A stretch of 64,000 nucleotides of DNA, from the NCBI GenBank assembly GCA_035946615.1, contig DASYZB010000125.1, positions 1 to 64,000 on the forward strand. Direction: 5' to 3'. The notes below the pieces were generated by a model. That model was not told where the DNA came from. It did not search any database and saw nothing but the letters and a program-made list of their open reading frames with translations. Position numbers and translations under genes: made by a program. This document shows, piece after piece, positions 1-64,000 of the stretch. This DNA is from Verrucomicrobiia bacterium. Lineage in GTDB: Bacteria; Verrucomicrobiota; Verrucomicrobiia; Limisphaerales; UBA8199. Numbering within the stretch: the first letter of the stretch is position 1; the number at the start of each line of letters is the position of its first letter.

Positions 1-303
1 AGGCGACCCTGTAAAAAGCCGGATGCAACTCCCAGGGGCCAGGTCACCGGAGAAGTTTTCGCCTGCCGGGACGCGTCCGCTGAGGTGGAGGCAGACAGGC
101 GTTTCCGGGCGGGCTAAGGCGACATCGGCCGCACGAACGGCGTAGCCATCCATTCCAGAATTGTCGAAAGGGGGCAAGTCGATGGGCGCGGTCAGCCGGT
201 CGAGTAGGACGCGCCGGTCGGCGGCGTTCAGCGCAACGGACTGGCGCTTGGGAGCAGGAATGGCCTCAAGAATTCGCACAACGGCTTCTTCTAATTTGAG
301 CAT
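1..303 (-). CDS. moeA: Molybdopterin molybdenumtransferase MoeA, N-terminal part (gene runs off the window)
   Basis: Reading from the ATG at 303 toward base 1 gives an open frame of about 100 codons that leaves the window. It starts MLKLEEAVVRILEAI and contains DNSGMDGYAVR at about residues 47-57, the signature of the MoeA N-terminal domain, followed by a GRVPAGE segment. MoeA inserts molybdate into molybdopterin, the last step of molybdenum cofactor synthesis in the cytoplasm. No other cofactor gene is visible here, and only the first quarter of the usual ~400 residues is present. The identification rests on the MDGYA motif and its position near the N-terminus. Confidence 0.88.
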   Translation of the reverse strand, partial: MLKLEEAVVRILEAIPAPKRQSVALNAADRRVLLDRLTAPIDLPPFDNSGMDGYAVRAADVALARPETPVCLHLSGRVPAGENFSGDLAPGSCIRLFTGSP

Positions 304-430
304 GACGCAAGGTGGATTACCGCAAACAGCTTGCAACCGCAAATGAGGAAGTTGCCGCGAGTTGCCGCGAAGGAACGCAGAGAACGCAAAGAAAGGTTCA
401 ATGCAAAAGGAGAAAAAGCCGGGCTCTGCG

Positions 431-1414
431 TTATTTGGTTGTGAAGCTGATGCTCGAAATTTCAGCGGGCTGGCCGGATACGCTTTGGAAGTTACGATAG
501 CTTCGGGAATTGATCCCTACCTGATAGTGGTGTCCCGACTCGAGTTTCACCGGCAGGGCGCAGGTGCGTTTGCCCCGCCACTGGACGCTCGCGCCTTGGG
601 GCGACGGCGGGTACTCCGGGCCGCCGCCGGTCCATGAGCATCCTTCCCCCATGTCCTGGTCGAAGGTCACTGTGATTTCGGCAAGGCCAGGATCGACATC
701 AGTGGCCCCGTCGGCTGGGATGGTGGCGACAACCTTGGGCGTCCCCGTTCCCGGGGCGCCCGAAGCGGCAGGCAGCCGGACCGTTTGCCGTTCGAAGGCA
801 TTGACGTATTGAGCGGTCTTGGCTTGGGTGTCCACCATGAAAAAGCGGCGCGGACCGCCTTTAGTATCCACGTCCACCGTCATGTCCTTTGGTTCCGGGA
901 TCATCACGTTAATGCCTGCATGATAGCTGGACCTCAATTTGCCCGCCGCTATGGCGCGCATTTGGGTAATGAGATTATTGGTGGCTGGCCCGAGCACCGT
1001 GTCTGGCGGAAATAATTGGTTGATTTGGCTCGGATGAAATCGAAGCCAGAGGTGCGCGATCTGCTCCGGCGAACCGACGCCCTGGCGCGTCAGGGCGCCG
1101 GGTTCGAGCGGGATGAGCATCGCGCAGACCGCGCCGTCGGCGCAGTGGCCGATACCGACGTTGGCCACGCCAGTTTCCACTTTCAACTGGCCGCCCACTT
1201 CAAGATGAAAGCGCGAGATTTGGTAGATATCGCCTGGAGTGAACTGCCAGGGGCGCGCCTGGTTTCCCTGCAGGATGCCGCCCGTCAGCGTGGTTGGATA
1301 GCGCTGGAGCAGGTCCGTGGCGTTTGCCGGCGCCGGCTTGGCCAGTCCGCCCGCGAGGCCCATGAGAGCGACTCCGAGCATGATTCGTGATGTCAGGTTT
1401 GTTTGAGTTTTCAT
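431..1414 (-). CDS. Secreted protein with C-terminal bacterial Ig-like domain, downstream of a BlaI-type repressor
   Basis: The product has 327 residues. A signal peptide covers residues 1-32 (hydrophobic MLGVALMGLAGGLA, then ANA). The middle (about 33-215) matches nothing I recognise and has one pair of close cysteines (GHCADGAVC). Residues ~228-327 start with VVATIPADGATDVDPGL and contain TVTFDQDM, typical of Ig-like domains of the SbsA/Big type. It begins 37 bases after the stop of the repressor gene on the same strand, so the two are probably one transcript. In BlaI loci this place normally holds a BlaR1-like membrane metalloprotease. No HExxH motif or multi-pass membrane region is visible here. 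Function unknown. Confidence 0.72.
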   Translation of the reverse strand: MKTQTNLTSRIMLGVALMGLAGGLAKPAPANATDLLQRYPTTLTGGILQGNQARPWQFTPGDIYQISRFHLEVGGQLKVETGVANVGIGHCADGAVCAMLIPLEPGALTRQGVGSPEQIAHLWLRFHPSQINQLFPPDTVLGPATNNLITQMRAIAAGKLRSSYHAGINVMIPEPKDMTVDVDTKGGPRRFFMVDTQAKTAQYVNAFERQTVRLPAASGAPGTGTPKVVATIPADGATDVDPGLAEITVTFDQDMGEGCSWTGGGPEYPPSPQGASVQWRGKRTCALPVKLESGHHYQVGINSRSYRNFQSVSGQPAEISSISFTTK

Positions 1415-1451
1415 TGGTTAGGTTGTTAGGTTTGGGTGGAGGTGGTTTTGG

Positions 1452-1826
1452 TCATTTCTCCTTTTCGCGCAGGATGCGGCGAAGTTCCTGAATGTCCTCT
1501 TTTGATAAATCAGCCCGCTTCACCAAGTGCATGAGGGCGGCGGAAGGGGCGCAGCCCAAAACACGGTCCCAAAACGACTCGCTCTCCTGGTGGACGCAGG
1601 CCTCCATCGAAACCAGCGGCCGATAAAGATAGCGCTTGCCGTCAAAATGCTGGGCCAGGGCCCTTTTATTGACGAGCCGCCTCAGCAAGGTGCGCACCGT
1701 CGCCAGGCTCCACTGTTTGCGCTCGTGCAATTCCTCGACAACTGCGCTCGCGGCAACAGGCGCCCGCTGCCACACGACGGCCATCACCTCCCACTCGGCA
1801 TTGGAAATGCGGATTGGTCTTTTCAT
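1452..1826 (-). CDS. BlaI/MecI/CopY-family winged-helix repressor
   Basis: The product has 124 residues, normal for the family. It begins MKRPIRISNAEWEVMAVVWQ, the conserved start of the BlaI/MecI winged-helix domain, followed by a recognition-helix segment (SLATVRTLLRRLVNKRAL) and a helical C-terminal dimerisation part. Family members are dimeric repressors of penicillinase or copper-efflux genes, often relieved by BlaR1 proteolysis. Two dyads with TGTTAC/GTAACA arms lie directly upstream, so autoregulation is likely. The ATG at 1826 is fixed by homology although no Shine-Dalgarno sequence precedes it. The only gene apparently co-transcribed is the secreted Ig-like protein. The signal sensed is unknown. 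Confidence 0.88.
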   Translation of the reverse strand: MKRPIRISNAEWEVMAVVWQRAPVAASAVVEELHERKQWSLATVRTLLRRLVNKRALAQHFDGKRYLYRPLVSMEACVHQESESFWDRVLGCAPSAALMHLVKRADLSKEDIQELRRILREKEK

Positions 1827-1828
1827 GC

Positions 1829-1848
1829 TATGTTACATACGTAACATA
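1829..1848. promoter_or_regulatory. Proximal operator dyad for the BlaI-type repressor
   Basis: A perfect dyad with 8-base arms TATGTTAC/GTAACATA around a 4-base centre lies 2 bases upstream of the repressor ATG. It falls in the predicted 5' untranslated region, where a ribosome-binding site would normally be. MecI/BlaI operators are short dyads of this general form (TACA/TGTA half-sites). Assignment as operator is inferred from position and symmetry. Confidence 0.7.
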
Positions 1849-1852
1849 GACC

Positions 1853-1881
1853 TTTATGTTACGCCTGTAACAGACTGTCAA
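1853..1881 (-). promoter_or_regulatory. Sigma-70-type promoter of the repressor/Ig-like operon
   Basis: On the minus strand a consensus -35 TTGACA (1881-1876) is followed by 17 bases and a -10 CATAAA (1858-1853). The predicted transcription start is near 1846, about 20 bases before the ATG. The spacer overlaps the distal operator and the initial transcript covers the proximal one. Confidence 0.6.
1855..1872. promoter_or_regulatory. Distal operator dyad for the BlaI-type repressor
   Basis: A second dyad repeats the same half-sites (TATGTTAC, 4-base centre, GTAACA). It starts 26 bases after the start of the first dyad and lies between the predicted -35 and -10 elements. Bound repressor there would block RNA polymerase. 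Confidence 0.66.
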
Positions 1882-2015
1882 GAAGTTTCCACAGTTAACC
1901 CCTGAACATTTTTTGGCAAATGCTTAGCGGATTTTGCGCCAGGCGGCAAATCCTCGGCGGAAATACGGAAATACCTCTCCAGGGAGCTTTGAAGGTAATC
2001 CCCCGAGGGCTCTGT

Positions 2016-3377
2016 TCAGTCCTGTCCGTTGGAAGGCAAGCGGAGAGCGCTCTCGACGGGGTGGATTTCAACGAGTTCCTTAACCGGTTCGGCGGCCGAT
2101 AGCTTGACCAGGCGCTCCCCGCTGGGACGGATCATGCGTTCGTAGCTGCCGATGGCGTCATTAAGAGCCGCATTTGCCGTCTGCAGACCTGACCTTATCG
2201 TTTTGAAGTGCTCCGAGAATTTGGCCACCCTGCGGTAAAGCTCCTGCGCCGCCTCGCCAATTTTTTGAGCGTTCTCGGTTTGGGCGTGCTGCTGCCAACT
2301 GACGCTGACGGAGCGCAGAAGGGCGATGAGAGAGGCGGGGGTGGCAAGCAGGATGCGTTTGGCGGCAGCCCAAACGATTAAGTCCCGGTCACCTTCAAGG
2401 GCCGCGCTGAAGAGCGACTCGGCCGGGAGGAAGAGCACCACGTGGTCCAGGGCGTTTGGGAATTGGGCGGGATAATCGCGCTCAGCCAAGGCCTTGATGG
2501 TCGCCTTGAGCCTGGCCGCGTGAGCCAGGAGGGATTCCGCCCGTTTGGCCGGGTCGGCCGACTCCAGCGCGCTCAGGAAATCCAGGTCAGGGACCTTTGC
2601 ATCGACAATGATGACGCGGTCTCCCGGCAATTTCACCACCAAGTCCGGTTTGCTATCGCCCGCCATCGTTTGTTCATCGAAATCGCAGTGGGAACTCATT
2701 CCGGCCGCTTCGACCACCCTGCGCAAGGTTTCCTCTCCCCAGCGGCCACGCGCCTGATTTGATTTGAGCACAATGCGAAACTGTTGGGTCTCCTGGGCGA
2801 GAGTCAGGTTTTGATGGCCAAGAGTTTCCAATTGTTTTTTCAGCTCACCCAGAGCGGCGGCCTGCGCGGTTTCAGCCTGTTGCAGCCGCCGTTGATAAGT
2901 CTCCAACTGCTGCTTGAGCGGTTCCACTAATGTCTTGATGGCCTCTTGCCTTTGGGCAAGCTCGCCCTTGGCTGAGGCCTGCAATTTTTCGAAATTCTGT
3001 CCCGCCAATCGCAAGAATTCCGGGGCCTGCTGCCTGAGGGCTTCGGAGCTGAGGGCGGTAAAGGCCTGCCGCAAGTCTGTTAAAGCTCTCTCCTGCGCCT
3101 CCCTTGCCTGGCGCATGGCGTTGTCGTGTATCTCCCTTTGAGCTTTAAGCAGGTCTTCAGCCGCCCTCCTTTTGGCCTCTTCGGCTGCCCGGGCACTAAT
3201 AGCTTCAGTGAGTCGCGAACGCGAAGCTGCCAGATCGGCTTCACGTTGCGCTAGTTGGTTTCGAAATTCGGTTTCGAGCCGGTTATCTGCAGCAGCAGGG
3301 TGGCGCAGCGCCCGGAACAACCACCCGATAACAAATCCGAGGCTGATTCCGGCTAAAATATAAGTAAGAGCGGACAT
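2016..3377 (-). CDS. rmuC: RmuC-family DNA recombination protein
   Basis: The product has 453 residues from the ATG at 3377. This start gives an N-terminal membrane segment (LTYILAGISLGFVIGWLF) directly. An upstream ATG at 3416 would overlap the preceding gene and add 13 unrelated residues. Residues ~30-190 form an Ala/Glu/Gln-rich coiled coil. The rest is the RmuC domain, with GRWGEETLRRVVEAAGM, DLVVKLPGDRVIIVDAKVP and DHVVLFLPAESLFSAAL. RmuC limits DNA inversions at short inverted repeats and is thought to be nuclease-related. It is the last gene of a ridA/MGMT-like/rmuC run, 7 bases after the preceding stop. Confidence 0.92.
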   Translation of the reverse strand: MSALTYILAGISLGFVIGWLFRALRHPAAADNRLETEFRNQLAQREADLAASRSRLTEAISARAAEEAKRRAAEDLLKAQREIHDNAMRQAREAQERALTDLRQAFTALSSEALRQQAPEFLRLAGQNFEKLQASAKGELAQRQEAIKTLVEPLKQQLETYQRRLQQAETAQAAALGELKKQLETLGHQNLTLAQETQQFRIVLKSNQARGRWGEETLRRVVEAAGMSSHCDFDEQTMAGDSKPDLVVKLPGDRVIIVDAKVPDLDFLSALESADPAKRAESLLAHAARLKATIKALAERDYPAQFPNALDHVVLFLPAESLFSAALEGDRDLIVWAAAKRILLATPASLIALLRSVSVSWQQHAQTENAQKIGEAAQELYRRVAKFSEHFKTIRSGLQTANAALNDAIGSYERMIRPSGERLVKLSAAEPVKELVEIHPVESALRLPSNGQD

Positions 3378-3384
3378 GGAAGCA

Positions 3385-3861
3385 TTAGAAAAATCGGCTG
3401 AACAGGGCTCTTTCATAGCCGGCTACCAGCAATCTCTTTCCCTTTCGGGTAAACCGGTGCCCTTCTTGTTTCAATCGCCGTCGGACTGCCTTGATACCGC
3501 CCGGATATTTCGGATTCAATTCGCCGCCGGCTTTCAACGTCCGCCAATAAGGTGTGATGCGTTTGGCGCCCTCAGATTCTGCTTCATTGGCGGCATGAGC
3601 GGCGATCCAGGAAAAGATGCCCGTAGTGATCGGGCAGGCAAAGCTTGCGCCATGCCGGACTGCCAAAGCGGCGCGCAGTTCGTTTATCGTGACTATCTTG
3701 CCCTTTGGCACCTGCTTCATCAAGGCATTCACTTCGGCAGGGGCCGGGATGACCATTGTGCCTACGCCCCAGCGCCTGCTCATTTTGCCAGTCACTTTAC
3801 TGACTCTGGGGAGGCCCTTGGCGTCCGCCAGTTTCTCTTGCCAGGACTTCTTTGGCTTCAT
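3385..3861 (-). CDS. MGMT-family (alkyltransferase-like) protein
   Basis: The product has 158 residues. VPKGKIVTINELRAAL matches the winged-helix DNA-binding start of the Ogt/MGMT fold, and ACPITTGIFSWIAAHAANEAE with ITPYWRTLKAGGELNPKYPGG matches a short MGMT-family subgroup. The classical PCHR active-site motif is not present. The only nearby cysteine is in ACPITTG, so enzymatic alkyl transfer cannot be assumed and a role in binding damaged DNA is possible. It lies 12 bases after ridA and 7 bases before rmuC on the same strand, next to another DNA-integrity gene. MGMT-family membership is fairly secure; the activity is not. Confidence 0.8.
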   Translation of the reverse strand: MKPKKSWQEKLADAKGLPRVSKVTGKMSRRWGVGTMVIPAPAEVNALMKQVPKGKIVTINELRAALAVRHGASFACPITTGIFSWIAAHAANEAESEGAKRITPYWRTLKAGGELNPKYPGGIKAVRRRLKQEGHRFTRKGKRLLVAGYERALFSRFF

Positions 3862-3873
3862 TGTCCTGCCCTT

Positions 3874-4254
3874 TCAAAAATGCGCGACGATCTCAATCTC
3901 CACATTGGCCCCTTTAGGCAGGGCAGCAACCTGAACGGTCGAGCGCGCCGGGTAATCCGCGGTGAAATGTTTCGAATAGACCTCGTTCATGCCGGCGAAG
4001 TCGGCCAGGTTGGTCAAAAAGACCGTGCTCTTCAACACGTTGGCGAACGTGAGGTTCTGGTCTTCGAGGATGGTTTTCACGTTTTGCAGGACCCGCTCGG
4101 TCTGGGCTTTGATGTCGCCCGTGACCAGGTTGCCTGTGGCCGGGTCAATGGGGATTTGGCCGGCGCAGAACAGGAGGTCCCCAAACCGGACCGCATGATT
4201 ATAAGGGCCGACTGCCGGGGGTGATTTGGCTGGCTTGATGATTTTCTTTGGCAT
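3874..4254 (-). CDS. ridA: RidA/YjgF-family enamine/imine deaminase
   Basis: The product has 126 residues from the ATG at 4254 (MPKKIIKPAKSPPAVGPYNHAV). An earlier ATG adds only six residues. The family signatures are GPYNHAVRFGDLLFCAGQIPIDPATG, a central VLQNVKTILE helix and YPARSTVQVAALPKGANVEIE, where the Arg is the substrate carboxylate ligand. RidA hydrolyses reactive 2-aminoacrylate and related imines released by PLP enzymes. It is the first gene of the ridA/MGMT-like/rmuC run. Confidence 0.92.
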   Translation of the reverse strand: MPKKIIKPAKSPPAVGPYNHAVRFGDLLFCAGQIPIDPATGNLVTGDIKAQTERVLQNVKTILEDQNLTFANVLKSTVFLTNLADFAGMNEVYSKHFTADYPARSTVQVAALPKGANVEIEIVAHF

Positions 4255-4405
4255 AAACGTCTGAGGCATCAATCTGTGGCGAGACCGGGGGTCAGGTCAA
4301 CACCCCATTGTGAGGCGGAACCGTTTTTGAATAAGCTGGTTTCCGGTTTGCGGAACCCTGTCGATGTGAAAGAATTAAAGCAAACAAACCCAATAAAGAG
4401 GCTTT

Positions 4406-4693
4406 ATGGCAAAGAGAATGGAAAGTTCTAGTTCGACCCCGACTCACGAGCAAATCGCCCAGCGGGCCCGTGAGATTTACGAGCAAAGCGGGAAAGTTCC
4501 CGGTCACGATGTGGAGAACTGGCTGGCAGCGGAGACCCAACTTGCAGCAGCGCAGAAATCGGCGGAGGAGCCGAGGCCCGCCGCCCGGGTGGCTATCCGC
4601 GCAAACGGTCCTCACGAATCCAATCCATCCCCCAAACCTTATGAACGACAAGAAGTCCCCAGAACGCGTTCGTCCAGTCAAACGCCAAAATAA
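4406..4693 (+). CDS. Small DUF2934-domain protein
   Basis: The product has 95 residues. THEQIAQRAREIYEQSGKVPGHDVENWLAAETQL at residues ~13-46 is the DUF2934 signature, a short helical domain of unknown function common in soil bacteria. The C-terminal half is Pro/Ser/Arg rich and probably disordered. An AAAGAGGCTTT stretch precedes the ATG and may serve as a weak ribosome-binding site. It neighbours another small, highly charged gene. Confidence 0.78.
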   Translation: MAKRMESSSSTPTHEQIAQRAREIYEQSGKVPGHDVENWLAAETQLAAAQKSAEEPRPAARVAIRANGPHESNPSPKPYERQEVPRTRSSSQTPK

Positions 4694-4823
4694 GACGGAA
4701 ACCGTCTGCGATAAAGGCGAGGCCAGCGTCGAGGAGTTCTCGCTGCACGAGAGCATCTACGGGGTGCGTTACCCCAAGCAGGTTGTCGTGTCGAGCTTGG
4801 CCAGCGCCCCGGTGCTGGGTTAG
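4641..4823 (+). CDS. Possible small hypothetical protein
   Basis: A 60-codon frame starts at ATG 4641 inside the 3' end of the DUF2934 gene (+1 frame relative to it) and ends TAG. The product is charged at the start (MNDKKSPERVRPVKRQNK) and less so at the end. I recognise no domain and see no Shine-Dalgarno sequence. It could be a real overlapping gene or chance. Confidence 0.25.
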   Translation: MNDKKSPERVRPVKRQNKTETVCDKGEASVEEFSLHESIYGVRYPKQVVVSSLASAPVLG

Positions 4824-4936
4824 GAGTCCCAGCAGCGGTGCTGGAACAATTCGTTCGTGGAAGCTGTCGGCCCGCCCGGTTCATGTCGAATCGAGCGCGC
4901 AGGCGATGAATGCTAGTCAAAACCAAAAAGGGAGTT

Positions 4937-5392
4937 ATGGCTGAAATCAGTACCTTAAAGCGCGCGGAAAGCGATAAAGAGCAAGGCAAAGCGCCATCGA
5001 CCCAAGCGGGCGAATTCGTTCGTGAAGAGATGCACCATATCCGCGAAGGCAAACATGGCGCCGCATCAACCAAGCAAGCCATTGCTATCGGCCTTTCGAA
5101 GGCTCGCCGGGCTGGCGTAAAGTTGCCTCCGCCTCGCAAAGGCCGGGTCTCTGAAAAGACACGTCGGAGCGCGGCCAGCGCCTATCGCAAGGGCCAGAGG
5201 GGCCAAAAGCCCTCACCGAAGCGGTCCCGTGCCCGGTTGAAGGCGCTCAAACGCAAAGGGAGCAGCGCAGCGTCGCACGCCGCTCTTTCGCGCCAGGCCC
5301 GCAGCACCGCTTGGCGTCGCAGTGCTCGCAGCCGAAGCGCTATCGCCCGGCGCGCTGCCCGAACCCGCTCGCAGGAGCGCTGGCGTTCGTAA
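4937..5392 (+). CDS. Basic DUF6496-type protein with histone H1-like tail
   Basis: The product has 151 residues from ATG 4937, chosen over the ATG at 4910 because AGGGAGT lies just upstream. Residues ~25-65 (GEFVREEMHHIREGKHGAAS, then KQAIAIGLSKARRAG) match a short domain annotated as DUF6496 in soil bacteria. The rest is dominated by Lys, Arg, Ser and Ala with KRK/KRSR clusters and no hydrophobic core, like a histone H1-type or nucleic-acid-binding tail. Function unknown. It converges on gatA across a 214-base spacer that holds one copy of a dispersed palindromic repeat. Confidence 0.72.
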   Translation: MAEISTLKRAESDKEQGKAPSTQAGEFVREEMHHIREGKHGAASTKQAIAIGLSKARRAGVKLPPPRKGRVSEKTRRSAASAYRKGQRGQKPSPKRSRARLKALKRKGSSAASHAALSRQARSTAWRRSARSRSAIARRAARTRSQERWRS

Positions 5393-5468
5393 AGATGACG
5401 GCTCAGAGGGCCGACCCATCACACCGGACGTCGCTCTATTGGAGTGCGCATTGGCAACCCGGTCCAGC

Positions 5469-5520
5469 GGGCGGCCTAAAAGCGCCAGAGGACTGGCGCA
5501 GTCCACGACGCTTCGCGCGG
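5469..5520 (-). repeat. Dispersed palindromic element, copy 1
   Basis: This element lies in the spacer between the DUF6496 gene and gatA. On the minus strand it reads GCGAAGCGTCGTGGACTG, CGC, CAGTCC, then TCTGGCGCTTTTAGGCCGCC. It contains a GGACTG/CAGTCC hairpin inside an outer AGCG/CGCT pair. A near-identical copy is at 47402-47450 and a diverged one at 60317-60360. All are intergenic. Confidence 0.75.
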
Positions 5521-5606
5521 ACTGTGTTAAGTTCCACCTCCCACGTCCTCTGGCTTTGAATTCCGCGGACCGGCCACGCTCTCTGCGCTAAGTTCTCGCT
5601 TCTCTC

Positions 5607-7070
5607 CTATCGTGGTGGTTTCTCTTTGTGCCAGTTGGTGGCGGCTTGATAGGCATGCGCCACCCGGAGAATGGTTTCTTCGCCCAAAGGTGGGCCGAGG
5701 ACCTGCAAACCAATCGGCAGTTTTGGCGATTGAGTAAAGCCGCAAGGCAGACTGATGCCACACAGGCCGGCCAGGTTGGCAGAGATCGTGTAAATATCCG
5801 TCAGATACATCTGCAAAGGGTCATCGACTTTCTCCCCAATCTTGAAGGCGGCTGTGGGAGAGGTGGGCGCGATGAGGGCATCCACCTTTTCGAATGCCTT
5901 GAGGAAATCGGTTCGGATTAAGGTGCGGACCTTTTGGGCGCGAAGGTAGTAAGCGTCATAATAGCCGGTGCTGAGCACGTAAGTGCCCAGGATAATCCGC
6001 CGCTTGACCTCAGCCCCGAACCCGGCCCCGCGCGTTTTTGCATAGAGTTGAAGCGGGTCGGCGCCCTCGACGCGCCGGCCATAGCGAACGCCATCGAAGC
6101 GGGCCAGGTTGGCGCTGGCTTCGGCGGTGGCGATGATGTAATAAGCGGCGATGGCGTATTCTGTGTGAGGCAGGGAGATTTCGACAAACTCGGCGCCCAT
6201 GTTCTCGAGTTGCTTAATGGCGCCGGCAATGGCTTGTTTGACTGCCGGCTCCAGGCCGCCAATCATGTATTCCTTAGGCAACCCGAGCTTCAGGCCCTTA
6301 ATGTCGCCGCTCAGCACGGCCCCGTAACGGGGCACGGGCCGAGGGACGCTGGTCGAATCCCGTTCGTCGCGTCCACTGATAACCTCGAGGAATGTGGCAG
6401 CGTCCTGAACTGTTTTTGTGAGGCAGCCGATTTGGTCGAGCGAAGAAGCAAATGCCACCAGGCCGTAGCGGGAAACCCGGCCATACGAGGGCTTGAGGCC
6501 CACGCAGCCGCACAACGCCGCTGGCTGCCGCACCGAACCGCCGGTGTCGGACCCAAGGGCCGCCACGCACTCATCGGCGGCCACCGCCGCCGCCGAACCG
6601 CCCGATGAGCCGCCGGGGATGCGCGAGGGGTCCCAGGGATTTCGCGTGATTTGAAATGCCGAGTTCTCCGTGGAACTGCCCATCGCAAACTCATCCATGT
6701 TCAACCGGCCAAAGACCACGGCGCCGGCCATCCTGAGCTTCTCGATGACGGTTGCATCGTAGGGAGCGACGAATTGCCCAAGAATTTTTGAGCCGCAATT
6801 GAGAGGTTGGCCTTTGACGGCAATGACGTCTTTGATGGCGATGGGCACCCCCAGGAGCGGGCGATTCGACTGGCTCTCACCTGCCGCCCTGGCTTGGTCC
6901 GCCCGCTCAGCCTGGGCCAGCATATCGGCGGGGTCGTAACTGATAAAGGCGCCGAGCTGGGCATCGGCGCGCTGAATCCGTTCCAAGCAGGCCTGCGCGA
7001 CCTCGCGCGAGGAGGTTTCCCGGCGGGCCAATTGCTCGGCCACTTGGGCAATCGTCAGTTGATTGAGCAT
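5607..7070 (-). CDS. gatA: Asp-tRNA(Asn)/Glu-tRNA(Gln) amidotransferase subunit A
   Basis: The product has 487 residues from ATG 7070 (MLNQLTIAQVAEQLARRETS). A longer open frame upstream lacks homology. The amidase signature is complete: the catalytic Lys in PIAIKDVI, the glycine-serine loop RIPGGSSGGSAAAVAA, and the nucleophile region LGSDTGGSVRQPAA. GatA releases ammonia from glutamine, which GatB uses to amidate mischarged Glu-tRNA(Gln) or Asp-tRNA(Asn). gatB and gatC are not in this window. Confidence 0.95.
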   Translation of the reverse strand: MLNQLTIAQVAEQLARRETSSREVAQACLERIQRADAQLGAFISYDPADMLAQAERADQARAAGESQSNRPLLGVPIAIKDVIAVKGQPLNCGSKILGQFVAPYDATVIEKLRMAGAVVFGRLNMDEFAMGSSTENSAFQITRNPWDPSRIPGGSSGGSAAAVAADECVAALGSDTGGSVRQPAALCGCVGLKPSYGRVSRYGLVAFASSLDQIGCLTKTVQDAATFLEVISGRDERDSTSVPRPVPRYGAVLSGDIKGLKLGLPKEYMIGGLEPAVKQAIAGAIKQLENMGAEFVEISLPHTEYAIAAYYIIATAEASANLARFDGVRYGRRVEGADPLQLYAKTRGAGFGAEVKRRIILGTYVLSTGYYDAYYLRAQKVRTLIRTDFLKAFEKVDALIAPTSPTAAFKIGEKVDDPLQMYLTDIYTISANLAGLCGISLPCGFTQSPKLPIGLQVLGPPLGEETILRVAHAYQAATNWHKEKPPR

Positions 7071-7262
7071 GACAGGCGCCGAAAGGTTGACTGCGGACAC
7101 CGTGGAGTCAACCGCAGATATTGAAGAGTCCACAACCAAACCCCGTCGTAGGGGTGACCTTCCGAAAGCTGTCGCGTCTCTGTTGTTCGACGCCCTAAGC
7201 AGCAGCCGGAATTGAGCTACCAATTAGTTGCCAAGAGTGGCTGGGGCTGGTTTATTGGGACG

Positions 7263-8678
7263 ATGCAATCCAATTTTCACCGGGGCTTTCTGGCATTAGT
7301 GCTTATTGCTTTATGGGGCGTGAACGCAACAGGGGCGCCACTGACGGAAGCGCAACAACAATGGCTGGCCAAGGGGCACCGCTTCCAGCGGCATGGCTGG
7401 ATTTACCTGCACATCGAAGGGGAGGCAAAGGAACGGGGGTTCCAGCACGGCTACCTGCTGGCGCCGGAAATAACCGATGGCCTGCGCGCGACGCGGATGA
7501 TTTGGGAATATCAAAGCGCGATGACCTGGCCCTGGCTGGTCGAGCATGCCAAAGAGATGTTTGAGCGGCGTATCGACCCGGAGGATTTGGCGGAGCTGGA
7601 CGGCATCGCCGAGGGGATGACGATGGCGGGGAAGCCATGCACCCGCGAGGAGTTAATCACCTATAACGGGATTATCGAGCTCTCGGGCTACTGGTGGCCC
7701 ACCGAGCTGAAGAAGATCAAGGATGCGCCTCCCCCCTCTGTGCGAGAATCGTGCAGTTCCTTTATCGCCACCGGCTCATTCACTCGCGACGGCAATATCG
7801 TGCTGGGGCATAACACGATGATGGATTACAACGATGTGTTTCCGAATGTGATCGCTGACATCGTCCCAACCCATGGAAAGCGCATTCTCTGGCAAACCGA
7901 ACCGGGTTGGATTCACAGTGGAACGGATTTTTTCATCACCGGTGCCGGGCTGGCTGGTTCGGAGACAACGATCGGCGATTTCGAGGGGTTTGACACCAAT
8001 GGCACTCCGGAGTTTGTGCGGATGCGCCGCGCGACTCAGGATGCCGGCTCAATCGACCAATGGTGCGATATTATGCGGCAGGGCAACAACGGCGGTTATG
8101 CCAATGCCTGGCTGCTCGGAGACATCCACTCCCGCGAAATTGCCCGGCTCGAATTGGGCTTGAAACAGGTCGGCTTTGAAAAGAAACGCGATGGCTATTT
8201 TGCGGGCTCGAACGTAGCCGAAGACCTCAAGCTCCTTCGCTTTGAAACCGGCACCAAGGAAACCGATATCCGGACCTCAGGCGTTGCCCGCCGGGTGCGT
8301 TGGAAACAATTGCTCAAGCAATATGCCGGGCGCATTGACGCGCCCCTGGCCAAGCAGTTCGAGGCGGACCATTACGATACGTACCTGGACAAAACACAGC
8401 CTGATGGGCGTACTTTGTGCGGGCATTTCGAACTCGAAGGCGAGCCGGCCGGTCCCTGGCCCGGGGTGCCGTTTGGTTGCGCCGGGACGGTGGATGCGAA
8501 GGTGGTGGATGCCACAATGGCCCAGCACATGAGTTTCGCCGCGCGCTGGGGCACGGCCTGCGGGCGGCCATTTGACGCTCATCAATACCTTACCGCTCAC
8601 CCGCAATTTGATTGGATGAAGGACATCCTCAAAAGCCGGCCCTCAGAGCCTTGGACGGAGTTTCATTCGGGGGAATAG
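7263..8678 (+). CDS. Secreted C45-type / phospholipase B-like Ntn hydrolase
   Basis: The product has 471 residues from ATG 7263, which gives a clear signal peptide (FLALVLIALWGVNATGA). The frame is open from 7212. It resembles the C45 acyltransferase/peptidase and phospholipase B-like branch of Ntn hydrolases. The segment CSSFIATGSFTRDGNIVLGH follows the expected self-cleavage point, so that Cys would be the N-terminal nucleophile. HNTMMDYNDVF and TGAGLAGSETTIGDF are further matching blocks. Such enzymes are activated by autoproteolysis and hydrolyse amide or ester bonds. The substrate is unknown. It is divergent from gatA and likely exported to the periplasm. Confidence 0.75.
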   Translation: MQSNFHRGFLALVLIALWGVNATGAPLTEAQQQWLAKGHRFQRHGWIYLHIEGEAKERGFQHGYLLAPEITDGLRATRMIWEYQSAMTWPWLVEHAKEMFERRIDPEDLAELDGIAEGMTMAGKPCTREELITYNGIIELSGYWWPTELKKIKDAPPPSVRESCSSFIATGSFTRDGNIVLGHNTMMDYNDVFPNVIADIVPTHGKRILWQTEPGWIHSGTDFFITGAGLAGSETTIGDFEGFDTNGTPEFVRMRRATQDAGSIDQWCDIMRQGNNGGYANAWLLGDIHSREIARLELGLKQVGFEKKRDGYFAGSNVAEDLKLLRFETGTKETDIRTSGVARRVRWKQLLKQYAGRIDAPLAKQFEADHYDTYLDKTQPDGRTLCGHFELEGEPAGPWPGVPFGCAGTVDAKVVDATMAQHMSFAARWGTACGRPFDAHQYLTAHPQFDWMKDILKSRPSEPWTEFHSGE

Positions 8679-8865
8679 CGATTGGACCAGCCGGACGTTT
8701 CCAGGAAACCTTCTGCCCAGCTTCCGTCTCACGATGACGGCGGGCAAGCTCTTCGGCATATTCGGGGTCTTGCTCACGACGCAAACGAGCCAAGTAATGC
8801 TCAAGGAAGAGACGCTCTTCGGGTGTCGCCCGATCTACGATTCGCTTCAGCTCTGGAACACTCAT
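8629..8865 (-). CDS. Small antitoxin-like protein, orphan
   Basis: The product has 78 residues. MSVPELKRIVDRATPEERLFLEHYLARLRR with a following EELARRHRETEAGQ segment resembles short helical proteins annotated as antitoxin-like or hypothetical. The last ~25 residues (KRPAGPIAIPPNETPSKALRAG) look unrelated to that pattern, so the 3' end may be altered. It overlaps the convergent end of the C45 gene by 50 bases. No toxin gene is adjacent. Confidence 0.5.
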   Translation of the reverse strand: MSVPELKRIVDRATPEERLFLEHYLARLRREQDPEYAEELARRHRETEAGQKVSWKRPAGPIAIPPNETPSKALRAGF

Positions 8866-8989
8866 AACCGAAGGTTATCTCCACTCCAGACCAACGCCAA
8901 CCCGAAATACGCGCCTCAGAAAGCCCCGGGACGGATTGGCCCGCCGCTCGGCCCTTGCTCGAACAGGTTAAATTGCGCAAGATGGGTTC

Positions 8990-10144
8990 ATGCACATTTC
9001 ATCGCGCCCGAGTCTGGTCGCAACGCTTGCATTCATTCTTATGAGCCACTTGATCTCCTCGAATGCCTTGGCTGAAACCACCTCCGCCCAGAGCATTACC
9101 AAAGCCTCTTTTGGCGCAACCAGCGCCGGGCAGGCCGTGGATTTGTTTACTCTGCGCAATGAACGCGGGATCACCGCAAAAGTAATCACTTACGGCGCGA
9201 TTATCTATTCCATGGAAACACCGGACAGCGCCGGCCACCTCACCAACATCACTGCCAATTGCCAGTCGGTTGCCGATTATGAGAATCGGAGTCCCTGCTT
9301 CGGGGCCTTGCTTGGGCGCTACGCAAATCGCATCGCCAAAGGCCGCTTCACCCTCGACGGCCAGACCTACTCGCTCCCGCTCAACGGCGGACCCAACCAT
9401 ATCCATGGCGGCCCCAGGGGATTCGACAAACAGGTGTGGGAGGCCGAACCGCTCAAAGGCCCGGGGTTCGTTGCGGTGAAATTAACCCACACCAGTAAAG
9501 ATGGTGAAAACGGCTACCCCGGCACCCTGCGCTGCACGGTGGTTTACAAATTGAATAATCAAAACGAGTGGAGAATGGAGTACAGCGCAACGACCGATAA
9601 GCCTACACCGGTAAATCTCTCCAACCACGCCTATTGGAATCTTGGCGGAGCAGAATCGGGCACGGTGCTGGACCAGGTTCTGACGGTGAATGCCGACCGC
9701 TACCTGATTGCGGATGAAACGCTGATTCCGACAGGCCAGATGGCCCCTGTGGCAGGCACGCCCCTGGATTTCCGCTCCCCTCATCCCATTGGAGAACGCA
9801 TCAACCAAATCAAAGAGAAACAGTTCAATGGCGGTTATGACCATTGTTTCGTGGTGAAGCACCAAACACCCGGCGACCTCGCCTTTTGCGCGAAACTCCA
9901 AGACCCCAACTCGGGCCGCGCCATGGAGGTCTTTACCACCCAGCCTGGAGTTCAAATGTACACCGCCAATTTCCCCAGCGGCGCCTTCAAAGGACCCGGT
10001 GGCTATTCTTATCCCAGTCACCTGGGAGTCGCCCTCGAGTGCCAGCATTTCCCCGACTCGCCGAACAAGCCCCAGTTCCCTTCCACCATTCTCAGGCCGG
10101 GTGAGACTTACCACGCCCTGACGGTGCTCAAATTTGGGTTCTGA
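8990..10144 (+). CDS. galM: Secreted aldose 1-epimerase (mutarotase)
   Basis: The product has 384 residues with a signal peptide (LVATLAFILMSHLISSNALA). GalM landmarks are present: RYANRIAKGRF, NHIHGGPRGFDK, NHAYWNL with the catalytic His, and LECQHFPDSPNKPQFP with the catalytic Glu. A TTQPGVQMYTANF block also matches. The enzyme interconverts alpha and beta anomers of aldoses. Export suggests action on sugars released from polymers outside the cytoplasm. No sugar-degradation operon is attached. Confidence 0.92.
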   Translation: MHISSRPSLVATLAFILMSHLISSNALAETTSAQSITKASFGATSAGQAVDLFTLRNERGITAKVITYGAIIYSMETPDSAGHLTNITANCQSVADYENRSPCFGALLGRYANRIAKGRFTLDGQTYSLPLNGGPNHIHGGPRGFDKQVWEAEPLKGPGFVAVKLTHTSKDGENGYPGTLRCTVVYKLNNQNEWRMEYSATTDKPTPVNLSNHAYWNLGGAESGTVLDQVLTVNADRYLIADETLIPTGQMAPVAGTPLDFRSPHPIGERINQIKEKQFNGGYDHCFVVKHQTPGDLAFCAKLQDPNSGRAMEVFTTQPGVQMYTANFPSGAFKGPGGYSYPSHLGVALECQHFPDSPNKPQFPSTILRPGETYHALTVLKFGF

Positions 10145-10203
10145 GCCGAAAGGCCAATCGCCGGCCTTCATGGGGATATGAATGCCTACAGTCAATGGCC
10201 ACA

Positions 10204-10293
10204 GATTCTTGACTGGCAATCCTTGTTCCGGATGGACATCCGATAAAGATTTGTGACTGGCAATCCATGTCCCGGGGGGACATCCGGAGAATA
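10204..10293. repeat. Tandem pair of ~44-bp imperfect direct repeats
   Basis: Two adjacent units share TGACTGGCAATCC, then CCGG and GGACATCCG. Each contains a short palindrome around the GGACATCC core. The second unit runs into AGAATAGCCCAACG, the end motif of the long inverted repeat at 44006-44158. The unit lies between galM and a gene remnant. Its role is unknown; REP/MITE debris is the simplest reading. Confidence 0.6.
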
Positions 10294-10473
10294 GCCCAAC
10301 GTTTCAAGGGTTAAACAGACTGACTCTTTTTCTCGAAATTTCCGTGCAACTTATCCAGCTTTCAGCGACATTCAGCGCATAATTGCGTGACTTTTTGTAA
10401 TGGGTGTTACAGGTGTACAGATTTCTGTTGGCACGGTGGTCCTTTCGGGCCACCGCGCTCGCCGACGCGCCTT

Positions 10474-10848
10474 GGTCTCTCCCTTACCCTGGTGCCCGAC
10501 CTGGTCGAACAATGGTTGTCGCCGAGGTTGCCCAATGTGATCGACTGCAGCCGCATGACACGGGAGGACCGCCCAGCTTTGCCTTTTGAGCTCCTCGGCG
10601 AGGGGATCATCAACGCGCTGGTTCACCGCGACTACGATCTGACCGGCGCCATCTGCCATCTTGTGGTGACGCCCGACACGGTCACGGTGAAAAGCCCGGG
10701 CGCCCCGCTAGCTCCAGTCACCCTCGAACAACTGCAGTCCTTCACCGCCCCGATGCACAATCGGAACCCGGAGCTCCAGTTTGCCTTCGGTGGAACAAAA
10801 TTGGTGGAGGGACGCGGCTTTGGCATGAGGACCGCAATGGCGCTGCGC
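10474..10848 (+). pseudogene. Remnant of an AlbA/HATPase_c_4-type ATP-binding protein
   Basis: The frame encodes PFELLGEGIINALVHRDYDL, the Bergerat-fold N-box region of COG2865-type proteins, then VVTPDTVTVKSPGAPLAP and GGTKLVEGRGFGMRT. The N-terminal AlbA-like DNA-binding domain is missing, and after GMRT the sequence loses similarity. Only about 120 residues of a protein that is usually ~400-550 long remain. The fragment sits just upstream of a tRNA gene, which could reflect an old integration or deletion event. Confidence 0.65.
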
Positions 10849-10971
10849 AACGCAATAAATTGGGTAATTCTCCGTGAGCCAAGGCCCAGGCGACCCTCGC
10901 TTGGCGGGTTGCCGGGCGTGTATTCTTTTGACAGCAGAATCCCTCGAATTTAGCCTGTCTGGCGACGGTTT

Positions 10972-11046
<75 letters not shown>

Positions 11047-11176
11047 TTCGAGGTTATCCCTTAGATGTCAGCACGCGTCCCCACACGCTTTCGGCGCCCC
11101 CAGCGCTGAACGAAGGCATTCGAGTTGCACGAGCTGGCAGTTTCCCGCCGGCTGTTGCAGCTCCATCTGCAACCCC

Positions 11177-11443
11177 TTACGCCGAGATCAGCCACGCGCG
11201 CGCCTGGTCAATCGCCGTTCGATCAAAGTAACGAACCGTGGCGGCCGTGAATGGTTTGCAGAACACAGCCATTGCATGCTGCCACTTGGTTTAACTTGGT
11301 TTCCCCAACCATGGCCACGCGCTCAATGTCGCTGAAATGCTTGGCATGAAATTTGGTGTCCTGCCACAACACGTCCGCGGTCCAGCCGTGGAAATCAAGC
11401 ATCTCGATCGAGACGCGAATCTTGCCGTGCTCTTTGAGCGTCA
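11177..11443 (-). pseudogene. SpoIIAA-like (STAS-fold) gene remnant with a frameshift
   Basis: The first part reads KEHGKIRVSIEMLDFHGWTAD and HFSDIERVAMVGETK, the middle of the SpoIIAA-like family. After this the frame breaks. Joining the other frame at 11305 restores KWQHAMAVFCKPFTAATVRYFD and a natural stop at 11177. The break is a 10-base tandem duplication (AAACCAAGTT then AAACCAAGTG). The family's N-terminal ~45 residues are also missing: the frame starts only at the end of the glycosyltransferase gene. Both lesions indicate a dead gene. Confidence 0.75.
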
Positions 11444-12754
11444 AGCGCCCCTTCGATAAATCTTAACCAACTTATGCGGACGGACGCCAAGATGATAAGC
11501 AACGATCATCAGCCGATTGCGCAAAGTCGTTTGGATGACTCCGAGGCGCAGCCATCGGCGAGCCGAAGTGCGCGCCCGCTCCTTAACGGTCAAAATTCGG
11601 CCTTGGCCACGCAAGCGTCGGACGAACTCGTAGTCTTCCATTATCGGCAAATCAGCGAACCCGCCCTCTTCTTCGAAAACATCACGGCGTAGAAAGAGGG
11701 CCTGGTCGCCATAGGGCATCTGACGCCAACGCGAGCGCCAATTGGCGGCCCACTCCAGGATGCGCTTCCCGCGAAAGTCTCCTGCGACACCAAAACCAAA
11801 GGCTCCCGCCACCACTCCGGGGCGTTGTAATGTCTCGATAACAACTCGGCTCCAGCCTTGAGGAAGAATGGTGTCCGCATGCAGGAACAAAAGCAGGGTG
11901 CCAGCCGCCTTCGCCGCCCCTGCGTTCATCTGCCGGGCGCGGCCCGGTTTGCCGGAAATCACGCAGGCGCCAAAACCGGCTGCCAGCTTGCAGGTATTAT
12001 CCGTGCTGCCGCCGTCTGCGACGACGATTTCGAGCGGAAGGCCCCGTTGAACCGATTCTAAAATATCAATTATGTGGTCCTGTTCGTTTAGAGCAGGAAT
12101 GATTACGGAGAGCTGGCGAGCGCCCAATGATTCGGCTTCGTTCAACCGGCGCCACACCTCCAAGTCCTCAGGGCGATCGATATCATCCAGTTGCGCTAAC
12201 AAGCCCGGGGTGACGCCGTTTGCCTTGAGAATCTGCACAGACTCAGCCAGAACACGATTGCTGCCCCAGGGAATCCCGCGAAACAGTTCCGGGATTTCGC
12301 GAACCAGCCCAACCAGATAATAGCCCCCATCTGTTGCCGGGCCGAACACGACCGGGTGTTGGGCAAGCGTTTCGAACGCGGTTGCCAGGATTTGCGGAGT
12401 CAACCCGGGACAATCGGTCCCGATAATGATGGTGGCACGCGAGCCTTCGCGGAAGCTGTCCTCGAAGGCGCCGGCCATGCGCTTGCCGAGGTCCCCCTCC
12501 ACTTGCGGGCGGCAGCGAAAATCATCTCCGAGCCAATGATGCATCGCCGCTTCGTTGGCCCCATCGAAACGGGCCTCCAATTGCGCATGGCACGCCCGGC
12601 AAGCCGCCTCAGCGATGCGCAGGGTGCGCAGGACCAATCGCCGATGCAGCCTGACCGCGCCCTGCGGCCCGAGTGCCGGAATGAGCCGAGTCTTCACCCG
12701 GCCTGGCTCAGGGAATCGGGCAAAAAGAATTATCCGTCGAACGCCATTCGCCAC
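11441..12754 (-). CDS. Fused arsenosugar-biosynthesis nucleotidyl/glycosyltransferase (TIGR04282 + TIGR04283)
   Basis: The product has 437 residues with two domains that are usually separate proteins. Residues 1-~205 (RIILFARFPEPGRVKTRL, IIIGTDCPGL, FGPATDGGYYLVGL, DDIDRPEDLE) match the TIGR04282/DUF2064 family. Residues ~213-437 (LSVIIPALNEQDHI, IVVADGGSTDNT, FLHADT, PYGDQALFLRR, MEDYEFVRRL) are a GT2-type enzyme of the TIGR04283 family. Both families occur with ArsS in arsenosugar clusters. arsS lies upstream on the same strand, separated by a TVP38 remnant. The exact sugar-transfer step has not been assigned from sequence. Confidence 0.88.
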   Translation of the reverse strand: MANGVRRIILFARFPEPGRVKTRLIPALGPQGAVRLHRRLVLRTLRIAEAACRACHAQLEARFDGANEAAMHHWLGDDFRCRPQVEGDLGKRMAGAFEDSFREGSRATIIIGTDCPGLTPQILATAFETLAQHPVVFGPATDGGYYLVGLVREIPELFRGIPWGSNRVLAESVQILKANGVTPGLLAQLDDIDRPEDLEVWRRLNEAESLGARQLSVIIPALNEQDHIIDILESVQRGLPLEIVVADGGSTDNTCKLAAGFGACVISGKPGRARQMNAGAAKAAGTLLLFLHADTILPQGWSRVVIETLQRPGVVAGAFGFGVAGDFRGKRILEWAANWRSRWRQMPYGDQALFLRRDVFEEEGGFADLPIMEDYEFVRRLRGQGRILTVKERARTSARRWLRLGVIQTTLRNRLMIVAYHLGVRPHKLVKIYRRGA

Positions 12755-12772
12755 AATTGTGAAAGAATACCG

Positions 12773-13036
12773 CTATTGGCGTTGCCAGGCGAGCCAGTGT
12801 CCCATCACGTACTGGCCCAGCTTCACACGGGTCAAACCAAAGGCGTAGTTCAGCAATGTAAACGGAAAAACCGATGAGAGCCGTGTGAGGAAGACAATCT
12901 TCCAGCCCTCGTCGGCGACGGCTTTGTCTATGGCAGCGAATTTCTCATTCCCCTCGATTTTTCTGGCGATGGTCTCCCGAGCGAAGTAGCGGCCAATCAG
13001 GAAAGCGCACGTGGCCCCCAAGGCCAGGCAGGGCAA
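12773..13036 (-). pseudogene. TVP38/TMEM64-family membrane protein fragment
   Basis: The 87-residue frame GATCAFLIGRYFARETIARK, KFAAIDKAVADEGWKIVFLTRLS and FPFTLLNYAFGLTRV is the core of the VTT/TVP38 domain. A complete family member has ~200-240 residues. About 70 N-terminal and 60 C-terminal residues are missing. It starts 5 bases after the arsS stop and ends 18 bases before the glycosyltransferase start. TVP38 genes often accompany arsS elsewhere, so this is probably the decayed third member of the cluster. Confidence 0.7.
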
Positions 13037-13040
13037 ATTA

Positions 13041-13994
13041 TCACGCGCTCCGTTGCAGCGCCCCAGTGCAACTGCTGCCGCAGCCGGCGGCGCATGCCAG
13101 ACAATGCTCTCCCGTGCGCACCGCCCACCCCTCCAAAAGCTCGGGCGTCACGTCCCACAAGTAGAGGGGCTTGCCATTGCGCACCTGCATCCCGAGCATC
13201 TGATTAAAATCGCAGTCGTACACCTCGCCCATCCAACCCACGCTCAAGGTCGTGCGGCACATGAGGCCATCAAGATTGGCGGGGTTGAAACTGCTCGCCA
13301 AAAGCGACATGTATTCTTCGGCTTTGCCCTGCCGCCGCAAGTCCTCGGCGAATCGCGCAATGGGTTGGTTGGTGATGGTAAACAGGCGGTTGAAGACGAT
13401 CCCAAAATCGCGTCCGAGGATTTCTTTGTAGTCCGACTCCAGCTCAGCTTGAGGCCCAGGCAACAGGGGGCCAATTGGGTTATAGACCAGGTTCAAGGGC
13501 AGCCGGGTCCCATAGCCAATCGCGTTTAATTTCCTCAAGGCGGAGATACTTTTCTCGAAGACCCCCTGCCCGCGCTGCTTCGCCACATTCTCGGCGGTGT
13601 AGCACGGCAGCGAGGCGATTATTTCGACCTCATGGCCGGCCAAATACTCCGGCAGGTCCGCATAGGCCGGTTCCTCGATGATGGTTAAATTGCAGCGGTC
13701 AATCACGTGAGCATCCGCAGCCCGCCCGGTCTCGACGAAGCAGCGGAAGAATTCGCTCAATTCCGGCGCGCCTCCAGTGATGTCCACAATCGGGGGATGA
13801 TGCTGCTCAATCCACTCCCCGATACGATGCGCCACGGTGCGGTTGACCATCTCGGTGCGCCAGGGGCCGGCATCCACATGGCAATGGCGGCAGGCCTGGT
13901 TGCACTTGCGCCCGACGTTGATCTGGAGCGTTTGCAGGCGCCCCCGACGAAGGGCAAATCCATGCTCCATCAGCTTTTTGTCAAAACGATGCAT
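13041..13994 (-). CDS. arsS: Arsenosugar biosynthesis radical SAM protein ArsS
   Basis: The product has 317 residues from ATG 13994 (MHRFDKKLMEHGFALRRGRL). The frame is open to 14057 but the extension has no homology. LQTLQINVGRKCNQACRHCHVDAGP carries the radical SAM CxxxCxxC motif at about residues 33-40. GGAPELSEFFR, YNPIGPLLPGPQAELE, CRTTLSVGWMGEVYDCDFNQ and the Cys-rich C-terminus HCLACAAGCGSSC match ArsS. ArsS adds a 5'-deoxyadenosyl group to dimethylarsinous acid, the first committed arsenosugar step. arsM is not in the window. Confidence 0.93.
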   Translation of the reverse strand: MHRFDKKLMEHGFALRRGRLQTLQINVGRKCNQACRHCHVDAGPWRTEMVNRTVAHRIGEWIEQHHPPIVDITGGAPELSEFFRCFVETGRAADAHVIDRCNLTIIEEPAYADLPEYLAGHEVEIIASLPCYTAENVAKQRGQGVFEKSISALRKLNAIGYGTRLPLNLVYNPIGPLLPGPQAELESDYKEILGRDFGIVFNRLFTITNQPIARFAEDLRRQGKAEEYMSLLASSFNPANLDGLMCRTTLSVGWMGEVYDCDFNQMLGMQVRNGKPLYLWDVTPELLEGWAVRTGEHCLACAAGCGSSCTGALQRSA

Positions 13995-14083
13995 ACCCAC
14001 GCAAATGAGAGCCAAAAGGGACCCGGTTATTCCAAAGCGCCCGAGCCTCGAAACCAATCTATAGCTCCAAGCGGTGATTAGGG

Positions 14084-14362
14084 CTAGTCGTGATTGGGGC
14101 GATAGTTTTGTAGCGCGTCCTCGATTGCCATCAATGTGCCCGCTCGGTTCAGCCAGGCCTCCGCTACTGTTGTTTCACGCTCCAGCGCCAGCAGGACGGG
14201 CTTGGCCCGGGTGCCATAGCCGATTTGCGGAGCGGCGGGGCATACCAACGAAACTTGATAGATGCTGACGCGATCAGGCGGAAGGACTTTCTTGTTTTCC
14301 GCGCGCGCATTCCCGGCACAGAACAGGCCGGCAATGGCGAGAACCGTTAATTGGAATCTCAT
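14084..14362 (-). CDS. Small secreted protein of unknown function
   Basis: The product has 92 residues from ATG 14362, which gives a signal peptide (FQLTVLAIAGLFCAGNARA). The mature part (VSIYQVSLVCPAAPQIGYG, then ALERETTVAEAWLNRAGTLMAIED) has a single Cys and no domain I can name. It lies 89 bases upstream of arsS on the same strand, so it may share the arsenosugar transcript. That link is positional only. Confidence 0.6.
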   Translation of the reverse strand: MRFQLTVLAIAGLFCAGNARAENKKVLPPDRVSIYQVSLVCPAAPQIGYGTRAKPVLLALERETTVAEAWLNRAGTLMAIEDALQNYRPNHD

Positions 14363-14518
14363 CCGTTTTCTTTTTGACGTGGGGTCATGGGCATCAGATG
14401 TCCATTCCGGTTCCATTCATGGCGCTCAAATATACCATGTTTTCACTGGCTGGGGCAAAAAGCAAGACTTACCCGCCTGCTGGCGAAGCAGAAAACATAA
14501 TGGATAGAATTCAAAACA

Positions 14519-14547
14519 TTGAAATAGAACAGTGCCCGCGCTATGAT
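14519..14547 (+). promoter_or_regulatory. Strong sigma-70-type promoter of the ABC binding-protein gene, implying a leaderless start
   Basis: TTGAAA (14519-14524), a 17-base spacer and TATGAT (14542-14547) form a near-consensus promoter. The ATG of the next gene is at 14553, so transcription would start at or next to the start codon. Confidence 0.6.
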
Positions 14548-14552
14548 GGGGC

Positions 14553-15542
14553 ATGTCCAAATGCTTGCGGGCCCTCCTGTTGGCGTGGGTATGCGCCGGC
14601 CTGTCCGGCGCGCTGGCCGCCAACCCCGCCTTTACCATCGCGGTTATCCCCAAGGGCACCACCCATGAGTTCTGGAAATCCATCAATGCCGGCGCCATTA
14701 AGGCCCAACAAGAGCTGAGGGCCGCCGGGACCTCTGTCGAGATTCTCTGGAAGGGGCCCTTGCGCGAAGATGATCGCGACCAGCAGATTCAAGTTGTCGA
14801 GGATTTCATGGCCCGGCGCGTCAGCGCTATTGTGCTGGCGCCGCTGGATTCGCAGGCCCTGGTGCGGCCAGTTCACAACGCGCTCGAGGCGCGGGTGCCG
14901 GTCGTGGTGATCGACTCGGCCCTTCATTCCAAGGATTACGTCAGCTTCGTGGCGACAGATAATTATAAGGGCGGTCAATTGGCGGGAGAGGAGATGGGCA
15001 AACTGCTCGAGGGCAAGGGCAATGTCATCCTGTTGCGATACCAAGTCGGCTCTGCCAGCACGGAGGCGCGGGAAGCAGGTTTCCTCGAGGTTCTAAAATC
15101 AAAATATCCGTCGATTAAGCTCATTTCTTCGGAACAACATGCAGGAGCCACTCGCGAATTGGCTTACCAGGCCTCTCAGAACCTGCTCAATCGCTTTGGC
15201 CACGAGGTCAACGGCGTTTTTTGCCCTTGTGAAGCCCCCACCATTGCGATGACCAAGGCCTTGCGTGACCTTGGCCTGGCCGGGGGGAAAGTGAAAATGA
15301 TCGGATTTGACGCCGGCTCACAATCTGTAGTGGACATGAAGAACGGGGATATTCAGGCGGTGGTGGTGCAGAATCCGATGTTGATCGGCTACTTGGGAGT
15401 GGAAACCGCCATTAAATACTTGCAGGGCCAGAAGGTGCAAAAGCGCATCGATACTGGGGTCGTCCTGGTGACGCCAGAAAACATGAATGAGCCTGAAATC
15501 AAGGAACTGCTCTATCCACCCATCGACCGCTATTTGAAATGA
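14553..15542 (+). CDS. Sugar-type ABC transporter substrate-binding protein
   Basis: The product has 329 residues with a signal peptide (LRALLLAWVCAGLSGALA) and no lipobox. It is a Peripla_BP_4 (RbsB-like) protein: FTIAVIPKGTTHEFWKSINAG, VVEDFMARRVSAIVLAPLD, VPVVVIDSALHSKDYVSFVATDNYKGG and KVKMIGFDAGSQSV are the canonical blocks. Such proteins bind pentoses, hexoses or inositol. The stop overlaps the ATG of the permease gene (ATGA), so the two are translationally coupled. A myo-inositol oxygenase gene follows downstream, which makes inositol one candidate ligand. Confidence 0.9.
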   Translation: MSKCLRALLLAWVCAGLSGALAANPAFTIAVIPKGTTHEFWKSINAGAIKAQQELRAAGTSVEILWKGPLREDDRDQQIQVVEDFMARRVSAIVLAPLDSQALVRPVHNALEARVPVVVIDSALHSKDYVSFVATDNYKGGQLAGEEMGKLLEGKGNVILLRYQVGSASTEAREAGFLEVLKSKYPSIKLISSEQHAGATRELAYQASQNLLNRFGHEVNGVFCPCEAPTIAMTKALRDLGLAGGKVKMIGFDAGSQSVVDMKNGDIQAVVVQNPMLIGYLGVETAIKYLQGQKVQKRIDTGVVLVTPENMNEPEIKELLYPPIDRYLK

Positions 15543-16603
15543 GTTTCCCGGTTCAAAACACCAAATGGCCATTTTGGAAGTGGCGCGGCTTGGGCCCGCT
15601 GACGGACCAGCAAAACGAAACCGCCTCCCGCCCGCCATCGAGGGCGATGACCTGGCGGCGCCTGCTCAATGTCGCAGGCCCTTTCCTGGGCCTTTTGCTG
15701 GTTGTCGGATTATTCTCTTTAAGCCCGAGTGTGCGTCCATTTTTCCTGACCGGGGCCAATTTCAAAATCATCCTGACCCAAACCGTTATCGTAGCGGTAG
15801 GCACGTTGGGCATGACGATCATCATTGTCAGCGGTGGAATCGACTTGAGCGTGGGCTCGGTTGTGGCCCTGGCCAGCGTGGTGGGGGCGGTTGTTTTGCT
15901 CAAGGGCCACTCGGTCTGGCTGGCGGCCACCCTGAGCATCGCCGTGGGTGTGGCGGTCGGCTTGCTCAATGGGTTGGTTATCGGAGGGCTGCGAATGATG
16001 CCTTTTATTGTGACCCTCGGCATGATGGGGGTTGCGAGGGGCACGGCCAAATGGCTGGCCGATAACCAAACGGTCAGCGCCCCCGATTCGGTCATCAACA
16101 ACATCATGGACTTAAAGGACCCTACCCGGCTGTTTCCGGTGCCCATCGGGGTTTGGATAACCATCGGGCTGGCCGTGCTGATGAGCATCGTGATGCGCAA
16201 GACCGTCTTTGGCCGGTATCTCTTCGCGCTGGGTTCCAACGAAAACGCCGCTCGGCTGTGCGGCATCCGCGTCCAGCTACAAAAGGTTTTCATCTACAGT
16301 GTAGCGGGAATTTTCTTCGGCTTGGCGGGGCTGTTACAGCTTTCGAGGCTTACTCAAGGCGACCCGACGGTGGCTATCGGGTTGGAACTGGACATCATTG
16401 CAGCGGTGGTCATCGGCGGGGCGAGCCTCAGCGGCGGCAGCGGCAGCATCCTGGGCTCCATGATCGGCGCCCTGACGATGGCGGTGCTGCGCAATGGCTC
16501 CAACCAGATGGGCTGGCCCACCTACATGCAGGAAATCATCATCGGCGCTGTCATCATTCTGGCGGTGGGGGTGGACCAACTTCGCCTGCGCGCCAGAGGT
16601 TGA
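15539..16603 (+). CDS. Sugar-type ABC transporter permease (RbsC-like)
   Basis: The product has 354 residues with about eight to ten hydrophobic segments and the BPD_transp_2 pattern. GGIDLSVGSVVALASVVGAV near the N-terminal third, NGLVIGGLRMMPFIVTLGMM, and LGSNENAARLCGIRV before the last helices are typical of ribose/inositol-type permeases. The N-terminal ~40 residues are a hydrophilic extension. The gene overlaps the binding-protein stop by 4 bases. No ATP-binding subunit is adjacent in this window. Confidence 0.92.
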   Translation: MSFPVQNTKWPFWKWRGLGPLTDQQNETASRPPSRAMTWRRLLNVAGPFLGLLLVVGLFSLSPSVRPFFLTGANFKIILTQTVIVAVGTLGMTIIIVSGGIDLSVGSVVALASVVGAVVLLKGHSVWLAATLSIAVGVAVGLLNGLVIGGLRMMPFIVTLGMMGVARGTAKWLADNQTVSAPDSVINNIMDLKDPTRLFPVPIGVWITIGLAVLMSIVMRKTVFGRYLFALGSNENAARLCGIRVQLQKVFIYSVAGIFFGLAGLLQLSRLTQGDPTVAIGLELDIIAAVVIGGASLSGGSGSILGSMIGALTMAVLRNGSNQMGWPTYMQEIIIGAVIILAVGVDQLRLRARG

Positions 16604-16677
16604 TATTGCCAAGATCGCTTGCTAAGAAGCCCTGAGACCGTATGCTTTAAATATGCCATGAAGGGCTCGCGGAACGA

Positions 16678-16971
16678 ATGGACCGGCTGGAAACTGTGCT
16701 GACCAGTTTCATTTCTGAGGTTCACCAGGACATCGCCGAAATGCGGCAGTGGCGTATGCAATCGCAGAAGCAATGGGGCGAAATTGCGCAAAAGACGGGG
16801 TCCTTCGTCGAGGATATCGTGGCCCCAAACATTCCGCGGCTGGGACAGGAGGTTCATTTTTATCTTCTCCGGCGCAGCCAAAAGCAATTTTCTATCAAAT
16901 CTCAATCGAAGCTTTCTCCCCCTTGCCAAACCGGGTCAGGCAGGTTAAATACTAATGGCAACCATAATTAA
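16678..16971 (+). pseudogene. Fragment of a DUF3782/PD-(D/E)XK-like protein
   Basis: A 97-codon frame starts MDRLETVLTSFISEVHQDIAEM and includes WGEIAQKTGSFVEDIVAPNIPRLGQEV. This is the N-terminal coiled-coil and linker seen in DUF3782-type nuclease-like proteins. The catalytic part that should follow is absent and the tail is low-similarity. The stop lies 16 bases inside the next gene. The likeliest reading is a truncated remnant; a short functional protein cannot be excluded. Confidence 0.5.
16923..16951 (+). promoter_or_regulatory. Candidate promoter for the myo-inositol oxygenase gene
   Basis: TTGCCA (16923-16928), a 17-base spacer and TAAATA (16946-16951) precede the first ATG (16955) by 3 bases. 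If real, the start would be leaderless, or translation would begin at the in-frame ATG at 16985. Confidence 0.42.
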
Positions 16972-17872
16972 TCCTTTATCGGCTATGAATGATTCCAATC
17001 GCCCGCTGGGCACGCTCGAAGAGTGGGAGGATTTCCTGAAAGTGCGCTACCCGGAGGCTGAACCGGCAGCCAAACCTTTTCAGACGGTTAATCCCGAAAA
17101 AAAGAAAGAGCAGTTCCGCAACTACGAAGCGAATGCCCGCCCTTCGGTGCGGGAGTTTTACCGGCTCAACCATCGCTACCAGACGCATGGGTTTGTTCAG
17201 GGCAAACGCAATGAGTATCTGTCTTTAAGCCGCAAGCAGATGAGCACGTGGGAGGCGCTGGAATTCCTGAACACCCTGGTCGATGATAGCGACCCCGACA
17301 CGGACCTGTCGCAGTTGGACCATCTGCTGCAGACGGCGGAACAAATCCGCAGAGACGGCCACCCGCGCTGGTTCATTTTAGCGGGGCTTATTCATGACCT
17401 GGGCAAAATCCTCTGCCTGTTTGGGGAGCCGCAATGGGCCGTCGTAGGCGATACCTTCCCGGTCGGCTGCGCCTGGTCGGACAAGATCGTCTTTCACGAG
17501 TTTTTCAGCGATAACCCGGACCGGGAGAATCCGCAGTTTCAGAGCCGGTTGGGCAATTATGAGGAGCATTGCGGGCTGGACAAAGTGAGGATGTCATGGG
17601 GTCACGACGAGTATCTATATAGTGTGGTGAAGGACTACCTGCCGACCGAGGCCCTCTACATGATCCGGTATCATTCCTTTTACCCGGCTCATCGCGACGG
17701 GGAATATGATTACCTGATGAATGACCAGGACCGGGAGATGTTTCGCTGGGTCCGGGCCTTCAATCCCTACGACCTATATACCAAGAATCAGCAAAAGCCG
17801 AACCTGAACGAGTTGCGGCCCTTCTACGATGAGCTGATAAAGGAGTACCTGCCTCCTACGCTGAAATGGTAG
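16955..17872 (+). CDS. Myo-inositol oxygenase
   Basis: The product has 305 residues. It carries the MIOX HD-type di-iron site: an RYQTHGFV block, the HD pair in [10 protein letters not shown] (H147/D148), [20 protein letters not shown] and FNPYDLYTK. These supply the iron and substrate ligands. The enzyme cleaves myo-inositol with O2 to D-glucuronate. It is a mainly eukaryotic enzyme with scattered bacterial homologues. The in-frame ATG at 16985 is an alternative start that keeps the whole domain. It lies 351 bases after an RbsC-like permease gene and converges on a receiver-like gene with a 4-base gap. Confidence 0.93.
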
Positions 17873-17876
17873 CGGG

Positions 17877-18251
17877 CTACTCCACCTGGAGCGCCTGTTC
17901 CAAAACCTGGGGCAGGTGGTTAAGAATGGCCGTTTCGCTGACCATCAGGGTGACCCCAGCCTGTTGCGCTGCGCTTTGAAGCGTGGCGACCTGCCCCGCC
18001 GCGAACGCTATGACCGGCAAATGCCCTGTTGCCGGGTTGGCCTTGAGCCGGGTAATCGCCTCGCAAACGTTATTGGTGGCTGGTTCGAGATCGGCCAGGA
18101 CCACCATGGGTTTGGCTTGCTGGGCGACCTCGACCAGGAGGGCAGGGTCCGAAAGGGTTTGAACACGATACTTTAAGTCTTGCAGGCGGTTGACAAGCTG
18201 GCTGCCCGGCAATAATCTCTCATACAGAACGAGCGCTAGCGGTTGTGTCAT
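17877..18251 (-). CDS. Degenerate response-regulator receiver domain protein
   Basis: The product has 124 residues from ATG 18251. It has the alternating receiver pattern, with the phosphoacceptor position retained as D54 in VVLADLEP. The N-terminal acidic pair is reduced (LVLYERL). The Thr/Ser switch after the fourth strand is Ala (VIAFAAG), and the conserved Lys is replaced in LMVSETA. It is a stand-alone domain with no output part. It probably acts as a pseudo-receiver or protein-interaction module. Confidence 0.65.
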   Translation of the reverse strand: MTQPLALVLYERLLPGSQLVNRLQDLKYRVQTLSDPALLVEVAQQAKPMVVLADLEPATNNVCEAITRLKANPATGHLPVIAFAAGQVATLQSAAQQAGVTLMVSETAILNHLPQVLEQALQVE

Positions 18252-18369
18252 GCTCCCGAAGGGTGGAGCAGGCTGCATTAAATTGCAAAATGTTTCCCGC
18301 GTTGCGTTCCGCCTTACCGCGCCGGTCGTGTGGGGATGTGCCCTAATCGAAAGGCGAAAGGTTTAGGGC

Positions 18370-18398
18370 TTGACTGGTTTTGTCTATAGACCTAATCT
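18370..18398 (+). promoter_or_regulatory. Promoter of the nusA-infB-rbfA-nrnA operon
   Basis: TTGACT (18370-18375), a 17-base spacer and TAATCT (18393-18398) form a good sigma-70-type promoter. The predicted start is near 18405, giving a ~105-base leader before nusA. Confidence 0.62.
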
Positions 18399-18438
18399 AG
18401 TAGAGAACGGTAAAGATTGCTGGATTGTCCAGCGCGCC

Positions 18439-18471
18439 AAAGTCGGAAGAGTTCAATCTGCCGACTTTTTT
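18439..18471 (+). terminator. Intrinsic terminator/attenuator in the nusA leader
   Basis: A perfect 8-base stem AAAGTCGG (18439-18446) / CCGACTTT (18461-18468) with a 14-base loop ends in a run of six T (18466-18471). It lies between the promoter and nusA. A GCTGGA/TCCAGC hairpin (18419-18433) precedes it and a GTTCCCC/GGGGGAC hairpin (18472-18490) follows directly. Attenuation of nusA expression is inferred. Confidence 0.62.
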
Positions 18472-18508
18472 GTTCCCCTGGAAGGGGGACCGTTCATTGA
18501 AAAGACGT

Positions 18509-19789
18509 ATGAACGCCGATTTTTTAGCAGTGTTGGAGTTTTGGGAACGAGAGAAAGGAATCAACCGGGAAATCCTGGTTGGGGCCGTCGAGGAGGCGTT
18601 GTTGTCGGCTGCAAAGAAGGCGGTTGGGCCGGCCAGGGAATTGCGTGTGGTCATCGACCAGAAAACCGGCGATATCAGGGCTTTTGCCAAACTCATTGTT
18701 TCGGAAAAGGTCATTTCCAAGCACGATCAGATTTCCGTCTTCGACGGGCGCCGCATTAAACCCGATGCCCAGGTGGGGGAAGAACTGGAAGTGGAGGTGA
18801 CTCCCGTCGGTTTTGGACGGATTGCGGCTCAATATGCCAAGCAGGCGCTGATGATGCAGATTCGGCGGGCGGAAAAGGCGCTGATTTTTACAGAATTCAA
18901 AGATCGGGTCGGGGATATCATCAGCGGGACGGTGCGTCGTTTCGAGCGCTCGGATGTGCTGGTGGACCTTGGGAAGTACGAGGCGCTGTTGCCCAATCGC
19001 GAACGGGTCCCGAGCGAGGAGTACCAGGTTGGGGAGCGCATCCGGTGTTATGTCAAAGCAGTCGAGCAGGGTCCCCATGGCCCCGAGATTATTCTCTCCC
19101 GCTCAGACCCGCGTTTTGTTTTGAAGCTGTTCCAGCTCGAAGTCTCTGAAATCAACGATGGGACCATTGAAATCAAAGGAATCGCGCGCGAGCCCGGGTT
19201 TCGGACAAAGCTGGCGGTGTGGACGCGCGATGAGAAGGTCGATCCGGTGGGCGCCTGCGTTGGACTGCGCGGCCAGCGCGTGAAAAACATCGTGCGCGAG
19301 TTGAATAACGAGAAGGTGGACATCATCCGCTGGGACCCCAACGTGCGGATGTTTATTACAAATGCCCTGGCGCCCGCCAAGTTGAAGTCGTTCGAGATCG
19401 ACGAAACCAACAAAAGGGTTAAGATTATTGTCAGCGAGGATCAGCTTTCTTTGGCGATTGGGAAACGGGGTCAGAATGCGCGGTTAACCTCGAAGCTGAC
19501 GGGCTGGCAAGTGGATATTGTAGCGGAAGTGGTGGTGACCAAAGGTTTTGAAGAAAAGGTGGCCGAGGCGGTGGAGCTGCTGGCCTCCATTCCCGGCATC
19601 TCTCGTGAGCAGGCCGATGTGTTGGTCCATCACGGCTTGACCCGTTTGGAAGATTTATTGCAGGCCGACGTGAGCGATTTGGCTGGAATAGCGCAGGTAG
19701 GCGAGCAGGCAGCGTCCATTTTGGAAGCGGCTCGCGCGGAAGCGGCCCGCCGCACCATAAAGGTCGGCGAAGCGCCGGTTTCCGGCTGA
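18509..19789 (+). CDS. nusA: Transcription termination/antitermination protein NusA
   Basis: The product has 426 residues from ATG 18509 (MNADFLAVLEFWEREKGINREI). The frame is open further upstream but runs into the leader hairpins. Domains in order: the N-terminal RNA-polymerase-binding domain, an S1 domain (GDIISGTVRRFERSDVLVDL), two KH domains (VGACVGLRGQRVKNIVREL and LAIGKRGQNARLTSKLTGW), and a C-terminal helix-hairpin-helix region (IPGISREQADVLVHHGLT). NusA controls pausing, termination and antitermination. rimP, which usually precedes nusA, is absent. Confidence 0.96.
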   Translation: MNADFLAVLEFWEREKGINREILVGAVEEALLSAAKKAVGPARELRVVIDQKTGDIRAFAKLIVSEKVISKHDQISVFDGRRIKPDAQVGEELEVEVTPVGFGRIAAQYAKQALMMQIRRAEKALIFTEFKDRVGDIISGTVRRFERSDVLVDLGKYEALLPNRERVPSEEYQVGERIRCYVKAVEQGPHGPEIILSRSDPRFVLKLFQLEVSEINDGTIEIKGIAREPGFRTKLAVWTRDEKVDPVGACVGLRGQRVKNIVRELNNEKVDIIRWDPNVRMFITNALAPAKLKSFEIDETNKRVKIIVSEDQLSLAIGKRGQNARLTSKLTGWQVDIVAEVVVTKGFEEKVAEAVELLASIPGISREQADVLVHHGLTRLEDLLQADVSDLAGIAQVGEQAASILEAARAEAARRTIKVGEAPVSG

Positions 19790-19875
19790 GTATGACAAAA
19801 AAGAAAGTTTCGGTGTTTTGGCAACCAAGCCTATGAAGGCTGTACGGCAAAGCCCGCCCGAAGAGTTAGAGATTT

Positions 19876-22407
19876 ATGCCCGTTCGTATTTACGACATTT
19901 CAAAAAAACTCGGCTTGGAGAACAAAGAAGTTCTTGCCAAAGCCAAAGAATTGGGCATTGCCGCCGCGCGAGTCGCCTCGAGTTCGCTGGATAAGATCAC
20001 CGCCGAATACCTCGAACAGCAGTTAATTCTGCTGCATCCTCAACCGTCCTCTCCGGCTGCTCCGCCCGTTGCCGCTCAGGCGGTCCCTCTTGCAAACGAG
20101 CCCATCACAATCGTTAACCCGCCGCCTGCAGAGGCCTTAGCCCAGGAACCTGAGACGATTGTCACTACGGCTACCAGCACCGCCGTCCTCGAGCCCGAAA
20201 ACGCCCCGGCTGAAGCTTCCCAGATGGTGGAAGAAGCGCCGGCTATGGCTCCCGAAGCCATTGCTCCGGCCCATGAGCCCCAGGTCGAGGAGGCCCCGCC
20301 ACCACCCCCGCCTCCCGCTCCCGCTCCAGCCCCGCCTGCCGCTCCGCTCCCGCCACCCCGGCCTAAAGTTGGCGATAAGGTGGGCTTCATCAATTTGCCC
20401 AGCAAGCCGGTATTGAAATCGAGCGAAAAACCCAGCGCCGTTAAGCTGCCGCAGCGCCCTGCCGAGCACAGGCGCCCGGAGATTCACAAACGCGGCGACA
20501 TCCGGACGGTCCGTGGCGCGCCCGCTCCCTCCGGCCCTGCGGTTCCGACTGCGAAGTTTCCTTCCCAACCCAAGCAGGCCGGAAGGCCCGAGGCGGCGAA
20601 ATTGCCGCCTGAGGCGCCGGTAATCACGATAAAACCGCCCATTGTAGTGCGAGAGTTGGCCGAGCAGCTCAAACAAAAGCCCTTCAAAATTATTGCGGAC
20701 CTGATGCAATTAGGCGTGTTTGCCACGGTGAACCAGTACATCGAAGAGCCGGTTGCCCAAAAGGTTTGCGCCAATTACGGCTACCGGTTCGAGGTCGAGA
20801 AACGCGAGCGCGGCAGCGGGCTAGTGCATGCTCCGATCAAAAAGGTGGAGCTGGATGTCGAAGATAAACCCGAAGAACTGGTTGCGCGCGCGCCGGTGGT
20901 CACCATCATGGGGCATGTCGATCATGGGAAAACGACGCTGCTGGATGTGATTCGCAAGTCCAATGTGGCTGCCGGCGAGGCTGGCGGTATCACCCAGCAT
21001 ATCGGCGCCTACACGATCTCCTTCCCACATCCCGAGCGGAAAAACGAATTGGCGCAGATTACGTTCCTGGATACTCCCGGCCATGCCGCTTTCAGTTCGA
21101 TGCGGGCACGGGGCGCCAATGTGACTGATATCGTGGTTTTGGTGGTAGCGGCCAATGACGGCGTCATGCCCCAAACCATCGAGGCGCTTAACCACGCCAA
21201 GGCTGCCAAGGTCCCAATTCTGGTTGCGGTCAATAAAATGGACCATCCCAACGCTGACGCGCTGAAGGTTCGCAAGCAACTGCAGGATAAGGACCTGGTC
21301 CCCGATGATTGGGGTGGCGACACCATCTTTGTCGATGTCTCTGCCCTGACAAAACAGGGAGTGGATAAACTGATTGAAATGTTGTTGCTGCAGGCCGACC
21401 TGCTCGAGCTCAAGGCCAACCCCAACCGCCGCGCCAAGGGCAATGTCATCGAGTCCGGCTTGGAGCCCGGCGGTCCGACCGCCACCGTGCTGGTGCGCAA
21501 AGGCACTCTGCGTGTTGGGGATGTGATCATCTGCGGCCAGTACTATGGGCGAGTGCGCGCTCTGATTAATGAGGAAGCCAAGCGGCTCAAGGAGGCGGCC
21601 CCCTCGGTGGCTGTGCGAGTGCTGGGCTTGAATGGAGTGCCCGAGGCGGGATTGGAGTTCAGCGTCGTTGAGGATGAGAAAGCCGCCCGCGATCTGGCTG
21701 AGCAACGGGCGCTCGAAGCCAAGGCGCTGGGACAGGAACAACCCAGGGCGAAAGTCACCCTCGAAAACCTCTTCGCTCAGCTTGAATCGACTACCTCCAA
21801 GGCCCTCAGGGTCGTTGTTAAAGCCGATACCCAGGGCTCGGTTGAAGCGATCGTCGAGGCGCTGAGGAAAATTGAATCCGACAAGGTAGCTCTCGAGATC
21901 ATTCACAGCGCCGTGGGCACTATTACCGAATCAGATGTTGCCTTGGCCTCTGCCTCGCGAGCCGTGATTCTGGGGTTCCATACCCGGGTCGATAGCGGAG
22001 TGGCCGACAAGGCCAAGCACGAAGGCGTGCAGATTAAGCTCTATGCCATCATCTATGAACTGATTGACCAGGTCAAAGAAGGCATGGCGGGATTGCTCGA
22101 ACCACTCCTCAAGGATGTCACGGCGGGTGTCGCCGAGGTCCGGAAAATCTTTGAGCTCTCAAAAGGCGCCCCGGTGGCCGGATGCATGGTCGTGAGCGGG
22201 CGGATTGTCAAAGGCAAAGCGCGCATTCGCCGGCGCAAGGAGATTATCTACGAGGGCCTGACCCAATCGCTTCGCCGGTTCCAGGACGAGGTCAATGAAG
22301 TGCGCGCCGGGATGGAGTGCGGCATCCGCATCGAGGGTTTCAGCGAGTTCCAGGTTGGAGACAATATCGAATGTTATACGGTTGAGAAGGTGGCGCAAAA
22401 GCTATGA
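19876..22407 (+). CDS. infB: Translation initiation factor IF-2
   Basis: The product has 843 residues. An N-terminal IF2_N domain (MPVRIYDISKKLGLENKEVL) is followed by a ~200-residue linker rich in Pro, Ala and Glu with a run of seven prolines. A second IF2_N-like domain (VRELAEQLKQKPFKIIADLM) precedes the GTPase domain: G1 GHVDHGKTT at about residue 345, G3 DTPGHAAF and G4 NKMD. The C-terminal domains end in FSEFQVGDNIECYTVEKVAQ. IF-2 brings initiator tRNA to the 30S subunit. It is 86 bases after nusA in the classical order; the ylxR/L7Ae genes often found between are missing. Confidence 0.97.
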   Translation: MPVRIYDISKKLGLENKEVLAKAKELGIAAARVASSSLDKITAEYLEQQLILLHPQPSSPAAPPVAAQAVPLANEPITIVNPPPAEALAQEPETIVTTATSTAVLEPENAPAEASQMVEEAPAMAPEAIAPAHEPQVEEAPPPPPPPAPAPAPPAAPLPPPRPKVGDKVGFINLPSKPVLKSSEKPSAVKLPQRPAEHRRPEIHKRGDIRTVRGAPAPSGPAVPTAKFPSQPKQAGRPEAAKLPPEAPVITIKPPIVVRELAEQLKQKPFKIIADLMQLGVFATVNQYIEEPVAQKVCANYGYRFEVEKRERGSGLVHAPIKKVELDVEDKPEELVARAPVVTIMGHVDHGKTTLLDVIRKSNVAAGEAGGITQHIGAYTISFPHPERKNELAQITFLDTPGHAAFSSMRARGANVTDIVVLVVAANDGVMPQTIEALNHAKAAKVPILVAVNKMDHPNADALKVRKQLQDKDLVPDDWGGDTIFVDVSALTKQGVDKLIEMLLLQADLLELKANPNRRAKGNVIESGLEPGGPTATVLVRKGTLRVGDVIICGQYYGRVRALINEEAKRLKEAAPSVAVRVLGLNGVPEAGLEFSVVEDEKAARDLAEQRALEAKALGQEQPRAKVTLENLFAQLESTTSKALRVVVKADTQGSVEAIVEALRKIESDKVALEIIHSAVGTITESDVALASASRAVILGFHTRVDSGVADKAKHEGVQIKLYAIIYELIDQVKEGMAGLLEPLLKDVTAGVAEVRKIFELSKGAPVAGCMVVSGRIVKGKARIRRRKEIIYEGLTQSLRRFQDEVNEVRAGMECGIRIEGFSEFQVGDNIECYTVEKVAQKL

Positions 22408-22507
22408 ACCGCGCGGCAAAACTGAGGCATTTCATTTTGAAGAGGCTCAACGATCGATCCTCACAGGGCGTTATGCGTTGGTTTCTCATTTAAGGTTCGA
22501 TGAATTT

Positions 22508-22870
22508 ATGCCTTCTCTACGGCTCCAACGAGTGCGCGAGTTGCTCAAACGCGAGATCGGCGAAGTCATTCGGCGGGAGTTTCCCGTCAGCGAAGCCGGT
22601 CTGGTTAGCGTCAACGATGTGGATGTGGCTGGGGATTTGCACTCAGCGCTTGTCTTTATCAGCATTCTGGGGACTGCGGAGCAGCAAAAACGCGGCCTGG
22701 ACCTGCTCAGCCGGCACCGCAAACGCATTCAGGGTTTGGTCGCCCGTGCGGTTGTGCTCAAATACACCCCCACCCTTAAGTTCTTGATCGATGATTCCGT
22801 CGCCCGCGGCAACCGCGTTTTACAGATCATCGAGGAGCTCGAAAAATCCAATCCGAGCACAACCGAATAG
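22508..22870 (+). CDS. rbfA: 30S ribosome-binding factor A
   Basis: The product has 120 residues from ATG 22508 (MPSLRLQRVRELLKREIGEVI). A longer open frame upstream overlaps infB and lacks homology. The RbfA KH-like fold shows as SVNDVDVAGDLHSALVFISI and LKYTPTLKFLIDDSVARGNRVLQII. It assists maturation of the 16S rRNA 5' region and 30S assembly. It lies 100 bases after infB. Confidence 0.93.
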   Translation: MPSLRLQRVRELLKREIGEVIRREFPVSEAGLVSVNDVDVAGDLHSALVFISILGTAEQQKRGLDLLSRHRKRIQGLVARAVVLKYTPTLKFLIDDSVARGNRVLQIIEELEKSNPSTTE

Positions 22871-22985
22871 CTGTGCAGACGGCATCGCATCGGCCTTTCC
22901 GCTGGCGTCACGGCCAATCACTCCGGTTCGGCCAAAACCGCGATGAGGAAATGATAAAGGCACTGGTCATCAAAGATGGCACCGG

Positions 22986-23972
22986 ATGAAACCTCACCCC
23001 AAAATAATTGGCCGCATCATTGAAGTCATCGAGAACAGCAGCAACCTCTGTGTTGTGGGCCATATTCGGCCCGACGGCGATTGCGTGGGGTCGCAACTGG
23101 GCCTGACGCTTGCGCTGGAGAATGCAGGCAAGAACGTCTGCTGTTGGAATGAAGACTGTATTCCGCAAAAGTACAAGTTCCTGGACCCGGACCACACCAT
23201 TCAAAAACCCAAGCGCGGCTTGAAGTTTGATTGCGTGGTGGCGACCGATGCGGCTAGTTTCGACCGGTTGGGCAAGGTGGGGTCGTTCATAGGGGCCCGG
23301 CGGACCCTGATCAACATCGATCACCATGAAAGCAATACGCGATATGGTGATCTGAATTGGGTTTCAGGCCGTGAACCTTCCACCGGCGAACTCATCTTCC
23401 ATTTGCTTAAGATTGCCAAGTGGCCGATCACCAAAACCATTGCCGATTGCCTCTTTGCCGCTGTCTCAACCGACACCGGCTCGTTCCAGTACGCCACGAC
23501 ACGGCCTGGCACTTTTCATACGGCGGCGGAATTGGTCCGGCGCGGGGCCGACCTGGCGCGCATCTGCGATGAAGTGTACCAGTCTTATCCCCTGTCGCGT
23601 GTGCGGTTGCTCAAGCACGTCTATAATCATTTCCGCCTCACGCATCAGAACCAAATCGGTTATTTCTGGCTCAAGAAAGCCGACTTCGCCCGTTCCGGCG
23701 CCCAGAGCTGTGATTCCGAAGGCCTCATCGATCATGTCCGTGCTATCGAACCAGTGGTAGTCGCGTGCGTCTTCGAGGAGATCGAGCCCGAATTGACGCG
23801 CATCAGCCTGCGCTCGAAAAGCCAAAAAATTAACGTCAATGAAATCGCTGCCCAGTTCGGCGGGGGTGGGCACATGGCCGCCGCCGGCGCGCGCATAGCC
23901 GGCAAACCGCTCTCGGTCCAGCGCAAGGTCATCGCCGCGATCAAAAAGGCCCTCGATTCGGCCGAGCTTTAA
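22986..23972 (+). CDS. nrnA: DHH-family oligoribonuclease / pAp phosphatase NrnA
   Basis: The product has 328 residues. DHH-domain metal motifs are present: GHIRPDGDCVGSQLG, VATDAASFDRLG, NIDHHESNTRYGDLNW and AVSTDTGSFQY. The DHHA1 substrate loop is AQFGGGGHMAAAGARI. NrnA degrades short RNA oligonucleotides and dephosphorylates 3'-phosphoadenosine 5'-phosphate. It is the last gene of the nusA operon, 115 bases after rbfA, an arrangement also seen in Firmicutes and other bacteria. Confidence 0.94.
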   Translation: MKPHPKIIGRIIEVIENSSNLCVVGHIRPDGDCVGSQLGLTLALENAGKNVCCWNEDCIPQKYKFLDPDHTIQKPKRGLKFDCVVATDAASFDRLGKVGSFIGARRTLINIDHHESNTRYGDLNWVSGREPSTGELIFHLLKIAKWPITKTIADCLFAAVSTDTGSFQYATTRPGTFHTAAELVRRGADLARICDEVYQSYPLSRVRLLKHVYNHFRLTHQNQIGYFWLKKADFARSGAQSCDSEGLIDHVRAIEPVVVACVFEEIEPELTRISLRSKSQKINVNEIAAQFGGGGHMAAAGARIAGKPLSVQRKVIAAIKKALDSAEL

Positions 23973-23983
23973 CAGAAGCGGTA

Positions 23984-24085
23984 TTAACAAAAGCAAACGA
24001 AGGAACGAAGGCCGCCCCTTCTCCGCCCACGTTCGCTTCTTTGTTTCCTTCGTTTGCTTCTGTTAACGCCCCTTCTGTTAACGCC
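23984..24085. repeat. Long inverted repeat of the AACGAAGG type with a tandem tail
   Basis: Left arm 23984-24010 (TTAACAAAAGCAAACGAAGG and following) pairs with right arm 24039-24066, about 21 of the first 22 positions matching, around a 28-base loop. CTTCTGTTAACGCCC then occurs twice in tandem up to 24085. It sits just after nrnA and could act as a terminator-like hairpin, but it lacks a T-run. Related sequence occurs at 35092-35190 and, weakly, near 360-400. Confidence 0.65.
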
Positions 24086-24138
24086 CCACTTGCCTAAACA
24101 GGCCAATTGGGCATTAGTAGTTCGGGAGCTTTGACACC

Positions 24139-25476
24139 ATGAAGAATGCCAGGCGCTGCGATAGACGTTGCATTGTGTTTCTGGCTTTGTTCGTTCTGAT
24201 CTCACTCCCAGCCTTCGCGCTCTCACCGTTGCAGGCCTGGCGTCTGGCCTATTTTGGCACAATAGAAAACGCAAAAAGCGCGGCGGACACAGCCGACCCG
24301 GACCACGACGGCATACCGAATCTGCTCGAATACGCTTTGGATTTGAACCCTTTGGCCCCGTCCGGCAGCGCCATGACAGCCGATATTAAAACCGGCCACT
24401 TGCGCCTGACTATTCCCCGGAACCCAAAGGCGTGGGATGTGGCCTTTGCGGTGGAAGTCACCAGCGATCCGGCCAATGCGTTTAGTTGGACAACCAACGG
24501 CACGACAATCGAGCAAAACACTCCGGCCTTGTTGCAGGTGCATGACAACGCTCCGGCGCCCGGCCCCGCCCCGCGCTTTATGCGATTAAGAATCACGGAC
24601 CTGGGTATTACCGCGCCCTCATCGCCCATCAGCATCCGCGCAGAGAGTGGAGACCAGTTTGCAAAGGTAACGTGGCAGTCGCCCGCCACCAATGGCGGCA
24701 TTCCCATCACCAGCTATAAAATCGTTTCCAGTCCGGGTCATTTTGAAACGAACCTCCCGGCCAGCACGGGCCTGACTTCCGTCAGTTTTACCCGCATTCC
24801 CAATTGTGTGAGCTACACCTTCAGCGTGACAGCCAGCAACGCCGCGGGTCCCAGCCTGGCCTCTGCTGAATCAAACCTTGTGACCCCTCAAGCGCCGCCC
24901 GACGCACCCCAAAAACCGTTGTTGTCATTCCCGAAGGACTTTGGGGCACGGCTGGTTGTCTTGTGGAACAAGCCGGCCAACCATGGCTGCGCCATCGATC
25001 AATACCGCATCGATGTCTATAAAGGCAGCCGCTTCATGAAATCGTTGTTTGCCACGGGCACTGCGGCGCTCGTGACGAATCTGCCCAGTTGCAATTATCC
25101 GGAAGGCAATTGCGGACAGGATTACACCTTCTATGTTTTTGCGCACACAGCGGCCGGCTGGAGCAACCCCTCAGAAGCCGCTTCAGCCGTACCCAAGGTT
25201 TCATACCTCGCAGACAACCTGCGCGCCATTTTCCGAAAGAGCTACGACTCAGGCGCCTGCAACTCCTGCCATGGCTATGGGGCCATGCCTGATTTAGCTG
25301 ACCGCAACGGCAGCCCGCCCACGGATTATCTCAGCGCTCTGGCCGAAGGCGCGCGCCTGTACCAAGCCCCCGCGGGACAAATCCAAGGAGTCCATTCCAA
25401 AGTGCGCCTGCTGACGCCCAGCTCGAAAGAGTATCAAGCCCTGCAGCAATGGTTCACGGATGGCAACCGGGAGTGA
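24139..25476 (+). CDS. Secreted fibronectin type III protein with one c-type heme motif
   Basis: The product has 445 residues with a signal peptide (IVFLALFVLISLPAFALS). Residues ~50-75 (DPDHDGIPNLLEYALDLNPL) match the calcium-type/PEP-CTERM-like DxDxDGxxNxxE motif. Two fibronectin type III domains follow (~155-250, ~255-350), each with a TYTF/YTFYVFA strand and NAAGPS/TAAGWSNPS turn. Near the C-terminus CNSCH (374-378) is a c-type heme attachment site, the only one. The product is probably exported and heme-loaded outside the membrane. Its partner and substrate are unknown. Confidence 0.75.
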   Translation: MKNARRCDRRCIVFLALFVLISLPAFALSPLQAWRLAYFGTIENAKSAADTADPDHDGIPNLLEYALDLNPLAPSGSAMTADIKTGHLRLTIPRNPKAWDVAFAVEVTSDPANAFSWTTNGTTIEQNTPALLQVHDNAPAPGPAPRFMRLRITDLGITAPSSPISIRAESGDQFAKVTWQSPATNGGIPITSYKIVSSPGHFETNLPASTGLTSVSFTRIPNCVSYTFSVTASNAAGPSLASAESNLVTPQAPPDAPQKPLLSFPKDFGARLVVLWNKPANHGCAIDQYRIDVYKGSRFMKSLFATGTAALVTNLPSCNYPEGNCGQDYTFYVFAHTAAGWSNPSEAASAVPKVSYLADNLRAIFRKSYDSGACNSCHGYGAMPDLADRNGSPPTDYLSALAEGARLYQAPAGQIQGVHSKVRLLTPSSKEYQALQQWFTDGNRE

Positions 25477-25535
25477 TTCCTGCAGGGGGGCGAACTCCGT
25501 GAGATTCCATTGAAGCCATCCATGGCTTTGCCAAA

Positions 25536-26717
25536 TTAAGGAGAAGGTTTGGCCAACCGCCCTTTCAGGTCTTTCAGCGTCGCTTCGATCAGATTGAAGC
25601 GGTCATGGGCCTGGATGCCTTTTTTGGCGCCGGGGCCATAAACGCTAAAAACGCTCCAAAGCTTCAGGCCATCCGAGCTCATCCATTTTTGAGGGAAGCT
25701 GCAACTCAATCCTTCTCCAAGCCGGCCCATGCGGCCCCAGTCCTCGAGATACTCCACTGTAGTCCATAGTCCCCAAGGTTCTGGGCCATCAAAAACCCCC
25801 AACTGCCCCGGTCCGGTATGGAAGCTAGTAAGCAAGAATCGCTTAAGTCCCGGGTCATAGGAAACGGAGCAAGGGGTGACCCCATTGACATCCTTAAACA
25901 CAGGGGCCATCTGCGCCGCATTTGAGGTCCAAAGAGGCTTCTGATCTGCAGCGAAACCTTTAAAGAACGCGTATGCGCCTTGCGAGCGAAGCCGGTGTTT
26001 GGGCACCCGCGCCAGGAATAGTTCCTTCTCCTCGCCGGCGCGAGCCGCTTGCCTTGGTCCATAAATATACACGAAACCATCCAGGTGTGCTGGCACCCCG
26101 GTATAATCGGGTCCGAATTGAAGGAATTTTGCTGGCTGGAAATTGCCGGGGCCTTTTGGGAAAACCCATTCAACCCGAGTCCATGCCGCTCCCGCATTGG
26201 TTGACCACGCCAGGACGTGGTCCACGTTTGGCCAAGGGTTATTCTGGAGATTGATCAGGGCGTAGAGTGTGCCGTCCACAAAAAGAATTCCGCCAGTTTT
26301 GCCCTTCTTTGGAAAGGAGGCGGGATGTTCCGGGTCTTTGCCGCCATTTATGTTGAAGCCATGGTAGTTCTGGGGGCTTCCTTCAATACGGGCAAAGCCC
26401 ATGCTCACCCGGCCATCGGAATCTGAGCCGCCAAAACCGCCGCCGTCGCCCCAGGCTGCATAAAGGTGATCATCCGGTCCCCAGGTGATTGGCCACAAAT
26501 CGCTGCCTGGAGCGGAAGTCTGATAGGTCTCCCAATGCCAGTCGATGCTCTCAATGAGGCGGCTGGGCGGGTAAGGCGCTGCGCGAAAATGGCGGGCATT
26601 CGCGGGCGGGGTTGGGTTTGGCCCAGCCTGTTCCTCGCTTGGCCCGGCATACCCGGCCAATGCTCCCGGCCCCAACACCAGCAAGGCGAGGAAAAGCAAA
26701 ACCGGGTTGACAACCAT
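25536..26717 (-). CDS. Secreted beta-propeller-like protein (DUF4185-like)
   Basis: The product has 393 residues from ATG 26717, which gives a clean signal peptide (NPVLLFLALLVLGPGALAGYA). Repeated blade-like segments occur: WPITWGPDDHLYAAWGDGGGFGG, GGILFVDGTLYALINLQNN, HVLAWSTNAGAAWTR and HLDGFVYIYGP. These resemble DUF4185 proteins and sialidase-fold propellers. No catalytic residues can be assigned. It lies 97 bases downstream of the large cytochrome-bearing protein on the same strand and may be co-expressed with it. Confidence 0.7.
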   Translation of the reverse strand: MVVNPVLLFLALLVLGPGALAGYAGPSEEQAGPNPTPPANARHFRAAPYPPSRLIESIDWHWETYQTSAPGSDLWPITWGPDDHLYAAWGDGGGFGGSDSDGRVSMGFARIEGSPQNYHGFNINGGKDPEHPASFPKKGKTGGILFVDGTLYALINLQNNPWPNVDHVLAWSTNAGAAWTRVEWVFPKGPGNFQPAKFLQFGPDYTGVPAHLDGFVYIYGPRQAARAGEEKELFLARVPKHRLRSQGAYAFFKGFAADQKPLWTSNAAQMAPVFKDVNGVTPCSVSYDPGLKRFLLTSFHTGPGQLGVFDGPEPWGLWTTVEYLEDWGRMGRLGEGLSCSFPQKWMSSDGLKLWSVFSVYGPGAKKGIQAHDRFNLIEATLKDLKGRLAKPSP

Positions 26718-26814
26718 GTTAGGCCTCTGCTTAAAGACCGAATGATGTGAGGATAGAATCATAAAGGACGATTCTTTTCTGTTTGGTGGTTCTGCTCCCG
26801 ATGATTCTGCCTCC

Positions 26815-29724
26815 TTACGGTTGCGCCGTTTCCAAATAACTCAAAAGGTCAGCCATGTCTTGCACCGAGAGACCCTGCCCCAAGCCATTGGGCATAAGCG
26901 ACCAGGGCTGCATCACCACGGATAGAACGTTGAGTTTGGGCCAGACCTGCCGAGCCCCGCCAGGCTCGTTCAGGGTCAAGGTGACCTCATTGTCATCAGC
27001 AAGAACCCCAACTCGACTCTCACCTTCGAGCGTGGTGACTACAACGGTTTGGAACCCCGCCGCCAGATTGGCGCTGGGTTCAATGATGTTTCTCAGCAAC
27101 TCCGCTTTGCTCAAGGTCCGGGCGCCTGCTAAATCGGGGCCCGGCAACTGGCGGTTCCCGGCGATTTGATGGCATTGAGCGCAGCGGGCCTGGAAAATAC
27201 TGCGTCCGTTATCTGCAATCCCGCTCAAGCGCAATGCCCCCTGTAAGCGTTGCGCCACCTCAGGACGCCGCAGTGGGACCGGGCCCAACAATTGAACCGC
27301 GCGCCGGCTGAGCGCCGGGTCGGGTAAGGTCCGCAAGAAATTGATTAACGCCCAGGAAAGGTCAGTGGGCGCGATTTTACCTGCTTCAATGGCGGCGAGC
27401 ACTCCGGCCACGCGCGAGGTATGGCTGAGCAGGGCGCTTACTGCGCGGATGCGGAGAGAAGGGGTGAGGGCGCTCCAGGAATTGAGCAAACCGGCCAGCA
27501 CGCGCGGGTCTTCGTAGCGGCCTAAAGCGTCAATCGCAGCCTGTTGCAAGTCTGGAAAAGGCTGTGGATTGCATAGAAGCAAAAGCCAATCCCCGGTCTC
27601 GTCGAACCGAAGCGTCGAGACACTAACCAGGCGGACGGCTGCAACTCGCACCGGCTCCGAAAGGTTTGCATCCGTTCCATCGGAGAGGGCCTGGAAAAAG
27701 AATGGCTGCAGCAGGCCTTGGGCATCCACCAGCCCGAGCGAGCTCTGTGTTCGGCGCAATCCTTCGCCCAGTTTGAAAAGCGCGGTATAAGAGACAATCC
27801 GTTCCAAGCGCGCCTTCGTAATGAAATTTACGACCTGTGCGACTTCATTTTTGTTGCCTTGAGTGCCAATCATACAGGCGAGCTGCTGCAGAAACTCGAA
27901 TCCTTGCGGGTCGCGGATGAATCGCGCATCGCTCGCCAGCAACTCGAACAATGCGGCGCTTCCTTCGGCCAGTGAACTGAGGACGGCAGTCTGAATCCAA
28001 GGATTAGCCAAGTCCTGTTTAAGGATTTGAGCCAGGATCGAGGGCTTCTCTGAAAGCCCGACCGCCCCCAACGTGAGCGCCAATTGATAACGCACGCGGA
28101 TAGATGGATCGGTTGCCAAAGGTTTTAGCGCGTTCCAGAGTTCGTCAGAGGGGATGCCATTGGTGAGAAGTTTCTCGGCAAGGCGCACCCCATGCTCGCG
28201 CAGGAGAGGATCGGGGTCGCTTAAAGCCCTCAACTCCTGAGTCTGACGCAAGGCATCCAAACCGCTCAGTGTGTGGAGGGCCTGGAGGCGGGCCAGGGAC
28301 AACCGGGCATGATCGGCCATGTTCGTCAATAGCGGTATGGCCGCGGGGTCGCCTCGTTCGAAGAGCAAGCGCGCGGCTGTATCGCGATGCCATCCATCGG
28401 CATGCGCCAGGTCGGACACCAGTTCATAGGTGCTTGCCTTGCCCAGTTGCGGCAGAGCAGGGCGCCGAAAATTCTCCGGCACAATTCGATAAATTCGCCC
28501 ATGGTCGCTTCGGTCCTGCCGGTCGGCTACATACAACGCCCCATCCGGGCCGTTGACGATCTGTTCGGGCCGGAAAGAAGGGTCGCTGCAAACCAAAAAC
28601 TCGCTGGAAGGTTCTTCAGGCGGGCGTTGGGCTGAAATGCTCAGGCCGTCCTGATGCACAACAAACCGATGAATGGCATGACTATCAGGGACGGCAACGA
28701 ACACACTGCCCTGATAGCCGGGCGGAAAGATGTTCCCACGGCAAACGACGCAGCCGCGCGCGCCCGTCAACCAGGCTGCGCCCTGAACGCTAACCTGCCG
28801 AGCCCCTCCTACCTCGGTTAGTCGAGTCGGCGAAGACAACCCCGTTTGCTGCGGCAAGGCCAGCAGGCCAAACAACGCTGTGGCCGGGCTGGCCGCATCA
28901 ATCATCCATGGCGCTCTTGGGAAAAAGGGATTTCGGCCAAGATATCGCGGTTCGCACATTGCCACGCGCAATGGCCGAGAGAAATCGCATCCGAACAGGC
29001 GGCCAAAATTATTGAAGGCCAGCCCGGACTGAGCGGGTCCCGCTTCCGGAACAACGGCCAGCGTGCGCGGATTGAAGGAGAAATCGCAGCCGCCGACGGA
29101 GATGGGATTTCCAGGCCAATTCGGCGAAATGACGACGCCGCCCAAGCCGGCGGTCGCTCCATAGATGCGATTCTGCAGGCCCCAATTGAAATTGTTCAAC
29201 AGGGCTCGTTGGCTGGGGGCATTCGTTCCCCCAAAACCGGCCAAAACCACTTTTTTAACTTCAGCGATGCCTTCGGTTTTCGTGCTCTTGAGGAATTGGA
29301 CTTCGGGTGTGAGCCCCACGAAGACACCCCCGGCGTAACAGGCCACCGCCGAAGGCATTGAAAGGTCCTCGGCGAAAATGGTGCTCTTTTGATAGACTCC
29401 ATTTTTATCGGGGGCCTCGAGCAAACGAATACGCCCCTGTGCTGGCCGCTGCGCGCCAGTGGGAGAAGCTGGCAACTCAGCCACAAACAGCCGGCCATTC
29501 TCGTCGAAAGCCAGCGCAACGGGAGCCGAAACCATTGGCTCGGCGGCAGCCAATTCGATCCTAAAACCGGGAGCGAGCCGGAACGCAGCGAGCCTGCTCG
29601 GTGTGGCCGGAACGGCGGCGACTTGGACCCTGTTCGAGCCATGCCCGACGTCGGCCGCCAAAGCGTTCAGAGCCAACAAAAGCGCGAATCCTGCCGCCCC
29701 CAACGCCAATTTCCTGGTGCCCAT
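26815..29724 (-). CDS. Large exported dehydrogenase-like protein with HEAT repeats and cytochrome c domain
   Basis: The product has 969 residues from ATG 29724 (29736 and 29805 are alternatives). A signal peptide (KLALGAAGFALLLALNALAA) is followed by a six-bladed beta-propeller related to the TIGR02604 putative membrane-bound dehydrogenase family (FRIELAAAEPMVSAPVALAFDENGRLFV, NGPDGALYVADRQDRSDHGRIYRI). A long helical HEAT-repeat-like region (~450-830) leads to a C-terminal heme domain with CAQCH at about 848-852, then PGPDLAGA and LLRNIIEPSANLAAGFQ, as in TIGR02603. This architecture is characteristic of Planctomycetes and Verrucomicrobia. The substrate is unknown, with sugars the usual suggestion. 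Confidence 0.85.
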   Translation of the reverse strand: MGTRKLALGAAGFALLLALNALAADVGHGSNRVQVAAVPATPSRLAAFRLAPGFRIELAAAEPMVSAPVALAFDENGRLFVAELPASPTGAQRPAQGRIRLLEAPDKNGVYQKSTIFAEDLSMPSAVACYAGGVFVGLTPEVQFLKSTKTEGIAEVKKVVLAGFGGTNAPSQRALLNNFNWGLQNRIYGATAGLGGVVISPNWPGNPISVGGCDFSFNPRTLAVVPEAGPAQSGLAFNNFGRLFGCDFSRPLRVAMCEPRYLGRNPFFPRAPWMIDAASPATALFGLLALPQQTGLSSPTRLTEVGGARQVSVQGAAWLTGARGCVVCRGNIFPPGYQGSVFVAVPDSHAIHRFVVHQDGLSISAQRPPEEPSSEFLVCSDPSFRPEQIVNGPDGALYVADRQDRSDHGRIYRIVPENFRRPALPQLGKASTYELVSDLAHADGWHRDTAARLLFERGDPAAIPLLTNMADHARLSLARLQALHTLSGLDALRQTQELRALSDPDPLLREHGVRLAEKLLTNGIPSDELWNALKPLATDPSIRVRYQLALTLGAVGLSEKPSILAQILKQDLANPWIQTAVLSSLAEGSAALFELLASDARFIRDPQGFEFLQQLACMIGTQGNKNEVAQVVNFITKARLERIVSYTALFKLGEGLRRTQSSLGLVDAQGLLQPFFFQALSDGTDANLSEPVRVAAVRLVSVSTLRFDETGDWLLLLCNPQPFPDLQQAAIDALGRYEDPRVLAGLLNSWSALTPSLRIRAVSALLSHTSRVAGVLAAIEAGKIAPTDLSWALINFLRTLPDPALSRRAVQLLGPVPLRRPEVAQRLQGALRLSGIADNGRSIFQARCAQCHQIAGNRQLPGPDLAGARTLSKAELLRNIIEPSANLAAGFQTVVVTTLEGESRVGVLADDNEVTLTLNEPGGARQVWPKLNVLSVVMQPWSLMPNGLGQGLSVQDMADLLSYLETAQP

Positions 29725-29866
29725 ACCCAAAATCATGGCGCAAGTGCCGCCCGCATGGAAGTCTGTTGTGAATTCCTCTTTGACAGACGCCCAGCCGATT
29801 GGCATCGTTCCGCCTCAATTCCGCTTTGGCCGGCCCTGAATCACCGGTCCAGTTGAAAACAAAACT

Positions 29867-31144
29867 ATGGCAGATTTAGTTGGAAACCTCTTGGTCGCTC
29901 AATCCGGCGGGCCTACCTGCGTTATTAACTCCAGTTTAGCTGGGGTCATTCAGGAAGCCGGACGCCACGATGCTATCGAGGAGATTTATGGCGGAGCCAA
30001 CGGGATTCTGGGCATTCTGGGCGAGGACCTGCTCGATATTAACGATGAGAAGGCACGAACCATCCAGGCCTTGCGCTATTCTCCCGCCGCCGCACTGGGC
30101 ACCTGCCGTTACAAGATTGATTTCAAGAGGAAACCTGAAAAAGCCGCTCAGGATATGGACCGCCTGTTCGAAGTTTTCCAGGCCCATAACATCCGCTATT
30201 TTTTCTACATTGGCGGCAACGACTCGCAGGATACTTCTCACAAGATTCACGAAGAGGCTGTCAAACGCGGTTACGAGCTTCGCATCATCGGTGTCCCCAA
30301 AACCATCGATAATGATCTGCCTCATACGGACAATTGCCCGGGCTACGGTTCGGCCATCAAATACAACGCCACCACCGTGATGGAAGTGGGCATTGACGTG
30401 GCCTGCATGGCCACCGACGATGGGTCCTGCTGCATCGTTGAGGTCATGGGCCGCTCGGCGGGCTGGATTGCCGCCGGAACGGTGCTGGCCAAACGCGGCA
30501 ACCCCGCTCATCCGCCCCATATTATTCTCCTGCCTGAACTCGTCTTCGAGGAGGAGAAATTTCTGGCAAAAGTAAAGCAAACCGTCGATGCCCACCGATA
30601 TTGTTTGGTGGTGGTGGGCGAGGGCATCAAGTACGCCTCCGGCGAGGAGGTCGGCGCCGATAAAACTCGTTTGGACGCCTTCGGGCATCCGGTGCTTGCC
30701 GGCGCAGCAGAAAAGCTCAAACAACTTGTCCAAGGCAAGCTCAATACCAAGACCCGCACCGTGCAATTGGGTTACGCGCAACGGGCCGCCGGGCACCTCG
30801 CCAGCCTCACCGATGCCAATAACTCCTTTGCTTGCGGGGAAGCCGCTGTGCGCGCCGCGGTGTCCGGTCAAAGCGGGTTCATGGTAAAAATTGTTCGCGA
30901 TCAAACCACCGGTTCCGTGCGCTGGGCCACTGGGCTGCAACCCCTGGCCGACATCGCCAATGTCGAGCATTTTGTCCCTCGCGATTGGATCAGCGAGGAT
31001 GGATTCCTTCCAAACACAAAGTTTGTCGAATACGCCCAACCTCTCATCGAAGGAGAAGTCCGGTTTCCAATCGAGGGCGGATTGCCTAAATATGTCGATT
31101 TGGAGAAGAGCAAAGTCGAGAAAAAGCTGCCACCGCGGGCCTGA
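29867..31144 (+). CDS. 6-phosphofructokinase, PPi-dependent type
   Basis: The product has 425 residues. It has the PFK fold: [56 protein letters not shown] and GEGIKYASG. The Lys of PKTIDND and the Asp at the fourth place of GGND are marks of pyrophosphate-using enzymes. The usual Mg-binding Asp of GGDG/GGDD is Asn here, which is known in a subclade. It would catalyse reversible PPi-dependent phosphorylation of fructose 6-phosphate. A second, different PFK is encoded at 54497-55624. The carB half-gene follows. Confidence 0.88.
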   Translation: MADLVGNLLVAQSGGPTCVINSSLAGVIQEAGRHDAIEEIYGGANGILGILGEDLLDINDEKARTIQALRYSPAAALGTCRYKIDFKRKPEKAAQDMDRLFEVFQAHNIRYFFYIGGNDSQDTSHKIHEEAVKRGYELRIIGVPKTIDNDLPHTDNCPGYGSAIKYNATTVMEVGIDVACMATDDGSCCIVEVMGRSAGWIAAGTVLAKRGNPAHPPHIILLPELVFEEEKFLAKVKQTVDAHRYCLVVVGEGIKYASGEEVGADKTRLDAFGHPVLAGAAEKLKQLVQGKLNTKTRTVQLGYAQRAAGHLASLTDANNSFACGEAAVRAAVSGQSGFMVKIVRDQTTGSVRWATGLQPLADIANVEHFVPRDWISEDGFLPNTKFVEYAQPLIEGEVRFPIEGGLPKYVDLEKSKVEKKLPPRA

Positions 31145-31266
31145 GAGCGCATTTTGAAAATGGACGGCTCCCTCTCCTCCTCGTTTTCGTCCTGGTCCTT
31201 CGTCCTGGATTTTTCGGGGCTTTCGAGAACGAGGACGAGGGCGAGTGGGGACGGGAGGCGAGTCAA

Positions 31267-33057
31267 TTGAACCTCGACCGGCTCGCCAAAGCCAAGTCGC
31301 TCGGCTTTTCCGATCGGCAAATCGCGTTTTTAACCGGCCAGACTGAAGGGGAGGTTAGGGCCCTGCGAAACAAGGTTGGGTTGGTGCCTAGTTACCGGCT
31401 GGTAGATACTTGCGCAGCCGAGTTCGAGGCCTACACGCCTTACTATTACTCAACCTACGACCGGGGCGATGATGAGGTGGATCGGAGTGAGCGGCGGAAG
31501 GTGATGATTCTTGGGGGCGGCCCCAACCGCATCGGTCAGGGAATTGAGTTTGACTATTGCTGCGTTCACGCCGCTTTTGCGCTGAAGGAAGAAGGATTCG
31601 AGACCCTGATGGTCAACTCCAATCCCGAAACCGTCTCGACCGATTACGACACCAGCGACAAGCTCTATTTCGAACCGCTGACCCTGGAGGATGTGCTCCA
31701 TATCTATCAACGCGAGGGATGCTGGGGGGCCATTGCCCAATTCGGCGGCCAGACCCCGCTGAACCTGGCGCAGGGGTTGCAGGAGAATGGAGTCAATATC
31801 ATCGGCACTTCGCCGCGTGAGATCGAGATAGCCGAGGACCGCAAGCTCTTTGCGGCCATGCTGCACAAGTTAAATATCCCGCAACCTCCCAATGGGATAG
31901 CAACCAATGAAACCGAAGCGCTGGCCGTGGCGAGCACATTGGGCTTCCCCATTCTCGTGCGGCCCAGTTTCGTCCTCGGGGGCCGGGCGATGCAGATTGT
32001 CTATTCCAATTCCGAGTTGCAGCACTATATGCGCTTTGCCGTCGAGGCCTCCCCGGAACGGCCTGTGCTGGTGGACAAATTCCTCGAAGACGCTACCGAA
32101 GTGGATGTGGACTGTATTGCCGATGTGGGGCGGATGAGCGATCCTGCCCAGGGGACAATTGTGATTGGCGGCCTGCTCGAGCATATCGAATTTGCCGGCG
32201 TGCATTCCGGGGATGCGGCCATGGTGCTGCCGCCCCATACCCTTTCTGAAAAGGTCATCGAAGTCATCCGCCAGTACACCCACGCCATGGCGCGCGAACT
32301 CAAGGTCATCGGCCTCATGAACGTGCAATACGCCGTCAAAGGGGAAACCGTCTATGTCCTCGAAGTCAACCCGCGCGCCTCGCGCACCGTGCCATTTGTC
32401 AGCAAGGCCATCGGTGTGCCCTTGGCCAAGCTCGCAGCCAAGGTCATGGCGGGCAGAACTCTCAAAGACCTTGGTTTCACTCAGGAAGTCTGGCCGAAGT
32501 ATTGGACGGTGAAGGAGTCGGTGTTTCCGTTTAACCGGTTTCACGGACAAGATATCCTGCTCTCGCCCGAGATGCGCTCGACGGGCGAAGTCATGGGGTT
32601 GGATGCTGACCTGGGCATCGCCTATGCCAAATCGCAGATGGCCGCCGGCGGCCCCTTGCCCCTGAGCGGGCGGGTCTTTCTGAGCGTGAGCGATGCGCAC
32701 AAGGCGGAGGTGGCCGAGGTGGCCCGGCTTTTTGCTGACCTTGGTTTCGAGTTGGTTGCCACCGCAGGCACAGCGGCGGTGCTCGAGAAAGCCGGACTGA
32801 AAGTGGCGCACGTTTTTAAACTGGCCGAGGGCCGTCCGAACACCCTTGACTTGCTGAAGAACCGCGAAATCCAGCTTCTGATCAACACCCCTGCCGGTCA
32901 AACTCCCCGCGCTGACGAGGTGAAGATACGCACAACAGCCGTCTATACAGGCACCCCTATTATGACGACGTTAAGCGGAGCAAAGGCCGCCGCCTTGGGG
33001 ATAGCCGCCCTGCGAAAGAGCGGTTATGGGGTCAAGCCCTTGCAGCAATATCACTGA
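31267..33057 (+). CDS. carB: Carbamoyl-phosphate synthase large subunit, C-terminal half (split CarB)
   Basis: The product has 596 residues, beginning with TTG at 31267. It starts part-way into the oligomerisation domain (LGFSDRQIAFLTGQTEGEV, VDTCAAEFEAYTPYYYSTY). It then contains the complete second synthetase domain (KVMILGGGPNRIGQGIEFDY, VRPSFVLGGRAMQIVY, LEVNPRASRTVPF) and the C-terminal MGS allosteric domain. Full CarB has ~1070 residues; the first ~450 are absent. No in-frame ATG exists upstream. Split CarB is known in some archaea and Aquifex, so this may be functional with a partner elsewhere. It is followed 9 bases later by the OPT gene. Confidence 0.9.
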   Translation: MNLDRLAKAKSLGFSDRQIAFLTGQTEGEVRALRNKVGLVPSYRLVDTCAAEFEAYTPYYYSTYDRGDDEVDRSERRKVMILGGGPNRIGQGIEFDYCCVHAAFALKEEGFETLMVNSNPETVSTDYDTSDKLYFEPLTLEDVLHIYQREGCWGAIAQFGGQTPLNLAQGLQENGVNIIGTSPREIEIAEDRKLFAAMLHKLNIPQPPNGIATNETEALAVASTLGFPILVRPSFVLGGRAMQIVYSNSELQHYMRFAVEASPERPVLVDKFLEDATEVDVDCIADVGRMSDPAQGTIVIGGLLEHIEFAGVHSGDAAMVLPPHTLSEKVIEVIRQYTHAMARELKVIGLMNVQYAVKGETVYVLEVNPRASRTVPFVSKAIGVPLAKLAAKVMAGRTLKDLGFTQEVWPKYWTVKESVFPFNRFHGQDILLSPEMRSTGEVMGLDADLGIAYAKSQMAAGGPLPLSGRVFLSVSDAHKAEVAEVARLFADLGFELVATAGTAAVLEKAGLKVAHVFKLAEGRPNTLDLLKNREIQLLINTPAGQTPRADEVKIRTTAVYTGTPIMTTLSGAKAAALGIAALRKSGYGVKPLQQYH

Positions 33058-33066
33058 GCCGTCTGA

Positions 33067-35034
33067 ATGAGTCAGAATCCGAGCAAGCCTGCCGATGCCG
33101 AGCAAAACCAAGCCGAAACCGGTCCTTACGCCAATTTCGAGCTGCAAGTGGAAGGGTTTAAGGGCACACCCGACGAAATCGAGCGGCAATGGTATGAAAA
33201 GGTCTATCGAGGCCGAGGCGATACGCTGGCCCAACTTACCTGGCGCGCGGCGCTGATGGGCTCGGTCCTCGGCAGCGTCCTGTCGCTGACCAATCTGTAT
33301 ATCGGACTCAAGTCCGGCTGGGGTTTTGGCGTCGCCATCACCGCCTGCATCCTGTCCTACTCGATCTGGACCACTTTTCACAAGCTCGGTATCGCCAAGA
33401 CTCAGATGACCATTCTCGAGAACAACTGCATGCAGTCCACCGCCAGCGCCGCCGGCTACTCGACCGGCACTACTCTTATCTCAGCTTTTGCGGCTTTCAT
33501 ACTCATCACTGGCAAGCCTCTGCCTTTTACCCTCACGCTGGCCTGGGTGTTTTTCCTTGCTGTGCTCGGTGTGACGATGGCCATCCCGATGAAGCGGCAA
33601 ATGATCAATATCGAGCAGTTGCGATTTCCCAGCGGCACGGCTGCAGCCGAGACCTTGCGCGCCTTGCACTCGCATGGCTCCAAAGGCATGCGGGCGGCCA
33701 AAGCCCTTGGCATAGCGGGGTTATTGGCCGCACTGGACAAGCTTTGGTCTGATGGCTTGGCCTTGCTAGACCATTTCACGAGAACACACCTGGCAAACTG
33801 GTCCAGCACCGCACTGCTGGATAAATTGCAGGCCCTGCTCTTTGGCCAGGAAACGTTCAAGGTCTGGACCGGGCGGACCACCGTCTTTTCATGGGATTCC
33901 ATTTTTGTGGCCGCGGGCGCCATTACCGGAATGCGCGTATGCCTGAGCATGCTCATCAGCGGCACGCTGTGCTGGGCGGTTTTCGTGCCGATCCTGCAAG
34001 CCCATGGTCTTATCGTCGGGTCCGGCTTCAAAGTAGTGGTGCAGTGGACGCTCTGGGGCGGCACCGCCTGCATGGTCAGTTCCGGTCTATTGAATTTTTT
34101 GTTTCAATGGAAAACATCGCTGCGGGCCTTTCGCAACCTGGGCAAGATGTTCAAGCGCGCCGATCAGACTCAGGACGCGCTCGAAGCCATCGAGGCCCCG
34201 ATGAGCTGGTATCTAGCGGGCCAGGTCATCTCGCTCATTGCCCTGAGCTTTCTGGCGCACGCCACCTTTGACATTCCCTACTGGATTGCTGCCCTGGCCC
34301 TGGTCCTCTCGTTTCTGCTGGCGCTGGTGGCTTGTCGCGTGACCGGCGAGACCGATACCACTCCGGTCGGCGCGATGGGGCACCTGACTCAAATGAGCAT
34401 CGGGGCCATTCATCCGGGCAGCGCCACAACGACACTGATGAGCGCCAATATCGTGTCGAGCGCCGCTATCTCCTCAGCGGACCTCCTGACTGATCTCAAA
34501 AGCGGCTACCTTCTCGGCGCCAATCCTCGCAAACAATTCCTCGCCCAATTCTCCGGCATCTTTATCGGCACGCTCGTCACCGTCCTGGCCTTCTCAGTCC
34601 TTGTGCCCAACGACAAAGTCCTCGGCACCGACCAGTTCCCGGCGCCCGCCGCGCAGACCTGGCGTGCGGTGGCCCTGGCCATGAGCCGAGGGATTGGCGA
34701 GTTGCACCCGGTCAAGCGCCATTCTATCGAGATTGGCGCCGCCGTCGGTGTCGTCATGGCCCTCTTGCCCATTCTCTTTCCCAAAAAGCAGCAGTACTTC
34801 CCCTCCGCCGCAGGGGCAGGCCTGGCGTGGACCTTCCATTGGTATTACAGCTTCCTGTTTTTCCTCGGCGCCCTGATCGCCTGGGTCTGGACCAGGAAAG
34901 CGCCCAAAAACGCGGAGGAATTTACATACCCGGTTGCCTCGGGCGTTATCGCCGGCGGCTCGCTCATGGGTGTGCTGTTGATCTTTATCGAAAACGGGCC
35001 GGAGATGATGAAGAAACTGTTCGGCGGGCACTAA
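33067..35034 (+). CDS. OPT-family oligopeptide-type transporter
   Basis: The product has 655 residues with about 14-16 hydrophobic segments. LTWRAALMGSVLGSVLSLTNLYIGLKSGWGFG, IEQLRFPSGTAAAETLRALH and PVGAMGHLTQMSIG match bacterial members of the OPT superfamily, which import peptides or metal-chelates by proton coupling. The N-terminal ~55 residues are hydrophilic. It is close behind carB; the pairing has no clear functional logic. The substrate is unknown. Confidence 0.9.
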   Translation: MSQNPSKPADAEQNQAETGPYANFELQVEGFKGTPDEIERQWYEKVYRGRGDTLAQLTWRAALMGSVLGSVLSLTNLYIGLKSGWGFGVAITACILSYSIWTTFHKLGIAKTQMTILENNCMQSTASAAGYSTGTTLISAFAAFILITGKPLPFTLTLAWVFFLAVLGVTMAIPMKRQMINIEQLRFPSGTAAAETLRALHSHGSKGMRAAKALGIAGLLAALDKLWSDGLALLDHFTRTHLANWSSTALLDKLQALLFGQETFKVWTGRTTVFSWDSIFVAAGAITGMRVCLSMLISGTLCWAVFVPILQAHGLIVGSGFKVVVQWTLWGGTACMVSSGLLNFLFQWKTSLRAFRNLGKMFKRADQTQDALEAIEAPMSWYLAGQVISLIALSFLAHATFDIPYWIAALALVLSFLLALVACRVTGETDTTPVGAMGHLTQMSIGAIHPGSATTTLMSANIVSSAAISSADLLTDLKSGYLLGANPRKQFLAQFSGIFIGTLVTVLAFSVLVPNDKVLGTDQFPAPAAQTWRAVALAMSRGIGELHPVKRHSIEIGAAVGVVMALLPILFPKKQQYFPSAAGAGLAWTFHWYYSFLFFLGALIAWVWTRKAPKNAEEFTYPVASGVIAGGSLMGVLLIFIENGPEMMKKLFGGH

Positions 35035-35091
35035 ACTCTTCATATCTCCTCATTGCGCATGTCGCCGCAGGCGAACGCACAAAGGACCCTT

Positions 35092-35190
35092 CACAGAAGA
35101 AGCTAACGAAGGAAACGAAGGGACTCTTGGTCTGGAACGGTGAGCGTCGGCTCCGTTCGGTTCCTCCTTGGTTGCCTGGTTATCTTTGTT
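35092..35190. repeat. Imperfect inverted repeat of the AACGAAGG type
   Basis: AGAAGCTAACGAAGGAAACG and its continuation pairs imperfectly with CTCCTTGGTTGCCTGGTTAT further on. The left arm closely resembles the arm of the repeat at 23984-24066. It lies in the 253-base spacer between the OPT gene and a small convergent gene. That spacer holds nothing else I can recognise. Confidence 0.5.
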
Positions 35191-35287
35191 GTTTCAGGCG
35201 GGATGGGACCTGACTCATCTGAAACGATGACCCCTCAATGAACAATCAATAAGGCTCCCTGCTCCCGCCCTTAAAGCACTTGTCCGG

Positions 35288-35494
35288 TCAATGGCTGGCC
35301 TTGGCGCGGTGGTGTTTGCTGGCTTTCTTGCTGCGCCTGGCGTTGTGAGCCTTCTTGGCTTTCTTCGCATGTTTTCCGCTGAAGAGCGCCCACCGAGTTC
35401 CACCCGAGCTGTTTCGGGAAGCGCTGGTGGAGGCCCCTGCAAGGGCAGGAAACGACAGTGTCGCTGTGAGTAACAGAAGAATCAAATAGCGCAT
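35288..35494 (-). CDS. Small secreted Lys/Arg/His-rich protein
   Basis: The product has 68 residues from ATG 35494. An N-terminal signal peptide (YLILLLLTATLSFPALAGA) is followed by a short Ser/Thr segment and a strongly basic tail (KHAKKAKKAHNARRSKKASK). No domain is recognised. A longer open frame to 35611 lacks coding character because it runs into a palindromic repeat. Basic secreted peptides of this kind are common in the phylum, but the function is unknown. Confidence 0.5.
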   Translation of the reverse strand: MRYLILLLLTATLSFPALAGASTSASRNSSGGTRWALFSGKHAKKAKKAHNARRSKKASKHHRAKASH

Positions 35495-35577
35495 AAGTGT
35501 AAATCTTTCGCGACCGTTATATGCGAACGGTCGCAGACTGCAAGAGGTTTCCGAGGTTTGTAATGCCTCAGTGACTA

Positions 35578-35640
35578 CGGGGCTGCCGGCTGAAGCCGGC
35601 GTTCCGGACACGCGGAACGCCGCCTTTAGGCGGCAGCGCC
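35578..35640. repeat. GC-rich palindromic (REP-like) elements
   Basis: Three small hairpins follow each other: GCCGGC-TGAA-GCCGGC, GTTCC/GGAAC and GCCGCC-TTTA-GGCGGC. They lie upstream of the Sel1-repeat gene and create a spurious open-frame extension of it. Confidence 0.6.
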
Positions 35641-35774
35641 CGCCGTCACTAACCGATTACCGAGGTTTACGTTATTCAATTGTTTTCCTTCCGGTTGAGC
35701 CGCAAGATGCGCTGGCGAGAGCGCCAACGCAGATGGCGGTGTTTGAATTGAACTGCAACGAAGGAAAGAGCCTT

Positions 35775-37361
35775 ATGAAATTGCAGGATTACGTGAGCGC
35801 CGAACGAACTGGCGAAGCAGAGCAAGGGTGTCAGGGCAAGCAAACTGAATGGCTCGATCTTTATGAGATCAAGCTAAGCGGACCACAATTCTTGGTCGTA
35901 GATGCGAGCTTTGTTCCATCGGCCGAGGACGGCCTACTAATTGAGGCTCCGCCTGGGCAATACGAGGTTCGGGCCAAATGCATCGATTATGGAGGCGACG
36001 CCCGTATATCGCGCCTGCGGGTCTCTCTGAAAGGCACGCAGCCAGAACTTGGGCCGGAGCTTGGGAAAACTTGGACAGATACAGCGATGACCGGTTGCTG
36101 TGATTATGAGGTATTTTTAAAAGCATGGGGAAATGATGATGAGGCCTCTTACGAGAAGATAAGCGGGACGATTGAGGAATCGGACAGCCATGGAATTGCG
36201 GTGTTGGCCCCCGGGACGGAAGCCGTGATGCCCTTCGTCCGTTCAGGATTCGGAGATGGGTCATATCAGGTTTTCGAACTTCTAGACGGAACAAAGCGCG
36301 CAGGCTTTGAGATCGAATTCATCTCGGAGAGCGAGCGATATCCATTTCCACCGAGCCCCGCGGCATTGGCCAGGAAGCTAAAAGCAGCAGCGGAAAAAGG
36401 GGACGCCGATGCACAATGGCGGCTGGGCGAATGTTACCGCGAGGGCGAGGGTGGCAATCAGGATTTTAAGGAAGCATTCAAATGGCACAGTTTGGCATCC
36501 GAAAATGGCCACGCTGAAGCGGCATTTCGATTGGGCACTTATTTTGGAAATGGGCATGGGGTCGAGAAAGACCTCCAAAAAGCCAAGGAAATGTACGAGC
36601 TTGCTGCCAGCCGAGGTAGTGCCAACGCGGTTAACAACCTTGGACGCGCTTATCACAATGGTCTGGGTGTGCCGAAGGACTTAGCCAAAGCTGCCGCGCA
36701 TTATCTGGAGGCTGCGGAAAAAGGAAATGCAGCAGCGCAGTGCAACATCGCGATATTCTATCACATGGGCACGGGGGTTGCGCAGAACATGGAACAGGCG
36801 ATTAAGTGGTATCGCCTGGCCGCCGACCAGCATCAGCCTGTAGCGGAATGTCACCTGGGCCACTGCTATTTGGAAGGTCTGGGAGTACCCAAAGACGCCC
36901 AGAAAGCAGTTCACTTTTTTCAACACGGAGCCATTTCTGGGCACGCGACAAGCCAGTATAACCTTGGGTACTGTTATGAAACCGGTCAAGGGATCGAGCA
37001 AGATTTCGCCAAAGCCGTCACGTGGTATCGCAAAGCAGCTTCCAGGGAATTGCCCGTTGCCCAGACAAAGCTGGCGGTTCTGATGAAGAAGGGGCAGGGG
37101 ACACAAAAGAATTTACCCGGAGCTGTGGACCTTTTCCGTAAGGCAGCGGAGAAAGGTTTTGCAGAAGCTCAATACCATTTAGGACTCCTCCATGAGATTG
37201 GCGAGGGTGTGACGCTCGATCCGATTGAGGCCTGCAAGTGGTTTCAGAAAGCTGCCGCCAGCGGAGAAAAGGAGGCATCGGAGCACCTGAATGTTCTCCT
37301 GGCTAAATTGACCGGTGCCCAGAAGACAGGGCTCGAAGTGACAGACTGCCCGAAGCAATGA
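35775..37361 (+). CDS. Sel1-repeat protein with a DUF4241-like N-terminal domain
   Basis: The product has 528 residues from ATG 35775. An AAGGAAAGA ribosome-binding site stands just before it; the frame is open from 35571 but begins in palindromic repeats. Residues ~1-200 end in FVRSGFGDGSYQVFELLDG, close to the conserved end of DUF4241. From about residue 205 eight Sel1-type repeats follow, each with a DAxAQWRLGxCYxxGxG-like core. Sel1 repeats form superhelical protein-binding scaffolds. No signal peptide is visible, so a cytoplasmic role is expected. Function unknown; the N-terminal domain is used as an immunity protein in some systems. Confidence 0.75.
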   Translation: MKLQDYVSAERTGEAEQGCQGKQTEWLDLYEIKLSGPQFLVVDASFVPSAEDGLLIEAPPGQYEVRAKCIDYGGDARISRLRVSLKGTQPELGPELGKTWTDTAMTGCCDYEVFLKAWGNDDEASYEKISGTIEESDSHGIAVLAPGTEAVMPFVRSGFGDGSYQVFELLDGTKRAGFEIEFISESERYPFPPSPAALARKLKAAAEKGDADAQWRLGECYREGEGGNQDFKEAFKWHSLASENGHAEAAFRLGTYFGNGHGVEKDLQKAKEMYELAASRGSANAVNNLGRAYHNGLGVPKDLAKAAAHYLEAAEKGNAAAQCNIAIFYHMGTGVAQNMEQAIKWYRLAADQHQPVAECHLGHCYLEGLGVPKDAQKAVHFFQHGAISGHATSQYNLGYCYETGQGIEQDFAKAVTWYRKAASRELPVAQTKLAVLMKKGQGTQKNLPGAVDLFRKAAEKGFAEAQYHLGLLHEIGEGVTLDPIEACKWFQKAAASGEKEASEHLNVLLAKLTGAQKTGLEVTDCPKQ

Positions 37362-37580
37362 AACTGGCGACCTGGGCCGCAGACGGCTGTGCCCGTTGCC
37401 TCATGGAAAAAAGACACCGAAGGGTTCTGAGTAAGCCAGTCGTTTCAGACCCATGTTTTGGTTTCCTGGGCTTGGTATAATTTTGGATGTTCGATAGCGA
37501 GCTAAAACGAGCAGGGGGGCGGGCTGCCTGCCTTCCAGCACGCGCCGCCCTGCGGTCGAATGTGGAAGGACTCCCTCGGA

Positions 37581-37611
37581 GGGGGGACCGGTGGGGGGAC
37601 CGGGGGGAGGG
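37581..37611 (+). other. Potential G-quadruplex sequence next to an insertion sequence
   Basis: Three runs of six G and a final GGG run are separated by 2-6 bases (37581-37611). The preceding part of the 37362-37628 spacer shows no gene. The left end of the insertion sequence begins about 10 bases further on. Confidence 0.55.
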
Positions 37612-37628
37612 CTGGTACTCAGAGTTAT

Positions 37629-38771
37629 TCACAAAGGCTGTACAATCTGCTTTAGCTTTTTTTCGAGCTGATCTTTCAAATCGAAGGGATCGAGACTTTC
37701 ATAGCGCTCGCGCAATTGGCGACGGCTCTTGAGAGGCAGGATTCCTGGAGCGCAGAGCCGTTCGTAAGCCGTCCGGGGTGGTTGGTAGCGCTTGCGCCAG
37801 TGACTACCTTCACGCCATTTTTGCTCCAGTTTCAGGCAGGGTAAAAAGAAGTTCTGCCAGGGAGATCACACTTCTCGATACAGCGCGCTAATCGGCTCGA
37901 CCAGCAGCGGGTTCTCCAATCGTCCATAACCCAGCAACTGCCGCGCCCAAGTCCAGTTCTTTTGCTCCACATGCGCGTTATCGTCGGAATGGTAAGGTCG
38001 CGAACGGGTAAATTCCACCGCCTGCGGCCGCTCTCTCATATAAGACCAGAGGTGATGATTGAGGAACTCCCCGCCATTGTCCGAATCAAATCCCAGGAGC
38101 GGGAAGGACAGCCGTTGCTCGACCTGGCGCGTGGCTTCCATCACGCCCGCTGCGCCTTTATTCCATACCGCTCCACCTTCGGTCCAACCGCTTAAAATGT
38201 CCGTGTAGGTTAGGCTCCAAATGAAATTCCCAGCCAGACTGCCGCCACAATGGGCCACGCTGTCGGCCTCTAAATAACCCACGCGGCTCAAATCCCAAGT
38301 GCCGGTACGAATCGGAATCTCTGAACGCAATAAACTCCCCGGTTTGGTCCCGCATCGTCCACGCCAATGTTCGGCTCGGGCTGGCGCCAGCAACCGATCC
38401 AAGGTCGCCGCGCTGACTTGGCGCACCAACTTGCGTTGCCGGCTGCTCAAAGATCCGAATCGCTGCTCATAATACGGCAGCCATTGGCGCAAGATCGGCA
38501 CCAGACGTTTGCCGCGGGGTTGCTCGGCCGTCAGCCATACTTTCCGCACCACCGGTTCGATCAGTTCGTAGCGCCGCTCCGGTCCGGGATGGGCTCGCCC
38601 GCTGGGCGGGGCTAAAGTCCCGCTGAGCAGTTTGATCGCATACTTACGCTCGTAGTGGTAGTCCTCGCACAACTCGTCGAGCATCCGGCTCTTGCCTTCC
38701 CGATTCCGACGCGCATAGCGAGCTTGGGCTTTGGGCAACCATTGGCTTTTCAGTTCCTGGCTCATGTTCAT
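37629..38771 (-). pseudogene. Integrase-catalytic-domain transposase, interrupted by an in-frame TGA
   Basis: The first 301 codons contain a helix-turn-helix region (ELCEDYHYERKYAIKLLSG) and a DDE/rve core: LEADSVAHCGG, GFDSDNGGEFLNHHL and HVEQKNWTWARQLLGY. After ALYREV comes TGA (37866-37868), and the same frame continues with SPWQNFFLPCLKLEQKW, a run of basic residues and a natural stop at 37629. Relatives have Trp at the TGA position (LYREVWSPLQN), so one TGG-to-TGA change explains it. The product would be about 380 residues. Sequencing error or natural inactivation are both possible. Confidence 0.82.
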
Positions 38772-38783
38772 TCACACCGATTT

Positions 38784-38866
38784 CCGGTGTCATTTTTCCA
38801 TGAGTCAACGACCCTTTTTGCCTCCCCTCAGTTTCTCCTCCCCGGTGTCTTTTAATTTGAGTCAAC
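38784..38866. repeat. Imperfect 26-bp direct repeats at the transposase-proximal end of the insertion sequence
   Basis: CCGGTGTC, a variable T-rich middle and TGAGTCAAC occur twice (38784-38809 and 38842-38866). The first also overlaps a CACCG/CGGTG hairpin. They may be transposase-binding sites, the outer one forming the terminal repeat. Confidence 0.6.
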
Positions 38867-39008
38867 TCGTGTGATAACACGGCACGGAAACGCATTTGCA
38901 TTGAGTGGCGCTTTTGCGATAGGTTCGAGCCTTGCCGCAACTTTAGAACTTTGCCCGCCATTTTCCCATTCGCGCCCGGCATCCCTTTCAGTTAGATTAC
39001 CAACCACA

Positions 39009-41072
39009 ATGAAAGCTCCACTACTGGCTCTGGCATCGGCTCTGCTGGTCTTCAAGGCCTGCGCCGATGAGGGAATGTGGCTTTTCAACCAGCCGCCACG
39101 CCAACTCCTGCGCGAACGGTACGGGTTTAACCCAACCGATGGCTGGCTGGAGCACATTCAAAAATCCTCGATTCGTTTTAACTCTGGCGGTTCGGGCAGC
39201 TTCATCAGTCCCGATGGCCTGCTCATCTCCAATCACCATGTCGGCGCCGACGCCCTGCAGAAGCTCAGTTCGGAGAAGAAGAATTATTTGAAAGAAGGTT
39301 TTTACGCGCGCACGCAGGCTGAGGAAGTCAAGTGCCTCGACCTGGAATTGAATGTGCTCGAGTCGATTGACGACGTGACGGCGCGGGTCAATGCCGCTGT
39401 GCCCAAAGACGCGGACCCGGGCACTGCATTTCGCGCGCGACGCAAGATCACTGCGGAAATCGAGAAGGAATCGCTCGCGCAAACCGGGCTGCGCTCGGAC
39501 GTCATCACGCTCTGGCAGGGGGGCGCCTACCAGCTCTACCGGTATAAACGCTACACGGATGTGCGGCTGGTCTTTGCGCCCGAGCAGCAAATTGCCTTCT
39601 ACGGCGGCGACCCGGATAATTTCGAGTTTCCACGGTATGACCTCGATATCTGCCTGTTTCGCGCCTACGAAAACGGCAAGCCGGCGAAGGTGAAGGATTA
39701 TTTGAAATTCTCCGCATCCGGCCCGCGGGATGGGGAACTGATTTTTGTTTCCGGCAATCCTGCCCGCACGGCCCGGCTTCTGACGATGTCCGAACTGGAA
39801 AACGCGCGCGACCAGGCCCTGCCCTTTCGGCTGTGCATTCTCAAGCGGCTCGAAGTGCTCCTGGGCAACTGGAGCGAACGCAACGAGGAAAATGCGCGGC
39901 GGGCTAAGGAACACCTTTTCGGGGTGAAAAACTCCCGCAAAGCCCTCGACGGCCAGCTAGCCGGCCTGCTCGATCCCGACTTGATGGGGCCCAAGGCCAA
40001 AGCCGAGGCTGACTTTAAAGCGCAGTTGGCCGGCAAAGCGGAGTTTGCGAGCGCACTGGCGGCTTACGACAAGATAGCGGAAGCAACCAGAGTCCTTGCG
40101 GCACAGGCCGTGCATTCCAGTCTTCTCGAAGGCGGCCTGGCATTCAATTGCGATAGCTTCCATATCGCTCGCACATTGCTGCGCTCAGGCGAGGAGCGGC
40201 CAAAGGCCAACGGCGAACGCCTCCGGGAGTTCTTTGATTCCAACTTGCCTTCGCTCGAACTGGCGCTCTTTTCGACCAAACCGATCTATACAGACCTCGA
40301 AGTCCTGACGCTGTCAGATTCCCTGACATTTCTCGCATCCAAGTTGGGCGATAAAGACCCGCTGGTGCAAAAGGTCCTTGCTGGCAAAGCGCCCCGGGAT
40401 CGCGCCGTCGAACTGATTCAAAACACGCAGGCGCGTGATGTGGCGTTTCGCAAACGGCTCTTCGAAGGCGGCGCTGCGGCGGTGTCTGCGGCGCACGACC
40501 CGATGATCGAGTTGGCGAGCCTGGTCGATCCTGAAGCCCGCGAGTTGCGCAAGGTCGCCGAGGCCCAAGGCGAGGTGAAGCAGCAAGCCCACGCTGCGAT
40601 AGCCCGGGCCCGCAATGCCCTCTTTGGCACAGCCGGCTATCCGGACGCCACGTTCACCCTGCGCCTGGCCTTTGGCACCGTGAAGGGGTATGAAGAGGAC
40701 GCTAAACCCGTGCCTGCCTTCACAACGTTTGCCGGACTTTATCAACGAGCAAAGGAGATGAAGAATCGCCCGCCCTTCGAGTTGCCGCCATTGTGGGAAA
40801 AGCGCAAGTCACGCCTTAATCTGAAGACCCCGCTCGATTTTGTCAGCACCGCCGATATCATCGGAGGCAACTCCGGCAGCCCGGTGGTCAATCGCGCGGG
40901 TGAATTCGTCGGCATCATTTTTGATGGCAACCTCGAAAGTCTTCCGTGGGATTTTGCCTTCAGCGATAAACAAGGGTGCGCGCTCTCAGTTGATTCAGCC
41001 GCAATCCTGGAAGCGTTGGACCGCGTTTATAATGCGCGGGCTTTGGTACAGGAATTAGGTTCGGTTCCGTAG
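39009..41072 (+). CDS. S46-family dipeptidyl-peptidase (DPP7/DPP11-like)
   Basis: The product has 687 residues from ATG 39009, which gives a signal peptide (LLALASALLVFKACA). The frame is open from 38871 but the extension is unrelated. S46 landmarks are the mature N-terminus DEGMWLFNQPP, the His region SPDGLLISNHHVG, DNFEFPRYDLDICLFRAY, and the nucleophile Ser in GGNSGSPVVNRAGE. The residue in IIFDGN that separates subfamilies is Gly, as in DPP7 (broad or hydrophobic P1) rather than Arg as in DPP11. It would remove dipeptides from peptides in the periplasm. The 3' end overlaps lipA, convergent, by 18 bases. Confidence 0.92.
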   Translation: MKAPLLALASALLVFKACADEGMWLFNQPPRQLLRERYGFNPTDGWLEHIQKSSIRFNSGGSGSFISPDGLLISNHHVGADALQKLSSEKKNYLKEGFYARTQAEEVKCLDLELNVLESIDDVTARVNAAVPKDADPGTAFRARRKITAEIEKESLAQTGLRSDVITLWQGGAYQLYRYKRYTDVRLVFAPEQQIAFYGGDPDNFEFPRYDLDICLFRAYENGKPAKVKDYLKFSASGPRDGELIFVSGNPARTARLLTMSELENARDQALPFRLCILKRLEVLLGNWSERNEENARRAKEHLFGVKNSRKALDGQLAGLLDPDLMGPKAKAEADFKAQLAGKAEFASALAAYDKIAEATRVLAAQAVHSSLLEGGLAFNCDSFHIARTLLRSGEERPKANGERLREFFDSNLPSLELALFSTKPIYTDLEVLTLSDSLTFLASKLGDKDPLVQKVLAGKAPRDRAVELIQNTQARDVAFRKRLFEGGAAAVSAAHDPMIELASLVDPEARELRKVAEAQGEVKQQAHAAIARARNALFGTAGYPDATFTLRLAFGTVKGYEEDAKPVPAFTTFAGLYQRAKEMKNRPPFELPPLWEKRKSRLNLKTPLDFVSTADIIGGNSGSPVVNRAGEFVGIIFDGNLESLPWDFAFSDKQGCALSVDSAAILEALDRVYNARALVQELGSVP

Positions 41073-41948
41073 ATTGAATTCGTCGGCGTGGTAGGAGCTG
41101 CGGACCATGGGGCCGCTGGCCACATGCACAAAGCCCATCGCCCGGGCACGGCTACCATACTCGGCAAAGCGTTCCGGAGGCACAAATTCTCTCACCGGCA
41201 GATGGCGCAAGGTGGGTTGCAAGTACTGTCCCAAGGTCAAAATGTCGCATCCAATCTGCCGCAGGTCTGCGAGCGCCGTGAAGAGTTCCTCCTCGGTTTC
41301 ACCTAAACCCAGCATGAGCCCGGATTTGGTGAAGACCTGTTGGCCGCGTTTGAGTTTCACCTTGCGCAAAACATTCAGGGAACGGTCGTAGGTGGCGCGC
41401 GAGCGCACGGAAGGGGTCAGCCGCCGCACGGTTTCGAGGTTGTGATTGAATATGTGCGGATTAGCGGAGAGCACCGCCTCAATGGCCGCATCGCGCTCGT
41501 TAAAGTCGGGGGTCAGCACCTCGATAACGGTTTCGGGATTAAATGCGCGCACGAATTCAATCGTTTTGCAAAAATGATCGGCGCCCCCATCCGGGAGATC
41601 ATCCCGGGCAACGGCCGTAATGACCACATGTTTGAGGCGCATGCGCCGGACGGCTTCCGCCACGCGCTGGGGTTCGTCCGCTTCGAGGGGGAGCGGCTTG
41701 GCCGTGGTGACAGCGCAAAAGCCGCAGGCCCGAGTGCAGCGGTCACCCGCTATCATGAATGTCGCGGTGCCCTTGGCCCAACACTCCCAATGATTGGGGC
41801 ACTTGGCGCTTTGGCAGACGGTATGCAGGTTCAGCTCATCCAGCAGGGCGCGGGTGTGGGCGAACCCATCGGTGGTGGGGAGCCGAATACGCAGCCATTC
41901 CGGCAGGCGTGGCCGCTCAGGGGCTTTAACGGGATTCAGTGCGGGCAT
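41055..41948 (-). CDS. lipA: Lipoyl synthase
   Basis: The product has 297 residues from ATG 41948 (MPALNPVKAPERPRLPEWLRIRLP); an upstream extension overlaps the glutaredoxin gene further and lacks homology. All three cluster motifs are present: auxiliary C45-x4-C50-x5-C56 (CQSAKCPNHWEC), radical SAM C71-x3-C75-x2-C78 (CTRACGFC) and the terminal Ser in VRSSYHADE. LipA inserts two sulfurs into octanoyl groups on GcvH and 2-oxoacid dehydrogenases. It is the last gene of the gcvT-gcvH-grx-lipA run, so its target GcvH is made from the same transcript. Confidence 0.96.
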   Translation of the reverse strand: MPALNPVKAPERPRLPEWLRIRLPTTDGFAHTRALLDELNLHTVCQSAKCPNHWECWAKGTATFMIAGDRCTRACGFCAVTTAKPLPLEADEPQRVAEAVRRMRLKHVVITAVARDDLPDGGADHFCKTIEFVRAFNPETVIEVLTPDFNERDAAIEAVLSANPHIFNHNLETVRRLTPSVRSRATYDRSLNVLRKVKLKRGQQVFTKSGLMLGLGETEEELFTALADLRQIGCDILTLGQYLQPTLRHLPVREFVPPERFAEYGSRARAMGFVHVASGPMVRSSYHADEFNLRNRT

Positions 41949-42198
41949 TCCTTTTCTCCAATCTGTTCCAGAAATCCGCGAGCTGATCCGGGCCGAAATC
42001 CGCCAGGACTTCGCCATCCACATCGATAACAGGCGCCAGCTCCTGTCCTGAAAGGCGAATCATCTCGTCGTAGGCAGCCTCGTCCGCCATGACATCAATT
42101 GTTTCATAATCCACATTCCGTTCATCGAGCCAGCGCATCGCTTTATGACACCATTCGCAATAAGGTTTGATAAACAATCGAATTTGTTTCTGTTTCAC
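41926..42198 (-). CDS. Glutaredoxin-family protein
   Basis: The product has 90 residues with a thioredoxin-fold dithiol site C14-E-W-C17 (KPYCEWCHKAMRWLDE) and the cis-Pro region LAPVIDVDGEVLADF. It reduces disulfides or glutathione adducts, or may handle iron-sulfur clusters. It overlaps the start of lipA by 23 bases, so the two are translationally coupled. A redox partner for an enzyme that sacrifices its own iron-sulfur cluster is plausible but inferred. Confidence 0.9.
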   Translation of the reverse strand: MKQKQIRLFIKPYCEWCHKAMRWLDERNVDYETIDVMADEAAYDEMIRLSGQELAPVIDVDGEVLADFGPDQLADFWNRLEKRNARTESR

Positions 42199-42257
42199 AC
42201 CGTTACAGTGGCGGATGTCCGGCGCCTTTTCAAATTGGGATTGACCCGACAGGCCCT

Positions 42258-42644
42258 CTATTTTCCGCCGACCTGCGCCTCGTATTGTTCCGGCGACAGC
42301 AAGCCGGCCAGTTCAGAAGGATTGGAGAGTTTGACCTTATAAAACCAGCCGCCGGTGTAGGGCTCGGTATTAACCAGCGCCGGATTGGCCGTCACAGCCG
42401 GGTTGACCTCGGTGATCTCTCCGCTCACCGGGGAATAAATATCGCTGGCCGTTTTGACCGATTCCACCACCGCGCAGGCCTCGCCGGCTTTGACGGTTTT
42501 GCCGACTTGTGGCAATTCGACAAACACGACGTCGGTGAGTTCGTGCTGGGCGTGGTCGGTAATGCCGACGGCGCCCACGCCGTCCGTCACCCGCACCCAC
42601 TCGTGGGATTTGGCGTATTTCAAGTCTGAGGGAATGTGAGCCAT
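42258..42644 (-). CDS. gcvH: Glycine cleavage system H protein
   Basis: The product has 128 residues from ATG 42644 ([19 protein letters not shown]). The lipoyl-attachment Lys is K64 in [15 protein letters not shown], at the same position as in E. coli. GcvH carries the aminomethyl group between the P, T and L proteins. It lies 25 bases after gcvT. Confidence 0.96.
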
Positions 42645-42669
42645 AAGATTTGGGTTGGATTTTTTGAGA

Positions 42670-43809
42670 TCAATTGGTTTTGCGATAGATGGGTTTTGGA
42701 ACGATGACAGCCGGGAAGCGTTTGCCGCGGATCTCAATCTCGATAGGCGCTTGGGCCTTGGCGAGATGCGCCGGTACGAAACCCAGCCCGATTCCTACTC
42801 CCAGCGAGGGACTTTGCGTGCCGCTGGCCACTTCACCGAGCCGGGCCGAATTCGGTCCAGCGCTCCAAATCGGATAATGCGGGCGCGGTGGAGGTGATTT
42901 ATCGGTCATTTTGAAAGCCACCAGTTTGCGGGTCGCGCCTATGGCCTTTTGTTCAGCCAAAACCGTGCGGGCAATGAATTGTCCTTTATCGAGCGCCACG
43001 AAGAAACTCAGGCCCGCTTCAATCGGAGTGGTGTGTTCATCCAACTCGTGTCCGTAAAGTGGGTAGCAGACCTCGGTGCGCAGGGTATCGCGCGCGCCCA
43101 GCCCCGCGGGCTTTAATCCGCAGGATTTGCCCGCTGCCAGCAGGTTATTCCAAACCGCTTCTATGAACCCGGCGGGGGCCACCACCTCGAACCCATCCTC
43201 GCCGGTGTAGCCGGTGCGCGAGACCCAAACCTCGCGCCCTTCAAAATCGAATGCGGCAATTTGGTTTTTCGCCAAGTCAGTCACCTTCTGCGCCGCAGTC
43301 CCGCCATGAGAAGGGCCGCTAAAACAGCGGTCAACGAAATGTGCCACCCGAGGGCCCTGTAGAGCTAAGGCCCCGGTCTGGTCCGAGATATTCTCCAGAA
43401 CAGTCCCCTGGGATTGGGGAAAGAGGCTCCATTCCTTTTTGAGCCAGGCAACGTCGGCCTCGATCCTCGATGCGTTAATGATCAACAAATACTCGTTTTC
43501 TGCCAGTCGATAGGCGTACAAATCGTCAATCGTCCCGCCCCGGTCGTTGCACATTAGCGTGTATTGCCCCTGACCGGTCCTCAGTTTTGTGATGTCATTG
43601 GTCAGCACGTGATTCAGGAACCCGGCGGCGCCCGGCCCCTTCAGCCGGACCTCGCCCATGTGCGAAATATCAAACAGCCCGGCGGCATTCCGCACCGCAA
43701 GGTGCTCGTCCGTGATGCTGGTGTATTGCACCGGCATTTCCCAACCGCCAAATTCGATCAGCTTGCCACCCAGCCGCTGGTGGGCATTAAACAGGGGCGT
43801 GCGTCTCAT
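42670..43809 (-). CDS. gcvT: Glycine cleavage system T protein (aminomethyltransferase)
   Basis: The product has 379 residues from ATG 43809 ([29 protein letters not shown]). The frame is open to 43971 without homology. [45 protein letters not shown] and [22 protein letters not shown] are the folate-binding and catalytic blocks. GcvT moves the methylene group from GcvH to tetrahydrofolate, releasing ammonia. It heads the gcvT-gcvH-grx-lipA operon. gcvP is not in the window. Confidence 0.96.
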
Positions 43810-43841
43810 CTTCAAAAATCCATTCCCGAAATTCGGCAGGG

Positions 43842-43870
43842 AACATAGTACGAAGGGTGGCGGGTGTAAA
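43842..43870 (-). promoter_or_regulatory. Promoter of the gcvT-gcvH-grx-lipA operon
   Basis: On the minus strand TTTACA (43870-43865), 17 bases and TATGTT (43847-43842) form a good sigma-70-type promoter. The transcript would start near 43835, about 26 bases before gcvT. This leaves no room for a glycine riboswitch in that transcript. Confidence 0.58.
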
Positions 43871-44005
43871 GGGCGCACTGACCAGTCGCTCGCGGCGCAA
43901 CCGTCCCCGCTGCGAGTTCTGGCGGCTTCCTCTGCAAGTCTCAGCCACCGGGCGAGGACGCCTAACGCCACTAGTCTTTGTTCTCATCCCGAAGGAATGA
44001 TCGAG

Positions 44006-44158
44006 AATAGCCCAATGCTTCAGCATTGGGGAGACGTTTGGGAGGCGTGAAGTCCCGAAGGGACGGCTGAATGGAGAACGTAAGTGTCCAGGTTCAGCCG
44101 TCCCTCCGGGACTAAGGGCTCCAACGCCCCGTCCCCAACGCTGAAGCGTTGGGCTATT
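44006..44158. repeat. Large imperfect inverted repeat with nested hairpins
   Basis: Two 66-base arms (44006-44071 and 44093-44158) are imperfect reverse complements. Each contains an outer hairpin (CCCAATGC-TTCA-GCATTGGG; CCCAACGC-TGAA-GCGTTGGG) and an inner GGGACGGCTGAA segment. The 21-base centre is unpaired. It occupies most of the spacer between gcvT and the flavoprotein gene. The rest of that 492-base spacer holds only the gcvT promoter. Confidence 0.75.
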
Positions 44159-44301
44159 ATCGGATGCCCCTCCGGGACACGCACCCGTGCTCCGCTGTTG
44201 CTCCTCTGCACCCAAGCTCCCGGGATTGCTAATAGGCGTACTTATGATAAATATTAAATGACTGGAAAAATGAACTGTTGGTCCCGTGCACGACGCAAAC
44301 T

Positions 44302-45486
44302 ATGAGCAGCCTGACTGATCTCTCGACGAGCCCCCCCGCGCAAACCTATTCGCGCAAGCACCCATTTTTGGCCGAGTTAATTGGGCATGAACGGCTAACC
44401 CGCCCCGGCTCGCAGAAGGACACCCGCCACTTCGTCCTGCGGCTGGAGGGCAGCGGGTTGACCTACACCCCGGGTGATTCTCTCGGCGCGTTTGGCCGCA
44501 ATGCTCCCTCCGTGGTGGATGAATTGCTGCAATGCCTCGAATTTGATCCGAATACGCGGGTCAACGACCCGAGGGGGCAGCCCACCACCTTGCGCCAGAC
44601 GTTGCTCCAGGACTATATAATCAATCGGGCGAACCGGAAGGTCATCAGCGGCCTGGCGGAGCGCATGCCCCAGGGCGAGCAACGCAACCGTTTGATGGAG
44701 ATCGTTGATAACAGCGAACTGCTCTGCTCCTACATCGATACGCGCGATTATGTCGATGTGTTAATGGATTTCGACGAGGTGAGTTTCGAGTCGCCAGAGG
44801 TCTTTCTGGCCCAGTTGACCCCGAACGTTCCCAGGCTTTACTCGATTGCCTCGTCCCTGCAGGCCCATCCCGGGGAAGTCCATCTCTGCGTTGCGGTGGT
44901 GCGCTACGATACCCATGGCCGCCCTAAAAAGGGCCTTGCATCCGGTTTTCTCGCCGACCATGCCGATCTGTTTGCAAAGAGCATCCCGGTCTATGTGCAG
45001 GAATCACGCACATTCCGCCTGCCTAAGGATGCGTCAAGGGATATTATCATGTGCGGACCGGGAGCAGGGATTGCTCCATTCAGGGCGTTCCTCGAACAGC
45101 GAATTTTCGAAGGAGCCACCGGAAGGAACTGGCTCTTTTTTGGCGAACAGCATCAGGCAACCGACTTCCTTTATGGGGACGAATGGCTGTCGTATCAAAA
45201 GCAAGGCAAGCTGCACCGGCTGGATGTGGCCTTTTCGCGCGACCAGGAGCAGAAGGTCTATGTGCAGCATCGGATGCTCGAACAAGGGGCGGAGCTTTGG
45301 GCCTGGCTGCAGAATGGGGCTTACTTTTATGTCTGCGGTGATGCCAAGCACATGGCAAAGGACGCGCACCAGGCCCTCATCCAAATTGCTCAACGCCACG
45401 GCGGGTTGGGGCCCGAAGCCGCTGCGGAATATGTGAATGTCACCTTGATGCGAACCGAGCGGCGGTATCTCAGAGATGTTTACTGA
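44302..45486 (+). CDS. Sulfite reductase-type FAD/NADPH flavoprotein (no flavodoxin domain)
   Basis: The product has 394 residues from ATG 44302. Blocks of the CysJ/cytochrome P450 reductase family are present: the FAD-binding_1 domain (TPGDSLGAFGRNAP, RLYSIASSLQAHPGEV) and the NADPH domain (MCGPGAGIAPFRAFLEQR, LFFGEQHQATDFLYGDEW, YFYVCGDAKHMAKDAHQAL), ending YLRDVY. The N-terminal flavodoxin domain of CysJ is absent, so it should pass electrons from NADPH to a separate acceptor. A sulfate/anion transporter is convergent downstream, but the sulfite reductase hemoprotein gene is not in the window. Confidence 0.9.
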   Translation: MSSLTDLSTSPPAQTYSRKHPFLAELIGHERLTRPGSQKDTRHFVLRLEGSGLTYTPGDSLGAFGRNAPSVVDELLQCLEFDPNTRVNDPRGQPTTLRQTLLQDYIINRANRKVISGLAERMPQGEQRNRLMEIVDNSELLCSYIDTRDYVDVLMDFDEVSFESPEVFLAQLTPNVPRLYSIASSLQAHPGEVHLCVAVVRYDTHGRPKKGLASGFLADHADLFAKSIPVYVQESRTFRLPKDASRDIIMCGPGAGIAPFRAFLEQRIFEGATGRNWLFFGEQHQATDFLYGDEWLSYQKQGKLHRLDVAFSRDQEQKVYVQHRMLEQGAELWAWLQNGAYFYVCGDAKHMAKDAHQALIQIAQRHGGLGPEAAAEYVNVTLMRTERRYLRDVY

Positions 45487-45546
45487 GCCCCGAGGGCAGG
45501 TTTTACAAATAGAATTGAAACAGTTCAAACGCGTAAAACGAGTCCG

Positions 45547-45566
45547 TTCATCGGGCTAAAGCCCCG
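45547..45566. repeat. Short REP-like palindrome beyond the SulP gene
   Basis: CGGGC-TAAA-GCCCCGG forms a short hairpin of the type common in intergenic regions of this phylum. It stands between two convergent genes and may help terminate both. Confidence 0.45.
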
Positions 45567-45605
45567 GTGTTAATGAGACCCGGAATCGAGTATGAAATGT
45601 TCAGG

Positions 45606-47321
45606 CTAAAGGCTGATTGTCGTCTCTGTCCCACGCTCCTCAGGCTGCTCCCTGAACGCTGCAACGCACTCATGCACGGAGGCAAAAAAACTGCCCTGCC
45701 CGATCTCATCGGCCAGCCCGGTCCTTTCGAGAAGCCTGCGTAGCGGCGGGTTGGCATGGGCGATTTTGAGGCTGATGCCTTTGCGGGCAAGCTCCTCGCG
45801 CAAGTTGTGTAAAGCATCCAGCGCTGTGACATCGATGTCCGTAATCGCCTGCGCATCCAGTAGAAACCAGCGCACCGGCTGCGGACACGCCGCCACCAGG
45901 CGACGCGCGCGCTCAACGAAGTGGCCCGCATTTGAGAACAGAAGCGGCGCATAAAAGCGATAGGCTATCAAGCCCGGGATGGTTTGCCCATCGCCGGCCG
46001 TGCCGAGGTCATGAAATCCGTGACCTGGGACCTCGCTCAAAACCCCGTCGGGCGGGTTGGAGATTCTGTGGATAAGGCCCATGAGCGAAAGCGCCACGCC
46101 AAAGAGAATCCCCGGAACGACTCCCGCCGCCAACACACTCAGGGTCGTCAGCGCTGATACCGCGGCGCTCCGCGGGTAGTAGCGATAGATGCGCCCGAGC
46201 ACGTCCAGTTCCACCAGCCCGAAGGCGGCATAAATGAGAATAGCTGCCAAAGCCACTTGCGGCAGGTGCGCCAGCACGGGTGTCAAAAACAACAGAAACA
46301 GGCTCAACATGAAAGCGGCGACGAGGCTGGTGAGTTGTGTTTTGGCGCCGGCGGAATCGGCGAGGGTGGTGCGCGCCTGGCTGCCGGTAATCGAGAATCC
46401 CTGGAAAAGGCCCGAAGCCAGATCGGCGAAAGCCAGACCCTTAAGTTCCCGGTTCGCGCTGACTTCGTAGTCGTTTTTGGCCGCAAAGGCGCGCGCCAGG
46501 AGTATCCCTTCCGTGTAGGTCAACAGGGCGATGCCGATGCCGGCCGGCAGCAGAGTGGGAACGTCCCGCCAAAGGGTATGCGGGAGGGCGACTCGGGGCA
46601 GACCCCGAGGAAAGGAGCCGACAACACTCACGCCACGCTGTTCCAGGTGGAACTCGATGGAGACACCAATGCCAATCGCGCACACCACCAGCGCGCCGGG
46701 GATTTTTGGGAGAAAACGGCGCAGCAACGCGAGCAACACAATCAGTCCGATCCCAAGCAGCAATGTCTGCGGGTGGGTTTGGGGCAGTTTGCCAGCCAGT
46801 TCGAACAGATGTGGGAAGAAATCATTATGCGCCAGCGGGATTCCAAAAAGAGGGCTGAGCTGCGAGGCCATCAGAATCAGGGCCGCCCCGCTCATGTAGC
46901 CGACCAGCACCGGTTTGGAAAGGAAATCAGCCACCGCGCCGAAGTTGGCCAGCGCCCCCATGAGCAACAGAAGCCCGCATAGTAAAGCCAGAGTCGCCGC
47001 CAGTGAAGCCGCCCGCGATACATCGCCGCCAGATAGCGGGCCGATGGTGCTGGCGATGAGCAGAGAAATCGCAATGTCTGGCCCGACGATCACCTGCCGC
47101 GAACTGCCGAACAGCGGATAAATTAGCAGTGGGACCAGCGCTGCATAAAGTCCATGCTCCGGCGCCAGACCGATCAATTCGGCATAAGCAATGACAGAGG
47201 GGATCATGACAATGCACACGCTGGTTCCGGCGACCAGGTCTCCCAGCAACCAGTCCCGGCGGTACTCGCCAAACAGCGCCAGTCCCGGGCATAAGCGCAG
47301 CAGCGTGGAACGGATTGGCAT
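45606..47321 (-). CDS. SulP-family inorganic anion transporter
   Basis: The product has 571 residues with about 12 membrane segments. IPSVIAYAELIGLAPEHGLYAALVPLLIYPLFGSSRQVIVGP is the SulP family signature and a C-terminal cytoplasmic STAS domain follows (WFLLDAQAITDIDVTALDAL). SulP proteins carry sulfate, bicarbonate or related anions with Na+ or H+. It is convergent with the sulfite-reductase-type flavoprotein gene, which supports sulfate as one candidate. Confidence 0.93.
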   Translation of the reverse strand: MPIRSTLLRLCPGLALFGEYRRDWLLGDLVAGTSVCIVMIPSVIAYAELIGLAPEHGLYAALVPLLIYPLFGSSRQVIVGPDIAISLLIASTIGPLSGGDVSRAASLAATLALLCGLLLLMGALANFGAVADFLSKPVLVGYMSGAALILMASQLSPLFGIPLAHNDFFPHLFELAGKLPQTHPQTLLLGIGLIVLLALLRRFLPKIPGALVVCAIGIGVSIEFHLEQRGVSVVGSFPRGLPRVALPHTLWRDVPTLLPAGIGIALLTYTEGILLARAFAAKNDYEVSANRELKGLAFADLASGLFQGFSITGSQARTTLADSAGAKTQLTSLVAAFMLSLFLLFLTPVLAHLPQVALAAILIYAAFGLVELDVLGRIYRYYPRSAAVSALTTLSVLAAGVVPGILFGVALSLMGLIHRISNPPDGVLSEVPGHGFHDLGTAGDGQTIPGLIAYRFYAPLLFSNAGHFVERARRLVAACPQPVRWFLLDAQAITDIDVTALDALHNLREELARKGISLKIAHANPPLRRLLERTGLADEIGQGSFFASVHECVAAFREQPEERGTETTISL

Positions 47322-47713
47322 CGGGTCTTTTTAGCAGGAGCGACGGGTGCAATCCAACAGAGAATGCAAAACTATCAGAGGCAACCGACCAGTCTTGCTG
47401 AGCGCGAAGCGTCTTGGACTGCGTCAGTCTCTGGCGCTCTTAGACCGGGCCTTGGGTTTGGTTTACACTCGGCACCCATTGGTGCATCCCCAAAACCCAT
47501 TTTGCCGCGACTGGGAGCAATCCTTTCGAAATTTTTTGCGGGGGCGCCTGAGAGAATCTGTGAATGCCTCTGGAGAAAGAATCTTTTGTTTTAGTCGCGG
47601 AAGTTCGCGGAACTCCGCGCCGCTGGTTTTGGCCCGGCCAGATGCGGGAATGGAGCCTAACCTCGTGGCGGGTCCGAAGCCTTTTCCGGGCACAGCGATT
47701 GGCCGGAGCCGGG
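47322..47713. other. Non-coding spacer of 392 bases
   Basis: No coding frame with recognisable homology is present. It contains copy 2 of the dispersed ~50-bp palindrome (47402-47450) and a GCGGAAGTTCGCGGAACTCCGCG hairpin-like segment near 47597-47619. No tRNA or known RNA fold was recognised. Confidence 0.6.
47402..47450 (+). repeat. Dispersed palindromic element, copy 2
   Basis: GCGCGAAGCGTCTTGGACTG, then CGTCAGTC and TCTGGCGCTCTTAGACCG matches copy 1 (5469-5520, opposite strand) at about 45 of 50 positions. The GGACTG/CAGTC hairpin is retained. Confidence 0.75.
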
Positions 47714-48472
47714 TCATAAGCCAGAGTTGTTATAAATGAGCTTTGCGGTGATTGCCAAAACCACAGTAATGAATATGGGCCGGATGAACTTTGTGCCTTT
47801 GGCAATAACCATGCGCGAACCGAACCTCGCCCCGACGAGCTGGCCGGCCCCCATCGTGAGTCCGGCAGCGAAATAGGCCTGTCCGGCCACGAGAAAGAAA
47901 ATGAGCGAGCTGCTATTGCTGGCGAAATTCATCACCTTGGTGTAGCCGGTCGCCCGGGTCATATTCAGGCCCAGGAACAGCATGCAGGCCATTGCCCAAA
48001 ATGTCCCGGTGCCTGGGCCGAAAAAGCCGTCGTAGAACCCGAGCAGGAGTCCGGCCCAGACATCGAACCACGAGCGCGACACCCGCGGTTGAATGTCTTC
48101 AGCACCCAGGCGCGGTTTGAACAACGTGTAGAGGGCAACAGCGATCAGCAAAAAGGGAATAACCTGTTTGAGAAAAGACGGATTCACCCGCTGCACTGAG
48201 AGCGTCCCGGCAGCCGCGCCGAGAAAGGCGAAGGCAAACCCGCGTCCGCATTCCCGCCACGCCACTGTTTTGGCGCGCGCATAGTGCCATGCGGCGCTTC
48301 CGGAACCGAAGGTGGCCTGGAGTTTATTGGTGCCGAGGGCTGCTTGCGGGCTAAAGCCCAGGCCCAACAGGACCGGCAGGGTGATAAGCCCTCCCCCGCC
48401 GGCGATGGCATCGACAAAGCCCGCCACCAACCCAGTGGCGAATAGCAACGGGAGATGCCAGGGCTGAATCAC
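47714..48472 (-). CDS. TSUP/TauE-SafE-family transporter
   Basis: The product has 252 residues with a GTG start and about eight hydrophobic segments. GLVAGFVDAIAGGGGLITLPVLLGLG and LGTNKLQATFGSGSAAWHYAR form the first TSUP repeat; LGFYDGFFGPGTGTFWAM and GYTKVMNFASNSSSLIFF the second. Relatives move sulfite, sulfoacetate or other organic sulfur anions. Its start codon directly follows the stop of the YfhO gene (TGAGTG), so the two are translationally coupled. Confidence 0.9.
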   Translation of the reverse strand: MIQPWHLPLLFATGLVAGFVDAIAGGGGLITLPVLLGLGFSPQAALGTNKLQATFGSGSAAWHYARAKTVAWRECGRGFAFAFLGAAAGTLSVQRVNPSFLKQVIPFLLIAVALYTLFKPRLGAEDIQPRVSRSWFDVWAGLLLGFYDGFFGPGTGTFWAMACMLFLGLNMTRATGYTKVMNFASNSSSLIFFLVAGQAYFAAGLTMGAGQLVGARFGSRMVIAKGTKFIRPIFITVVLAITAKLIYNNSGL

Positions 48473-50899
48473 TCAGGGAAGGTGAATTGCATTGCGCTTT
48501 CGGGAGGCGAACCATCCGGCTGCCCACGCGAGGGCAGCCAGGCCAGAGATCAGTGCGCCAGCGCGAAAAGCATTATCCTGGTACACCAGGCGCACCTGGT
48601 GATTGCCAGGCCCGACTTGCAGCGCTTGAAAGGCATAATTGGCTCGCAAGAGCGGTTGTGGATGCCCATCCACATACGCGTGCCAGGGGTGGTAATAGGT
48701 CTGGGAAAGCACCACCAGCGAAGGCTCGAACGCCTCGACTTGCAGATCGATCTGACGCGGGGTGAACTGCTGCCGGACCACTCGCGCCCGGGTGGGGCTG
48801 TTAATCGAGAGACCCCCCTTGGACTCGGGCGGTAGAAGCACGATTTGGCGCGGGTCAAAAGCCCCATTGGCCACCAGGGCCAGAGCGTGGTTCTCATCAG
48901 CGAAAACCGGTTTTTGCCCGGCTGTGGCCAGTTCCATGAAATTCGTCCGGGGCCGCCATAAATTGTGGGGGTCTGCTTGCTCGCCCCTTACCGGGGCGGT
49001 CTGTTGGGAAACCGAAAGGAAATCAGCAAGAGCGGGCGGGATGGGATTGGTTGAGCCGTAGAGAACGGAATAGAGTTCGCCGGAGGCGCGCGGGTAGAGC
49101 GAGAAAAAGCCGTTTACCTTGGGAACCCCGTCCAGCAGGTTGCAATCCGAGAAGTAGGCGAAGCGTTTGATGAGGAAGTTTTGCTTCGGGTCCTTCAAGG
49201 TGAGTTGCAGGAATTTTTTTTCATCAAGCGGCTGCACCATGGCGCGCGACCCGCCCAAGGCTGGTTGCGGGTTCATCGCGAGTTGCTTTCGCGCAAGGTC
49301 CTGTTGGTAAATCCAGGTGGGGACCGTCGGGTTCTGGGGCGGTTCATGGGTCCATACATCCAGCCAGAGCAACAGGAGCAACAACCCGGCAAGCACCTGG
49401 CCCAGCATGGGCCGCGAACTGCGGCCCGAAGCCAGGAGCAAAATCGTTACCAAAACAAGAAAGCCCACGCGGCTGAGATTGCGCAGAGTCAAAGGGAAAT
49501 CATCAAGCGGAAAGGGCCAGCGCCAGGCCCAGAACAGGATTCCCGCGATGAGCACCAGGAGCAAGCTGGCGACGAATAGTAATCGCCGATGCCAGGCACG
49601 CGAGTCGTTGCCGGCCAAGCCAGACCGTTGCGCCAAGGGATACGCGGCCAGCAGGGGTACGGAGAACACAGCCACTGCGACGAATTTCACCGGATAGGTA
49701 ATCAGGCTCAACTGCGGGATCAGGTGACGGAGCCAGCGTGAGGGGAGGGTTTGGTCGCCGCAGGCGAGCACCAGTCCGATGAAGGTGGCGAGGGTCAGCA
49801 GCCAGACTCGCCACTGGCGCACGGTCCAGATTGCCAGCAACCCCAGCAGCAATGCCCCAATCCCCAAATAATAGGACGACGTCCAGAACTGGCCGTGCTG
49901 AAAAAACAAGTCTTCGTTCCAGGTTTTGCCAAAGACCATGGGGGCCAGGAAATTCACCCAACCCCAAGCGGGCATGGACCAGCGGGCGTCGGCGTAGCCT
50001 TGCTGGCGCTCGGAGTGGGCAGCCAGGTCGAGGAACGGCACAATTTGCACGGCTGTGAGCGCGGCTACCAGCGCCACTAACAGCGGGAAACGCCAGAGCG
50101 CAGCAGCCTGGAATCCGCCTAGCGCGACGGACGGCTCGGGTCCCCTTGTGGTGGCTCCCCCAGTTTCAGGCCGCCCGCTAAGCCAGCGGATGGCCTGCAC
50201 ACCCCAGAGTGCCGCCGCTAGCAGCCAGGTCAGGAGGATCGTTTCCGGGCCGCCGGCGAGCATTTGCAGCGCACCGATAACGGCGGCAACGAGCAGACGC
50301 CGTCCCCCCTGGCTCCAGGCCAGCTCGGCGCTCCAGACCACCCAAGGCATCCAGCTCAGCGTTGCAATATGACTTGGCCACATCAGCAGGTTCAATGAAA
50401 AGCCGTTGAAGGCAAATATCACCCCCGCCACGGAAGCACCCAGCCGGTGGCCGGTCCAACGATAGGCCAGGGCGTACATGCCCAGCCCGGCCCAGAACAG
50501 GTGCAGCAGGCAAAAAAAACTGAGCGACCATGTCAAAGGGAACAGGAGGTAAATCAACGCCGGCGGATAGAGTGGCATGGTGTTCCACTGCGCAAGAAAG
50601 GGGACCCCGCAGTTGTTGTAAGGATTCCACAAGGGCAACTCGCCGTGCCAAAAACATTCCTGTTGGTAATGAGCCAGAGGGAATGCGAAAAAGCCGTAGT
50701 CGCGAATGACGAATGTTTCGAGGCCGAGCACGACCTGCGGGAAGGAGACGAACACGAGCACAGTCAAAATGAGCGCGAACCGGCCAGGCGTCAGCCATGC
50801 TCCCGGCTCAGCCGCCGGGAGGCGGCTGGGCTCAATGTGGGTCGTAGCGGCTGGCTGCTGCACCCGCACACGATAAAGAGAGCCAGGCAGGCAAGGCAA
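48473..50899 (-). CDS. YfhO-family multi-pass membrane protein
   Basis: The product has 808 residues with about 12 membrane segments and a large C-terminal extracytoplasmic part. GLETFVIRDYGFFAFPLAHYQQECFWHGELPLWNPYNNCGVP and the final domain with PSLVVLSQTYYHPWHAYVDGH match the YfhO family of GT-C-type membrane proteins, which have been linked to glycosylation of lipoteichoic acid or lipid substrates. The first ~35 residues are poorly supported, so the true start may lie downstream. Coupled to the TSUP gene by TGAGTG. Confidence 0.85.
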   Translation of the reverse strand: MPCLPGSLYRVRVQQPAATTHIEPSRLPAAEPGAWLTPGRFALILTVLVFVSFPQVVLGLETFVIRDYGFFAFPLAHYQQECFWHGELPLWNPYNNCGVPFLAQWNTMPLYPPALIYLLFPLTWSLSFFCLLHLFWAGLGMYALAYRWTGHRLGASVAGVIFAFNGFSLNLLMWPSHIATLSWMPWVVWSAELAWSQGGRRLLVAAVIGALQMLAGGPETILLTWLLAAALWGVQAIRWLSGRPETGGATTRGPEPSVALGGFQAAALWRFPLLVALVAALTAVQIVPFLDLAAHSERQQGYADARWSMPAWGWVNFLAPMVFGKTWNEDLFFQHGQFWTSSYYLGIGALLLGLLAIWTVRQWRVWLLTLATFIGLVLACGDQTLPSRWLRHLIPQLSLITYPVKFVAVAVFSVPLLAAYPLAQRSGLAGNDSRAWHRRLLFVASLLLVLIAGILFWAWRWPFPLDDFPLTLRNLSRVGFLVLVTILLLASGRSSRPMLGQVLAGLLLLLLWLDVWTHEPPQNPTVPTWIYQQDLARKQLAMNPQPALGGSRAMVQPLDEKKFLQLTLKDPKQNFLIKRFAYFSDCNLLDGVPKVNGFFSLYPRASGELYSVLYGSTNPIPPALADFLSVSQQTAPVRGEQADPHNLWRPRTNFMELATAGQKPVFADENHALALVANGAFDPRQIVLLPPESKGGLSINSPTRARVVRQQFTPRQIDLQVEAFEPSLVVLSQTYYHPWHAYVDGHPQPLLRANYAFQALQVGPGNHQVRLVYQDNAFRAGALISGLAALAWAAGWFASRKRNAIHLP

Positions 50900-50952
50900 G
50901 CAACGCTCGGAGCTGAATGATTCCCACGTGCCCTTAGGTTTCCGCGCAGCCC

Positions 50953-50980
50953 TTGAGTTTCTCCCGTTTTATCGTATCCT
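50953..50980 (+). promoter_or_regulatory. Candidate promoter of secA
   Basis: TTGAGT (50953-50958), a 16-base spacer and TATCCT (50975-50980) lie 60 bases before the secA ATG. Both elements are one or two bases off consensus. Confidence 0.35.
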
Positions 50981-51040
50981 CTTTAAGTCTTTGACGCCTT
51001 GCCAGTGTTCTCGTAGCGTCTGAGTTTTCGACAGCAAACC

Positions 51041-54000
51041 ATGATTGGTTTTATCGTAAAGAAAATTCTCGGCTCCAAAAATGACCGGGAAGTAAAGCGG
51101 GCTCGCCCATTGGTGGCGAAGATAAACGCTATTGAGGAGGAGTTGCAGAAACTTCCCGAGGAAGCACTGCAACAAAAAAGCGCTGCTTGGAAAGAAGAGC
51201 TTTCGAAGATTGAAGATAATGACCAGCTCAAGGAACGCCTGGCGGAAATTCTTCCCGAGGCCTTCGCAGTGGTCAAGAATGCCTGCCGGCGCCTTTGGGG
51301 CAGAGAAATCATTGTCCGCGAACACCCGCTCAAATGGGAGATGATCCCATTTGATGTGCAGCTCATTGGCGGTTATGCGCTCCACTCGGGCCGAATCTCG
51401 GAAATGGCTACCGGCGAGGGCAAGACTCTGGTGGCTACCCTGCCGGTCTATCTCAATGCCCTCACTGGCCGCGGGGTCCATGTGGTCACGGTCAATGATT
51501 ACCTCGCCGCCCGCGATAGTGAATGGATGGGGGCAGTCTATAAGTTCCTGGGGCTGACGGTTGGGTGCATCCTGCACGACCAGACGCCCTCTGTGCGGCG
51601 CGAACAATACAATTGCGATATCACCTACGGAACCAACGCCGAGTTCGGGTTCGATTACCTGCGCGACAACGGGATGGCCCAACGCAAGGAAGAGCAGGTC
51701 CAACGCGGCCATTACTACGCCATCGTGGACGAAGTGGACTCCATCCTGGTTGATGAAGCCCGCACCCCGCTCATCATCAGCGGCCCGGCAGTCGTCACGT
51801 TTGACGAACAATACGCCAATTTCAAGCCGCAGGTCGAATCGCTGTTCCAGGTCCAGGAACGGCTCTGCAATCGGTTCCTTTCGGAGGCCGAGCAGTTGCT
51901 GGCCAAGCTTCGCCCGGAGGACGGTTCCAACGTTCAGGATGGCCAGGCCATGGAACGGGAGATTGGGCTGCTGCTCTACCGCGTAAAGCTCGGCGAGCCC
52001 AAGTCCGCCGGCCTTCTCAAGCTGCTGGAAAACCCCGAGAATGTGCGCCTGATGAACCAGGCCGAACTTCAGCTCCATGCCGACCAGAAGAAGGTCGATC
52101 TGTATGCCGAAAAAGAGCATCTCTTTTTCGCCATGGACGAAAAGAGCCACGAAGCCGACCTGACGGAGAAGGGGCGCAGTTACCTCAGTCCGAAAGACCC
52201 TGATGCCTTTATGCTGCCGGACCTGAGCACGGCGCTGCACGAGGTTGACACCGGGCCGGAGGCGGACGCGCGCAAGCGCCTGGAGGCCAAAGCCAAGCTG
52301 CAGCAGGAATATGAAGCCAAGGCCCAACGCATCCATGCCATCTCGCAATTGCTCAAGGCCTATTGCCTCTACCAGAAAGATGTCCAGTACGTCGTTCAGG
52401 AGAACAAGGTCATTATTGTCGATGAAAACACAGGCCGGCTGATGACAGGCCGCCGCTGGAGCGATGGTTTGCACCAGGCCGTCGAGGCAAAGGAAGGCGT
52501 CACCATCGAGCGCGAGACGCAGACCCTCGCCACCATTACAATTCAAAACTACTTTCGCCTCTACCAAAAGCTGGCCGGCATGACCGGCACCGCGGAGACG
52601 GAGGCCTCCGAGTTTCTCGATATTTATAAACTGGGTGTCCTGGTTATTCCGACCAATAAGCCCGTTGCGCGCAAAGATGCCAACGATTCGGTTTATAAAA
52701 CCAAACGCGAGAAATACGCGGCGGTGCTCAAGGAGATTAAGGAGATTCACGGCCTGGGCAGGCCAATCCTGGTCGGGACGATTTCCGTCGAGGTCAGCGA
52801 GCACCTGTCACGGATGCTGAAGCGCGAAGGGATTATTCATTCCGTTCTGAACGCCAAATACCACCAGCAGGAGGCTGAGATTGTCACCCGGGCCGGCCAG
52901 CGCGGGGCTGTCACCATCGCCACCAACATGGCTGGCCGCGGCACTGATATTAAGCTGGGCACGGGCGTCGCGGAGTCGGGCGGGTTGCACGTGATTGGCA
53001 CCGAGCGCCATGAGTCCCGGCGTATTGACCGCCAGTTGCGTGGCCGTTGCGCCCGGCAAGGCGACCCCGGCTCCTCGCACTTTTTCATCTCGCTTGAAGA
53101 CGATTTGATGCGCCTGTTCGGCTCGGACAAAATCGTCAAGTACATGGAAAGCATGGGCCTGGAAGAGGGCCAGGAATTGGAGCATTGGGCTCTCAACAAG
53201 TCCATCGAGTCGGCCCAGAAACGGGTCGAGCAGCACAATTTCCAAATCCGCAAGCGCACGCTCGAATATGACGACGTGATGAACAAACAGCGCGAAGTCG
53301 TTTATGGCTTCCGCAACGAGATCATACGCGCGGAGGATGTGCGGGACCGGTTGATGGACATCATGGAGGAAGTGGTCATCCAGAAAGTCGAGGAGTTCAC
53401 CACTGCGGAAGCCGACCTGCATGACTGGAAGCTCCGCGGACTTTCGGATTGGGTAAACCTTAATTTCCCGCTCGGCATGCCGGAAAGCGAAATCGCCAAA
53501 GCCGCCGAGGCCGGCCATGACAACCCCGTCTCCGGTTCCGTTTTTGACGGGCTCAGCCCGGCCCAGTTCGCCGCCTGCACATTCATTTCCGATCAAGTCC
53601 GCAAGGCCTATGACCTCAAGGCCAGTTTCGAAAACTCGGTGGCCCTAAAGGAAATCGAGCGCTACACAATTCTCAGCGCGATTGACAAGCTCTGGCAGGA
53701 GCATCTGTATGAAATGGACAGCCTCCGCTACAGCATTGGCCTGCGCGGGTACGGCCAGCGCGACCCGCTCATCGAGTACAAGGCCGAGGCCTATGGGCTT
53801 TTCGAGGAGTTGATGGTCAATATCAAAACCGAGGTTTGCCACAACATCTTCCGGAGCGCGTCGAGTCTGATGGCGTTCGAGAACTTCCTCCGCAATGTCC
53901 CTCAGCGCACGACACACCAATCCACCAGCGCGTTTGGCGGCAGCGCCCCAACGGACCCGGATATGGCCGCCGCCCAGGTCCCACGTAATGGCCCTCCCCA

Positions 54001-54136
54001 GGGCAGCGATATTGTGAGCGAAGCCGCCGCCGCCGTGGAAAAGGCCAGACCCGTTCGCGCGGGTCCCAAAGTTGGGCGCAACGACCTTTGCCCCTGCGGG
54101 AGCGGGAAGAAATATAAGCACTGCTGTGGGAAATAA
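51041..54136 (+). CDS. secA: Protein translocase ATPase SecA
   Basis: The product has 1031 residues, longer than the ~900 of E. coli. The motor motifs are complete: GEGKTLVATLPVYLNAL, VNDYLAARDSEWMG, YGTNAEFGFDYLRDN, DEVDSILVDEARTPLIISGP, TGTAETEASEF and TNMAGRGTDIKLG, HVIGTERHESRRIDRQLRGR. Extra length lies between the DEVD motif and the DLTEKG segment, a helical insertion in the pre-protein cross-linking region. The C-terminus carries the zinc-binding CPCGSGKKYKHCCGK tail for SecB or ribosome contact. It drives Sec-dependent export, fitting the many signal-peptide proteins here. Confidence 0.97.
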   Translation: MIGFIVKKILGSKNDREVKRARPLVAKINAIEEELQKLPEEALQQKSAAWKEELSKIEDNDQLKERLAEILPEAFAVVKNACRRLWGREIIVREHPLKWEMIPFDVQLIGGYALHSGRISEMATGEGKTLVATLPVYLNALTGRGVHVVTVNDYLAARDSEWMGAVYKFLGLTVGCILHDQTPSVRREQYNCDITYGTNAEFGFDYLRDNGMAQRKEEQVQRGHYYAIVDEVDSILVDEARTPLIISGPAVVTFDEQYANFKPQVESLFQVQERLCNRFLSEAEQLLAKLRPEDGSNVQDGQAMEREIGLLLYRVKLGEPKSAGLLKLLENPENVRLMNQAELQLHADQKKVDLYAEKEHLFFAMDEKSHEADLTEKGRSYLSPKDPDAFMLPDLSTALHEVDTGPEADARKRLEAKAKLQQEYEAKAQRIHAISQLLKAYCLYQKDVQYVVQENKVIIVDENTGRLMTGRRWSDGLHQAVEAKEGVTIERETQTLATITIQNYFRLYQKLAGMTGTAETEASEFLDIYKLGVLVIPTNKPVARKDANDSVYKTKREKYAAVLKEIKEIHGLGRPILVGTISVEVSEHLSRMLKREGIIHSVLNAKYHQQEAEIVTRAGQRGAVTIATNMAGRGTDIKLGTGVAESGGLHVIGTERHESRRIDRQLRGRCARQGDPGSSHFFISLEDDLMRLFGSDKIVKYMESMGLEEGQELEHWALNKSIESAQKRVEQHNFQIRKRTLEYDDVMNKQREVVYGFRNEIIRAEDVRDRLMDIMEEVVIQKVEEFTTAEADLHDWKLRGLSDWVNLNFPLGMPESEIAKAAEAGHDNPVSGSVFDGLSPAQFAACTFISDQVRKAYDLKASFENSVALKEIERYTILSAIDKLWQEHLYEMDSLRYSIGLRGYGQRDPLIEYKAEAYGLFEELMVNIKTEVCHNIFRSASSLMAFENFLRNVPQRTTHQSTSAFGGSAPTDPDMAAAQVPRNGPPQGSDIVSEAAAAVEKARPVRAGPKVGRNDLCPCGSGKKYKHCCGK

Positions 54137-54190
54137 TTGGCCGTTGAGAAAGCGCGCAAGTGATTCAGTCCGCCAAACTTGTCGCGTCAG

Positions 54191-54376
54191 ATGGATTATG
54201 AATTGACCAAGCACGCTCGTGACGTTATGCGAGAAAGGCGGATTCTGACTGAGTAGGAACGCGCGTTGTTGAAGCCGGCTTTTACCGAGCCAAGCGGCGA
54301 TGATGCGGCCGTGGAAAGTCGGCTCGTCAAAATCCGGGAATTCGGCGTTTCCTTTCCAAGCGTGCTCCAAAATTAG
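54191..54376 (+). pseudogene. DUF4258 (toxin-like) gene remnant
   Basis: The frame reads MDYELTKHARDVMRERRILTE, then TAG (54254-54256), then ERALLKPAFTEPSGDDAAVE and a stop at 54374. This is the first two thirds of the DUF4258 family, normally ~85-90 residues, broken by a stop in place of the expected Trp and losing similarity at the 3' end. DUF4258 proteins are often toxin partners of DUF2283 antitoxins; no such antitoxin is visible here. Confidence 0.7.
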
Positions 54377-54496
54377 ACCTCCGGGAGATCCAATTCCAGA
54401 CAGTCTGACCTTTGACTACATTTTTGGGCCATGGTTTTCGGGGCGGTGTGCGGCCAGGCTGGTTTTCTGGACCCGAAGAATTGGACATATTAGGAA

Positions 54497-55624
54497 CTAA
54501 TCCCCCAAACTCGTCCCCACGCTTCTGGCGCTGGCAATCCAGGGATGATCTGCTGGCACAGTTTTGCGCTTGCCGGCTACCTTCTCAAGAGGGACCGGGT
54601 CGGTCCCTTCGCCGCGGGCGGCGACCATGACACCGACCACGCCCTCGTGAATTAAATCTGCGCAGGCGGTGCCGAGGCGGGTTGCCAGGAGCCGATCGGC
54701 AGCCGAAGGGGTGCCTCCGCGCTGAACATAGCCCAGAATCGTTACCCTGGATTCCAAGTGCGTGAGTTCCTCGAGATGCTGAGCCAGGCGGAAGGTATTT
54801 CCCCGGTGTTTGGCTTCCAGGGCATCCAACTCCAACCGGGCAGCCCTGCGTTCGAGCTTGTTGCGCGCTTTTTCCTTTTTCTGCTCGGCCATCTGAAAGG
54901 CGCGCGCGTCCTCGCGGCTCATGGCGCCTTCGGCTACGGCGACGATGCTGAAGTTTGTCCCGTGCTTGCTCCTGCGGCGGATGGCCTGTGCGATGCTCCC
55001 CACGTCGTAGGGAACCTCAGGAATCAAGATCACATCCGCGCCTCCTGCAATGCCGGCGCCGAGCGTCAGCCAGCCTGCGCGGTGCCCCATAATTTCCGCC
55101 ACCACAATGCGGTGGTGGCTGTGGGCGGTGCTGTGCAAACGGTCAATGGCCTCCGTCGCAATCCCCAGAGCCGTGTCAAATCCCACTGTGGCGTCGGTCA
55201 GGACCAGGTCGTTATCAATGGTTTTTGGCAAGGTCAGAATGTTAAGGCCTTGCTGGGCCAAGTACAGGGCGCTCTTATGAGTGCCGCCGCCCCCGAGGCA
55301 GACCAGCGCGTCCAGTTCGTGTTTCTCGTAGGTTTTGAGAATTGCTTTGGTCATGTCGAGCATGCGGCCATCGATGGCCATGCGGTGGGGTTTGTCTCGG
55401 CTGGTGCCCAGAATCGTCCCGCCAACCGTCAGGATGCCCGCCAAAGCCTCCTTCTCGAGCCGGATGCGCCGGTCCTCAGCCAGGCCCCGAAACCCATCGC
55501 GAAAGCCGATGATTTCCATGCCATAAAACCCAAGGGCCGCCTTGCCGATTCCGCGAATGGCGGCGTTCAAGCCGGGGCTATCGCCGCCCGAAGTCAGAAC
55601 GCCAATGCATTTGCTTTTGCTCAT
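54497..55624 (-). CDS. 6-phosphofructokinase, second type
   Basis: The product has 375 residues. [72 protein letters not shown] and [20 protein letters not shown] identify PFK. The catalytic loop GGDGT is GGGGT, so the Mg-binding Asp is Gly. The PPi-type Lys of PKTIDND is kept. A basic helical insertion rich in Lys/Arg/Glu lies at about residues 240-285. ATP or PPi use cannot be decided from this. It differs strongly from the PFK at 29867-31144, so the two are ancient paralogues rather than a recent duplication. Confidence 0.86.
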
Positions 55625-55800
55625 CGAGTTAGCTTGAGGAAGTCAGCAGCTCGAGCCCCATGCAAAGCCAAAGCGAAAAGGTCAGGAAAGGTTTTAGCAA
55701 AGTTGATGACATGGCGTGCCGCTCGATGTTCCTTATACCTCGTTGCTTTGGCGGGCAAGCCTAACTTGTATCGATGTGCGACAAAGGCACGCCGGCTTTC

Positions 55801-56898
55801 TCACCGGGCAAGCAGCGCCCTGCGCAGGGACTCCCCATACTCTTCCGGCAGCTTCTCCGGCTTGCCCTCCCGCGACCACCAACGCGGCGTTTCGGAATAA
55901 ATCCATACATATTCATCCGTCGCGCGCAACGCTTCGGTCACGCTCTGCTCAAGGCTGGCGGGAGAGAAATAATTCTTTGCCGGGTCTTCGGTGTTCCAGC
56001 CTCGCTTGCGCCAGTCGTGGTCGAGCCAAATGCCGAAGGCGATCGAAAAGAATCTCCGGTATTTGTCCGGCTGCGCAACAATGGAGAGCAAGTCCTGCTT
56101 CATAGTTTTTCGCGCGACAGCGAACTGCTCAGCCGTTTTGTAGCCATACGAGCGCTCGTAACCGTCTATCAAACGCGCGCGGCCTCTCACGCCTTCGAGC
56201 ATCCCGTCCAGAAATGGCGCAAGCAGACCATACTTGCAATCAGCCAGAGAACGCCGGCCATCGGATGATTCGGCCCACGGCAGCGAATAGCCGAAGGTAA
56301 GTAAAACCGTCAGGCCGGGATAGCCCCGTTGAAAAGCATCCATAACCTCGCGCCCGCGTTGCCGCGCCTGCTTCGCGTAAAGATCAAATGATTTCGATGA
56401 GGCGTCCCGTTGTTTCTTGTAATCAAACAACGGCCCTTCGTATTGCTCGATATCGAACAAAATGCCCGGACCGCGCCCCGTTAGCGCCAGGCGCGCCGCG
56501 AGCATCGCATTGGCCACCACTGCAGAGTGATCATCGAACCAGTCGAGCCGCCCCGGCGTGGTATTAAATCGGAGAAAATTCTGACCGAACTTCCCAAATT
56601 GCGTACTCGCCAGGTCCTGAAAGGCGCTCTGCAGGTCCTCGTTTTTAAATTCCTGCTGACCCCATGCCTGCCAGGTGAAGCTGCCTTTGGAACCATCTTT
56701 TTTGACAAAATCGGCGTGAAAAACACAACCAGCAAACGGGCTTTGCTGTAACTCACCAATATGCGCGCGCAAAAAACGCGTGTCTGGCTCGTCCCACCCG
56801 AACTCGATGAGGCATTTAGTTTCAGATGCAAAAGATTGATTCGCAGGAACTAGCATCGAAATGGCTAAAAGGCAGGCTCGGGCCGCTGTAATGCGCAT
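55801..56898 (-). CDS. Secreted protein of unknown function
   Basis: The product has 365 residues from ATG 56898, which gives a signal peptide (ITAARACLLAISMLVPANQSFAS). The frame is open to 56958. Segments such as CLIEFGWDEPDTRFLRAHIGE, GPGILFDIEQYEGPLFDYKKQ and SIAFGIWLDHDWRKRGWNTEDP suggest a TIM-barrel, glycoside-hydrolase-like fold with acidic residues at strand ends (FDIEQYE, DEYVWIYSETPRWW). I could not assign a family. It is divergent from the SNF2 helicase gene across 99 bases. Confidence 0.68.
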   Translation of the reverse strand: MRITAARACLLAISMLVPANQSFASETKCLIEFGWDEPDTRFLRAHIGELQQSPFAGCVFHADFVKKDGSKGSFTWQAWGQQEFKNEDLQSAFQDLASTQFGKFGQNFLRFNTTPGRLDWFDDHSAVVANAMLAARLALTGRGPGILFDIEQYEGPLFDYKKQRDASSKSFDLYAKQARQRGREVMDAFQRGYPGLTVLLTFGYSLPWAESSDGRRSLADCKYGLLAPFLDGMLEGVRGRARLIDGYERSYGYKTAEQFAVARKTMKQDLLSIVAQPDKYRRFFSIAFGIWLDHDWRKRGWNTEDPAKNYFSPASLEQSVTEALRATDEYVWIYSETPRWWSREGKPEKLPEEYGESLRRALLAR

Positions 56899-56997
56899 AG
56901 CGCCTTTTACCCCCGATCGGCGGTGTCGCAAAGCCAATTCTAACATGCAAATAGTCACTTACATTTCTATTGACCAGCAAGGGCATTCTGTGGCGGG

Positions 56998-59900
56998 ATG
57001 ATAGAACCTATAGACGGGTTCAGTCAGATGGCAAGAGTCCTACTTAAAAACGGGAATGGGTCACGTTCTGCGCAAGCGTCCAAATACGACGCCCACAACA
57101 CGGTGCTTTCGAAGACCTACGGAGCCCTGGCGGATTTGCGCCGGGAGCTGTCGGATTCCAAGGCGGCGGTTGCGGAGCGCGAGATTCTGTTGAAGAACTT
57201 CGCGGTGTGCGCTGATTCACAGCGCGCGTGGTTGCTGCTCGAGGATTATTTCGAGAAGCTTTCGCTCTCGCGCAAAGATTTCCCCAGCGCGGATTGGTGG
57301 CCGCGCCTGCTGGGTGCTCAGGGAAAGGGGCGCCTGGAGGAATTGGCGTTTCTTTTTCTGCGGGCCAAGCGCTCGGTGCCGGTCGAATTGGGGCCTCACG
57401 CTAACATTGGCCGTTTCGCCCAGGTCGAAGCGGCAACCCACGAACAGCAACTCATCAAGCACATCGAGAACTGGCTCTTCCCCACCCGGCCAGTTCATCT
57501 GGATTCACCACGCGCCGCGCTCAGCGTCCTGTGCCGAAGCGAGCCGGACGAGCAGTGCCCGGCGCGGCATCGACTGGCCATTGAGTTTCACCTGATTCGG
57601 CCACGAACAGGTGAAAAGATAAAAACACTGGGAGAACTGGTCGATCTGACCACTCGCGCAGCGCACGAACAGGAACTCTTCGCGCCGGAAGACTGGGAGT
57701 TCATCCAATGGCTGGCGCTGATGTATGGCCAGAGCGCCAATGGCGCGCCAAAACTGATTTTGCCTGACATCGAGCTGCTGCAATGGCTGGCCCGATGGGG
57801 CCACACCCCGCGCCTGGAATTGCTTTTACCGGATGGCTCGCATCGGCCCCTGGCCTTTCGCGGAGAAGTTGCTGAACTGACACCTCATCTGGAAAACGGC
57901 GCCAGCGAGTTGTCTTTCACCCACCGCCTCACACTGTCTGGTGGACAACACGAATCGCTTGCTCACGTAGAGTTTTTTAGTCAGCGGCCTGCTCTGGCTC
58001 TTGTCGGCGGGACCTTTTACCTGCTGCGCAATGCGCCGCCGGCGGGATTACTCGAGCACTGGGTCAGCCAAAAGTCCGTCCCGGTGCGAAAGCTGAGCCA
58101 TCGTCTGCTGATGCATCTGCGCAAAACCCAGTCGGATAATGGAGTGGATTGGGCGCAACTGTGCGTCACCCACCCCGCCAAGCCACAATTTATTTTCGAA
58201 TTGCTCGAAGACACCGTGCGTCTGCGCCTGCTGGCGCGCAGCCAGCACGACCAGAGCACCTGGGTCTGGAACGGACACGAATGGCAGTTGCACGAACCAG
58301 CCAGGACGCCGGCTGAGAAACCCGAGATTTTAGACGACCCGCGCCTGGAACCAGCCGCCCTTTGGCTGCGCCAACTGGATTGGTTTACGCCCGAACCCGG
58401 TCTGTGGGTGGGCGACGCCAATGAGGCATTCCTCGGCGCGCTTGCCCGGGTGTGGTCCGAGCGGCCTGGGGAAGCCGATTACCTGGGCAATCCGGCCTTT
58501 CATCGGCTCTTTCTGAACCCGCGCCAACTCAAGCCGCGCCTGGTCGTCAAAGGGAGCGGCATTGATTGGTTGTCCATCTCGGCTGAGTGGGAACAGGAAA
58601 GCCTGAAGCTGACTCCTGCGGATTTGCAGCGACTCCAGGCCGCCACGGGGCGTTTCGTCAAATTGCCCGATGCCGGCTGGGTGGAACTGGATTGCGGCGC
58701 GGTGCAATCGGCCCATGAAGCCATGGCCGACATCGGTGTTGATGGGCTGGTTGCCGTTGCCCAAAGGATCGGCCTGGAACAGGTGGCGCACCTGGATGAG
58801 CAGGGACTGCAGCGCTTCTCGGATTCGCCACAAGCCCATGCCCTGCGCGAGCACATCAAGGATTTTAAGGGCGTTCCCGACGTGGACCTGCCCGACTCCG
58901 TCCAGGCCGAACTGCGGCCCTACCAAAAGGATGGGTTCGATTTTCTGTGCCATCTGACTCGAATTCATTTGGGCGGCATCCTGGCCGACGACATGGGTTT
59001 GGGCAAAACCTTGCAGACGCTGGCGTGGCTGGCCTGGTTGAAGGGGCGTAACGCCAAGGACCCGAAACCCTCGTTGGTCATTTGCCCCGCCTCAGTTCTG
59101 CACAACTGGCGGCGGGAAGCCAATCGCTTTACGCCGCACATGAAGGTCCTGGTCCTCGAAAGCGGGGCCGCCCGGCACAATTTGCGCAAGCAAATCCCGC
59201 AACATGACCTGATCGTGACCAATTATGCCCTCTTGCGACGCGACCTCGAGGCCCTGCAAAAATTCCCTTTCAGGGCTGTTATCCTTGACGAGGCGCAGTT
59301 CATCAAGAACCCGGGAGCCCAGGTGACCCATTCGGTCAAGCAGTTGAAATCCGATCATCGGCTTGCCCTGACCGGCACACCCCTGGAAAACCGCTTGCTC
59401 GATTTGTGGAGCATCGTCGATTTTGTCCAACCTTCCTATCTCGGCAACCAGGACCAGTTCACCGAAATCTACGAGCCGCGTGGAGAGAACGCTGAATCAG
59501 CCCAGCGCATCGCGCGCCGGCGCCTTTCAGCAAAGCTGCGCCCCTTGCTGCTGCGCCGCCTCAAACAACATGTGGCCAAAGATTTGCCCGAACGCATCGA
59601 ACAGAGGCGTGATTGCCAGCTCGCCGAGGAGCAAAAAAAGCTGTATCTGGCCGAACTGCGCCGCAGCCGCGAGCAGGTGATGAAAACGGTTGCGGAGAAG
59701 GGCCTCAAAAAGAGCACCATCCATGTGCTGGCCGCCTTGACCCGCCTGCGCCAGATTTGCTGCCACCCCAAACTTGTCGGCAACGACGCGCTCTCGGGCA
59801 AAACCGAGACTCTGTTTGAATTGCTCGATTCGCTACAGGCCGAGGGTCAAAAGGTCCTGGTCTTCAGCCAATTTGTGCAAATGCTCGAACTGCTCGAACA

Positions 59901-60303
59901 GGAATGCCGCCAACGTTCGATGCCCACCCACATCCTGACCGGCCAAACCAAAGACCGCCAGCAGGCCGTTGAAGCCTTTCAAACCGATCCCAACGCCGCG
60001 ATCTTCCTTCTGAGCCTGCGCGCCGCCGGCACCGGCTTGAACCTGACGACCGCCAGCTATGTGGTCCTCTACGACCCCTGGTGGAACCCGGCAGTCGAGG
60101 CCCAAGCTATCGATCGTTCCCACCGGATCGGCCAGACCCGGACGGTCAACGCCTACCGCCTCATTTCCCCAGGCACGGTCGAGGAAAAAATCTGGGAACT
60201 GCAGCAGAGCAAGGCGCAAACGATAGCTGATGTGCTCGGCGAAGAAGGCTTCGCGCGGAGCTTGTCAAAGACCGATTTGGATTATCTTTTTTCCGAGGAC
60301 TAG
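56998..60303 (+). CDS. SNF2/Rad54-family DNA translocase
   Basis: The product has 1101 residues. The C-terminal half is a complete SNF2 motor: LRPYQKDGFDFLCHL, Walker A DMGLGKT at 665-671, PASVLHNWRREANRF, DEAQ box at 764-767, LTGTPLENRLLDLWSI, and helicase C motifs VLVFSQFVQMLELLEQE and LSLRAAGTGLNLT with DRSHRIGQT. The N-terminal ~620 residues have no metal-binding SWIM motif that I can see and are specific to bacterial HepA-like proteins of this group. It remodels or translocates on DNA or nucleoprotein without strand separation. The ATG at 56998 is supported only by position. Confidence 0.9.
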   Translation: MIEPIDGFSQMARVLLKNGNGSRSAQASKYDAHNTVLSKTYGALADLRRELSDSKAAVAEREILLKNFAVCADSQRAWLLLEDYFEKLSLSRKDFPSADWWPRLLGAQGKGRLEELAFLFLRAKRSVPVELGPHANIGRFAQVEAATHEQQLIKHIENWLFPTRPVHLDSPRAALSVLCRSEPDEQCPARHRLAIEFHLIRPRTGEKIKTLGELVDLTTRAAHEQELFAPEDWEFIQWLALMYGQSANGAPKLILPDIELLQWLARWGHTPRLELLLPDGSHRPLAFRGEVAELTPHLENGASELSFTHRLTLSGGQHESLAHVEFFSQRPALALVGGTFYLLRNAPPAGLLEHWVSQKSVPVRKLSHRLLMHLRKTQSDNGVDWAQLCVTHPAKPQFIFELLEDTVRLRLLARSQHDQSTWVWNGHEWQLHEPARTPAEKPEILDDPRLEPAALWLRQLDWFTPEPGLWVGDANEAFLGALARVWSERPGEADYLGNPAFHRLFLNPRQLKPRLVVKGSGIDWLSISAEWEQESLKLTPADLQRLQAATGRFVKLPDAGWVELDCGAVQSAHEAMADIGVDGLVAVAQRIGLEQVAHLDEQGLQRFSDSPQAHALREHIKDFKGVPDVDLPDSVQAELRPYQKDGFDFLCHLTRIHLGGILADDMGLGKTLQTLAWLAWLKGRNAKDPKPSLVICPASVLHNWRREANRFTPHMKVLVLESGAARHNLRKQIPQHDLIVTNYALLRRDLEALQKFPFRAVILDEAQFIKNPGAQVTHSVKQLKSDHRLALTGTPLENRLLDLWSIVDFVQPSYLGNQDQFTEIYEPRGENAESAQRIARRRLSAKLRPLLLRRLKQHVAKDLPERIEQRRDCQLAEEQKKLYLAELRRSREQVMKTVAEKGLKKSTIHVLAALTRLRQICCHPKLVGNDALSGKTETLFELLDSLQAEGQKVLVFSQFVQMLELLEQECRQRSMPTHILTGQTKDRQQAVEAFQTDPNAAIFLLSLRAAGTGLNLTTASYVVLYDPWWNPAVEAQAIDRSHRIGQTRTVNAYRLISPGTVEEKIWELQQSKAQTIADVLGEEGFARSLSKTDLDYLFSED

Positions 60304-60316
60304 GCCGGTCAGTACA

Positions 60317-60360
60317 CGCGCGCTAGCGTCCTGGACTGCGATAGCCTCTACCGCTTTGGG
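60317..60360 (+). repeat. Dispersed palindromic element, diverged copy 3
   Basis: GCGTCCTGGACTGCGATAG then CCTCTACCGCTTTGG resembles copies 1 and 2 (5469-5520, 47402-47450) with several substitutions, mostly on the 3' side. It stands 14 bases after the SNF2 stop. The rest of the 212-base spacer has no other recognisable feature. Confidence 0.55.
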
Positions 60361-60515
60361 ATGCCGTTCCGCTCCAACCCAGCCCGCCCAATTCAGTGCC
60401 ACTTCAATGGAAAATGCTCGACTCGACGCACAATGCTTGCCATTTAGCCGATTGTGGTGTTTGGTATGTGGAATCCCCATCATTCAGCAGCGGGCAAAAC
60501 GTTCGAGACCGATTT

Positions 60516-61085
60516 ATGGACGGGGCGTCGGGACAAGTAACACAAATCCTCGAGGCGGTTGGCGCCGGGGATGAAGTGGCTGCGGAGAAATTGCTGCCGT
60601 TAGTGTATGACGAGTTGCGCCACCTTGCTGCGGCGAAGCTGGCGCAGGAAGTCCCCGGCCAAACTCTGCAGCCCACCGCGTTGGTGCATGAGGCCTGGCT
60701 CCGCCTGGTTGGGTCAGGGCACGAACATTGGAACGGGCGCGGCCATTTTTTCGGGGCGGCAGCCGAGGCCATGCGTCGTATCCTGATTGACCGGGCTCGA
60801 AAGCGGCACCGGGAGCGCCACGGCCATGGGCTGGTCCGTGTTGACTTAAGCCGATTGGACGTCGCTATCACCACGGATGACGAACTCCTGCTGCGGGTCA
60901 ATGAGGCCCTCGAGAAGTTCGAGGCCGAAGCCCCGCTGCAGGCACGCCTGGTCAAACTGCGCTTTTTCACCGGCCTGAGCATTCCGGAGGCCGCTGGGGC
61001 CCTGGGGATCGCCCCGGCAACGGCCAACCGGTATTGGGCCTTCGCACGGGCGTGGCTACTCGCGGAGTTGCAGGCTGCCGGCTAA
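60516..61085 (+). CDS. ECF-type RNA polymerase sigma factor (kinase-linked group)
   Basis: The product has 189 residues from ATG 60516. QILEAVGAGDEVAAEKLLPLVYDELRHLAAAKL, LQPTALVHEAWLRLVG, NGRGHFFGAAAEAMRRILIDRARKRHRERHG and LSIPEAAGALGIAPATANRYWAFARAWL match the ECF sub-family annotated TIGR02999. Region 2 and region 4 are both present. These factors are usually encoded next to a Ser/Thr kinase, as here (87 bases). Phosphorylation by the kinase in place of an anti-sigma factor is the accepted model for related pairs. Confidence 0.92.
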   Translation: MDGASGQVTQILEAVGAGDEVAAEKLLPLVYDELRHLAAAKLAQEVPGQTLQPTALVHEAWLRLVGSGHEHWNGRGHFFGAAAEAMRRILIDRARKRHRERHGHGLVRVDLSRLDVAITTDDELLLRVNEALEKFEAEAPLQARLVKLRFFTGLSIPEAAGALGIAPATANRYWAFARAWLLAELQAAG

Positions 61086-61172
61086 GCCGGCGGCCAGAGA
61101 CTTTTTTTGCGCTCGGGCTGAGACGTTTTGCTTCGCGAAAACGCCACTATTGCACAAGAGCGCAACCGAGCA

Positions 61173-64000
61173 ATGAGCACGAACATCGAGCGGCTGGAAG
61201 CCCTGTTTAGTCGGGCTATCGAGTTTCGCCCCGAGGAGCGCGCCGCCTTTCTGGCCGGCGCTTGTGGCCAGGACGCGGCCCTGCTGGCGCGAGTCGGGGC
61301 CCTGCTTCAAGCTCATGAGGCCAGCGAAGGGATTCTGCTCGAACAGCCCCGCAAGGAACCGGGTGGGACGCTGGGCGGCGAAAAGCCAGGCGACCGCATT
61401 GGCCGCTACAAACTCTTGCAGCAGATCGGCGAGGGCGGCTGTGGGGTGGTCTATATGGCCGAACAGGCGGAGCCGGTGCGGCGCAGGGTGGCTATCAAGG
61501 TCATCAAGCTGGGCATGGACACGCGGCAGGTGATCGCTCGATTCGAAGCCGAACGCCAGGCCCTGGCGCTCATGGACCATCCCAATATTGCCAGGGTACT
61601 CGACGCCGGCACGACCCAGACTGGCCGGCCTTACTTTGTTATGGAGTTGGTGCGCGGGGTCAAAATAACCGATTATTGCGACGAAAACGCTCTTACTACC
61701 CCGCAACGGATTGACTTGTTCACGCAGGCCTGCCGGGCGATTCAACACGCCCACCAAAAGGGCATTATCCACCGTGACATCAAGCCCTCGAACATCCTGG
61801 TCACCCTTCACGACGGCGTGCCGGTGCCCAAGGTCATTGATTTTGGCATTGCCAAGGCTACTGAAGGCCGATTGACCGACCAAACGCTCTTTACCTCTTT
61901 CGACCAGTTCATCGGAACACCGGCCTACATGAGCCCGGAGCAGGCGGAGCTTAAGGGACTGGATGTGGACACACGCACCGATATCTACTCTCTTGGGGTC
62001 CTGCTCTACGAATTATTGACCGGTAAGACCCCCTTTGACCCAAAGGAACTACTCGAGGCGGGTCTCGATGAGATGCGCCGAACGATTCGAGAGAAGGAAC
62101 CGCTCCGCCCTTCGACACGTCTGGCCATGGAATTGGCAAAAGCCCAACCCATACAGCGGGAGACGCGGGCTTTAAAGCCGCAAGCAAAACCCCAAGAGCA
62201 AAACCCCGAGATGGACGCAGTGGCTTTCCGCTGGCTGCTCCAGAGGAAGGAATTGATCAAGGTCCTTCGCGGGGACCTGGATTGGATCGTGATGAAGTGC
62301 CTCGAGAAGGACCGCACGCGCCGTTATGAAACAGCTAATGGCCTGGCGATGGACCTCCAGCGGCATTTGAACAGCGAGCCGGTCGTGGCGCGGCCCCCCA
62401 GCAATCTGTATCGATTCCGGAAACTAGTTCGGCGCAACAAGTTGGTCTTTGTGGGCATTGCCGCTGCCGCCTCGGCGTTAGTGGCCGGTACCGTGGGTAG
62501 CACCTGGGAGGCGACCCGCGCCAGGCGAGCCGAGCGCGCACAAGGCCGGCTGCGGGCTGAGGCCGACACGGCCCGCGCGGGCGAAGCCAAACAACGCGCG
62601 GCGGCCGAACAGCACCTCTATGACGCTCTGTTGGGCGAAGCGCGGGCGAAGCAATTGACCGGCGCTGCCGGACAACGCTTCGAAAGCCTGGACGCTCTCA
62701 GCAAGGCAGCGGCGATTCGCAATTCAACCGATTTGAGCGACGCGGCAGCAGCCGCGTTTGCGCTGCCCGATCTGCGCGACCAAAAAAAATGGCGTTTCCC
62801 GGCTCATTGGGTCGCTGAAAACGTTTGCTTTGATGAGCTATTCGGGTTGTATGCCTACCGGACTCTTTTGGGCATCAGCGTTCGTCGCGTTCAGGATGAC
62901 CAGGCGCTGGCCTTCCTGCCCGTGAAGGACGTCGAGGATATGTCCAGCCAGCTTCTGGCTCACCAGTTTGATCCCCGAAGCCGCTATTTTGCCGCATCGT
63001 GCCTGACGCGCGACCGCGGGTGGCGCTGCCGGGTTTGGGACTTATCCCGCGCCGGCGCTTTGGTGCTCGATGTGCCCAGCGCCGGCTATCCGGGCTTCAC
63101 GCCAGACGGCCAGGCTATCGCGGTGGTGAATCCAGATGGCACGGTTTCGGTCAAGGAGATTGACTCGGGCAAAGACCTTAAGCGATTTCGCATCGATGGC
63201 AGCCTGGACAGGCTCCGATTCAGCCCTGATGGCGCCAGGCTGGCCGGCCTGCGAGAAGGCAGTTCTGTGGTGAGGATTTGCGATGCAGCTTCCGGAGCGG
63301 TCGTCACGTCCCTTCTGTCTTCGGGAGCGCTCACTGTTTTTGCTTGGAATCACGATGGGACCCTGCTGGCGACGGGAGCCGAAGATGGCCGGATTGAGCT
63401 TTGGGACGCGCAGTCCGGCCGCCTGCAGGCGCGCCTTGACGGCCACGAAAGCCGAGTCACGGTGCTGGCCTTTTCGCATCAGGGAGATTTGCTGGCCAGC
63501 GAGGGTTGGGACAGCACGCTGCGTCTCTGGGATTTAACGAGGGACCGGCAAGCGCTGGTATATCGAACCCAGGATACCGACCTCCATTTCAGCCCGGATG
63601 ATAGCACGCTGGGATACACGGTTGAAGGTGAAACCAGCAAGCTCCTCGAAGTGGCCCACACCACCAGTTATCAACGTCTCCTTGGCAGTGGAGAAGCACG
63701 CAGATCATGGGGTGCAGACTTCTCCCCGGATGAGCGCCTCCTCGCGGTCAGTACTATCAACGGCGTTGTTGTCTGGGATGCTATGGCTGGCAAGGAAATC
63801 GGCTTTGTACAAACCACCCCATGCCACTCGGCGCATTTTCAGACCAACGGAGGCTTGAGCCTGGTCGCCAGCACCGAAGCCGGGCTGTACCGGTGGCCGC
63901 TGGATTTCCAGTCCACCGTGAGCGGCTCGGTCCTGCGGGTCAGAGCGCCTCAAATCATGTTGGGTGAGAAAGCATTTCGCTATTCGGCGCTGGATCGTGG
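61173..64000 (+). CDS. Transmembrane Ser/Thr protein kinase with WD40-like sensor domain (3' end beyond the window)
   Basis: The frame is open from ATG 61173 to the window end (at least 942 residues). Residues ~10-75 are a helical lead. The kinase domain follows: glycine loop IGEGGCGVVY at ~84-93, K109 in VAIKVIK, the HRDIKPSN catalytic loop with D202, and DFGIAK with D223. One membrane segment (LVFVGIAAAASALVAGTVG, ~424-445) is followed by a coiled-coil linker (EADTARAGEAKQRAAAEQHL). WD40-like blades follow, for example LLATGAEDGRIELWDAQSG and DLLASEGWDSTLRLWDL. It probably senses a signal outside the membrane and controls the ECF factor upstream. Confidence 0.92.
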   Translation, partial: MSTNIERLEALFSRAIEFRPEERAAFLAGACGQDAALLARVGALLQAHEASEGILLEQPRKEPGGTLGGEKPGDRIGRYKLLQQIGEGGCGVVYMAEQAEPVRRRVAIKVIKLGMDTRQVIARFEAERQALALMDHPNIARVLDAGTTQTGRPYFVMELVRGVKITDYCDENALTTPQRIDLFTQACRAIQHAHQKGIIHRDIKPSNILVTLHDGVPVPKVIDFGIAKATEGRLTDQTLFTSFDQFIGTPAYMSPEQAELKGLDVDTRTDIYSLGVLLYELLTGKTPFDPKELLEAGLDEMRRTIREKEPLRPSTRLAMELAKAQPIQRETRALKPQAKPQEQNPEMDAVAFRWLLQRKELIKVLRGDLDWIVMKCLEKDRTRRYETANGLAMDLQRHLNSEPVVARPPSNLYRFRKLVRRNKLVFVGIAAAASALVAGTVGSTWEATRARRAERAQGRLRAEADTARAGEAKQRAAAEQHLYDALLGEARAKQLTGAAGQRFESLDALSKAAAIRNSTDLSDAAAAAFALPDLRDQKKWRFPAHWVAENVCFDELFGLYAYRTLLGISVRRVQDDQALAFLPVKDVEDMSSQLLAHQFDPRSRYFAASCLTRDRGWRCRVWDLSRAGALVLDVPSAGYPGFTPDGQAIAVVNPDGTVSVKEIDSGKDLKRFRIDGSLDRLRFSPDGARLAGLREGSSVVRICDAASGAVVTSLLSSGALTVFAWNHDGTLLATGAEDGRIELWDAQSGRLQARLDGHESRVTVLAFSHQGDLLASEGWDSTLRLWDLTRDRQALVYRTQDTDLHFSPDDSTLGYTVEGETSKLLEVAHTTSYQRLLGSGEARRSWGADFSPDERLLAVSTINGVVVWDAMAGKEIGFVQTTPCHSAHFQTNGGLSLVASTEAGLYRWPLDFQSTVSGSVLRVRAPQIMLGEKAFRYSALDR

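Follow-up and report, generated by a model that had tools for sequence, protein, structure and literature searches.

Organization of the blaI locus

The window analysed here is a 64-kb stretch of DNA whose base 1 is also base 1 of contig C125 in a single MAG (genome G000; 161 contigs, 5.6 Mb). Near its start, we found the gene of a BlaI-type repressor under a promoter with two candidate operators, followed by the gene of a predicted secreted protein, P0001. Genomes, contigs and fetched stretches of the same order are denoted below by G, C and L numbers. The features of the locus are as follows:

1876..1881 (1881-1876), minus strand: -35 hexamer TTGACA, read from the sequence
1857-1872: candidate operator dyad 1, TGTTACGCCTGTAACA, a perfect TGTTAC-N4-GTAACA in the -35/-10 spacer
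1853..1858 (1858-1853), minus strand: -10-like hexamer CATAAA, read from the sequence, 17 bp from the -35 hexamer
1831-1846: candidate operator dyad 2, TGTTACATACGTAACA, a perfect TGTTAC-N4-GTAACA between the -10 hexamer and the blaI ATG
1452..1826, minus strand: blaI, encoding the 124-aa BlaI/MecI-family repressor P0002 (Pfam Penicillinase_R, E 2.5e-33)
1415..1456, minus strand: blaI/P0001 junction, with an ATG overlapping the blaI stop (ATGA) as the start of a 9-codon frame, MTKTTSTQT
431..1414, minus strand: gene of P0001, a 327-aa chimeric protein located where BlaR1 would be expected, with a signal-like stretch at its N-terminus
761..1339, minus strand: N-terminal domain (NTD) of P0001, residues 26-218, a domain common to S41-peptidase proteins
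434..748, minus strand: Ig-like Big_5 domain of P0001, residues 223-327, of a BlaR1-borne lineage
1-342, minus strand: moeA-like gene (MoeA_N), 88 bp past the P0001 gene and cut by the contig end

On the minus strand, the promoter is followed by blaI (1826-1452, with its ATG at 1826-1824), a 37-bp gap and the P0001 gene (1414-431). The ATG at the blaI stop could be the old, translationally coupled start of a blaR1 gene. The first-pass annotation had described P0001 as the only downstream gene; P0001 does follow blaI, although the moeA-like gene comes after it.

Promoter and operator dyads

The TTGACA-N17-CATAAA promoter and the two TGTTAC-N4-GTAACA dyads proposed in the first-pass annotation agree with the sequence, the dyads being 26 bases apart from start to start. 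Dyad 1 shares two bases with the -10 hexamer. CATAAA is a poor -10 and was absent from the output of a consensus promoter scan; the same TTGACA-N17-CATAAA arrangement also precedes the blaI gene of G137:C336. When up to two mismatches were allowed, the two dyads were the sole matches in the window, with 0.51 expected in shuffled sequence, and just two exact matches were present in the 5.6-Mb genome, both at this blaI promoter. Because the genome-wide search revealed no third exact dyad and the one-mismatch matches were at background level, a wider operator regulon is not claimed.

Across the order, blaI genes were preceded by similar upstream blocks, often with two dyads approximately 22-26 bp apart. 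The survey of 23 blaI upstream regions revealed 26 TAC-N4-GTA dyads, compared with approximately 0.6 expected from base shuffles; the starts of G004:C642, G064 and G123 were set by hand, off ATG, and their upstream positions may be shifted. The half-site of the window is conserved among the nearest relatives of its BlaI: G009 had two exact TGTTAC-N4-GTAACA dyads before blaI and G265 had one, while G004:C642 and G137:C217 each had a single match in 11 of 12 positions; in G156, the upstream region was cut off in the sequence. A pair of operators at one promoter is standard textbook knowledge for such repressors. It is described for both BlaI and CopY (PMC7253601). Twin dyads are ordinary for blaI promoters in this order, and at the window blaI the repressor's own promoter is covered by dyads with the TAC-N4-GTA core.

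The window BlaI is apparently intact

P0002 matched Pfam Penicillinase_R over residues 7-120 and MecI (1okr) over 118 residues (phmmer, E 1.7e-20), in agreement with its membership in the BlaI/MecI family. Its score against the CopY_TcrY equivalog was 107 bits, under the cut-off of 121.95, and the CXC metal motif was absent when the sequence was read. The five nearest BlaI relatives showed 76-65% identity to the window BlaI, which sits on an end branch of 0.062 in the BlaI tree, at a weakly supported node (84/66). The pN values of 0.15-0.22 were low compared with pS values of 0.58-0.74, and the dN/dS ratio is rough because dS is saturated. By these values, the window BlaI is slowly evolving and not decaying.

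We also compared the cleavage segment, taking the scissile bond of MecI to be N101-F102. The aligned segment was H100-L101 in the window BlaI, and the same HL pair was present in four of the five nearest relatives, with QL in G265. The segment is thus kept in the window BlaI, which says nothing for cleavage by the BlaR1 encoded on contig C108 of the same genome.

The window blaI lacks the M56 partner found beside its relatives

No M56 (BlaR1) frame was found near the window blaI, and the locus does not contain the BlaI-BlaR1 gene pair. The absence of BlaR1 noted in the first-pass annotation was therefore borne out, and it stands against the five nearest BlaI relatives, all of which have an M56 gene directly downstream of blaI. 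Related blaI loci from 30 of the 99 genomes with a match, one best-matching locus per genome, were searched for M56 within 1.5 kb. An M56 gene was next door in 28 of these 30 loci, the two exceptions being the window and G033. A separately fetched blaI gene, G004:C570, was also without M56 and had a long branch (0.88), and in G137, M56 genes lay beside all 12 blaI genes. These pairings were counted on the fetched loci (the 30 blaI loci and the 12 of G137); an M56 match was listed in at least 184 of the 320 genomes of the order.

Of the four blaI genes in the window genome, three (on C108, C58 and C105) each have an M56 gene beside them, and these three are all the M56 genes of the genome; the window blaI is the sole unpaired one. 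A genome-wide search for dyads and for BlaR1 found no BlaR1 elsewhere that shares the TGTTAC operator; on this point the first-pass reading, to which a linked BlaR1 with the same operator would have been fatal, stands. G033 has a single blaI (L172:2622-5268, G033:C36), behind which lie the genes of a secreted DUF3300 protein and of one more protein predicted to be secreted. G033 is absent from the M56 matches listed for the order (1e-6), so that BlaI can apparently persist without any BlaR1 in this order.

The sole low-E-value M56 match in the window was rejected as a remnant. It proved to be the 3' end of blaI read in another frame, and it arose because the ORF start of L043, picked by the ORF caller, falls inside blaI. 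The blaR1 gene beside the nearest blaI relative (L108:672-4419, G137:C217) is split over two frames by a frameshift or a sequencing error. The BlaR1 proteins of the window BlaI clade had CarboxypepD_reg-like tails in four cases and a laminin-G tail in the fifth; the Ig domain of the P0001 family was seen on none of the five.

P0001 combines an S41-linked domain with an Ig domain

The N-terminal signal-like stretch of P0001 was read by eye, and secretion, which the first-pass annotation had stated outright, is a prediction from that reading. The sole Pfam match of P0001 was Big_5 (PF13205) at residues 225-326, with 29.1 bits against a gathering cut-off of 23.6. A search of NCBIfam returned nothing for this protein, and P0001 matched neither the S41 catalytic domain nor the M56 domain with its HEXXH motif.

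The NTD had 12 matches in 10 of the 320 genomes of the order, 11 of which were used for the trees after a G128 fragment with a stop had been dropped. In 11 genes, the NTD was followed by an S41 peptidase in seven cases, by an Ig domain in three (the window, G214 and G239) and by a contig end in one. In G004:C642, the order is BlaI, BlaR1 and NTD-S41, with the NTD-S41 gene approximately 420 bp behind blaR1; this S41 protein gene may have a promoter of its own. P0001 is thus a chimera of an S41-linked NTD and a BlaR1-lineage Ig domain. A second copy of the exact blaI-P0001 operon was not found in the 320 genomes of the order.

The structure model of the NTD was weak, with a mean pLDDT of 54 that rose to approximately 80 at residues 61-140. 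Its best Z-score was 4.6 (OspA), LolA-like folds reached 4.2-4.3, and Foldseek gave no match with E < 0.001. MucB/RseB, which occupied the top Foldseek rows, was rejected as the NTD fold, since the E-value was 0.066, the TM-score was 0.1 and the model is too weak. Two BlaI-like dyads 23 bp apart precede the NTD-S41 gene of G137:C397 (L070:2389-2427). GATTAC dyads were present at none of the 12 blaI promoters of G137, so this candidate for a second BlaI-controlled NTD gene was set aside and stays a hint.

The Ig domain of P0001 belongs to a BlaR1-borne lineage

An alignment of 101 residues gave 66% identity between the Ig domain of P0001 and the first Ig repeat of the C108 BlaR1. In the tree, the P0001 domain grouped at 97/92 with seven Ig repeats from the same bacterial family, six of them carried by BlaR1 proteins and the seventh by a secreted protein encoded next to a BlaR1 in G012. 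The next Ig group was also BlaR1-borne, except for the secreted protein of L045 and the collapsed gene of L049. At the search threshold, the whole window genome contained three Big_5 domains, namely that of P0001 and two on the C108 BlaR1.

The blaI operators of C108, GATTATAGATGTAATC and GATTGCAGATGTAATC, are GATTAC-like and differ from the TGTTAC dyads of the window, and the C108 BlaI shows 47% identity to the window BlaI. The C108 BlaR1 keeps HELGH, and its protease domain is 41-47% identical to the BlaR1 partners of the window BlaI clade, compared with 34-36% and 26-34% for the two other M56 proteins of the genome.

In G004:C587 (L049:2162-2746), where 1.55 kb is missing by comparison with the paralogous operon C349, the deletion has joined BlaI residues 1-60, the DNA-binding part, in frame with the final Ig repeat of BlaR1. 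At G004:C563, a gene of the NTD-S41 kind shares four bases at its end with a secreted-Ig gene. This overlap illustrates how an NTD-Ig fusion could start, though its Ig belongs to another subgroup.

Comparison with known systems

The standard example of repressor removal by a membrane protease is BlaI-BlaR1. The BlaI/MecI-BlaR1/MecR1 systems of Staphylococcus aureus and Bacillus licheniformis share with the window the full-length repressor family and the twin dyads over the blaI promoter; in contrast, the window contains no BlaR1, β-lactamase or PBP target, and its output would be a predicted secreted NTD-Ig protein. The statement in the first-pass annotation that known BlaI systems pair with BlaR1 was too strong, since CopY repressors do not. 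The CopY/TcrY copper repressors likewise belong to the BlaI family, lack BlaR1 and use two operators, whereas the window has neither a CXC metal motif in its repressor nor a copper exporter gene next door.

In G004:C642 (MAG DBS2-1.bin101, JAJYHY010000253.1), BlaI is 71% identical to that of the window, the promoter layout is the same and an NTD protein is encoded nearby. However, BlaR1 is present there, with a CarboxypepD_reg and thioredoxin-like tail, and the NTD bears S41 instead of Ig. In the blaI-blaR1(Ig) operons of C108, G006, G011, G012 and G004:C349, an Ig of the P0001 lineage faces the outside of the membrane, but there the Ig forms the BlaR1 tail, the operators are GATTAC-like and the BlaI proteins belong to another clade. 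The NTD-Ig proteins of G214 and G239 have the same domain order as P0001, although their Ig belongs to another subgroup (a 99/97 split) and the neighbouring sensor is an Ig-tailed Ser/Thr kinase; the stretches fetched from these two genomes had no BlaI or M56 match. Among papers available without subscription, a literature search gave none that dealt with the function of BlaR1 in this order, with BlaR1 proteins bearing an Ig tail or with an orphan blaI of this type.

Proposed history and regulation of the locus

The anatomy of the locus and the loss of BlaR1 are, in our judgement, very probably correct. The locus resembles a blaI-blaR1-peptidase operon from which both peptidase domains have been removed. 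In the ancestor, blaI was probably followed by blaR1 and then by an NTD-S41 peptidase gene, as still found in G004:C642. The window lineage would then have lost the M56 gene as well as the S41 domain, and P0001 would have gained an Ig of the BlaR1 lineage or kept one from a neighbouring gene. BlaI and its two operators would be left, together with a predicted secreted protein composed of the NTD and a BlaR1-type Ig.

From the dyads and from what is known of the family, we infer that BlaI dimers on both dyads would shut the single promoter driving blaI and P0001. P0001 would be the output, presumably acting in the cell envelope, and its Ig may share a target with the Ig tail of the C108 BlaR1. 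Derepression, if it occurs, would act in trans, and most likely by cleavage of the window BlaI by the C108 BlaR1, which is speculative. Taken as a whole, this explanation (a BlaR1-less blaI operon with P0001 as output and any derepression in trans) is the best we can offer and is held tentatively, at a little under an even chance. The leading readings of induction are a BlaR1 acting in trans and the lack of a dedicated inducer. Induction by C108 is possible but doubtful when taken by itself. In its favour, the C108 protease domain is, among the three of the genome, the closest to the partners of this BlaI clade, has HELGH and bears an Ig of the P0001 lineage; the differing C108 operators and the 47% identity of the two BlaI proteins count against it. 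In staphylococci, cleavage of a foreign repressor is selective. Direct cleavage of BlaI by BlaR1 has been reported for S. aureus (PMC9834060).

Without a dedicated inducer, BlaI would hold its own transcription and that of P0001 low and steady, and turnover and growth would set expression. The lack of a BlaR1 sharing the TGTTAC operator and the persistence of the single blaI of G033 are consistent with such an autorepressor. On the other hand, the perfection of both operators and the slow evolution of the repressor suggest a continuing need for regulation, and a pure noise limiter would need no cleavage segment, yet one is retained; we consider this reading conceivable, though somewhat unlikely. 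Inactivation of BlaI by an anti-repressor, a small ligand or a cytoplasmic protease, independently of BlaR1, has precedents in MecR2, which inactivates MecI without BlaR1 (PMC3406092), and in copper acting on CopY (PMC7253601). However, P0002 has no CXC motif and scores under the CopY_TcrY cut-off, and no candidate anti-repressor lies beside it in the window, which renders this route improbable.

The first-pass annotation had also proposed that the secreted protein either replaces BlaR1 or evolved from its C-terminus. The former idea fits in part, as P0001 lies in the place of BlaR1 and carries an Ig of a BlaR1-borne lineage. The latter, in which an internal deletion fused the leftover C-terminus of a local BlaR1, is very improbable: a comparable collapse exists in G004:C587, with 1.55 kb missing relative to C349, but the first 218 residues of P0001, two thirds of the protein, form an S41-linked domain with a signal-like stretch that is no part of BlaR1, and the five BlaR1 proteins of the window clade show no such Ig. 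Wrong joining of blaI and P0001 in the assembly, suggested by the 161 contigs of the MAG and by the position of the locus at a contig end, is the least credible reading, as the junction is more than 1.4 kb away from the contig end, the two reading frames are unbroken and 37 bp apart, and a homologous NTD gene occupies the same neighbourhood as a related BlaI in G004.

A BlaI with retained operators and a slow rate of evolution, deprived of its protease amid three other BlaR1 proteins, offers a clean natural test of BlaR1 action on non-partner repressors or of BlaI working alone.

Ig domains on sensors and secreted proteins

The NTD-Ig genes of G214 and G239 adjoin genes of Ser/Thr kinases that end in an Ig domain, and small secreted-Ig genes lie nearby. 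Ig-tailed kinases were also found in G021 and G033 (Pfam) and in G017 (by reading), and a hydrophobic stretch precedes the Ig in all five. In L069, L074, L050, L052 and L053, Ig-tailed Ser/Thr kinases adjoin genes for apparently secreted Ig-domain proteins. The kinase-linked and BlaR1-linked Ig domains formed separate groups in the tree (99/97), so NTD-Ig fusions probably arose at least twice.

These arrangements suggest that Ig-tailed sensors may cooperate with secreted Ig proteins. The Pfam scans revealed no β-lactam sensor domain on these BlaR1 and kinase sensors, and the Ig that recurs on BlaR1, on kinases and on secreted neighbours in these Verrucomicrobia relatives therefore provides a handle on what the sensors detect. 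We also considered a broader idea, which we regard as rather unlikely: the Ig would be a shared outside "address" pairing secreted proteins with unrelated membrane sensors (BlaR1 proteases in one lineage and Ser/Thr kinases in another), NTD-Ig would have arisen two or more times, its Ig subgroup matching on each occasion that of a sensor in the same genome, and P0001 would be a secreted partner or competitor of the C108 BlaR1. If this were true, P0001 would wire two BlaI circuits together through the envelope.

Other observations

A dispersed repeat with the core CATCGGCAGATTAAAGATGTAGTTCATGTTAGGGACTCCTCA, often located after a C/T-rich hairpin, was present in 14 copies in the 13 stretches examined (L147-L159). 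These copies lie on contigs C12, C49, C81, C82, C87, C113, C116, C117, C121, C62, C46, C23 and C150 of G000, and no copy was present in the 64-kb window. Additionally, the window contains two Acido-Lenti-1 RNA matches in opposite orientation, approximately 100 bp apart, at 43985-44030 (minus strand) and 44134-44179 (plus strand).
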